In this document: positions 1 to 35,395 of the stretch, piece by piece
Layout of the letters: every line of letters begins with the position of its first letter
Position numbering within the stretch: the first letter of the stretch is position 1
NCBI GenBank assembly: GCA_009693865.1
Contig: SHWL01000029.1
Coordinates: forward strand, 1 to 35,395
Direction of reading: 5' to 3'
DNA: 35,395 nt
Source: Acetobacteraceae bacterium
GTDB taxonomy: Bacteria > Pseudomonadota > Alphaproteobacteria > Acetobacterales > Acetobacteraceae
Notes under the pieces: generated by a model
Database searches by the model: none
What the model saw: the letters and a program-made list of their open reading frames with translations, nothing else
What the model was told of the DNA's origin: nothing
Position numbers and translations under genes: made by a program

Positions 1-225
1 TCTACACATTGATGCAGGTGTTTTCGGTGACAGTATTTGAAAAGGCCTCGATAGAATCTGTGATTTCTCAAACAGCTGACAGTTCCGAACACGTCATGGA
101 CGATAACCAATTGAATTTATTCAGCTATTGACCGGACAATAGTGATTTCCCATACTTTTTCCTGGACCTTCTGGAGTTATGCTTACCGTGACCCCGGACC
201 GGAAGAGTACGACCTTCCGTCGCTG
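1..225 (+). mobile_element. 3' end of an IS4-type insertion sequence
   Basis: The left edge of the window is the tail of an insertion sequence that continues off the window. It comprises the last codons of a transposase, stop at 129-131, and roughly 90 bp of AT-richer non-coding DNA before vapC-like sequence begins. The right boundary is inferred from where similarity to the VapC family fades, near position 225, and may be off by tens of bases. Only one end is visible, so neither the terminal inverted repeat nor the target duplication can be paired. Confidence 0.5.
3..131 (+). pseudogene. C-terminal fragment of an IS4-type transposase (partial, truncated by window edge)
   Basis: The third forward frame is open from the first base to a TGA at 129-131 and gives 42 residues. 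These match the usual C-terminus of a group of IS4-type DDE transposases: an LMQVFSVTVFEK-like helix, then an acidic linker and the closing DNQLNLF motif a few residues before the stop. The catalytic DDE core lies upstream of the window, so activity cannot be judged. Assignment to the IS4 superfamily is by recollection of this tail motif; a related DDE family is possible. Confidence 0.6.
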
Positions 226-400
226 GAGGTAGGTCGCGCAGCGATCCCAGGATCCGATCCTCGTGCCGCAAATTTCCGAGCGCCAGTTCACCAATGACAA
301 ACGGATGGGTCACGACCTCGCCTGATTGGAGCAGTTCCACCAGAACCGCGTCGCCGCCGCGCAGATGATCGACCCAAACCGACGTATCCACCAGGATCAT
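125..400 (-). pseudogene. VapC-type PIN-domain toxin, C-terminally truncated
   Basis: VapC toxins are Mg-dependent PIN ribonucleases, usually about 130 residues, that cleave tRNA or rRNA. The N-terminal half is intact: MILVDTSVW with the first acidic residue D5, and the FVIGELALGN block with E38. After about residue 61 (LRDLPPAT) the sequence stops resembling the family and runs through low-quality sequence to a stop at 125. The later catalytic aspartates of the GxxDAHLL region, expected near residues 95-115, are absent, and neither other minus-strand frame restores them. The breakpoint coincides with the insertion-sequence tail on the left, so the toxin was probably cut by insertion. The ATG at 400 overlaps the vapB stop by 4 bp (ATGA), the normal toxin-antitoxin coupling. 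The product is probably inactive. Confidence 0.8.
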
Positions 401-594
401 GCGGGTTCCGGCTGTCGCCGCGGGGTGAGTACCAAATCGGGCTTGCTTCCGCCCAGAAGCGCGAGGCGCCGCGCGGTCTCACGTGCGATCAATGCGGTCA
501 ATGCCTCCCGCAGCAGGGAGGACCGTTCCTTGAGACCGGTCAACGCCTGGGCTTTTGCGATCAGTTCGTCGTCGAGAGCCACGGTGGTCCGCAT
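397..594 (-). CDS. vapB: VapB-family antitoxin
   Basis: A 65-residue protein beginning MRTTVALDDELIAKAQ, the ribbon-helix-helix N-terminus of VapB antitoxins of the PF09957 type. A helix with LKERSSLLREALTALI follows, then a basic, proline-rich tail that would bind the toxin. The reading frame is open further upstream, but the ATG at 594 is the correct start: it opens the conserved domain and has a good ribosome binding site, AGGAGA, 7 bases upstream. It is the first gene of the vapBC operon and overlaps vapC by 4 bp. VapB normally represses its own promoter together with VapC. Here the partner toxin is truncated, so it may persist as an orphan antitoxin or regulator. Confidence 0.82.
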   Translation of the reverse strand: MRTTVALDDELIAKAQALTGLKERSSLLREALTALIARETARRLALLGGSKPDLVLTPRRQPEPA

Positions 595-645
595 GAGGTA
601 TCTCCTGATAGGCGTATATATATCACCATATGATGCCGGTTTTAA
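595..645 (-). promoter_or_regulatory. Probable vapBC promoter/operator and ribosome binding site
   Basis: Read on the minus strand, TTAAAA is followed after 17 bases by TATATA, giving a plausible though weak -35/-10 pair, each 4 of 6 to consensus. Next come AGGAGA and the vapB ATG at 594. The -10 area is an AT-rich run (TATATATAC) next to CATATG, the kind of short AT-rich palindromic sequence VapB ribbon-helix-helix proteins often bind. Operator function is inferred. Confidence 0.4.
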
Positions 646-812
646 TGCATGCCGCTTCGGCGTGGTCAGCCGGTATCGACTTCCGCAAAGGGTGGTGAGG
701 GGACATTGGCGCCTGCTCACAAAACCCGCGCGGATGTCGTCTTTGCCTTTGTCGATTTGCGTTTGTGCACCATCTGCGAAGCGCGGGGCGAGGTTACCTG
801 CGGCGCGGTCCT

Positions 813-831
813 TCCGGCAATTCAAGCCGGA
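813..831. terminator. Hairpin downstream of the PD-(D/E)XK gene
   Basis: A perfect 6-bp inverted repeat, TCCGGC and GCCGGA, separated by 7 bases, lies 22 bases past the stop of the minus-strand nuclease-like gene. No T-run follows on either strand, so a Rho-independent role is uncertain. Confidence 0.25.
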
Positions 832-852
832 CTTGCGGAGGCCGTGTGTTGG

Positions 853-1617
853 CTAAATGAGATCCGCCCGTGGAACCGGCATCCATAGATGCCAAATCGA
901 TATTACCCCTGGATCATCATTCGGAGACAGTCGACCAACATATCTGAACCAGCGTTCATGAACTGAGTGGGCAATGTCCGGTGGCGGAGGCCTCGCAACC
1001 TGGAGTGCTTGCCGCACCGCATACCGGTTGGCGCCGCCCGTCGGAGTCAGTAGCGGCCCGAGCGCCGTTGCGAGGCGCGATCCGTCGCGTATGTAACCAA
1101 GCATCACCGCTTCTCGCGTAGCCCAACCATATTCGCCGCGTAAGAACCTCACGACTCCATTATCGCAATACAGCCGAGGCGACTTGCCGCCATGCCGGTC
1201 GATCAGTTTGCATTCGACGACGAGAGGAAAGGATGGATGCCTAAAGCTAAGGAAAATGTTCAGATCAGGGCGCTTCTCAATGTGCGTACCGTCGAAGCTG
1301 ACCATTTCCTTTCCACGTGCGACGGCATTGGCAATCTGTCGCCACAACATCGCAAGCGACGCTTCATAGCGGCCATCCTCGGGGTCCGACTGTATCAGTA
1401 GCGCATTGAGGCGAGCATCCATCAAGGCATTAATTTCGGCTTCATCTCCACTTCTCAGGGTCACCTTATGATCAGCAGCCACGTCATGAAATGCGGCTTG
1501 AAGGGTCTCGAGGATGACGTCGAGATGCTCCGGCTCAATCGCTGGTAGCGGAAGGCGGACGCCCTTCGTGAGGGCCTCGACCTGACCTGATGATGACCGG
1601 GGGGCGAGCGGGCTCAA
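853..1617 (-). CDS. PD-(D/E)XK nuclease-like protein coupled to the DNA methyltransferase
   Basis: A 254-residue protein of no family I can name. It contains a pattern typical of PD-(D/E)XK nucleases: E114 in a helix, RPDL with D118, then a beta-strand LVVECK with E135 and K137 (D-x16-E-x-K). A further conserved-looking block, NGVVRFLRGEYGWATREAVM (residues 153-172), follows. No signal peptide or membrane segment is visible. The start is TTG at 1617; its TTGA overlaps the stop of the upstream methyltransferase gene, so the two are translationally coupled. By position and fold it is probably the nuclease partner of a restriction-modification or related defence unit. That role is inferred, and a regulatory or specificity partner is possible. 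Confidence 0.65.
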   Translation of the reverse strand: MSPLAPRSSSGQVEALTKGVRLPLPAIEPEHLDVILETLQAAFHDVAADHKVTLRSGDEAEINALMDARLNALLIQSDPEDGRYEASLAMLWRQIANAVARGKEMVSFDGTHIEKRPDLNIFLSFRHPSFPLVVECKLIDRHGGKSPRLYCDNGVVRFLRGEYGWATREAVMLGYIRDGSRLATALGPLLTPTGGANRYAVRQALQVARPPPPDIAHSVHERWFRYVGRLSPNDDPGVISIWHLWMPVPRADLI

Positions 1618-4600
1618 ACGCTACGGCGCCCCGTAAGGAAGTCGATGTGGCTCCATACCAATAACCGCGCGAGTGATCTCGCCTCCGTATTGCTCCAGTA
1701 ACGGGCTTGGTCGAGAAGCTCAACCCATAGGCATTGAGCTTCATCGTCGCGATAGATCATCAGACTGGAGGCAAGCTGATCGGCCGCCCGGAGCAGCTTC
1801 TGCCAGTCGGTTGCAAGTTGTGCGGGCTTGCCTTCGGTTGCGGCACCGACTCGTATTTGCAGACCTCTCCAGGCGGATGCCGTTGCAGCGGGAGCAGAGT
1901 GCACAGCAATTGTCCGCTCGTTCCTCCGAGCCCAAGGCTGCAGCTCCGATTCCAGCACTTTCCTGAATCTTGTGACTTGCTGCTCTTGCGTTCGAGCTCG
2001 GGCGGCGGCACGGCATGCAGCGAACGGTAAGTTAAAGCGCAGCGTGTCATCAATGACCTGGAGGTCTTGCGGTTGCAGACCGTAGAGCTGCGCAGCCCAG
2101 GCATCGACTTCAGTCCAGGTCTCTTCGCTAGCCACGTTGGACAGCCCGTCGAATAGTTCGTCTACCCGGTCCAATTCGACTCTCGTAAGGCTATCAAAAT
2201 CGGGCACCAAGATTCCGTCTATGGTGGACTTCTCAAGGACGTCGCGTTCAAAACCGAATTCACCGCTTGTCAGAAGTGTCAGCCACAAAGCAGGCTTACT
2301 ACCAATGACGAGACCGAGAAAGCGAAGCAGCCGAGCCCCCTCCTGGTGGGCTGCTGCGCTATAGCCGTAATAACTTTCGCTGAAAATGACATCATTCATC
2401 GCCAAGCCAACCTGTATCCTCATTTTTCCAGCCGGTGGTGACTTGTGCACGACGAGGATTGGGGCGCTGAAAAGCGTACGACGACGAGGATCATGGATGC
2501 GCTCCCGATCAAACAACGGAAGTGCATTAATTTGGATCAAGATTGAGGCCAAGGAGTCGTCGGTGATTTCAGGCAACCCGTGGAGATAAGCTGCCGAGCA
2601 GCCAGGTAGTCCGTCCCCAGTTTTTCGCACGCGGCTGCTCTTCCGAAGATGCTGGTAGCCATTTCCTGCGAAACGAAGGTGACCTCTTTCAATACCAAAC
2701 CTACGCTCCCAATAGTCTCTAATCGTCACGAGGTTACCCGTTTCAATGCGCTCAATAAGGCGAAGATCAGCGCTCCCACCTCTGAACAGGATCTTCAAAA
2801 TTTCTGGCCGACGAGTAACCTGATCGGTCGTAACGAGGTCTGCGCGGGTCGCATCGATACGCATCGTGCCGGCGCCGTTCAAAGATGGCTCTAGCCGCGG
2901 GCTTACAAAACGGAAGGCCGCTTCCGGCCCTGGCATTTGGTTGCGCGCGAACAGAAGGCAAAACGGCGCGGAAACCTCCGGCCAAACTTTGGTTTGGCGA
3001 AGTTCCGCACCATTTACCACGCCGGTGACATCAAGGGCGCCGAAGAGCGCCTCCCGTGCCTGAGGCATGCTGTCCCCCTGCTGAAAAAGCAGGCGGGCGT
3101 GCAGAGCAAATGCGATCTGGCCTCCGGGTCGAGCCCACTCCATCGCGCGCCAGACGAATGGCAAATCGAGCCCCTCGTTCGGAAGCGTTGGCCGTACCGT
3201 AGTGCCATTCGAACGCTTGTCGGCGATCGCGGTCACAGCTTCCAGAACCCTGGGCCAGCCGGGCAGTTTTGTTCCGCTCGCCCAGGGTGGATTGCCAATG
3301 ACAAGGTCATAACCTTCACCGGGACTGGCGTGGAAGTCAGGATCGAGGCTGCCCAGTCCCCGCGTCGCGTTGCCGCTAATCGACCCAGCCCTATGTAACA
3401 CCCGGCCGCGAAGGTTTTCGAAGGCGAGTTTCCCAACCGGCTCCGGGTCTGGGTCCAACTCGATCGACATCAGATAAAGGCCCAGCGCGGCGAAGCGCAG
3501 CGCGGACTCATCAATGTCGAATCCAGTGATCTGCTCGTAGAGTATCTTCCGAAGAGTCCCAGTCCCGGGCCTCGTCCGATCGCTTCGCCATCGTTCGGCC
3601 ACGATTCGCCGGAACGTCGCGAGCAGGAAGACGCCGGCACCAGACGCCGGATCCAGAACTCGGGCCTTGGCAGCGCGGCCTTCCTCCACGAGTGGGGCGA
3701 ACGCGCCGCGAACCATCAACTCCGCGATATGACGCGGCGTGTAATAGCCGCCGCGACTGCGTTGGCCCGCCGCATCGTGTTTACTCAGATATCGCTCGTA
3801 CGCCTGGCTGAGAACACCGACAGGGATGTGGGCAAAGTTCAAATCATCCCAGCTTTCCGCCCATCCAAGCGCGAGTTGCCCACCTGCCGCGCGGCGTGCG
3901 ATATCGCCAAGCACCTTGAAGCCGTCGATGGGCAAGCGTTCAAACGTCCCGCCCGAAAACGGGAGGAAATCGCCGTTAAAGGTCCCGTCCAACCAGTCGG
4001 ATGTCGTGAGGGCCACATTGGCCGAATCGAACAGGGTGCCTTCCACCGCTTGCGACCGCAGCGGCTCGGGCAACAGGCCCCGGTCTCCCAGGAAGCGAGC
4101 AAAGAGCGCGCGACCGACCAGGGATATGGCGTCCTCAATGGTCAGGCCGCACCGCTGCGTCAAAGTGTCCAATGCGTCGTCGAGCAAGTCCAAAATAACC
4201 TGGGCGATCCACCCGCGGTTTGGTGGGTTGGATTCGGGACGCACGTTGCTGAGGTACGCGAACGTCGCAGCCTGCTCGTTGTCCGGTATCCCAACATTGA
4301 CTCGGGCCCGCTCGATTGGATCGGCATCCAACGCGACCCGGTAGACATCGAGGCGACCGGGCGCGACGACGCCCAAATAGGGCGCGTCGCCCCGCATCGC
4401 CGCCATGCGTCGAATCCGGACCAACCGCGTTCCATCCGATCCGAGACGATCAGCATCTACCAGGAACATTAGCGGCGCGTCCTGCCACTCGTAGACCCCG
4501 AAAAGAGCATCCAGATCGGCGTCGCCCCTGGTGCGCGCCGCCGTGAGGGTCGCGTACGGAAGGAGTTCTGGACCATCCTCGCCAAACAAGCGCAAGTTGC

Positions 4601-4646
4601 CCGGGTCTACTCCGAATCGCTCAAGGGTTTCCAAAGTGACCGTCAT
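1614..4646 (-). CDS. Large N6-adenine DNA methyltransferase (class I, NPPW motif)
   Basis: A 1010-residue protein that should transfer a methyl group from S-adenosylmethionine to the N6 of adenine in DNA. Visible motifs in order are: YYTPRHIAELMV (about residue 303), the motif that precedes the SAM fold; VLDPASGAGVFLL (motif I, about 331); GFDIDESALRFAALGLYL (motif II); and VIGNPPW (motif IV, catalytic, about 449). About 300 residues lie before the catalytic core and some 500 after it, the latter a likely target-recognition region. This gamma-type layout is shared with type IIG enzymes and large phage-defence methylases. The N-terminal region shows no clear D-ExK triad, so nuclease activity probably comes from the overlapping downstream gene. 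ATG at 4646 is preferred over the adjacent in-frame TTG at 4649. Confidence 0.85.
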   Translation of the reverse strand: MTVTLETLERFGVDPGNLRLFGEDGPELLPYATLTAARTRGDADLDALFGVYEWQDAPLMFLVDADRLGSDGTRLVRIRRMAAMRGDAPYLGVVAPGRLDVYRVALDADPIERARVNVGIPDNEQAATFAYLSNVRPESNPPNRGWIAQVILDLLDDALDTLTQRCGLTIEDAISLVGRALFARFLGDRGLLPEPLRSQAVEGTLFDSANVALTTSDWLDGTFNGDFLPFSGGTFERLPIDGFKVLGDIARRAAGGQLALGWAESWDDLNFAHIPVGVLSQAYERYLSKHDAAGQRSRGGYYTPRHIAELMVRGAFAPLVEEGRAAKARVLDPASGAGVFLLATFRRIVAERWRSDRTRPGTGTLRKILYEQITGFDIDESALRFAALGLYLMSIELDPDPEPVGKLAFENLRGRVLHRAGSISGNATRGLGSLDPDFHASPGEGYDLVIGNPPWASGTKLPGWPRVLEAVTAIADKRSNGTTVRPTLPNEGLDLPFVWRAMEWARPGGQIAFALHARLLFQQGDSMPQAREALFGALDVTGVVNGAELRQTKVWPEVSAPFCLLFARNQMPGPEAAFRFVSPRLEPSLNGAGTMRIDATRADLVTTDQVTRRPEILKILFRGGSADLRLIERIETGNLVTIRDYWERRFGIERGHLRFAGNGYQHLRKSSRVRKTGDGLPGCSAAYLHGLPEITDDSLASILIQINALPLFDRERIHDPRRRTLFSAPILVVHKSPPAGKMRIQVGLAMNDVIFSESYYGYSAAAHQEGARLLRFLGLVIGSKPALWLTLLTSGEFGFERDVLEKSTIDGILVPDFDSLTRVELDRVDELFDGLSNVASEETWTEVDAWAAQLYGLQPQDLQVIDDTLRFNLPFAACRAAARARTQEQQVTRFRKVLESELQPWARRNERTIAVHSAPAATASAWRGLQIRVGAATEGKPAQLATDWQKLLRAADQLASSLMIYRDDEAQCLWVELLDQARYWSNTEARSLARLLVWSHIDFLTGRRSV

Positions 4647-4928
4647 CAAGGACTTGATTGCCCGAAGCGGGTTCTGAGGTCCAGTTCCGGGGGCGGAGCG
4701 ATCTTATAGTGCGAACGCCTGCGTGTACCTTTCACGCTGAAAATGAGAGTTCTCGGCGATAATCCTGACGATGGGATATGAATTGAGAGCCATTGGGTCG
4801 TGTTAATGACCGCCCCTACTGCGCGGTGTCGATCTCGCTATCCTATGCCCGCTACGGGTCGACAAGCGGCATGCGAACTGACCCACCATCCTCATTTGAC
4901 CCATGACGACACCGCCACGGACCGATCG
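4647..4928. other. Intergenic stretch upstream of the methyltransferase gene
   Basis: About 280 bp between two minus-strand genes. On the minus strand a TATAAG at 4708-4703 is a possible -10 for the methyltransferase gene, about 57 bases before its ATG, but I see no convincing -35. The long forward open frame crossing this stretch into the ureohydrolase gene shows no protein-like features. I see no RNA gene or repeat. Confidence 0.35.
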
Positions 4929-5915
4929 TCACCCATGCATCCCGCTACCCGCCCCCCGTTTCCGCCACGCCTCCTCCACAAGACACAGAATCTCGAACAG
5001 CACCGAGGCGCCGTTGAACGCCGTGATCGTGCCGGGGTCGAACGATGGGGCGACCTCCACCAGATCGCCGCCGATGAAGTTCAGCCCGCGCAGGGCTCGG
5101 AGCAGCCGCAGCGCCTCCCGCGTCGTGATGCCGCCCGCTTCGGGGGTGCCGGTGCCGGGCGCCTCGACCGGGTCGAGCCCGTCGATGTCGAAAGTCAGGT
5201 ACGCGGGCCCCTCCCCCACCACCCGCCGGGCTTCGGCCGCGGCAAAAGCCCAGCCTTGATCCATGAACTCATCCATGCCGAGGACTCGCATGCCGGAGGC
5301 GGTGGAGAATCCCCACTGATCCGCCACGTTCGTCGTGCCTCGGATGCCGATCTGAATGACACGGCGAGGGTCCAGCAACCCTTCCTCCACCGCCCGGCGG
5401 AACGGAGCGCCATGGTGGAAGCGCGAGCCCATGTAATCGTCGCCAGTGTCGCAATGGGCGTCGATATGCACCATGCCGACGGGACGATGCGACGCGATCC
5501 CGCGCAGGATCGGCAGGCTGATCGAATGATCCCCACCGACCGAAACCGGAATCGCGCCCGACGCGTGGATGTTTTTGTAGTAAGCCGCGATCTCGTCCAG
5601 CGCCGTGGTCAGATCATAGGGAAATTCCAGCCAGCAATCCCCGAGGTCACGGACCCGCGCAGTCGCGAAAGGCGCGACACCAGTGGCGGCGTTCAACCGG
5701 CGCAGCAGCGTCGACTGTTCACGCACCGCCCGAGGTCCATGGCGGGCGCCGGAGCGATGCGTCACGCCACCGTCGAAAGGCACCCCGATCAGGGCGATAT
5801 CCGCCTCAGCCGGGTCATCGGCGATAGGCGCGCGGAAGAAGCTGGCGATTCCCGTGTGCCGCGGCCGCGCCTGGGGGTCGTTGAATTCCTGATAATGCGT
5901 GGGGCGTTTTGTCAT
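4929..5915 (-). CDS. Ureohydrolase (agmatinase / guanidinobutyrase / guanidinopropionase type)
   Basis: A 328-residue binuclear manganese enzyme that hydrolyses a guanidino compound to an amine and urea in the cytosol. All three metal-binding blocks are present: GGDHS at 127-131, DAHCDT at 152-157 and DIDGLDP at 243-249. The full length matches the family (about 310-350). The DIDGLDPVEAPGTGTPE version of the last block is, as I recall, commoner in 4-guanidinobutyrase and 3-guanidinopropionase branches than in classical agmatinases, which usually have DIDCLDP. The substrate is therefore left open. The ATG at 5915 is preceded by GAGGA. It is divergent from hpnG with about 50 bp between starts. 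No transporter or polyamine gene sits beside it. Confidence 0.85.
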   Translation of the reverse strand: MTKRPTHYQEFNDPQARPRHTGIASFFRAPIADDPAEADIALIGVPFDGGVTHRSGARHGPRAVREQSTLLRRLNAATGVAPFATARVRDLGDCWLEFPYDLTTALDEIAAYYKNIHASGAIPVSVGGDHSISLPILRGIASHRPVGMVHIDAHCDTGDDYMGSRFHHGAPFRRAVEEGLLDPRRVIQIGIRGTTNVADQWGFSTASGMRVLGMDEFMDQGWAFAAAEARRVVGEGPAYLTFDIDGLDPVEAPGTGTPEAGGITTREALRLLRALRGLNFIGGDLVEVAPSFDPGTITAFNGASVLFEILCLVEEAWRKRGAGSGMHG

Positions 5916-5968
5916 GACTGGTCCTCGTCGCGTATGCGTTCATGGAGTCACGCAACCGGCGAGGCACC

Positions 5969-6634
5969 ATGACACCGTCCCGCGAGAATGTGACCCAGGC
6001 ATTGCCGGCCTTTCTCACGGGGTTCGCGGCCGAGGCCAGGATCGCGCGTCTTTCCGGTTGGCCTGTCGCGATCGGTGGCGGCACGACGGAGGGCGTGGCC
6101 CAGGCGGCGCGGCGTCTGATCGAGGCGGGGGTAAGCGGAATTATCAGTTTTGGTTTCGCGGGCGGGCTGGATCCGTCGCTCCCGGCGGGGAAGCTGATCG
6201 TCGCGGACGCGGTGATCGACAATGGGCGCCGTTGGCCAACGGATGACGCTTTGAACCAGCGTCTTGGTGGCTCGACGGGTCACGTTTGCCTGGGGCTGGA
6301 CCACATCGCCGCGACGGTCGAGGAAAAACAAAGCCTCTACAAGGCGACAGGGGCGGCTGCGGTGGACATGGAGAGTGGGGCCATCGCCGCGTCTGGCGTG
6401 CCGTTCGCGGTCTTGCGAGCCATTTGCGATCCTGCGGATCGCGCATTGCCGCCGGCGGCCCTGATCGCGCTCGACACCGCCGGCCGTATCGTTCCCGGGC
6501 GGGTGCTATGGTCGATTCTGACCGCGCCGTGGCAAATCGGGGCGCTGGCGAGGTTGGCCAGGGACGCTCGGGAAGCGCGGCGCACGCTTCAGGGGATGGC
6601 CGAAGCACTGGCGCCTTTCCAGAGCGGCGAGTGA
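5969..6634 (+). CDS. hpnG: HpnG-type hopanoid-associated nucleoside phosphorylase
   Basis: A 221-residue member of the PNP/UDP phosphorylase fold. HpnG removes adenine from adenosylhopane, giving a ribosylhopane intermediate on the way to bacteriohopanetetrol. The family pattern is clear: an N-terminal TGFAAEARIA, GGGTTEG, the FGFAGGLDPSLPAGKL segment, the VDMESGAIA nucleoside-binding motif near residue 135, and AICDPADRALPPAALIALD. I start at the ATG at 5969, which has GAGG just upstream and brings the N-terminus close to the family's short one; an in-frame ATG at 5942 is the alternative. No other hopanoid genes are in the window, so the role rests on sequence pattern alone; a related methylthioadenosine-type nucleosidase is less likely. 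Confidence 0.72.
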   Translation: MTPSRENVTQALPAFLTGFAAEARIARLSGWPVAIGGGTTEGVAQAARRLIEAGVSGIISFGFAGGLDPSLPAGKLIVADAVIDNGRRWPTDDALNQRLGGSTGHVCLGLDHIAATVEEKQSLYKATGAAAVDMESGAIAASGVPFAVLRAICDPADRALPPAALIALDTAGRIVPGRVLWSILTAPWQIGALARLARDAREARRTLQGMAEALAPFQSGE

Positions 6635-6713
6635 GTCCTGTAAGCACCCCGGCGGCATTTTGGTGTTCGGATTTGTGGCGCGCGGCGCGAAGTTCTGCTT
6701 AGGTTGAGTCCGC

Positions 6714-7430
6714 ATGATCGATTTCGTCTCCGCTCCGGCGACCCTGCCGCCTGGCCAGCGCGTTTATGCCATCGGTGATGTGCATGGGTGCCTGGACCGT
6801 TTGGCGTCGCTCCATGAACAGATCGCTGAGGACCTCGCCATTCGTCCGGTCGGCGAATCCGTTCTGGTACATCTGGGCGACTACGTCGATCGCGGATTGG
6901 ACAGCGCCCAGGTGATCGATTGGTTGAGCGGCGGGGCGCCGGTGCCGGTGGACCGGATCGTCAACCTGATGGGCAATCATGAGGACATGATGCTTCAGGC
7001 GCTGCCGGGCACCGATAAGGACGCCAACAGCACCTGGCTGTCGAATGGCGGAGCGGATTCTCTGATGAGCTGGAACATCTCTCGCAAAGTCCCGCCGGTG
7101 GACTGGGCGGGGCTGATTCCCGAGGAGCACCAAGCATTTCTGCGGGAGCTGCGGGTCAGTTTCCGGGCTGGCGATTATCTGTTCGTCCACGCGGGCATCA
7201 GGCCCGGCGTGCCGTTGGACCGGCAGGAAAAACAGGACATGCTGTGGATCAGGGAGCCGTTCCTGTCGTGGAAACCCAGTTTCGACGCGGTGGTGGTGCA
7301 TGGCCACACGCCGCGGCACGATCCGACGATCCGGCCCAATCGCATCGGCATCGACACGGGCGCGGTGATGGGCGGGACGCTGACCTGCGTCGTGCTGGAG
7401 GACGACAGACTTGGATTCATCCGCGGTTAA
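6714..7430 (+). CDS. PP2A-like metallophosphoesterase (serine/threonine phosphatase family)
   Basis: A 238-residue dinuclear metal phosphatase with the complete calcineurin-like signature: GDVHG (21-25), GDYVDRG (55-61), GNHE (87-90), a later FVHAGIRPG histidine block and VHGHTP near 200. These supply the Asp, His and Asn metal ligands. Its length and arrangement resemble bacterial PrpA/PrpB and the diadenosine tetraphosphatase-like relatives, which dephosphorylate proteins or small phosphoesters. There is no signal peptide, so it is cytosolic. It lies 79 bp after hpnG and 58 bp before hldE on the same strand and may be co-transcribed. The physiological substrate cannot be read from the sequence. 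Confidence 0.85.
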   Translation: MIDFVSAPATLPPGQRVYAIGDVHGCLDRLASLHEQIAEDLAIRPVGESVLVHLGDYVDRGLDSAQVIDWLSGGAPVPVDRIVNLMGNHEDMMLQALPGTDKDANSTWLSNGGADSLMSWNISRKVPPVDWAGLIPEEHQAFLRELRVSFRAGDYLFVHAGIRPGVPLDRQEKQDMLWIREPFLSWKPSFDAVVVHGHTPRHDPTIRPNRIGIDTGAVMGGTLTCVVLEDDRLGFIRG

Positions 7431-7488
7431 GCTGTCTCTGGCACACAGTTCGTCGTAAGCAGGCCCGAACCGGATCACGGCACCAGAC

Positions 7489-8979
7489 ATGAACCAGATT
7501 TCCTCCTCCGTTCCACCCTCGCCGGACGCGCCGGACCCGGACCTTGAGGCCGCGATCCTCCGCCTTGGCCACACGAATGTGCTGATCGTGGGTGACGTGA
7601 TGCTCGACCGGTACGTCTATGGCGATGTCGAGCGGATCAGTGTCGAGGCGCCAGTGCCGATCCTGGCGATCGACCGGGAGGTGCAGATGCCCGGCGGCGC
7701 GGGCAACGTGCTGCGCAATCTGACGGCTTTGGGCGCGGCGGCGGCGTTCATCACCGTGGTTGGCGACGATGAGGCGGGCTCGGCGCTGACCGCGCTGGTT
7801 GGCGGGCATGCGAATGTGGAGCCGTGGCTGCTGGTGCAAGGCGGGCGAACCACGACGCAGAAGACGCGCTTCATCGCCAAGGGTCATCAGATGTTTCGCG
7901 CGGACCGCGAACAGACGGACGCGATTCACCCTCGGCTGGCCGACCGGATGGTGCGGATCGCGATCGATGCCATGGCCGCGACGTCGGTGACCGTGTTGTC
8001 GGATTACGGCAAGGGCGTGCTGGCGGGAGATGTGCCGACGCAGCTGCTCGCCGCCGCGCGTAAGGCCGGACGGACGCTGATCGTCGATCCCCGAGGGGTG
8101 GATTTTTCGCGTTACGCCGGGGCGGATATCGTGATGCCGAACCGGCCGGAACTGGCGGCTGCCACGGGGATGCCGGTCGATTCCGAGGCCGCCATTGTCG
8201 CGGCGGCGTTGGTGCTGCGGGAGCGGTTCGGGTTTGGCGCGGTGGTGGTAACACGCGGCAATGACGGGATGACGCTGGTTGACGCGGACGGCGTCCGGCA
8301 TTTTCCGGCCGAGGCGGGGGAGGTTTTCGATACCTCCGGTTGCGGCGATACGGCGTTGGCAGCACTGGCGGCCGGGGTCGCGGCGAAGCTGCCGCTGGCG
8401 GTCGCCGTGCGGCTCGCGAATATCGCCGCGGGGGTGGTCGTCGGGAAGGTCGGCTCCGCGGTGGCGCATGAGGCGGAGTTGCTGGCGGCCGTGTCGCCGG
8501 AACGGAGCGCATCGCGAAAAGTCGTGTCGCTGGAGGAGGCGGAGGAACTCGCCGAGCGCTGGCGGTATCGTGGCTGGCGCGTCGGTTTCACCAACGGGTG
8601 TTTCGACCTGCTGCATCCTGGGCATTTGCATTTGCTGGAGGCGGGGCGGGCCGGGTGCGACCGGTTGATCGTCGGGTTGAACTCGGACCGGAGCGCGCGG
8701 CGGTTGAAGGGGCCAATGCGGCCGGCTCAACCGCAGGATGCGCGGGCGGCGATATTGGCGAGCCTGGCGCCGGTCGATCTGGTGTGCGTGTTTGAGGAGG
8801 ATACGCCGGAGCGCCTGATCCGGGCGGTGCGGCCGGATGTGCTGATCGCCGGAGGGGATGAGGGCGTCGAGGAGGCGGTTGGCGCGGATTTGGTGCGGGA
8901 GTGGGGTGGGCGCGTGACGGTGGCGGATGTGTTGCCGGGACATTCGACGCAGGCGACGTTGGAGCGGATACGGCGGTAG
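7489..8979 (+). CDS. hldE: Bifunctional heptose-7-phosphate kinase / heptose-1-phosphate adenylyltransferase
   Basis: A 496-residue fusion that carries out two steps of ADP-heptose synthesis for the LPS inner core. The N-terminal PfkB/ribokinase domain (about 25-335) has VGDVMLDRYVYGDVERIS, PGGAGNVLRN and the anion-hole motif DTSGCGDT at 281-288, which differs from the usual GAGDT by one residue (Cys for Ala); the catalytic Asp is kept. The C-terminal cytidylyltransferase-like domain (about 345-496) has GFTNGCFDLLHPGHL at 366-380 with the HxGH nucleotide-binding motif. Its length equals that of known HldE proteins (about 470-500). No strong Shine-Dalgarno precedes the ATG. Other heptose genes are not in view. 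Confidence 0.95.
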   Translation: MNQISSSVPPSPDAPDPDLEAAILRLGHTNVLIVGDVMLDRYVYGDVERISVEAPVPILAIDREVQMPGGAGNVLRNLTALGAAAAFITVVGDDEAGSALTALVGGHANVEPWLLVQGGRTTTQKTRFIAKGHQMFRADREQTDAIHPRLADRMVRIAIDAMAATSVTVLSDYGKGVLAGDVPTQLLAAARKAGRTLIVDPRGVDFSRYAGADIVMPNRPELAAATGMPVDSEAAIVAAALVLRERFGFGAVVVTRGNDGMTLVDADGVRHFPAEAGEVFDTSGCGDTALAALAAGVAAKLPLAVAVRLANIAAGVVVGKVGSAVAHEAELLAAVSPERSASRKVVSLEEAEELAERWRYRGWRVGFTNGCFDLLHPGHLHLLEAGRAGCDRLIVGLNSDRSARRLKGPMRPAQPQDARAAILASLAPVDLVCVFEEDTPERLIRAVRPDVLIAGGDEGVEEAVGADLVREWGGRVTVADVLPGHSTQATLERIRR

Positions 8980-9018
8980 GGCGTGGAAGCACTTGCGGCC
9001 CGATTTCGACGTGTTGGG

Positions 9019-9039
9019 GACCGCCGGTCTTTGGCGGCC
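9019..9039 (+). terminator. Weak hairpin after hldE
   Basis: CCGCC at 9021-9025 pairs with GGCGG at 9033-9037 around a 7-base loop, about 40 bases beyond the hldE stop. The downstream bases contain scattered Ts but no clean T-run. It is a possible terminator only. Confidence 0.25.
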
Positions 9040-9244
9040 ATTCCGTCTACCAGATATTTTATCCACCCATCATTTTGGCAGATTATTGATTGTTGAGTTC
9101 ATATGATCATATTGGATCAGTAACCGAAGCGATTCACCAAAATTTTCGGGCGAACTTACATATTACGGAAAATCAACGAGTTTTGATAATGTGCGAACAA
9201 CGTAAAATGGTACCATCGCACAGCCAGCCAGAATTCCCGAATCG
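9040..9244. other. AT-richer intergenic DNA with a 12-bp palindrome
   Basis: This stretch between hldE and the convergent fic gene is visibly richer in A and T than its neighbours and shows no convincing reading frame. It contains the perfect palindrome ATATGATCATAT at 9101-9112. It could be the residue of an insertion or a regulatory site; no transposase remnant was recognised. Confidence 0.35.
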
Positions 9245-10441
9245 TTACGTTTCAGGAAACAAGCCCGGGAAAAGCAGTTCGACCGCATGCAGAGGAAATC
9301 GCAACGACACAGGTCCTTTCGGCGTGTCTGAGCCAAGCAACCCCTCGTTCAGCAGCATCTTCAGCAAGTCCCGGGCGCGGCGTTCCCCAAGTCCCACGAC
9401 CGCCCCCACTTCGCCGCGAGGGACCTGGCCTTGCTGCAACACGCGCTCCAGCAACATCACCGCTTCCGGCCGCCAGTCCCGCCTCCGCGCATAATGCCGC
9501 AGCCGCTCCACCAGCGTCCCAAACTGAAACAAACCCCGCATGAACATCACCTGATCGAGACACGCGCGCAGAAACCAGACCGTGAAGTCTCCCAGCGCGC
9601 GCCGGGACAGGTTGCCCCGCCCATCCAGATCCCCCTGCCGTGGCGAATCGGCGTGATCCATCATCTGCTTGTAGTCGCCCAGGCTCTCCAGACCTCTGGC
9701 CAACCCGCGCGACACCGACCAAAGCCCATGCGAGCCAATCCCCGCGTCAAGTGCCATCGCGTGGCTCATCAACCGGCTGACACGTCCGTTCCCGCCCAGG
9801 AAAGGATGGATGTAGTTGAACCGGTGATGTGCCGCCGCCATTGCCAGAACCCGGCTACCAGGTCCGAGGCGGTCCCGGCGATACCGCTGCTCAAAATGCC
9901 GCATGAAGGCCAGGATCCGATCCGGGGCTGGAGGCTGGTGGCGGCCGGCCATGACCACTTCTTCCGGCTGGCTCCGGAACGCGCCAGGCGCCATACGAAG
10001 TTCGCGCGTCTCGCCTCGCACAGTCAACATTGCCGCCGGGGCATCCCGGTAGAATTGGTGGTGCAGCCAGTGGAGAAAATCGATTGAGGCCGGGTCGGGC
10101 AATTCTCCTGTCGCGTGCAGCCGGTCAATCTCCTGCTGCACCCGAATATGCGCTCGTGCTTCGAGTTGCAGATTGCGCCGCTCCTCTCCGTCGGACAAAT
10201 GGTCGGCCAGCGCCGCGGCGATTTCGCCGGGCGAGGTGTTGTGCCCCTCGATCAGGTTCGAATAGTAGCAGTTCATGAGCCGGATCGCGTCGGCCAGGCC
10301 CGCGGCAGACCGAGGATGCAGCCTCTCGCCAAGGCTCGCGGCTTCACCTGAGAGCCTTGCGACCAGATCGAGAAGCTCCGGGCTGACCTGATCGAGCAGG
10401 CACGGTTCGATCCGCGTGGGTGTTTCTTCCGGGGGCGTCAT
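9245..10441 (-). CDS. Fic-domain protein (AMPylase-type) with N-terminal inhibitory motif
   Basis: A 398-residue Fic protein. Such enzymes transfer AMP, or another nucleotide part, to hydroxyl groups of target proteins. The core motif is complete, HPFLGGNGRVSR at 212-223, with catalytic His212 and the anion-binding GNGR. An (S/T)xxxE(G/N) inhibitory helix, SNLIEG at 61-66, lies N-terminal to the Fic core, as in class II Fic proteins, and would hold the enzyme off by blocking ATP gamma-phosphate. Residues about 335-390 look like a winged-helix DNA-binding domain (GEVGAVVGLGERRARDLLKM). Its length matches the common class II family of about 370-400. The ATG is at 10439-10441. The neighbours mutS and hldE are unrelated, so it stands alone. 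Confidence 0.9.
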   Translation of the reverse strand: MTPPEETPTRIEPCLLDQVSPELLDLVARLSGEAASLGERLHPRSAAGLADAIRLMNCYYSNLIEGHNTSPGEIAAALADHLSDGEERRNLQLEARAHIRVQQEIDRLHATGELPDPASIDFLHWLHHQFYRDAPAAMLTVRGETRELRMAPGAFRSQPEEVVMAGRHQPPAPDRILAFMRHFEQRYRRDRLGPGSRVLAMAAAHHRFNYIHPFLGGNGRVSRLMSHAMALDAGIGSHGLWSVSRGLARGLESLGDYKQMMDHADSPRQGDLDGRGNLSRRALGDFTVWFLRACLDQVMFMRGLFQFGTLVERLRHYARRRDWRPEAVMLLERVLQQGQVPRGEVGAVVGLGERRARDLLKMLLNEGLLGSDTPKGPVSLRFPLHAVELLFPGLFPET

Positions 10442-10556
10442 GGCACTATATGGGATTGCCGATCTTCAGATCGCGAAAGCCACCGATAATGTCGAATGTT
10501 TTACGAATCCATCGAAAAATTCCGCCGATCTGTATGCCGCTTGCTCAAAGCGCTCT

Positions 10557-10589
10557 AACTCGTTGAAATAACGCGAATTCCAACGAGTT
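10557..10589. repeat. Inverted repeat between fic and mutS
   Basis: AACTCGTTG at 10557-10565 is repeated as its perfect reverse complement CAACGAGTT at 10581-10589, with a 15-base spacer. It lies about 100 bp upstream of mutS and 116 bp upstream of the divergent fic start. It may be an operator for either gene or a hairpin; the following CAATTTTCG is too weak a T-run to call a terminator. Confidence 0.5.
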
Positions 10590-10691
10590 CAATTTTCGTG
10601 CATTGCCGATCCTGGCGACAAACGTCAGCCCCGCCAAACAGCGCGCCCCTCGCCATACCCATCGCCCCCCAATCCACGCTAAACCAACCCC

Positions 10692-13334
10692 ATGAACGAC
10701 CAGCCCACTCCGCCGAGACCCGCGATCCCCGCCGGTGCCACCCCGGCGATGGCGCAATGGTTCGCCGCCAAAGCCGATTACCCCGACGCGCTGTTGTTCT
10801 TCCGCATGGGCGACTTCTACGAGCTTTTCTTCTCCGACGCCGAGGCCGCGGCCGCCGCCCTCGACATCGTTCTCTCCCATCGGGGCGAGCACAACGGCGT
10901 CCCGATCCCCATGTGCGGCGTTCCCAAACACGCCGCCGAGACCTACCTCGCCCGCCTGATCCGCCGCGGCTACCGCGTCGCCGTCGCCGAGCAAATGGAG
11001 GACCCAAAAACCCGCGCCTCCACCAAAATCCCCATCCGGCGCGAAATTGTCCGCGTGATCACCCCGGGCACGATCACTGAGGAGGCACTGCTGGAAGCGG
11101 GCCAGCCCAATCTCCTGCTGGCCCTGACCCGCGACCGGGACACGGTGGGCGCGGCATGGCTCGATATCTCCACGGGAACGTTTGAAACCGCCGCCGTCCC
11201 GCTCGCCGAACTGCCGGCGTTGCTGGGCCGCCTGGAACCGGCGGAGATCGTCGCGCCCGAGACCCTGCCGCTTGGCGAGTGGACGACACGTCGGGGGCCG
11301 GAGACCGTGCCCTCGCCGCCCTTGGTTGCCCGCCGCCGCCTGGCAGAGGTCTTCCAGACCGCCGATATCGAGGCTTTTGGCACCTTCACCGACGCCGAGG
11401 CGGTGGCTGCGATGGTCGCCGTCGACTACGTGCGCAAAACCCAGGGGGGCGTCCTGCCGCGGCTGGCCCGGCCCGCGCCATTGGGGCAGGCGGGCGTGAT
11501 GGCGATGGACGCCGCGACCCGTGCCAGCCTGGAAATCCACCGCGCCCGCGACGGCGGAACGATGCACACACTATTGGCGGCAGTGAAGCACACCGTGACG
11601 CCCGCGGGCGCCCGGTTGTTGAGTGCCTGGCTGGCGTCCCCTCTGACCGATCCCATAGCCATCGGGGCGCGGCAAGACGGGTGGTCGTGGATGCTCGCGA
11701 ACTCTCAGGCGACCATCCGTCTGCGTGGCGCGCTACGGGCGTCACCCGACCTCGCCCGGTCACTGGGGCGGCTGTCGTTGAACCGCGGCGGCCCGCGCGA
11801 TCTGGCCGCCGTACGCGACGCGTTGGCCGCGGCTCACGACGCGGCGACGGCGCTGGACGGGCCACTGCCTGCCACTCTGGGCGCGGCGCGGACAACGCTG
11901 GCGCGGGAACTGCCGGTCCAGTCCACGCTGATCGCCGCGCTGACCGATCCGGCACCATTACGGGTGGAGGACGGCGGCGCGATAAAATCCGGTTATGATG
12001 GCGAACTGGACGCCCACCGGTCGTTACGCGACGACAGCCGCCGCGTGCTGGCGACGATGCAGCTCGACTACGCCCAGAAATTCGGTGTCGCGAGCCTGAA
12101 GATCCGCCACCACGCGCAACTCGGCTACATCATCGAAGCCCCGGCCGCCGCTGTCGAAGCCCTGCGCGCCTTCCCGGAACTGACGCTACGCCAGGGCATG
12201 GCGAACGGTGCCCGGTTCACTGAACCCGGCCTGTCCGACCTCGACCGCCGAATCACCGAGGCGGGCGATCGCGCCGCCGCCCGCGAAAAGCTGGTGTTCG
12301 GCCATCTGGCCAAAGCCACGCTGGACCATGCCGATGCCTTGGCGGCCCGCGCCGATGCCATCGCGTTTCTGGATGTCGCGCAGTCGGCCGCCAGCCTCGC
12401 GGCCTCGGGAACCTGGTGCCGGCCGGTGGTCACGGATGACGATTTATTCCAGGTGCGCTCCGGACGGCACCCGGTCGTGGAAACCGCGCTGGCGGGTCAG
12501 GCCGCTTTCGTTCCGAATGCCTGCGATCTCTCGCCCGAGCGCCGCGTGCTGCTGCTGACCGGTCCGAACATGGCCGGCAAATCAACGTTTCTGCGGCAAA
12601 ATGCGTTGATGGCCGTACTGGCGCAATCCGGGCTGCCGGTGCCCGCCGAAGACGCGCGCATCGGCGTCGTGGACCGCTTGTTCAGCCGCGTCGGCGCGGC
12701 GGACGACCTCGCGCGCGGCCGGTCCACCTTCATGGTGGAGATGACTGAAACAGCGGCGATCCTGAACCAGGCGGGCCCTCGCTCCCTCGTCGTCGTCGAC
12801 GAGATCGGCCGCGGCACCTCGACAACCGACGGTCTCGCCATCGCCTGGGCCGTGCTTGAGGCACTCCACTCCAACATTCGTTGCCGGACCATCTTCGCCA
12901 CGCATTTTCATGAACTGGCGGAACTCGCGGAGCGGATGCCGCGCATCCGGCCACATACGATGCGAGTCAAAGAGTGGCGCGGCACCGTCGTGTTCCTGCA
13001 TGAAGTGGCCGAGGGCGCGGCGGGACGATCCTGGGGCGTGCATGTCGCGGAACTCGCGGGCGTGCCAAAGCCCGTGGTACGGCGCGCCGCCACGCTTTTA
13101 AATGCGCTGGAGAAACAGAATTCCCCCCTGGCCGCGGGTGGCGCTTTGGGCGCATTACCCTTGTTCGCGGCGGCAACGACCACAGATGAACCCGTGGGCG
13201 AAACGCCACAAGACGACGTATTACGCCGCGCGCTGACCGAGCTCGACCCAGACAGGTTGACACCGCGGGAGGCGTTGGATGCACTCTATCGCCTGAAAGC
13301 CCTGCTGCCCGCCTCCGCCGGAGTCACCGATTGA
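10692..13334 (+). CDS. mutS: DNA mismatch repair protein MutS
   Basis: An 880-residue mismatch-recognition ATPase that starts methyl-independent or methyl-directed repair with MutL. The N-terminal mismatch-binding domain has the F-x-E motif in GDFYELFF (residues 40-47). The C-terminal ABC ATPase has Walker A GPNMAGKST at 624-632, then a SRVGAADDLARGRSTFMVEM signature, and Walker B with SLVVVDEIGRGTSTTDG from 698. A downstream FATHFHEL switch and the C-terminal helix-turn-helix region follow. Its length fits the family (850-910). No strong Shine-Dalgarno is visible before the ATG. It is followed after 28 bp by glnD, probably in the same transcript. Confidence 0.97.
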   Translation: MNDQPTPPRPAIPAGATPAMAQWFAAKADYPDALLFFRMGDFYELFFSDAEAAAAALDIVLSHRGEHNGVPIPMCGVPKHAAETYLARLIRRGYRVAVAEQMEDPKTRASTKIPIRREIVRVITPGTITEEALLEAGQPNLLLALTRDRDTVGAAWLDISTGTFETAAVPLAELPALLGRLEPAEIVAPETLPLGEWTTRRGPETVPSPPLVARRRLAEVFQTADIEAFGTFTDAEAVAAMVAVDYVRKTQGGVLPRLARPAPLGQAGVMAMDAATRASLEIHRARDGGTMHTLLAAVKHTVTPAGARLLSAWLASPLTDPIAIGARQDGWSWMLANSQATIRLRGALRASPDLARSLGRLSLNRGGPRDLAAVRDALAAAHDAATALDGPLPATLGAARTTLARELPVQSTLIAALTDPAPLRVEDGGAIKSGYDGELDAHRSLRDDSRRVLATMQLDYAQKFGVASLKIRHHAQLGYIIEAPAAAVEALRAFPELTLRQGMANGARFTEPGLSDLDRRITEAGDRAAAREKLVFGHLAKATLDHADALAARADAIAFLDVAQSAASLAASGTWCRPVVTDDDLFQVRSGRHPVVETALAGQAAFVPNACDLSPERRVLLLTGPNMAGKSTFLRQNALMAVLAQSGLPVPAEDARIGVVDRLFSRVGAADDLARGRSTFMVEMTETAAILNQAGPRSLVVVDEIGRGTSTTDGLAIAWAVLEALHSNIRCRTIFATHFHELAELAERMPRIRPHTMRVKEWRGTVVFLHEVAEGAAGRSWGVHVAELAGVPKPVVRRAATLLNALEKQNSPLAAGGALGALPLFAAATTTDEPVGETPQDDVLRRALTELDPDRLTPREALDALYRLKALLPASAGVTD

Positions 13335-13362
13335 TGGATGCCCACCGAAAACGGCCCGGGTC

Positions 13363-16224
13363 ATGCTGACCCCCATCCCCATGCCCAAGGCGCCGGAAGC
13401 GGCGGCGGCGCAGCTATCCGACGCGCTCGCGGCCCTCGCGCAAGCGCACTCCCCAATCCCGAGAGAGGCCGCGCTTGGGGCTTTCCGCCGGCATCTGGCG
13501 CGAATTCAAAACTATGTCCGGCAGGCGTTCGAGCAGGAGCAGTTGACCGGCCTGCAGGCCGCGCGGCTTCTGGGCGCGTTGGTCGATGGCGTGGTGGTTG
13601 GACTGTATCAGCACGCGACCCATGATACTGGCCTCGGCTTGCCGGAGCGGCTGAGCGTGGCCGCCACCGGCGGTTACGGACGCGGCGTGCTGGCGCCGTT
13701 CAGCGACGTCGATTTGTTGTTTCTGACCGGTGACGATCCGGACGCTGAAACGCTACAGGTCGTCGAGTACATGCTCTATTTTCTTTGGGATCTCGGGCTG
13801 AAGGTTGGGCATGCGACACGTTCGATCGACGATTGCCTGACCGAGGGCGCCAAAGACACGACAATCCGTACCGCGTTGCTGGATGCAAGGCATGTCACCG
13901 GCGACAAGCCGTTATTCGCCGATTTTCATCGCCGTTTCCGGGCCGCGTGCAAGGACGCCGGCGTCGTGGAATACATCGCCGCGAAGCAAGGTGAACGCGC
14001 GGTGCGGCATCGCCGTTACGGCGACAGTCCGTTCATGGTGGAGCCGAACGTCAAGGAAGGCCGCGGCGGATTGCGGGATATTCAGACATTGTACTGGATC
14101 GCCCGTTACGTTTTCGATACGCAGACCATGGGCGAACTGGCCGATCTCGGCGGCATCCTGACGCAGCAGGAAGCGCGGCATGGCCGCCGGGCCTGGGAAT
14201 TCCTGTGGACCGTCCGCTTCCATCTGCACTATGTCGCCGGGCGCGCCGAGGAACGGCTGACGTTCGATCTGCAACCGGTCGTCGGTGCGCGCATGGGATA
14301 CACCAGGCACGGCAAACAAGACGGCGTCGAGCGGTTCATGCGCCACTACTTCCTGAATGCCCGTGACATCGCCCGCCTGACACGCATCCTCGAACCCGCG
14401 ATCCTGCGCGCTGCTCTCGGGCCGCCGGCGATCGAGGCGGAGACGGACAAGGCATTGCTGGACAGCGGATTTGTATTGGCCGAAGGCAAATTGCTGCCGC
14501 TCACCGGACGGGACTTTGACTCCGATCCGATTCAGATGTTACGCGTTTTGCGGATTGCCCGCGATCGCAATCTGGAACTGCATCCGCTGACCGTGCGTTC
14601 GTTCATTCAAAATGAACGTCGCGCGGTGTCGTTACGTGATGACAAGAAAGCCTCGGCGCTTTTCATGGACCTGTTATGCGGTAAACCGCCTGAAAAACGA
14701 CGCCCAGGAGACCGGCCGGGGGAGCGTCCGCCGACAAATCATCCGGATGGCGCCAAATGGTTGACGATCCTCAATGAAACCGGATTTTTAGGCCGTTACA
14801 TGCCCGATTGGGGCCGCATCGTCGGTCAGATGCAATTCGATACATATCATATTTTCACGGTCGACGAGCACACGATCGAAGCCGTCAAAGTCCTCAACGC
14901 CATGGAACGCGGCGAGATGATTGAGATCGCGCCGGTCGCCTCGGAACTCATTGAGCAGATTGAATCGCGGCGCGCTTTGTACATGGCCATGATCATGCAT
15001 GACATATGCAAGGGCCGCGGCGGCGACCATTCCGAGCTTGGCGCCGAACTGGCGCTGGAGATTTGTCCTGGCTTTGGCCTGACCGCCGAGGAAACCGAAA
15101 CGGTCTCCTGGCTGGTACTGCATCATCTGCTGCTCAGCACGATGGCGTTCAAGCGCGATATCGACGATCCGAAGACTATTCTCGATCTGGCGGAAACCAT
15201 TCAGTCACCGGAACGGTTGCGGTTGCTGCTGATCCTGACAGTCGCCGATATGCGGGCGGTATCGCCGAAAGTATGGAACGCATGGAAGGCGACCTTGCTG
15301 CGGGAGTTGTACGCGCGCGTGGCCGAAGTCCTGGCCGGCGGTCTGTCCACCACCGAACGCGACGTGCGCGTGCAGCGCGCGAAACAGGCAGCGGGCGCCT
15401 TGCTTCCCGGCTGGTCCGATGAAGACAAAGCGTGGTTCGCGGGTCTTGGCTACCCGGCTTACTGGCTCTCATTCGATCCGGACACTCATTCCAGGCATGC
15501 GCGGCTGTTGCGCGATGCCAATCGACGCAAGGCGCCTCTGACGGTGGATACGCAACCGCTGCCAGCCCGAGCCGTGACCGAGGTCACTGTCTACGCCGCC
15601 GATCACCCGGGCTTGTTCAGTAAGATCACGGGCGCCATGGCGGTGGCGGGCGCTTCGATCGTGGATGCGCGCATTCATACCATGACCAACGGCATGGCCT
15701 TGGATACGTTCTGGATTCAGGACGCGGCCGGGGGAACATTCGAACAGCCGCACCGCCTCGCGAAACTGGCGTCGCTGATTGAACTGGCGCTGTCGGGCCG
15801 GTTGCGGTTAACCCACGAAATTCGCAAATTGTCGCGCGATTCCTATGGCAAACGCATGCGGGCGATCCACTCGCCGCCCCGCGTTGTCATGGACAATCAC
15901 GCGTCGAACACGCACACGATCGTGGAGGTCAACGGCCGCGATCGGCCCGGCCTCCTGCACGATGTCACGGCGGCGATCAGTGAACAGGGACTTCAGATCG
16001 CCTCGGCGCATGTCACGACTTACGGCGTGCGCGCGGTCGATGTGTTTTATGTGAAGGATGTTTTCGGCCTGAAGGTCGAAAACGAACGCAAACTGACCGG
16101 CCTGCGCGAAGCGTTATTGAAGGCGCTGGACAGTCCAGATGATCCCGCCCCGGCGGCCACCGAAGTGGTGGAGGCGGACGACGCGGTGCCGAGAGCCCGG
16201 CGGCGCCGGAGGGCGGCCGCGTAA
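13363..16224 (+). CDS. glnD: Bifunctional [protein-PII] uridylyltransferase / uridylyl-removing enzyme
   Basis: A 953-residue nitrogen sensor that uridylylates PII proteins when glutamine is low and deuridylylates them when it is high. The domains are in order. The nucleotidyltransferase domain has GGYGRG at 103-108 and SDVD near 114-117 for metal binding. The HD hydrolase domain has MHDICKGRGGDHSELG near 545. Two C-terminal ACT domains begin near 738 (VTVYAADHPGLFSKI) and 854 (VEVNGRDRPGLLHDV) and bind glutamine. Its length is typical (about 900-950). The protein ends in an acidic stretch followed by an Arg/Ala-rich basic tail. A selenoprotein gene follows 21 bp after the stop and is likely co-transcribed. 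Confidence 0.97.
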   Translation: MLTPIPMPKAPEAAAAQLSDALAALAQAHSPIPREAALGAFRRHLARIQNYVRQAFEQEQLTGLQAARLLGALVDGVVVGLYQHATHDTGLGLPERLSVAATGGYGRGVLAPFSDVDLLFLTGDDPDAETLQVVEYMLYFLWDLGLKVGHATRSIDDCLTEGAKDTTIRTALLDARHVTGDKPLFADFHRRFRAACKDAGVVEYIAAKQGERAVRHRRYGDSPFMVEPNVKEGRGGLRDIQTLYWIARYVFDTQTMGELADLGGILTQQEARHGRRAWEFLWTVRFHLHYVAGRAEERLTFDLQPVVGARMGYTRHGKQDGVERFMRHYFLNARDIARLTRILEPAILRAALGPPAIEAETDKALLDSGFVLAEGKLLPLTGRDFDSDPIQMLRVLRIARDRNLELHPLTVRSFIQNERRAVSLRDDKKASALFMDLLCGKPPEKRRPGDRPGERPPTNHPDGAKWLTILNETGFLGRYMPDWGRIVGQMQFDTYHIFTVDEHTIEAVKVLNAMERGEMIEIAPVASELIEQIESRRALYMAMIMHDICKGRGGDHSELGAELALEICPGFGLTAEETETVSWLVLHHLLLSTMAFKRDIDDPKTILDLAETIQSPERLRLLLILTVADMRAVSPKVWNAWKATLLRELYARVAEVLAGGLSTTERDVRVQRAKQAAGALLPGWSDEDKAWFAGLGYPAYWLSFDPDTHSRHARLLRDANRRKAPLTVDTQPLPARAVTEVTVYAADHPGLFSKITGAMAVAGASIVDARIHTMTNGMALDTFWIQDAAGGTFEQPHRLAKLASLIELALSGRLRLTHEIRKLSRDSYGKRMRAIHSPPRVVMDNHASNTHTIVEVNGRDRPGLLHDVTAAISEQGLQIASAHVTTYGVRAVDVFYVKDVFGLKVENERKLTGLREALLKALDSPDDPAPAATEVVEADDAVPRARRRRRAAA

Positions 16225-16245
16225 CCAAGCAGAGGAGACACGAAC

Positions 16246-16464
16246 ATGAATGTGGAAATCGAATATTGCGGCATGTGAGGCTATGAACCACGCGCCCGTG
16301 CGGCGCGGGATCAGATCCTCAAGGCTCAGAGTACGGCGGCCGTGACGCTCAAGAAATCTGGCGGCGGCGTGTTTGAGATCGTCGTGGACGGACGGTTGGC
16401 CTGGTCGAAGAAGGCCACCGGGGCGTTTCCGACGGACGAACAGGTGATAGCTACAGTAGGGTGA
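16246..16464 (+). CDS. SelW/Rdx-family selenoprotein with in-frame TGA (selenocysteine)
   Basis: A 72-residue thioredoxin-like Rdx protein, decoded only if the TGA at 16276-16278 is read as selenocysteine. It then gives IEYCGMU followed by GYEPRARAAR, the CxxU redox motif of the SelW/SelT/SelH family in its usual place near residue 8-11. The C-terminal part has SGGGVFEIVVDG and WSKKATGAFPTDEQV, which match the family's conserved GVFEV-DG and SKK--GRFP blocks. The match on both sides of the TGA argues against a real stop. AGGAG lies 8 bases before the ATG, and the gene sits 21 bp after glnD. A SECIS-like hairpin follows the TGA directly. Rdx proteins are thought to be small thiol/selenol oxidoreductases. 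The selABC genes are not in the window. Confidence 0.85.
16285..16312 (+). promoter_or_regulatory. Bacterial SECIS-like hairpin after the selenocysteine TGA
   Basis: Inside the coding sequence, CGCGCC at 16291-16296 pairs perfectly with GGCGCG at 16302-16307 around the 5-base loop CGTGC. Two further C-G pairs (16288-16289 with 16308-16309) add past a bulged A at 16290, and G-C and A-T pairs continue after an A-A mismatch. The loop starts 18 bases after the TGA and has G as its second base. As I recall the bacterial consensus, the loop lies about 16-37 bases from the TGA with a G among its first two positions, which this meets. SelB binding is inferred. Confidence 0.75.
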
Positions 16465-16479
16465 CGACGCTGTAGCTCG

Positions 16480-16506
16480 GCCCCCCGGACAGTTTTCCCG
16501 GGAGGC
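16480..16506. terminator. Hairpin between convergent genes
   Basis: GCCCCCCGG at 16480-16488 pairs with CCGGGAGGC at 16498-16506, with one mismatch and a 9-base loop containing TTTT. It lies 15 bases after the selenoprotein stop and 29 bases before the convergent FYDLN gene's end, so it could terminate both transcripts. No T-run follows on the plus strand. Confidence 0.5.
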
Positions 16507-16535
16507 TCAAACCGTGCTTGCGTAAGCCGCCCGCG

Positions 16536-16880
16536 TCAGACGAGCGCTTTGCCATCATCAGGATCGACTTCGATCTCGATTTCAACGTCGGTATCGTCAT
16601 CGATTTCCGCGTCATCGTCGTCGGGGATGTCTGCTTCTTCAACGTCATCCACGACGAGATCGTCGACGGTTTCCAACTTTTCCTCGGCCGCGACCGGCAG
16701 CGGCCGGCGGCTGAAGGCGCCCCGATCCGAGGAGGCGCGGAGCGGGCGGTACATGCGCGGCTTCGGCGGTGCCTGCACGGCGTGACACTTAAAACAGACC
16801 ACCGGGCTTCTGTTCAGGTCGTAAAACCGTTCGGCACACGCTTCACAGGTATACTTGGTGCCGAATTCCGGCTTGCTCAT
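16536..16880 (-). CDS. FYDLN acid family protein (TIGR02300)
   Basis: A 114-residue small protein of unknown role, widespread in Alphaproteobacteria. The N-terminus has a zinc-ribbon pattern, CEAC then CFKC, with the family's FYDLN sequence between (residues about 11-32). The rest is a strongly acidic, Asp/Glu-rich low-complexity tail. The start is the ATG at 16880 with GAGGA just upstream; the frame is open further but the added residues are not family-like. It lies 10 bp after the stop of the small membrane protein gene, so the two probably form an operon. The function is not known; an RNA-polymerase or nucleic-acid-associated role would be a guess. Confidence 0.88.
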   Translation of the reverse strand: MSKPEFGTKYTCEACAERFYDLNRSPVVCFKCHAVQAPPKPRMYRPLRASSDRGAFSRRPLPVAAEEKLETVDDLVVDDVEEADIPDDDDAEIDDDTDVEIEIEVDPDDGKALV

Positions 16881-16890
16881 CGGGTTTTCC

Positions 16891-17244
16891 TCAGCCAGCC
16901 TTCGTGTGGAGTTTATCGGCGCAGGCGCGCGCAAGGGCGTCATTGCCTGATGGCTTGCCGTCCTGCGAAGCCCAGCCGGCCTTCATGACGATGTCAGCGC
17001 GCGAATACGAAGATTGTTCGGCCTGAAACTTCGTCAGCGTCGCCGTGTTCGGATCGCCCTGGGCCTTCGAGACACAATAGGGCAGCAGCGCCGCGACGAC
17101 CGCGGTACCAGCAATCTCCTGCGCCATCTTCTCGGACGTTGCCGCCGTGGTCCATCCCAGTTGGGAGAACCCGAAGATCGACATCGCGACCGCGCCAGCC
17201 ACAGCCCCCCAGATGCCGGGCTTTAGTCCAGTGGGAATGTTCAT
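16891..17244 (-). CDS. Small single-span membrane protein, function unknown
   Basis: A 117-residue protein I do not recognise by name. Residues about 10-35 form a hydrophobic segment (IWGAVAGAVAMSIFGFSQLGW) that would be a signal anchor or uncleaved membrane span. The rest is soluble, has two cysteines (in PYCVSKAQ and RACADKL) and shows a plausible alpha-helical pattern, probably periplasmic. The ATG at 17244 is chosen over an upstream in-frame ATG at 17274 because it starts right before the hydrophobic segment. It is the first gene of a two-gene operon with the FYDLN protein. Similar short proteins with this layout occur in Alphaproteobacteria, but I know of no tested function. Confidence 0.7.
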   Translation of the reverse strand: MNIPTGLKPGIWGAVAGAVAMSIFGFSQLGWTTAATSEKMAQEIAGTAVVAALLPYCVSKAQGDPNTATLTKFQAEQSSYSRADIVMKAGWASQDGKPSGNDALARACADKLHTKAG

Positions 17245-17400
17245 GGATTTTTCTTCGTGTTCTGGAGGGAACAATATCCCCCCAACGTAGGATTGAGGTT
17301 TCTATATGGGGTGCGGTTTTAGCATTACATTAACGGGAGAAAAATAAATCAGCAGCGATTTGTATCGGGCGATGAAGATTCGACGTCAAATGGACCGGAA

Positions 17401-17838
17401 TTACTCAGCGGACTTCAGATCGCGTATCACTTCTGGTTTTTGCATCAGAAGATTGATCTTGGTCGCGTAATCCAATGCCTGATCCGGCTGAAACGATAAA
17501 TCAGGAATCCGGCGCAAGGTCAGCGCCTGTCCCATCCGCGTCCGCATCCAGGGAGTCGCGCGCTTCAGCGCGGGTAGCAGTGTCTCGACATCCGTCCGTC
17601 CCAATCGGGAAATAAAGGCGATCGCGTGCTTCAGATCGGGGCCGATCCGCACCTCGCTGACGGTGATGTCGGCTTCAGCGAGGTCGGGATCGCGGAATTC
17701 GCGCCGGGTGAACACATCCGCCAGCACGTGGCGGATTTCTTCTGCCACGCGCAACTGACGCTGCGTCGGCGCGGGATCCCGCGCCTTCCTGGGTTTTGGG
17801 GGAGAGGCGCGCGTCTCCCGCCGCGGATCCTTGCTCAA
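17401..17838 (-). CDS. rbfA: Ribosome-binding factor A
   Basis: A 145-residue KH-like protein that binds the 30S subunit late in maturation and helps process the 16S 5' end. The family blocks are present: [35 protein letters not shown] and [26 protein letters not shown] basic, proline-rich N-terminal extension of about 25 residues precedes the domain. It is the last gene of the rimP operon. Its TTG start at 17838 overlaps the infB stop (TTGA), implying translational coupling, and no in-frame ATG lies near it. Length fits the alphaproteobacterial family. Confidence 0.93.
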
Positions 17839-20618
17839 CCCGGAACCATCTCCGTCTCAAAGCACTCGACCACGTCGCCTTCCTGCAGATCGTGGAAATT
17901 GGCGAACGACAGGCCGCATTCGTAGCCGCGAGCCACTTCGCGCACATCGTCCTTGAAGCGCTTCAGTTGCGACAGTTCGCCACTGTGGATCACCACGTTG
18001 TCGCGCAACACCCGGACGCCGGAGCCACGCTTGACCAGCCCGTCGGTAATCATGCAACCCGCGACCTTCCCGGTCTTGGTGATGTTGAACACCGCGCGGA
18101 CCTCGGCATAGCCCAGGAATTTCTCGCGGGCTTTGGGGGCGACCTTGCCGCGGACGAGTTTCTCAACGTCGTCGGACACCTCGTAAATGATCGAGAAGTA
18201 GCGGACGTCGACACCGTCCCGCTGCGCCATTTCCCGTGCCTGTGACGTGGCGCGGACGTTGAACGCGATGATGACGGCGCTGGATGCTTTCGCCAGTTGC
18301 ACGTCGCTTTCGGTGATCTGTCCGACACTGGCCAGCAGCACGCGAACCTTCACTTCCTCGTGTTCCAGCTTCATCACCGTGGCCTGAATCGCCTCGGAGC
18401 TGCCTTGCACGTCGGCCTTGATCAGAATGGCGACTTCTTTCTGCACGCCGGCCTGAATCCGCGCCAGCATATCCTCCATCGTGCCGCGAGCGCCGGCCTG
18501 GGCACCAACCGTTTTCTCGCGCTGGCGGCGTTCGCGGAATTCGGTGATTTCGCGGGCGCGGGCTTCGTTCTCGACCACGACGAAGGGTTCGCCTGCCATG
18601 GGAGCGCCGCTTAGCCCCAAAATCTCAACGGGACTCGACGGGCCGGCCATGGTGATCGGTTTGCTCTTGTCGTCCAGCATCGCCCGGACCCGGCCCCATT
18701 CCGAGCCGGCGACGACAATATCGCCTTGTTTGAGCGTGCCGCGTTGCACCAGGATCGTGCCAACGGGGCCGCGGCCGCGATCCAGCCGGCTTTCGATGAC
18801 CGAGCCTTCCGCCGTCCGGTCCGGATTGGCGCGCAGATCGAGGATTTCGGCCTGTAGCAGGATGGCTTCCTCCAGCTTGTCGAGGCCGGTCTTCTTCAGC
18901 GCGGAGACTTCGACGTCCTGAGTCTCGCCGCCCATTTCCTCAACGACGATCTCGTAGCTCAACAGTTCCTGGCGTACCCGGGCTGGATTGGCGTCGGGTT
19001 TGTCCATTTTGTTGATGGCGACGATGATCGGCGCGTTGGCGGCCTTGGCGTGACGGATCGCCTCGATGGTCTGCGGCATGACCCCGTCATCGGCGGCGAC
19101 GACGAGCACGACGATGTCGGTGACCGAGGCGCCGCGGGCACGCATCGCGGTGAAGGCTTCATGGCCCGGCGTATCCACGAAGGTAATGCGGTCGCCTGAG
19201 CCAAGTTTCACCTGGTAGGCACCGATGTGCTGCGTGATGCCGCCCGCCTCCCGGCTCGCGACATCGGTTGCGCGCAAGGCATCCAGCAGCGAGGTCTTGC
19301 CGTGGTCGACATGGCCCATGATCGTAACGACCGGCGGCCGGATCACCAGATCCGTATCGATATCGGCCTCGCCCTCCAGTCCCATTTCCACGTCGGATTC
19401 CGAAACGCGGCGGGCGCGGTGGCCGAATTCCTGCACCACCAGTTCCGCGGTATCGGCATCGAGCGTCTGCGTGATGGTCGCCATCACCCCGAGCTTCATC
19501 AGGGCCTTGACCACGTCCGGCACGCGGGCGGCCATGCGGTTGGCGAGTTCCTGCACCGAAATATGCTCGGGAAGGATAACGTCCCGCACGACGCGGACCT
19601 GGTCCGACCGCAGCCGTTCCAGATCGGCCTGGCGGCGTTCCCGTTCCCGCTGACGGCGGACCGAGGCGAGCGAGCGAACGCGGTCGTCCTCACCTTCGAT
19701 CGCTGCCTGGACGTCGATTCGACCGGTGCGGCGGCGGTCGTCGCCGCCCTTTTTCGCGATGACGACGGTGGGCTTGCGCGGCACCATTCCAACACCGGGA
19801 CGGCGCACGGGCCGCGCGTCATCGTCGTCGTCAGCGGGCCGGGCACCACCTGGCCGCAGCCGCAACGTTTCTCCGGCGGGTGTCGCCGCCCCTGCCTGAT
19901 CGGTCGCTGGCGTCGCGCCTGATCTGGCGCCCGCCGCGCCACCGGTACGAGCAAGCCCATGCCCGGTGGGTTCCGTCGGCGCCTTCGCCTGAAGCGGCTC
20001 GCGCGGTTGCGGGGCGGGCATCGGGGCGGGAGCTTCGGTCCCATTCGCCGTCGCTTCGGCGGTCAGGCGGGCGTGTTCAGCCGCCGCCGCGTCTTCAATC
20101 GCCTGATGGCGGGCGTCCTCCGCGGCCTGGAGGCGGGCTTCCGCCTCTTCGATCTTGCGGCGTTCGGCATCCTCGGCGTCGCGGCGCGCGTCTTCTTCCG
20201 CCTTACGTCGCGCTTCCTCGGCGGCGGACAGAATGGAGATTTTTTCCTGTTCGCGGCGTTCCGCGTCGCGCCGCGCTGAATCGCGCTGCTGCTCGACCAG
20301 AGCGCGTTGGCGCGCCGCCAGTTCCGTCGCGGTCAGTGCGCGTCCGGCGCCCGGCACGGACCGTGCCGCGGGGGCACCGCCTCGCGCGGTGGGTGGCACA
20401 TGGCCTGGCGCCGCCGATGGCAGACCCGCGGCCGCCGCCGGTTTGGCCGCGATGCCCGCGCGGGACTTCCGCACCTCGACCTGCACGACCTTCGATCTGC
20501 CATGGCTGAAGGTCTGCCGCACGGAGCCCGCGTCCACGGTCCGCCCCACTTCCAGCCGCGCTGCTGGCCTGAGGGAAAGACGTCCCTTGCCGCCGTCCTG
20601 ATCGTTGCTTTCGCTCAT
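17835..20618 (-). CDS. infB: Translation initiation factor IF-2
   Basis: A 927-residue GTPase that brings initiator tRNA to the 30S subunit and promotes subunit joining. A short N-terminal IF2-associated region ([17 protein letters not shown]) is followed by a long, low-complexity Ala/Pro/Arg/Glu-rich stretch with a probable coiled coil at about residues 100-190. The GTPase core starts with [14 protein letters not shown] near 430, then VDTPGHEAF and [10 protein letters not shown], all canonical. The C-terminal domains bind initiator tRNA and end in ETEMVPG. Length matches alphaproteobacterial IF-2 (about 850-1000). The start is the ATG at 20618, 3 bp after the ylxR-like gene. Confidence 0.97.
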
Positions 20619-20621
20619 GCC

Positions 20622-21470
20622 CTACCCGTTGGTACTCGTCGCGTCGTTGATTCCAGCGGTTTCCCGCCGCGTCGCACGGTGCGACGTTAAGTCTGGTTCC
20701 GCCTGGCGCGACAAATCTTGTGCCGCGCGCGGCGACGTAGTTCGCAGCCCGGCCAGCCGGCCCGCCTCCATGACGATGGAACTGGCCAGCCGGCCAGGCG
20801 CCACCACCACATGCACCACGTTCTCGTGCCCGAAGACCCGCCCCAGCTCGGCGCCCGTCAGCGGGTCGAGAACCGGGACCGTCTCCTGGACCGCTGACCG
20901 AAACCGGGTCCGCTCCGCCTCACTGCCATCCGCGGCCTGTAACACAAGCCCGGTTGGATGGCTTCGCATCCAATCACGCGCCTTTTCGAACCCGGCGATC
21001 GCCTGGCCCGCGCGCCGTGCAAGGCCGAGAAAATCGCCAATCCGCCGAACCAGCGCCGTTTCCAGCAGGGCAGGAAGATCGGGGGACACCAGAACCGGAC
21101 CACGCGCGGCCCGAGCAATCGCCCGGACCAACTCCCGGCCTTTCGTGCCAGGCCCCGCGTCAGGTCGCGCAGTGCCATCTTTCACCGCGCCATCTTTCGC
21201 CCTTGGGCCATCTTTCGCCCTTTGGGGGCCTTCTATCACATCCCCCGAGGCACTCAACCATATTCCCCGGCCTGGCAGCTTCCCGGCGAGGTCAGGGATC
21301 AAGGCACGTTCGGGACTGACGACAAATCGAAACATTTGCTCCTTCGGCAGACGCGCGCGAGTGACCGCGCAGCGGCGCATCGGACCTGTTTCGGGTTCTT
21401 CGCCTTCCGCGTCAACGGCTGAGTTGTCCGCGAGCTCAGTCGTGGCCTGCCTCCCCGGCCGGCGCGGCAT
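20622..21470 (-). CDS. YlxR/DUF448 RNA-binding protein with L7Ae-like domain
   Basis: A 282-residue protein in the usual operon position between nusA and infB. Residues about 31-78 form the YlxR fold (RRCAVTRARLPKEQMFRFVV, then LPGRGIWL), and residues about 120-215 resemble the ribosomal L7Ae-like RNA-binding domain (LARRAGQAIAGFEKARDWM). A short insert rich in Lys, Asp and Gly repeats AKDG between the two. YlxR proteins bind RNase P RNA in some Gram-positives; here a role in RNA processing or ribosome assembly is likely but not shown. The ATG at 21470 overlaps the end of nusA by 35 bp; the next in-frame ATG at 21380 would leave the YlxR motif at the very N-terminus and is the alternative start. 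Confidence 0.88.
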   Translation of the reverse strand: MPRRPGRQATTELADNSAVDAEGEEPETGPMRRCAVTRARLPKEQMFRFVVSPERALIPDLAGKLPGRGIWLSASGDVIEGPQRAKDGPRAKDGAVKDGTARPDAGPGTKGRELVRAIARAARGPVLVSPDLPALLETALVRRIGDFLGLARRAGQAIAGFEKARDWMRSHPTGLVLQAADGSEAERTRFRSAVQETVPVLDPLTGAELGRVFGHENVVHVVVAPGRLASSIVMEAGRLAGLRTTSPRAAQDLSRQAEPDLTSHRATRRETAGINDATSTNG

Positions 21471-22983
21471 CCGCCTCGCTGGCCTCTTCCTCGAACCAAT
21501 GCGCCCGCGCGGCCATGATGACCGCGTTGGCGGTGTCTTCGTCCATTTGCTCGGCGCCGATGATCTCGATCAACTCGTCAGAGGCAAGATCCCCCAGATC
21601 GTCCAGGGATTTGATGTCTTTTTCGCCAAGCGCGACGAGCATGGCGGGGGTGAACACGTCGAACGCGGCGACATCGTCGGAAACGCCCAGTTCGATGCGC
21701 TTGTCGTTCAGCTCATTGTCGCGGCGGGTGAGAAAGGTTTCGGCGCGCCGGATCAGTTCCTCGGCGACACTGTCGTCGAACCCCTCGATCGCCGCGACTT
21801 CGTCGACCGGGGTGAACGCGAGTTCTTCGACCGTATTGAAGCCTTCGGTCACCAGCAGGCCCGCGATCATGTCGTCGACGTCCAGCGCGTCGACAAACAA
21901 GCCGGAGCGGCGGCGGAATTCCTCCTGGCGGCGCTCGCTTTCCTCGGCCTCGGTCAGGATGTCGATGTCCCAGCGCGTCAACTGACTGGCGAGGCGGACA
22001 TTCTGGCCGCGGCGGCCGATGGCGAGGCTGAGCTGTTCGTCGGGCACCACCACCTCGACCCGTCCGGCTTCCTCGTCGAGCACGACTTTGGTCACCTCGG
22101 CGGGGGCGAGCGCGTTGACGACGAAGGTCGCGGCCTGTGGACTCCAGGGAATGATGTCGATTTTCTCACCCTGGAGTTCCTGTACCACGGCCTGAACGCG
22201 GGACCCGCGCATGCCGACACAGGCGCCGACCGGGTCGATGGAGCTGTCGCGGCTGATCACCGCCATCTTGGCGCGTGAGCCCGGGTCGCGGGACACCGCC
22301 TTGATCTCGATGATGCCGTCATAAATCTCCGGCACCTCCTGCGCGAACAGCTTCGCCAGGAAGCCCGGATGCGTGCGGCTGAGGAAAATCTGTGGTCCGC
22401 GCGGTTCCTCGCGGACGTCGTAGATGTACGCGCGGACACGATCGCCATTGCGAAAACTTTCGCGGGGAATGAGCTCGTCGCGGCGCAGCAGGGCCTCGGC
22501 CTTGCCGAGTTCGACCATGAGATTGCCATACTCGGTGCGCTTGACCGTGCCATTGATGATTTCGCCGACGCGGTCCTTGAATTCCTCGTACTGCTTCTTG
22601 CGCTCATACTCGCGGACGCGCTGGACGATCACCTGTTTGGCGGTCTGCGCGGCGATGCGGCCGAAATCGATCGGCGGCAGCGGATCGACGACGAAATCGC
22701 CCACGGCCTTGTCCGGGAACAGCTTCAGCGCGTCCCGCGCGGACATCTGGGTTTCCTCGGTCTCGATCGTCTCGACGATTTCGGTCCAGCGGGACAGGCG
22801 CACGTCACCGGTCTTACGGTCGATCGTGGCACGGATGTCTTTCTCGTGGCCGTACTTGGCGCGGCCGGCTTTCTGGATGGCCTGCTCCATCGCCTCCAGC
22901 ACGTCCTCGCGTTCGATATTTTTCTCCCGCGCGACGGCGTCGGCGACCAGCAGCAGTTCAGGGCGAGCGATGGCGGTATCCAT
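21436..22983 (-). CDS. nusA: Transcription termination/antitermination protein NusA
   Basis: A 515-residue RNA-polymerase-binding factor that modulates pausing, intrinsic and Rho-dependent termination, and rRNA antitermination. Domains in order are the N-terminal RNAP-binding domain (1-130), an S1 domain around GDRVRAYIYDV (about 140-205), two KH domains with CVGMRGSRVQAVVQEL and IGRRGQNVRLASQL (about 230-345), and two acidic repeats in the C-terminus (helix-hairpin-helix-like, about 360-500). Length matches alphaproteobacterial NusA, which has this C-terminal extension. The ATG at 22983 follows AGAGG. It lies 47 bp after rimP and overlaps the ylxR-like gene. Confidence 0.97.
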   Translation of the reverse strand: MDTAIARPELLLVADAVAREKNIEREDVLEAMEQAIQKAGRAKYGHEKDIRATIDRKTGDVRLSRWTEIVETIETEETQMSARDALKLFPDKAVGDFVVDPLPPIDFGRIAAQTAKQVIVQRVREYERKKQYEEFKDRVGEIINGTVKRTEYGNLMVELGKAEALLRRDELIPRESFRNGDRVRAYIYDVREEPRGPQIFLSRTHPGFLAKLFAQEVPEIYDGIIEIKAVSRDPGSRAKMAVISRDSSIDPVGACVGMRGSRVQAVVQELQGEKIDIIPWSPQAATFVVNALAPAEVTKVVLDEEAGRVEVVVPDEQLSLAIGRRGQNVRLASQLTRWDIDILTEAEESERRQEEFRRRSGLFVDALDVDDMIAGLLVTEGFNTVEELAFTPVDEVAAIEGFDDSVAEELIRRAETFLTRRDNELNDKRIELGVSDDVAAFDVFTPAMLVALGEKDIKSLDDLGDLASDELIEIIGAEQMDEDTANAVIMAARAHWFEEEASEADAAPAGEAGHD

Positions 22984-23030
22984 GAGGGCCTCTGTTTTTC
23001 TCTGGCGATGGTTCTGGTTCGTGACAGGCG

Positions 23031-23555
23031 TTAGTTCGTGACAGGTGCCGGGGCGGTGAAGGCGATCAGCGCGTCAGTCAGCACGAGTTTGGCGCGGCGG
23101 ATATCGCGTAATGGCAGCGCCGCCTCGGTACCGTCGTCAAGCCGCAATTTACCCTGGTCTTCGTCCGCGCCCAACACGATCCCGGAAAACCGCTTGCGGC
23201 CGTCAACCGGGAACAAGGTCTCGACCCGCGCGAGGTGGCCGGCGAAGCGGTTCCAATCTTTCGCCCGTGTCAGCGGGCGATCGATGCCAGCCGAACTGAC
23301 CTCCAGGCTCCAGGCGCCGGGGATCGGGTCTTCGACGTCGAACACAGTACTTAGGTAGTGGCTGATCTGCTCGCAATCCTCGACCGCGATTAGGCCGCCA
23401 TCGGCACGGTCGGCCATGACCTGGACCGTCGGCCGTTCACGGCCAAGCACGGCGAGGCGCACGAGCTCGAAGCCCATAATTTCCAGGCGTGGCGCGACAA
23501 TGGCGGTCAGTTTGGCCTCCAGAGTCAGCGGCGCGGTGTCGTTCGGTTCATCCAA
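23031..23555 (-). CDS. rimP: Ribosome maturation factor RimP
   Basis: A 174-residue factor for 30S assembly. The family pattern is clear: [25 protein letters not shown] at the N-terminus, the [21 protein letters not shown] block, and [18 protein letters not shown], with the SSxGxDRPL signature. A C-terminal SH3-like domain follows. It is the first gene of the rimP-nusA-ylxR-infB-rbfA operon. The only in-frame start near the conserved N-terminus is TTG at 23553-23555, right after the T-run of an intrinsic terminator, and no Shine-Dalgarno is visible. The nearby ATG at 23551 is in another frame and meets a stop after 8 codons. Confidence 0.93.
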
Positions 23556-23584
23556 AACAAAAAAGGCGGCCGGTTAAGGCCACC
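23554..23584 (-). terminator. Intrinsic terminator abutting the rimP start
   Basis: On the minus strand GGTGGCC (23584-23578) pairs with GGCCGCC (23571-23565) around TTAACC, with one G-T pair, and is followed by TTTTTTGTTTT. This is a textbook Rho-independent terminator. It may end transcription of the upstream TPR gene, whose stop is 119 bases before it. It also lies inside the rimP leader, immediately before the TTG start, so it may act as an attenuator. Confidence 0.82.
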
Positions 23585-23618
23585 CCCCGTAAAGCAGCGG
23601 AGAACTTGGTGTATGCAT

Positions 23619-23647
23619 TACGTAGCGGAACGGGGGGCGGATGACAA
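23619..23647 (-). promoter_or_regulatory. Candidate rimP operon promoter
   Basis: Read on the minus strand, TTGTCA (23647-23642; 5 of 6 to TTGACA) is separated by 17 bases from TACGTA (23624-23619), a poor -10. Transcription starting about 7 bases further would give a leader of roughly 55 bases that contains the terminator. The site is proposed by spacing only. Confidence 0.35.
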
Positions 23648-23702
23648 GGGGCACCCGCGCCAACGCTCACTGGGCGACGGGAATGGCAGCCAGAGGCCGC
23701 CC

Positions 23703-25316
23703 TCAGGCCGCGAGCGCGGGCGCCGCGGCGGCCTGACCACCTCGGAAAATCGCCAAAGCCGCCAGCGAGGACGCCGCCCGGTGCATCGGCGAAGCCCACT
23801 CGCCCGGCCGCGGCTGGCGGAAAATCGTCATCGACGGATACCAGGGGCTGTCGGACCGGCCGTGCAACCAGCGCCAGCAATTATCGTACCGGTCCAGCAG
23901 GAACACAGGCTTTCCCATCGCGCCGGCCAAATGCGCGACCGAAGTGTCCACACTGATCACCACGTCCAGATTGGCGATGATCGCCGCCGTGTCGGCGAAA
24001 TCGCGCACGGCTTCCATCGGGTCGGTCAGCACCATGCCAGGCGGCGGCTCCTGCGCCGCGGGAGTGCCCGCCTGCAGACTGACGAACCGCACGCCCCGGA
24101 CCGTCGCCAGTGGCGCGAATGCCGCGAGGCCCGCGCTGCGCCGCCGATCGACCGACGTGAACCCTTGCAACCAAGGCCTCGCCTGGCCCGCCCAAACGAG
24201 GCCAACACCCAGGCCATCGCGTGGCAGGCGGGCCGACCAGGCGGCGGCCAGGGCGGGGTCGGCGCTCAAATAAGGCTCGCCCGGTACATCCCGTGTCGTG
24301 GTCCCGAAGACCCTGGGCAGACTGAAGAACGGACAATGATGATCGTGGGCCGGTAAGGCACCGTCTCCGGCCTGAACCACGGAGATCCCGGGAATGCATC
24401 GCAACAATCGCACCAGCGGTGCGGGCACCGAAGCCGTGACCGCCGCCCCCAGCCGCGCCAGCATTGGCAAATAGCGGGCGAATTGCAGCGTGTCGCCGAA
24501 CCCTTCCTCGTGCCAGACCAGAATCCGCTGGCCGTCCAGGCGGGCAGGCGCGTCCAGGACCGGCAACAGCGGAGCCGTCGAAACAGCGCTGTAACCGGGG
24601 CGCTCGAACCTCCATTCGTAGTCCCGCCAGGCCTCCTCCCACCGCCCGGCGTGCAGCAGCGCGATGGCTCGATTCACCTTGATCTGAGGGTCGCCGCCCG
24701 CCCGGACGATGGCGCGGTCATACGCGGCGAGCGCATCGTCGAATCGCCCCTCGATTTTGAGCATCATGCCCAGATTGGCCCAGTTGGCGGAGGAGTCCGG
24801 GTCCAGCCGGGCGGCGCTGTCGAAGCAGCGTGTGGCGTCCTTGAACCTTCCGGCTTCCGCCAGCGCCATGCCACGCAGGTTAAACGTGCCGGGACCTTCT
24901 GGCGCGTCGCGCAACACGGCCAACGCGGCCGTGGGGTCGGCGTTTTCCAGCAGATAACTGGCGAAATCCTGGCGTAACCGCCCATCCTCCGGCGCCAGCC
25001 GTAGACAGGCGCGGTATTGGCGGGCCACCAGAGAACGGGGCACGCGCGGCTGCATGGTCGCGAGGTCGCGGCACGGATCGGCGTGATCGGGCCGCGCGCG
25101 CCGGACGCGGCCCAGAATTGGCGCGGCGCGGGTCGCCTCCCCGCTCGCCGCGATGGAAAGGCCCAGAACGAGTGTGGCTTCGACGTCCGCGGGATCGACG
25201 GCGAGCAAGACCCGGCACTGGACCTCCGCCAAACGCCAGCGGCGCGCCTCCAGGTGGTCCATCGCCGCTTTGAGTTGTCGCGCTCGGATCGTGGGCGCGC
25301 CGTCCGGTCGGTCCAT
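23703..25316 (-). CDS. TPR protein with C-terminal glycosyltransferase-like domain
   Basis: A 537-residue protein. The N-terminal half has tetratricopeptide repeats: for example GRFKDATRCFDSAARLDPDS and GRFDDALAAYDRAIVRAGGDP, in tandem near residues 160-225. The C-terminal half resembles GT-B glycosyltransferases of the GT9/GT41 kind: ILVWHEEGFGDTLQFARYLP, then VGLVWAG, and ISVDTSVAHLAGAMGKPVFLL near 460, the last like the donor-binding region. This layout is common in Alphaproteobacteria, often near surface polysaccharide or flagellar glycosylation genes, but no such gene is next to it here. The ATG at 25316 is preceded by a strong AGGAGA; the open frame extends far upstream but is not coding-like there. 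The substrate is unknown. Confidence 0.8.
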   Translation of the reverse strand: MDRPDGAPTIRARQLKAAMDHLEARRWRLAEVQCRVLLAVDPADVEATLVLGLSIAASGEATRAAPILGRVRRARPDHADPCRDLATMQPRVPRSLVARQYRACLRLAPEDGRLRQDFASYLLENADPTAALAVLRDAPEGPGTFNLRGMALAEAGRFKDATRCFDSAARLDPDSSANWANLGMMLKIEGRFDDALAAYDRAIVRAGGDPQIKVNRAIALLHAGRWEEAWRDYEWRFERPGYSAVSTAPLLPVLDAPARLDGQRILVWHEEGFGDTLQFARYLPMLARLGAAVTASVPAPLVRLLRCIPGISVVQAGDGALPAHDHHCPFFSLPRVFGTTTRDVPGEPYLSADPALAAAWSARLPRDGLGVGLVWAGQARPWLQGFTSVDRRRSAGLAAFAPLATVRGVRFVSLQAGTPAAQEPPPGMVLTDPMEAVRDFADTAAIIANLDVVISVDTSVAHLAGAMGKPVFLLDRYDNCWRWLHGRSDSPWYPSMTIFRQPRPGEWASPMHRAASSLAALAIFRGGQAAAAPALAA

Positions 25317-25326
25317 TTTGGGTTCT

Positions 25327-25339
25327 CCTGTCAGACAGG
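25327..25339. repeat. Palindrome overlapping the TPR gene's ribosome binding site
   Basis: CCTGTC-A-GACAGG is a perfect 6-bp inverted repeat about a central base. On the minus strand its distal arm runs into the AGGAGA Shine-Dalgarno of the TPR gene. It could be an operator or a small hairpin that limits ribosome access. Confidence 0.4.
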
Positions 25340-25517
25340 CGTACAATCGCAGGAGAGTGTTAATGGAGTGTTTACAGGCGGGCACGATTTTCATACGCAC
25401 GCGTTTGTCCGCCGGAACGCCTCCGTCGTTCCGGCAGCTGGGCTTGACCGGGCCAGTCGAACCCGCACAGTGCCGAGTGTGATTTTCCGGCGCGGCCGGG
25501 GGACGGAGGAAACGATC

Positions 25518-26189
25518 ATGCCGAAAACAAGAGGCACCGGCCTGTTGATGGCCTGGACCGATGTCGATCCGGCGCATGAGGCCGAGTTCAATCGCTGGTA
25601 CGATGAGGAACACATTGGCCGGCTGCTCGCCATACCCGGTTTTTTGAGCGCGGGCCGGTATCGAGCGCTGCGGCGCGGGCCGAAATATCTCGCGATGTAT
25701 GAGTTGGAGGACCATAACGTCCTGCGCTCGGCGGCGTTCATCGACGCGGTGCGGTATCAGCCTTCGGCGCGGCGGCTGGCGACCTCGCCCAGTACGTCCG
25801 GGCGGAATTTTCTGCTGAATGGATACCGCCAGATATTTCCGGCGCGGACGCATCCGGCTGACAATCCGTTGGAGATGCCGCGATATCTACAGATGGGGCG
25901 CATGGATGTGATGGCGTCGATGGAAGAGGAATTCAACGACTGGTACAACACGTGTTATATTCCAGGGTTCCTGACGGTGCCTGGCGTGATCCGGGTGCGC
26001 CGATTCACCGCGGTTGAGGCCCAACCAAAATATCTGACGGTGTATGAGTTCGAAAACCCCAACGTTCCCGATACCGAACCGTGGCTGGCGCAACGTGAAT
26101 CGAATCCCTGGAGCAAGCGGGTCCGTCCCGCGATGCGGCTGGATGCCGGTTCTCCGGCGGTGTTCGAGCGAATTTTCCCGAAATTGTGA
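25518..26189 (+). CDS. Tandem dimeric alpha/beta-barrel (EthD/DUF-like) protein, function unknown
   Basis: A 223-residue protein made of two related halves. Half one (about 7-75) has EAEFNRWYDEEHIGRLLAIP, GFLSAGRYRAL and PKYLAMYELED. Half two (about 120-200) has EEEFNDWYNTCYIPGFLTVPG, VIRVRRFTA and PKYLTVYEFEN. Each half matches the FNxWYxxxHI...PG...RY pattern of ferredoxin-like dimeric barrel proteins, which act as small-ligand enzymes or chaperones in aromatic and polyketide catabolism. The duplication would form a pseudo-dimer in one chain. The ATG at 25518 follows GGAGG. It is the first gene of a plus-strand cluster and is divergent from the TPR gene. The exact function is not known. Confidence 0.7.
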   Translation: MPKTRGTGLLMAWTDVDPAHEAEFNRWYDEEHIGRLLAIPGFLSAGRYRALRRGPKYLAMYELEDHNVLRSAAFIDAVRYQPSARRLATSPSTSGRNFLLNGYRQIFPARTHPADNPLEMPRYLQMGRMDVMASMEEEFNDWYNTCYIPGFLTVPGVIRVRRFTAVEAQPKYLTVYEFENPNVPDTEPWLAQRESNPWSKRVRPAMRLDAGSPAVFERIFPKL

Positions 26190-26202
26190 TAAGGGCGTTG
26201 GC

Positions 26203-26598
26203 ATGACGAATGTAATTGGTACCTGGCGCCTGCTGCGCGCGGTGGCGAGTGACGGAAATGGAAACGAACTGCCGGTCCCGTATGGTGGGCACCCGATGGG
26301 ACGGGTCGTGCTGAGCGCGGACGGCAGAATGATGGCGATGACCAGCGACGCGCGCCGGGAAATTCCGGGCGGCGGAAAGCGTGAATATAGCACGTATTGT
26401 GGCAACTACACCTACGACGGAAAGCAATTGATCACCCGGGTCGATGCCGCGTCGGATCCGAGCCGGGTTGGATCGGAGCAAGTACGCGATGTCCGGTTCG
26501 AGGACGGCCTGATGGTGTTGCGCCCGCCGCTGCGAAGTTATGGCGGCGCGGCGGCGGAGCAGCGGGAGCTGTTCTGGGAGAAGATCGCGGACGTTTGA
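26203..26598 (+). CDS. Lipocalin-like domain protein
   Basis: A 131-residue protein that matches the Lipocalin_5-type family: it begins with TNVIGTWRLLRAVASDGNGNELP and has GRVVLSADGRMMAMTSD and YCGNYTYDGKQLITRVDAASDP. These proteins form a beta-barrel that may bind small hydrophobic ligands, and several sit in polyketide or aromatic catabolism clusters. No signal peptide is visible. The ATG at 26203 is 13 bp past the stop of the barrel protein and was chosen because it opens the family pattern; the longer open frame upstream overlaps that gene. Role inferred from its neighbours: handling of a hydrophobic substrate. Confidence 0.72.
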   Translation: MTNVIGTWRLLRAVASDGNGNELPVPYGGHPMGRVVLSADGRMMAMTSDARREIPGGGKREYSTYCGNYTYDGKQLITRVDAASDPSRVGSEQVRDVRFEDGLMVLRPPLRSYGGAAAEQRELFWEKIADV

Positions 26599-26687
26599 GC
26601 GATATCCGCATGGGTTCGCGCCCCTCGATTGACACAAGGCGGCCCAATGGACAGGTTCCCGCCCGGTCGCGCGCAGGGGATGGGTCC

Positions 26688-28187
26688 ATGACACCGGCGA
26701 ATTATCAACAAGTTGACGTCCTGGTCGTGGGCGCGGGAAACGCCGCCGCCAATGCCGCGCTCGCGGCGCATGAAGCCGGCTGCTCGGTCGCCATGCTGGA
26801 AACCGCGCCAGAGGATGCGCGCGGAGGCAACTCCGCCTTTACCGGCGGCGCCTTCCGGTTTGTCTTTGACGAGGTGAAGGACCTGATCGCCCTGGCCCCA
26901 GATATCGCGGAGCTGGACCTGTCCACCATCGACTTTGGCACTTATACCAAAGAGCAATATTTCGACGATATGGGGCGGTTGACCGAATACCGGTGCGATC
27001 CCGATCTGACCGAGGTGTTGATCGGCAATTCTTACGCCGCCGCGTTGTGGTTGAAGAAACACGGCGTGAAGTTCCAGCCGGCGTTGGGCCGCCAGGCGTT
27101 CAAGGTAGACGGAAAATTCCGCTTCTGGGGCGGTCTCGCGTGTCACATCCATGGCGGGGGACAGCATCTGGTCGCGACGCTGCACGCGAAATTGCAGCAG
27201 GTTGGCATCCCCGTGCTTTACAACACCACGGCGTGGCAATTTCTGCACGGTGACGATCGGGTCGAGGGTGTCCGCGTCCGCCATCACGGCCGGATTTTCG
27301 ACCTGCGCGCGAAAGCCATCGTGATGGCGTGTGGCGGATTCGAGTCGAACGCGGAAATGCGCGCGCGTTATATCGGTCCGAACTGGGACCTCGCGAAGGT
27401 GCGAGGCACACGATACAACCAAGGCTACGGCCATCGGATGGCGATCGATATTGGCGCCGCCGTCGCCGGCCATTGGTCCGGCGCGCATGCCGTGCAATGG
27501 GACATGAACGCGCCGCCCTTCGGCGATCTTTCGGTCGGCGATCAGTTCCAAAAGCACAATTATCCCTTCGGTGTTCTGGTCAATGCCCGCGGAGAACGAT
27601 TCCTCGACGAGGGCAAGGATTTTCATAGTTACACCTATGCCGCCTACGGGCATGAGGTGATGAAGCAGCCCGGTCTTTTTGCCTGGCAGATTTTCGACTC
27701 CAAGATCAACGACCTGCTGCGCAGCGAATACCGCATCCCACGCATCACCAAGGAAGTGGGAAACACGCTCGAGGAGCTGGCTCCGAAACTGACAGGCGTG
27801 GATACCGCCGCGGTGCTGGAGACGTTACGTGCCTATAACGCCGCCCCCAGGCCCGATGTAAAGTTCGATCCGAATGTGCATGATGGCCTGCGTACGACGG
27901 GTTTGCCTATCAATAAAACCAACTGGGCGCAGACGCTGGATACGCCGCCGTTTCATGCCTATGGCGTCACCGCCGGCGTGACCTTCACGTTTGGCGGGTT
28001 GAAGATCGACACCTCCGCGCGGGTCGAGGATACCTCAGGCGAACCGATACCGGGCCTGTTCGCGGCGGGGGAGATCGCGGGAGGGCTCTACTACCATAAT
28101 TACGGCAGCGGCACCGGGTTGATCGCCGGTGTCACGTTCGGACGGATCGCGGGTGATGGCGCCGCTGCCTTCGCTCGACGCAATTGA
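26688..28187 (+). CDS. FAD-dependent dehydrogenase, TcuA/fumarate-reductase flavoprotein family
   Basis: A 499-residue flavoprotein. The N-terminus has the dinucleotide-binding VLVVGAGNAAANAALAAHEAG (GAG at 15-17) and a later ETAPEDARGGNSAFTGGAFRF FAD-binding stretch. The C-terminus has the FTFGGLKIDTSARV and GLFAAGEIAGGLYYHNYGSGTGL motifs of the fumarate reductase/succinate dehydrogenase flavoprotein group. Its arrangement is closest to tricarballylate dehydrogenase (TcuA), which oxidises a tricarboxylate. Ketosteroid dehydrogenases are more distant members. No signal peptide is seen, so it acts in the cytosol. The ATG at 26688 has AGGGGA upstream. It lies 19 bp before the binding-protein gene, so the substrate imported and the one oxidised may be linked. 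Confidence 0.8.
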   Translation: MTPANYQQVDVLVVGAGNAAANAALAAHEAGCSVAMLETAPEDARGGNSAFTGGAFRFVFDEVKDLIALAPDIAELDLSTIDFGTYTKEQYFDDMGRLTEYRCDPDLTEVLIGNSYAAALWLKKHGVKFQPALGRQAFKVDGKFRFWGGLACHIHGGGQHLVATLHAKLQQVGIPVLYNTTAWQFLHGDDRVEGVRVRHHGRIFDLRAKAIVMACGGFESNAEMRARYIGPNWDLAKVRGTRYNQGYGHRMAIDIGAAVAGHWSGAHAVQWDMNAPPFGDLSVGDQFQKHNYPFGVLVNARGERFLDEGKDFHSYTYAAYGHEVMKQPGLFAWQIFDSKINDLLRSEYRIPRITKEVGNTLEELAPKLTGVDTAAVLETLRAYNAAPRPDVKFDPNVHDGLRTTGLPINKTNWAQTLDTPPFHAYGVTAGVTFTFGGLKIDTSARVEDTSGEPIPGLFAAGEIAGGLYYHNYGSGTGLIAGVTFGRIAGDGAAAFARRN

Positions 28188-28205
28188 AAATAGGGAGACT
28201 GAACC

Positions 28206-29270
28206 ATGAAATTCTGGAAAGCTGGCGTCGTGGCCGCCATGACCGCCGCCCTCCCGCTTGGCGCGGCCTTTGCCGCGGCTTGCGATAACCCCAGGCAAAT
28301 GACCGGCTTCAAGACCTGTGCGAATGTCGAGCAGGCCGAGAAAGAAGGCGCGTTGACGGTTTACTCACCGGACCCTGAGACCAACCAGATGTCGCTGAGT
28401 AATGCCTTCATGGCCACGTTTCCGAAAATCAAGGTCACATATCTGCGCCTGCAAACCGGGGCATTGTATGCCAAGTTGATGGCGGAACGGCAGGCGAAAT
28501 CCTATCTGGTCGATGTTCTGACCCTCAGCGACATGACGTTCGCTCTGGACTTCCAGAAGCGCGGCGGTTGGTCCCGTTACGAATCGACCGAACTCGCCCC
28601 TTTCAAACCGGAACACAAAAGCGCGCCGCCGGGCTATTTCATGTGGACCGGGATCGTTATCGCGGGGATTGCCTATAATCCCACGACCGTTAAGCCCGCC
28701 GACGCGCCGAAAAGCTGGAAAGACGCGCTCGATCCGAAATGGAAAGACGCGATAAACGTCAAAGTTTCGAACTCTGGACTTCAACATGCGACGTGGGTGA
28801 TGTTGAAGCAAACGATCGGTGAGGATTACTGGAAACAATTCGCGTCGCAAAACGCCCGCGCGTTCGATTCCTATGTGCAGCAATTCGACCGCACTGTGAG
28901 CGGTCAGGACATGGTCATTCATACCGCGCAATATTCGGGCTACCTCCAGTTCAAGGCCAAGGGCGCGCCGATCGCCTTCGTCAATCCAACCGAGGGCGTG
29001 ATCGCCATGCCGATCGTGACCGGCGCGGTCGATCAGGCACAGCACCCGGAAGCCGCGAAACTTTACATGGACTGGCTCATCGGCATCCCCGGGCAGGAGG
29101 CGTATGTGAAAGCGACCTCGCTCTTTTCCACCCGGGCCGACGTCAACCCGCCGCCAGGAGGCGAGCCAATTACCACGTTCAAGCAATTGATCCCCACCGA
29201 CTGGGATGCATTTCTGAAGACGCATGCTCAATTCGTGAAGGAATGGAACGCCATGGTGGGCATGCGGTAA
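28206..29270 (+). CDS. Periplasmic ABC-type substrate-binding protein (iron(III)-type fold)
   Basis: A 354-residue protein with a clear signal peptide, MKFWKAGVVAAMTAALPLGAAFA, cleaved near residue 23. The mature part follows the iron(III)/polyamine-type solute-binding pattern: EGALTVYSPDPETNQMSLSN, VTYLRLQTGALYAKLMAERQ, VDVLTLSDMTFALDFQKRG, then GIAYNPTTVKPADAPKSWKD. Family members bind iron, 2-aminoethylphosphonate, sugars or carboxylates, so the fold does not fix the ligand. No permease or ATPase gene adjoins it; the partners must be encoded elsewhere or it may act as a sensor. It lies between the FAD dehydrogenase and the exported hydrolase. Confidence 0.85.
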   Translation: MKFWKAGVVAAMTAALPLGAAFAAACDNPRQMTGFKTCANVEQAEKEGALTVYSPDPETNQMSLSNAFMATFPKIKVTYLRLQTGALYAKLMAERQAKSYLVDVLTLSDMTFALDFQKRGGWSRYESTELAPFKPEHKSAPPGYFMWTGIVIAGIAYNPTTVKPADAPKSWKDALDPKWKDAINVKVSNSGLQHATWVMLKQTIGEDYWKQFASQNARAFDSYVQQFDRTVSGQDMVIHTAQYSGYLQFKAKGAPIAFVNPTEGVIAMPIVTGAVDQAQHPEAAKLYMDWLIGIPGQEAYVKATSLFSTRADVNPPPGGEPITTFKQLIPTDWDAFLKTHAQFVKEWNAMVGMR

Positions 29271-29287
29271 CCGCGGCGGCAACGATC

Positions 29288-30274
29288 ATGGGACGCTCAT
29301 TGGCGCTGTTGCGCCGCTCGGCCCTGGCGACCGGTACGGCCCTACTTGCCGCGCCGGCGCTCGCGGCCGAGGCCAGTCCGGTGCGGGAATATCAGGCTGT
29401 CAAAACCCGCGACGGAAAATCCATCCGCCTGACGCTGTATCGCCAGCGAGCCGGAACCGGTCGCCGGCCGGTGCTGTTCATGGTGCATGGATCGTCCATG
29501 GGCGCCCGGTCCAGTTTCGATCTGCACGTCCCCGGCCCGGAAAACTATTCGATGATGTCGACGTTCGCGCGGAGCGGTTTCGATGTTTGGACGATGGACC
29601 ATGAAGGTTACGGGAAGTCGGACTGGACCGAAGGCAACTCCGACATCGCCTCCGGTGTCGAAGACCTGAAAGCCGCCGTCGAAGTCGTGCAGCGCGAAAC
29701 CGGCCAATCCCGCTATCATTTCCTGGGCTCGTCCTCTGGCGCGTTGCGCGCCGCGGCCTTCGCGACGGCGATGCCGGAGCGGTGCGGCCGGCTGGTGCTG
29801 GCGGCCCACACCTACACCGGCAAGGGATCGCCAACCTTGGCCAAACGGGCGGAGGGCGTGGAATATTACCGGACCCATAACCGCCGGCCGCGGGATCGGG
29901 CGATGATCGAAAGTATTTTCATGCGCGACCGGCCCGGAACCACCGACCCAGCGGTGCCAGCGGCCCTCGTAAAGGCCGAGATGATTTATGGCGATTCGGT
30001 GCCGACCGGCACTTATCTCGATATGGTCTCAAAACTTCCGGTGGTTGATCCGGCGCGTATTTTGTCCCCCGTCCTGGTGGCGCGCGGCGAATACGACGGC
30101 ATCGCCACGATGGAGGATTTGCTCGATTTCTTCACCAAACTGCCGAACGGGGACAAGCAGTTTTCCGTTATCGCCGGTGCCGCGCACTCGCTGGCGACCT
30201 GCCGCGCCAGGTTCGCGTTCTGGTACGCGGCGGAGATGTTTTTGAAGATGCCGGTGCTACCGGCCTCGACATAA
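29288..30274 (+). CDS. Exported alpha/beta hydrolase
   Basis: A 328-residue alpha/beta-hydrolase with a probable Sec signal peptide (hydrophobic residues 11-27, AATPALA-type cleavage near 27). The catalytic triad is visible: nucleophile Ser149 in GSSSG (147-151), the acid in ARGEYDGIA and the His in GAAHSLA. VHGSSMG (67-73) forms the oxyanion region and DHEGYGKSD follows. The start is the ATG at 29288, chosen because it sits directly before the signal peptide; an in-frame ATG at 29243 overlaps the upstream gene. It is the last gene of the cluster and ends 9 bp from the convergent msrQ gene. It probably cleaves an ester or similar bond in the periplasm, freeing a compound for the binding protein; that link is inferred. 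Confidence 0.82.
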   Translation: MGRSLALLRRSALATGTALLAAPALAAEASPVREYQAVKTRDGKSIRLTLYRQRAGTGRRPVLFMVHGSSMGARSSFDLHVPGPENYSMMSTFARSGFDVWTMDHEGYGKSDWTEGNSDIASGVEDLKAAVEVVQRETGQSRYHFLGSSSGALRAAAFATAMPERCGRLVLAAHTYTGKGSPTLAKRAEGVEYYRTHNRRPRDRAMIESIFMRDRPGTTDPAVPAALVKAEMIYGDSVPTGTYLDMVSKLPVVDPARILSPVLVARGEYDGIATMEDLLDFFTKLPNGDKQFSVIAGAAHSLATCRARFAFWYAAEMFLKMPVLPAST

Positions 30275-30280
30275 AATTCA

Positions 30281-30313
30281 GGTCAGCGTGAATTTGTCCC
30301 GGCCGCGCTGACC
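30281..30313. terminator. Inverted repeat at the convergent hydrolase/msrQ ends
   Basis: GGTCAGCG at 30281-30288 is repeated as its perfect reverse complement CGCTGACC at 30306-30313. A second, overlapping 7-bp pair, AAATTCA at 30274-30280 with TGAATTT at 30289-30295, adds an alternative hairpin. Placed between two convergent genes it may stop both transcripts, but no clear T-run follows. Confidence 0.4.
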
Positions 30314-31140
30314 CGCGCCGTTGGCCGGCGCGACAGCAATCGCCTCGCCGTGACCCCGATCGCGATCGCGAGAGCCACCGCGGCGACCTCATGCGCGGGC
30401 CGGGGGAAGAAGTTCGCGGTCCAGTTCGCGGTCAGAATGCGGAACGGATCGACCCGGGTCGCGATGCCGTACCAGGCGAACTCCAGTGCCATGGTCAGCG
30501 CGGCGCTGACCGGCACCAATGCGTAGAACGTCGACAACGCCGTGCGCCGCGCCATCGGCAACAGACGCCATGACATCAACCAGGCGAACAGACCGGAGAC
30601 CAGCACCGGCTCGGCCACGTTGGCCTTGGTCTGAATGTAAAAATGCAACAACGCCAGGCCGCCGATCGGATAAACCAGACGGTGCAATTGTTTCCAGCGT
30701 TTGCCCATCCGCTTCATAGCCCCATCCGTCGAGGTAGCGCCAAGCGCGATCAGCCCCAGAAGGGTGACGAATCCGATCGTCAGGTAGAACCGCAGCGCGA
30801 TCTCCGACACCACGGTCAGAAGTTTGAATTTTTGATCGGCGATGTACAGGCTCAGATGGATCGTCGCATAAGCCAGCGCGGTCAGCCCCACCATCCGCCG
30901 CACCGTCAGCAACCTGGGCCACTCCACGATCCGCGCGAACGGGGTGATCGCCAGCGACAGCAGCAGCCAGCGCACAGCCCAATTGCCGGTAGCGTGGATG
31001 ACCTCGTTCAACGCCCGCCCGCCAAGGTCGCCGTCGATCCACCAGGCCAGATAAACGAGGCCGGGAATGGGTGCCGTCGCCAGTACCGCCGCTTTGAATG
31101 GCAGAAACCGGCCTTGTCTGTCTCGCCAGGGAACGCGCAT
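30283..31140 (-). CDS. msrQ: MsrQ/YedZ-like heme-binding membrane protein
   Basis: A 285-residue integral membrane protein with about eight hydrophobic segments, of the ferric-reductase-like transmembrane family. MsrQ passes electrons from the quinone pool to the periplasmic methionine-sulfoxide reductase MsrP. Supporting features include VRWLLLSLAITPFARI, RRMVGLTALAYATIHLSLYIA with a heme-ligand-type His, and KRWKQLHRLVYPIGGLALLHFYIQ with two more. E. coli MsrQ is about 210 residues; the extra C-terminal two spans occur in some alphaproteobacterial homologues. The ATG at 31140 has AGAGG upstream and precedes the first span; the longer frame from 31185 adds a non-conserved basic stretch. No msrP is adjacent. 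Confidence 0.82.
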   Translation of the reverse strand: MRVPWRDRQGRFLPFKAAVLATAPIPGLVYLAWWIDGDLGGRALNEVIHATGNWAVRWLLLSLAITPFARIVEWPRLLTVRRMVGLTALAYATIHLSLYIADQKFKLLTVVSEIALRFYLTIGFVTLLGLIALGATSTDGAMKRMGKRWKQLHRLVYPIGGLALLHFYIQTKANVAEPVLVSGLFAWLMSWRLLPMARRTALSTFYALVPVSAALTMALEFAWYGIATRVDPFRILTANWTANFFPRPAHEVAAVALAIAIGVTARRLLSRRPTARVSAAGTNSR

Positions 31141-31196
31141 GAACGGGCCTCTTTGATATCTTCCGTTGGGGCGAAGACTCGGCAATTCGGCTGGTG

Positions 31197-31847
31197 TTAC
31201 GCTTTCCGGGCGGCGAGGGCGCGAATTTCCGCTTCAAGGGCCTCCGGCGCCAAGGCGGCGAACCAACGTGTCGGCCGCCGCAGCGCGTCCGCGAGTTGCG
31301 CTTTATACAAGCCGCGGGGAATCTCCCGCGCTCCGAATTGCGTCAGATGCGCAGTCACGAACTGAGTATCCAGCAGCCGGAATCCCCCCAGGCGCAACCG
31401 CGCGATCAGATGCACCAGCGCTACTTTCGAGGCATCGGTGACGAAGCTGAACATGCTCTCCCCGAAGAAGGCCCCGCCCAGGGCGACGCCATAGAGGCCG
31501 CCGACGAGAACGCCGTCGAGGCGGCATTCGACCGAATGCGCGTGGCCGAGATGGTGAAGTTCCGTGAACAGCCGCTCGATTTGCGGATTGATCCAGGTGT
31601 CGTCCCGGCCTTCCATGGAGGTGGCACAGCCGGCGATGGTGGCTGGGAAATCGGTGTCGGCGGTGACCTCGAACCGATCGGAAAGCACGGTGCGCGCGAG
31701 ACGTTTGGGCAGATGGAAACGGTCCAGCGGCAGGATGCCGCGCCGCTCGGGGTCCAGCCAGTGCAGTTTGCGGCCAAGGCGCGATTCGGCCATGGGAAAC
31801 AGGCCGATGCTGTAGGCGCGCAGCAACAGGTCTGTCGTCAGTTCCAT
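31197..31847 (-). CDS. aat: Leucyl/phenylalanyl-tRNA--protein transferase
   Basis: A 216-residue enzyme of the N-degron pathway that adds Leu or Phe from aminoacyl-tRNA to N-terminal Arg or Lys of proteins, marking them for ClpAP. The family blocks are all present: [69 protein letters not shown] and FFGESMFS, then [17 protein letters not shown]. Length matches the family (200-240). The ATG is at 31845-31847. It lies 56 bp upstream of msrQ on the same strand and is divergent from the VOC gene, with about 70 bp between starts. Confidence 0.95.
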
Positions 31848-31917
31848 CTCGGGCTTGCCGCCGTGCGTCGCAGGTGGACTAATGCGTCATCCTCCATAAA
31901 CGGAAAGGTTAGCAATC

Positions 31918-32301
31918 ATGGCCAGGTTCACATGGGAACACGTTCACCTCCGTTCGCCCGACCCCGAGGCGACCGCGCAATGGTATCACGATAAACTCGG
32001 CGCGGATGTGATTCGCACGAAGATGGGGGATGGCTCAACCCGGGTTGATCTGAACCTGAGCGGGCAGAAGGTGTTCATCGCGTTGGCGGACCCGGCGAAG
32101 ACCGGCGCGGCGCCGTCGTCGCCCTATCAGGGGCTGGACCATTTTGGGCTGTGCACCGACGACCTGGAAGGCGCGGTGAAGGAGCTGAAGGCGAAGGGCG
32201 TGGTGTTCACGATGGAGCCGAAGCAGCTCCGGCCCGGGACCAAGATCGCGTTCCTCACCGCGCCGCAGAATGTTTCGATCGAGCTGTTGCAGCGCGATTG
32301 A
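31918..32301 (+). CDS. VOC (glyoxalase/bleomycin-resistance) family protein
   Basis: A 127-residue single-domain vicinal-oxygen-chelate protein. It starts with WEHVHLRSPDPEATAQWYHDKLG, has a second-half GLDHFGLCTDDLEGAVKELKAKG, and ends with VSIELLQRD. The paired His (H10 and the His of LDHFGL) and the final Glu are the usual metal ligands. Family members include lactoylglutathione lyase, extradiol dioxygenases and epimerases, so the substrate is not fixed. A GGAAAGG element precedes the ATG. It is followed after 113 bp by the MmgE/PrpD gene on the same strand and may share its transcript. Confidence 0.85.
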   Translation: MARFTWEHVHLRSPDPEATAQWYHDKLGADVIRTKMGDGSTRVDLNLSGQKVFIALADPAKTGAAPSSPYQGLDHFGLCTDDLEGAVKELKAKGVVFTMEPKQLRPGTKIAFLTAPQNVSIELLQRD

Positions 32302-32414
32302 CCCATCGGGCCGCGGGTTTCCGTGACCCGCGGCGGTCCGGATGAGAGCCGGATCGTAAATCGTCATGGGGCGGGGGCCTTCTCGCCAATATCCCCGCCG
32401 CACCGAGGCACTAT

Positions 32415-33776
32415 ATGACCGAAGACCCCTCATTCGCCTTGGCCCGCCATGCCACGAGCACAAATTTCGAAAACCTGCCCGCGGCGACGGTGACGGCGAC
32501 GAAACGAGATATCCTCGACACTTTTGGCTGCATCCTGGGCGGCAGCGGCGCGCCCGGGATCGATGATCTGTTCGGCATGGCGGATTATTGGGGTGGGCGC
32601 GAGGAAAGCACGGTCCTGCTGCGAGGGCGGCGTCTGCCGGCGCCTCAGGCCGCGCTGCTGAACGCCAGCATGGGGCACGCGCTGGATTTCGATGACACGC
32701 ATGACACCGCCGGTTCGATCCATCCCGGGACGTCCGTGCTTGCCGCGGGATTGGCGGTAGCGGATACGATTGGGGTCGTGGATGGCAAGCGGTTCATCCT
32801 CGCGATCGCGCTGGGGTTGGACGTATCCTGCCGGGTCGCGCTGGCCTCGACCGTGGATCGCGGCTGGCATCGGACCGCGTGCATGGGAGTGTTTGGCGCG
32901 GCGGTGACATCCGGGGTGTTGCTGGGATTGAACGCCGCACAGATGCGTCATGCTTTGGGCATCGCCTACAGCCACGCGGCGGGTAATCGGCAATGCATCC
33001 TGGACGCCGCGCTGAGCAAGCGGTTGCAGGCCGGTCAGGCGGCGAGCGCCGGTGTCTTCTCCGCCGTGCTGGCGGGACGAAATTTCACCGGGGCGCACAA
33101 TATCTTCGAGGGCCGGTACGGGTTCCTGGAACTGTATCAGCCCAACGGCGCCGATCCCTCGTTGCTCCTGAAGGACCTGGGCATCGCGTTCCGTGGCGAC
33201 GGGCTGAGCTTCAAACCCTACCCCTGCGGACGTCCGTTGCATGCCGGCATCGATGCGGCTCTGGCGGTGCGCGCCCAGATGGGGACGGCGAAGATCGAGG
33301 CGGTGACGATCAGCCTGGATCGAGCTGCTTACATCGATCAGTTCGAGAATGGGACAATGACCCGTCGTCCGGCTCAGGTCGTGCAGGCGCAATTCGCGCT
33401 GCCGTTTCTGGTCGCGACGGCTTTGGCGCACGGACGCGTTGGGATCGCCGATGTGGCGGGTCTGGGCGATGCCGCGACGCTGACGCTCTCTGACCGGATC
33501 GAGGGCGCCGTGGTCGATGCGACCGGTAAACCGCGGGGATGGATGACCATCACCGCGCGCCTGACGGATGGGCGGACGGTGACTGTCGAGGCCTCGGACC
33601 CAATCGGTTCGCCGGAGAAGCCGCTGTCCGCCGATCTGATGCGGTCGAAGTTCCGTGATAACGCCGCCAATGCCCGGCTGCCGATTGCCGCGAAGGATGT
33701 GGAGGCGGCGTTGGCGGTGTTGGAGGGGTTGGAAGGCGTGGAGGATGTTGGGACGCTGACGCGACGTTTCTCGTAA
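32415..33776 (+). CDS. MmgE/PrpD family protein
   Basis: A 453-residue member of the 2-methylcitrate dehydratase/cis-aconitate decarboxylase fold. Typical blocks are KRDILDTFGCILGGSGAPGI near the N-terminus, ALLNASMGHALDFDDTHD, SIHPGTSVLAAGLAVADTIG, GVFGAAVTSGVLLGL and the later GLSFKPYPCGRPLHAGIDA. Active-site region residues (D in FDDTHD, H and P in IHPG) are intact. Members act on tricarboxylates such as 2-methylcitrate or aconitate, or on unknown acids; without prpB or prpC nearby the substrate stays open. The ATG at 32415 has CGAGG upstream. The gene ends just before AT-richer accessory DNA with hairpins. Confidence 0.88.
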   Translation: MTEDPSFALARHATSTNFENLPAATVTATKRDILDTFGCILGGSGAPGIDDLFGMADYWGGREESTVLLRGRRLPAPQAALLNASMGHALDFDDTHDTAGSIHPGTSVLAAGLAVADTIGVVDGKRFILAIALGLDVSCRVALASTVDRGWHRTACMGVFGAAVTSGVLLGLNAAQMRHALGIAYSHAAGNRQCILDAALSKRLQAGQAASAGVFSAVLAGRNFTGAHNIFEGRYGFLELYQPNGADPSLLLKDLGIAFRGDGLSFKPYPCGRPLHAGIDAALAVRAQMGTAKIEAVTISLDRAAYIDQFENGTMTRRPAQVVQAQFALPFLVATALAHGRVGIADVAGLGDAATLTLSDRIEGAVVDATGKPRGWMTITARLTDGRTVTVEASDPIGSPEKPLSADLMRSKFRDNAANARLPIAAKDVEAALAVLEGLEGVEDVGTLTRRFS

Positions 33777-33779
33777 TGG

Positions 33780-33839
33780 CAGTACTCGGTACTGTCCTCC
33801 CTGGAAGTTCTCGCCGATTCCCAGGGAGGTGGAGCCAGA
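33780..33839. repeat. Two adjacent perfect hairpins after the MmgE/PrpD gene
   Basis: The first repeat is CAGTAC (33780-33785) with GTACTG (33789-33794), 3-base spacer. The second is CCTCCCTGG (33796-33804) with its exact reverse complement CCAGGGAGG (33831-33839), 26-base spacer. They start 4 bases past the stop codon and precede the AT-richer TIGR04255 cassette. They may be a terminator or a boundary repeat of that cassette; no T-run follows. Confidence 0.55.
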
Positions 33840-33903
33840 ATCTCATGGTTTGACGCGCTACTCCGGAGTGGGGCATATTTTTCGTGGAATCCAGGGAGTT
33901 AGA

Positions 33904-34737
33904 ATGAGCGGCCGATCTACTGATTTACCAGATTTTGGCTCGCCGCCCGTGACCGAAGTGGCCGTTGGCGTCCAATTTAATAGTTTGAACGCATTCTTGG
34001 CGCCGCACTTGGGTGGGGTCTGGGATCTATTCCGAGGCGAGTTCGATATCGTCGAAGAGCACGTGCCGTTGCCGCCTATGTTCGAGACCTTCGGTCAGAA
34101 TCCACAGTTGGCCCCCCCGGTTCCTTTTCAGATTCTCACATCACCGGGGTCTCCCAGAATATTTTTTGTTAATTCGGACCGTTCCCGCCTGATCCAGGTC
34201 CAGAGGGACCGCTTTGTTCATAATTGGCGGAAGATCGGGACAGACGACACCTACCCGCGATTCGAAGGGATACTGGCCACCTTTCGAGACGGATATGAGA
34301 GATTCGCCAGGCACCTGGGTGAAGTAGGCATTGGACCTATCGAGCCGACGCAATGCGAAGTTACCTATATCAATCAGATAATTATACCTCCTGAAATGTC
34401 TTCGTTTGAATTGTCCGACCAAATGTTTGGGGGGCTAATTGCGAAATCATCCATACCGGGTTTGGGAAGGCCAGAAGATGGGCGTTTTCTTCTGCGCTAC
34501 GTTATTCGAGGCATTGACGACGAGCCACTAGGTCGACTCATTGTCAGCAGCGAACCAGCATGGCGGGCGGACGGCAGCCACATAATTCAGTTTGTTCTGA
34601 CTGCGCGTGGAGCACCGAAGACACCGCGGTTAGACTCGGTACTAGAGTTTTTGGGCAGAGGTCGTGAGTGTATTGTTCATGGATTTAAGGCTTTGACGTC
34701 AGAGTTGATGCACGAAAAATGGGAGTTGAAACGATGA
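33904..34737 (+). CDS. TIGR04255 family protein, function unknown
   Basis: A 277-residue protein that fits the sporadically distributed TIGR04255 family. It opens with LPDFGSPPVTEVAVGVQFNS, the family's PPV-E---G--F pattern, and has SRLIQVQRDRFVHNWRKIG (the family's Q-DRF--NWR block) and PTQCEVTYINQI near 150. No catalytic motif, signal peptide or membrane span is visible. The ATG at 33904 has GGGAG upstream. Its stop overlaps the next ORF's ATG (ATGA), so the two are translationally coupled. The DNA is visibly AT-richer than the core genes, and an insertion sequence lies just downstream, which suggests transfer. The function is unknown; a role in defence or a toxin-like system is only a hypothesis. 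Confidence 0.85.
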   Translation: MSGRSTDLPDFGSPPVTEVAVGVQFNSLNAFLAPHLGGVWDLFRGEFDIVEEHVPLPPMFETFGQNPQLAPPVPFQILTSPGSPRIFFVNSDRSRLIQVQRDRFVHNWRKIGTDDTYPRFEGILATFRDGYERFARHLGEVGIGPIEPTQCEVTYINQIIIPPEMSSFELSDQMFGGLIAKSSIPGLGRPEDGRFLLRYVIRGIDDEPLGRLIVSSEPAWRADGSHIIQFVLTARGAPKTPRLDSVLEFLGRGRECIVHGFKALTSELMHEKWELKR

Positions 34738-35198
34738 GTCAGGCCCTGCAGAGCGATATCTCTCCACTTGCTGTCTTTGGACGAGTGCTTACCGACCGCG
34801 TCGGATCAAGCTATCCCGAACTCGATCCGTCGGTAATGAACGGTGAAAGCGCCTGGTCAGTAATGAAGGCTCGCTTTGATGAAATCGAAAACCTCAAATA
34901 CGATTGGGATCATAGAAGGTCTGCGCCGGTGCCTTTTGGAACGCTGGCGTTTGCTCGCCAAATGCTTACAAGTATCATGCCCCCACACGCGCGCGCCCCG
35001 GCGGTCGTACCTTTGGGGAGTGGCGGTATTCAATTGGTTTGGCGAACCGGCGTGGGGGAGCTTGAGATTGAAGTGGTGAAGCCGAACCGGGTCGTCGCTT
35101 TCTATTTGGACCATGGTACCTGCGTCGAACAGGAATGGGAATTCTCAACCAATTTCCGGCGACTTAGCGACATTCTTTGGAAAATTAACAAGGTGTAA
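34734..35198 (+). CDS. Partner protein of the TIGR04255 gene, function unknown
   Basis: A 154-residue protein I cannot name. The middle region has a YDWDHRRSAPVPFGTLAFAR segment and the end of a strand GSGGIQLVWRTGVGELEIEVV, a layout (YxWDxxxAxxP... GGxQLxW...LEIE) I recall from short proteins encoded beside TIGR04255 genes. It has no signal peptide or membrane span and ends with a helical FRRLSDILWKINKV. The ATG at 34734 overlaps the upstream stop by 4 bp and is chosen over the upstream in-frame ATG at 34719 because of that coupling. The fixed order and coupling suggest that the two products interact. Confidence 0.7.
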   Translation: MSQALQSDISPLAVFGRVLTDRVGSSYPELDPSVMNGESAWSVMKARFDEIENLKYDWDHRRSAPVPFGTLAFARQMLTSIMPPHARAPAVVPLGSGGIQLVWRTGVGELEIEVVKPNRVVAFYLDHGTCVEQEWEFSTNFRRLSDILWKINKV

Positions 35199-35240
35199 GC
35201 GGGTAGAGAAGGTGAAGGCGAATGCCAGCCGAGCCGCTGC

Positions 35241-35395
35241 GTGATGACCCCCTGTGTCAGAGAAGTTGCCGCCCGGATAGGATCAAGACCTCAGGGGGCG
35301 CTGGAAGACGAACATGGCTCGGTATGGACAGACGTTTAAGGACAACGCGGTGGCGCGACTGCTGCCGCCGCAGAGTTGCCCGGTAGAGGCGCTTT
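35241..35395 (+). mobile_element. Left end of an IS3-type insertion sequence (runs off window)
   Basis: About 115 bases of non-coding DNA follow the cassette, then a transposase start. The left terminus is probably near the TGATGACCCCCTGTGTCAGA sequence at 35241, which has the TG ends and length expected of an IS3-family terminal repeat. The other end is outside the window, so neither the inverted repeat nor the target duplication can be confirmed. Confidence 0.5.
35314..35395 (+). CDS. IS3-type transposase OrfA, N-terminal fragment
   Basis: The frame opens at ATG 35314 and runs to the window's edge with 27 residues, MARYGQTFKDNAVARLLPPQ and onwards. This matches the start of helix-turn-helix OrfA proteins of IS3-like elements (MARYxxxFKxxAVARLLPPES). 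Only the first helix is in view. It is partial, and whether it is intact beyond the window cannot be told. Confidence 0.75.
   Translation, partial: MARYGQTFKDNAVARLLPPQSCPVEAL

Follow-up and report, generated by a model that had tools for sequence, protein, structure and literature searches.

The window analysed here, i.e. the whole stretch of 35,395 nucleotides from an Acetobacteraceae bacterium, contains a short forward frame that is opened by an ATG codon at positions 16246-16248, is interrupted by a TGA at codon 11 (16276-16278) and is closed by a second TGA at positions 16462-16464. The read-through translation of this frame is MNVEIEYCGM-U-GYEPRARAARDQILKAQSTAAVTLKKSGGGVFEIVVDGRLAWSKKATGAFPTDEQVIATVG. 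Re-reading of the coordinates and of the translation reproduced the start codon, the in-frame TGA and the final TGA exactly as they had been given in the initial annotation, and the AGGAG Shine-Dalgarno sequence and the gap of 21 bp to the upstream glnD gene that it had reported were likewise found in place. The genes and features of the locus are the following:

10692..13334, + strand: mutS, located 5' of glnD and detected by profile search
13363..16224, + strand: glnD, encoding [protein-PII] uridylyltransferase (NF003467, 1215.1 bits with a cut-off of 959), 21 bp upstream of the short frame
16233..16237, + strand: Shine-Dalgarno-like AGGAG, 8 bases 5' of the ATG, by direct reading
16246..16464, + strand: predicted SelW-like (Rdx family) selenoprotein gene of 72 residues with selenocysteine (Sec) as residue 11, according to the frame, PF10262 and TIGR02174
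16267..16278, + strand: putative CxxU redox motif (C-G-M-U), from the translation, with the Cys codon TGC in all 19 genus sequences
16276..16278, + strand: in-frame TGA, probably read as selenocysteine (the U of CxxU), with the codon kept in homologues
16289..16309, + strand: SECIS-like apical hairpin with the loop CGTGC at 16297-16301, from fold prediction, position and energy
16536..16943, - strand: convergent downstream gene for a TIGR02300 (FYDLN_acid) family protein (46.9 bits with a cut-off of 41.65)

The downstream genes on the opposite strand comprise, besides that of the TIGR02300 family protein, rbfA, infB, a gene for an RNA-binding protein that scored 183.9 bits and thus just below its cut-off of 184, and nusA. 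A scan of positions 16100-16640 for promoters and terminators, which carries little weight, returned none of either. The corrected reading of the locus is that of a 72-residue gene, in place of which a standard gene caller would probably see a stub of 10 codons. SelW genes that were missed by gene callers have been reported for Epsilonproteobacteria (PMC4607533).

The affiliation of the deduced product was deduced from profile and sequence comparisons. With cysteine placed at the TGA, the product matched the PF10262 (Rdx) profile with 67.3 bits (cut-off 22.6, E 1.4e-18), and the read-through product matched TIGR02174 with 56.5 bits (cut-off 34.2). The Pfam alignment spans residues 2-71 and crosses the TGA, which bears out the previous impression of family-like sequence on both sides of this codon. 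A six-frame search of the own genome with the Rdx profile detected the locus (E 2.1e-15) as the sole Rdx match found there. The NF041051 equivalog (SelTWH_Campy) of SelT/SelW/SelH family (seleno)proteins aligned with residues 3-70, and since its score of 76.5 bits falls short of the curated cut-off of 88 bits, the product was not assigned to that equivalog. A sequence comparison with solved protein chains placed Rdx chains nearest, with Atu0228 (PDB 2fa8) as the best one (E 2.2e-8) and mouse selenoprotein W at E 0.016. Atu0228 is a Cys-type Rdx protein that aligns with residues 3-66 and carries the C of its CxxC motif at the Sec position, but it differs from the product by having CxxC instead of CxxU and by its greater length of 105 residues. 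Additionally, a tblastn search of plasmid sequences with the protein yielded three records, each with less than 60% identity and annotated as Rdx or SelT/SelW/SelH.

SelW-like CxxU selenoproteins are established in bacteria and have been known for two decades; with 48 genes, they outnumber every other family in the Sargasso Sea set (PMC1088965). The GOS set comprises 427 selenoproteins (PMC2398784), and a 2026 review lists SELENOW-like proteins with PF10262 and the CxxU motif (PMC13188914). A survey from 2006 lists one selenoprotein family for Alphaproteobacteria and describes Cys homologues of SelW-like proteins as scarce or lacking in Sec-containing organisms (PMC1794560). The product resembles the bacterial SelW-like selenoproteins (PF10262 / TIGR02174) in its profile, its short length, its CxxU motif and a predicted hairpin just past the UGA, but differs from them in its host, which belongs to the Rhodopila group of Acetobacteraceae, and in the location of the gene behind glnD in a few genomes. 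No report of selenoproteins in Rhodopila or Acetobacteraceae was found in the literature searched, the coverage of which leaves out most subscription journals. The new gene is a further member of a known family of SelW-like CxxU proteins in a host group for which no earlier report was found.

Profile searches detected Rdx in 19 of the 33 genus genomes, including the own genome, and the respective loci include those of Rhodopila globiformis DSM 161 (L012, identical to the named-genome record L087) and Acidisphaera sp. S103 (L023, identical to L105). The own organism is accordingly placed within Acetobacteraceae in the genus to which Rhodopila globiformis belongs. In a scan that accepted any stop codon, all 19 homologues contained a single internal stop, which was TGA at the same codon in each case, and the codon preceding it was invariably ATG. 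At the start position of the window's frame, ATG is present in 17 sequences, GTG in one and ACA in one, the latter having an ATG farther upstream. For the 19 genus frames, mean pN divided by mean pS (both uncorrected) was 0.24 over codons 1-10 and 0.41 past the TGA. The codons before the TGA and those past it are both under constraint, which is consistent with translation beyond it.

The named genomes were searched with a query that started past the TGA and that could therefore not favour TGA over TGC. Among the matches listed, which hold 80 of the 83 loci, TGA was present at the Sec codon in 79 of 80 named loci; the exception, L153, starts inside the gene and has this codon off its contig. 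The named loci among the matches listed belong to Alphaproteobacteria, Gammaproteobacteria, Desulfobacterales, Planctomycetota and Melainabacteria. The genus and named counts overlap, since 16 of the 19 genus Rdx loci are full-length identical to named-genome records and recur among these 80 loci; apart from those of Rhodopila globiformis DSM 161 and Acidisphaera sp. S103, the 14 others stem from metagenome-assembled genomes. The comparison of CxxU with CxxC among homologues that had been suggested initially thus gave TGA throughout the genus and at nearly all of the named loci listed, and the relatives retain the TGA at this codon with a frame that is not broken elsewhere.

In a sample of 385 genomes of the class, Rdx was found in 46, with one TGA in 28 matches (the own one included), no stop in 17 and TAA in one. 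The position of the TGA was read for those 12 of the 28 TGA matches for which loci were available, including the own locus L001. Cysteine occupies the Sec position in the 17 stop-free loci and in the TAA locus, i.e. in 18 of the 29 class loci read, which thus have CxxC, and the TAA of the one exceptional locus is located just before the first Cys. Since CxxC genes of the Rdx family exist in the class, the locus might be regarded as a pseudogene, derived from a Cys-type Rdx gene that had acquired a nonsense mutation at codon 11. This explanation is exceedingly unlikely in view of the TGA shared by the genus and named loci, the coding constraint that persists past it and the Sec machinery encoded in the own genome. 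That the TGA is an error of sequencing or assembly has a probability close to nil: the own assembly is indeed fragmented, with 209 contigs and a completeness of 80.89, but the TGA is present in many separate assemblies, including those of the isolates Rhodopila globiformis DSM 161 and Elioraea tepidiphila DSM 17972.

The initial annotation had supposed a host that makes selenocysteine and had named selA, selB, selC and selD as the genes to be sought. All four were detected in the same genome (4.48 Mb, with the locus on contig C145), by which an absence of the machinery is excluded and a Sec-making host is supported. The selA gene is located at C107:21978-23303 and its product matched SelA with 555.7 bits (cut-off 267.9). 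Adjoining selA is a tRNA-Sec gene (RF01852) with the anticodon TCA and a score of 70.4 bits (gathering threshold 47). The SelB protein of 657 amino acids reached 388.8 bits (cut-off 242.25), and the SelD domain, with 309.7 bits (cut-off 125), forms the C-terminal part of a 715-amino acid fusion with a pyridine nucleotide-disulfide oxidoreductase (L176:878-3025, + strand, on contig C56 of the genome). A second RF01852 match on the + strand of contig C144 (6506-6591) scored 47.7 bits with the gathering threshold of 47 and might represent a different tRNA whose variable arm is long. According to PMC9312934, alphaproteobacterial tRNA-Sec genes were found inside selB in PMC8124441, whereas the tRNA-Sec gene of the present genome adjoins selA; no mention of Rhodopila, SelW, UGSC, Acetobacter, Elioraea or Rdx was found in PMC8124441 by word search.

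A conserved frame is in itself compatible with more than one inserted residue, and the UGA might be decoded otherwise than as selenocysteine, for instance through near-cognate suppression or a changed genetic code that yields Trp or Cys. We consider such a decoding very unlikely, because the position aligns with the Cys of CxxC homologues and with the Sec residue of previously described CxxU proteins (PMC1088965, PMC13188914), because genes for tRNA-Sec(TCA), SelA, SelB and SelD are present, and because the neighbouring genes are full family members in frames of translation table 11.

The bacterial SECIS consensus comprises an apical loop of 3-9 bases with a G among the first two. The loop of the predicted apical hairpin starts at the 19th base past the TGA, and a longer predicted fold runs from the TGA to position 16321. 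In comparison with dinucleotide shuffles, the segment 16270-16325 gave a z-score of -2.33, with 5 of 200 shuffles folding as well. For the 48 bases counted from the TGA, the z-score against synonymous-codon variants was -2.49 (fraction 0.007). An unrestricted fold test across 82 unique sequences was weak (mean z -0.38), and RNAalifold predicted no structure for the 82 sequences together and only a hairpin of four pairs for the 19 genus sequences. When hairpins were restricted to apical loops of 3-9 bases with G in the first two loop bases and to a set range of distances, the observed mean energy was reached in 3 of 100 synonymous-codon randomisations of the 19 genus sequences and in 0 of 100 of the 63 others; these criteria were taken from the bacterial SECIS consensus and were chosen after the unrestricted folds had been seen. 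A hairpin directly past the UGA with a G in its apical loop is the form described for bacterial SECIS elements (PMC1088965).

The loop sequence CGTGC or CGTGT recurs among the homologues: many sequences of the window's type have it at the 19th base past the TGA, and a sister type has it at the 22nd. In the sister type (23 sequences, 21 of them distinct), columns 21 and 33 are occupied by C-G in 11, by G-C in 8 and by U-A in 2 cases and the pair is never broken, column 21 being the third position of an Ala codon at which any base is allowed. The covariation score of the sister type was reached in 0 of 500 shuffles, a control that ignores relatedness. The window's type displayed no covariation in 38 sequences, so that the hairpin is suggested there by its position and its energy.

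Genes of the UGSC family with in-frame TGA codons were also found. A frame of this family is located beside selB and runs towards it (L175, contig C9:5000-16000 of the own genome, at about 3625-4149 on the + strand), with a TGA at position 3904 for the U of the family motif. It matched NF041046 with 144.6 bits (cut-off 125) and PF24696 with 141.2 bits (cut-off 25), and the hairpin past it gave a z-score of -3.12. The own genome contains three UGSC matches with one in-frame TGA each, the other two being located on contigs C166 and C51, and the SelW-like protein as the sole selenoprotein of the genome is ruled out by these genes. The UGSC family was found in 26 of the 33 genus genomes, with a TGA-bearing match in 25 of the 26. 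In one metagenome-assembled Acetobacteraceae genome, the TGA of the SelW-like gene is preceded, at a distance of about 1.3 kb, by a TGA-containing UGSC-like motif (L108:3706, + strand). The possibility that the machinery mainly serves a Sec-containing formate dehydrogenase was also considered, but no such enzyme was found in the own genome at its completeness of 80.89: no sequence reached the cut-off of TIGR01553, and the three molybdopterin oxidoreductases detected by PF00384 contain no internal stops.

The distribution of the machinery was compared with that of the TGA-bearing genes across the 33 genus genomes. A selA gene over the cut-off was detected in 27 of them and tRNA-Sec in the same 27, and 11 of the 14 genomes with no Rdx match contain selA over the cut-off. 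TGA-bearing Rdx or UGSC genes are present in 26 genomes, each of which also scored over the cut-off for selA or selB. With phylogeny ignored, Fisher's test gave no significant association of selA with Rdx alone (p 0.36) and p 0.011 for Rdx or UGSC. In the Rdx-bearing genomes G022 and G028 neither selA nor tRNA-Sec was found, with SelB over the cut-off in both. These assemblies consist of about 920 and 670 contigs, respectively, and the other genomes carry selA and tRNA-Sec on one contig, with only an end piece of selA there in G030; a single assembly gap could thus account for both missing genes in each case. Among further Rdx-bearing genomes, no SelB over the cut-off was found in G004, G014 and G030 (completeness 64, 80 and 84) and no SelD over the cut-off in G004 and G016. 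The genomes G019, G023 and G027 (completeness 99) contain no Rdx, UGSC or tRNA-Sec match and neither selA nor SelB over the cut-off, which likely reflects loss of the Sec trait; SelD over the cut-off is kept in all three. In five genus genomes (G020, G024, G029, G031 and G032), SelB was matched twice at full length and over the cut-off, and the additional copy might act on another type of SECIS element.

The location of the gene downstream of glnD is a local arrangement. Among the genus loci, glnD is upstream in 3 of 19, namely in the window and in two relatives with about 90% GlnD identity. The 29 class loci lack it at this place, and among the matches listed it precedes the gene at 2 of 80 named loci (three of the 80 have less than 330 bases upstream), both being identical in DNA to two of the three genus loci. 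Co-conservation with glnD was discarded as functional evidence because of its restriction to these three genus loci, and a functional coupling to glnD is not supported by conservation, though it may exist within that small clade. Co-transcription of the two genes, as it had been proposed initially, is suggested by the spacing of 21 bp. An extended scenario, in which the selenoprotein gene of a small Rhodopila-group clade joined the mutS-glnD transcription unit, so that a selenium-dependent redox protein would be produced together with the PII-modifying nitrogen sensor and would act in the same regulation, appears improbable.

With the profile cut-offs of the family passed, the TGA kept among homologues and the Sec genes present in the genome, the central proposal of the initial annotation, a CxxU selenoprotein of the Rdx/SelW type, has held. 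On the basis of these sequence data, we consider it highly probable, close to certain, that the locus is functional and encodes a selenoprotein from the SelW-like branch of the Rdx (SelT/SelW/SelH) family, with insertion of selenocysteine at the UGA of codon 11. Transcription would proceed from the mutS-glnD side, and the ribosome would arrive at the UGA, where SelB with Sec-tRNA-Sec would bind the hairpin just 3' of this codon. The hairpin would thereby be used as a SECIS element, and selenocysteine would go in instead of termination. The small product would have C-G-M-U as its redox centre, and membership in the family predicts a thioredoxin-like fold and redox chemistry for it. As both SelW-like and UGSC genes are present, genomes of the Rhodopila group of Acetobacteraceae carry genes of no fewer than two selenoprotein families.
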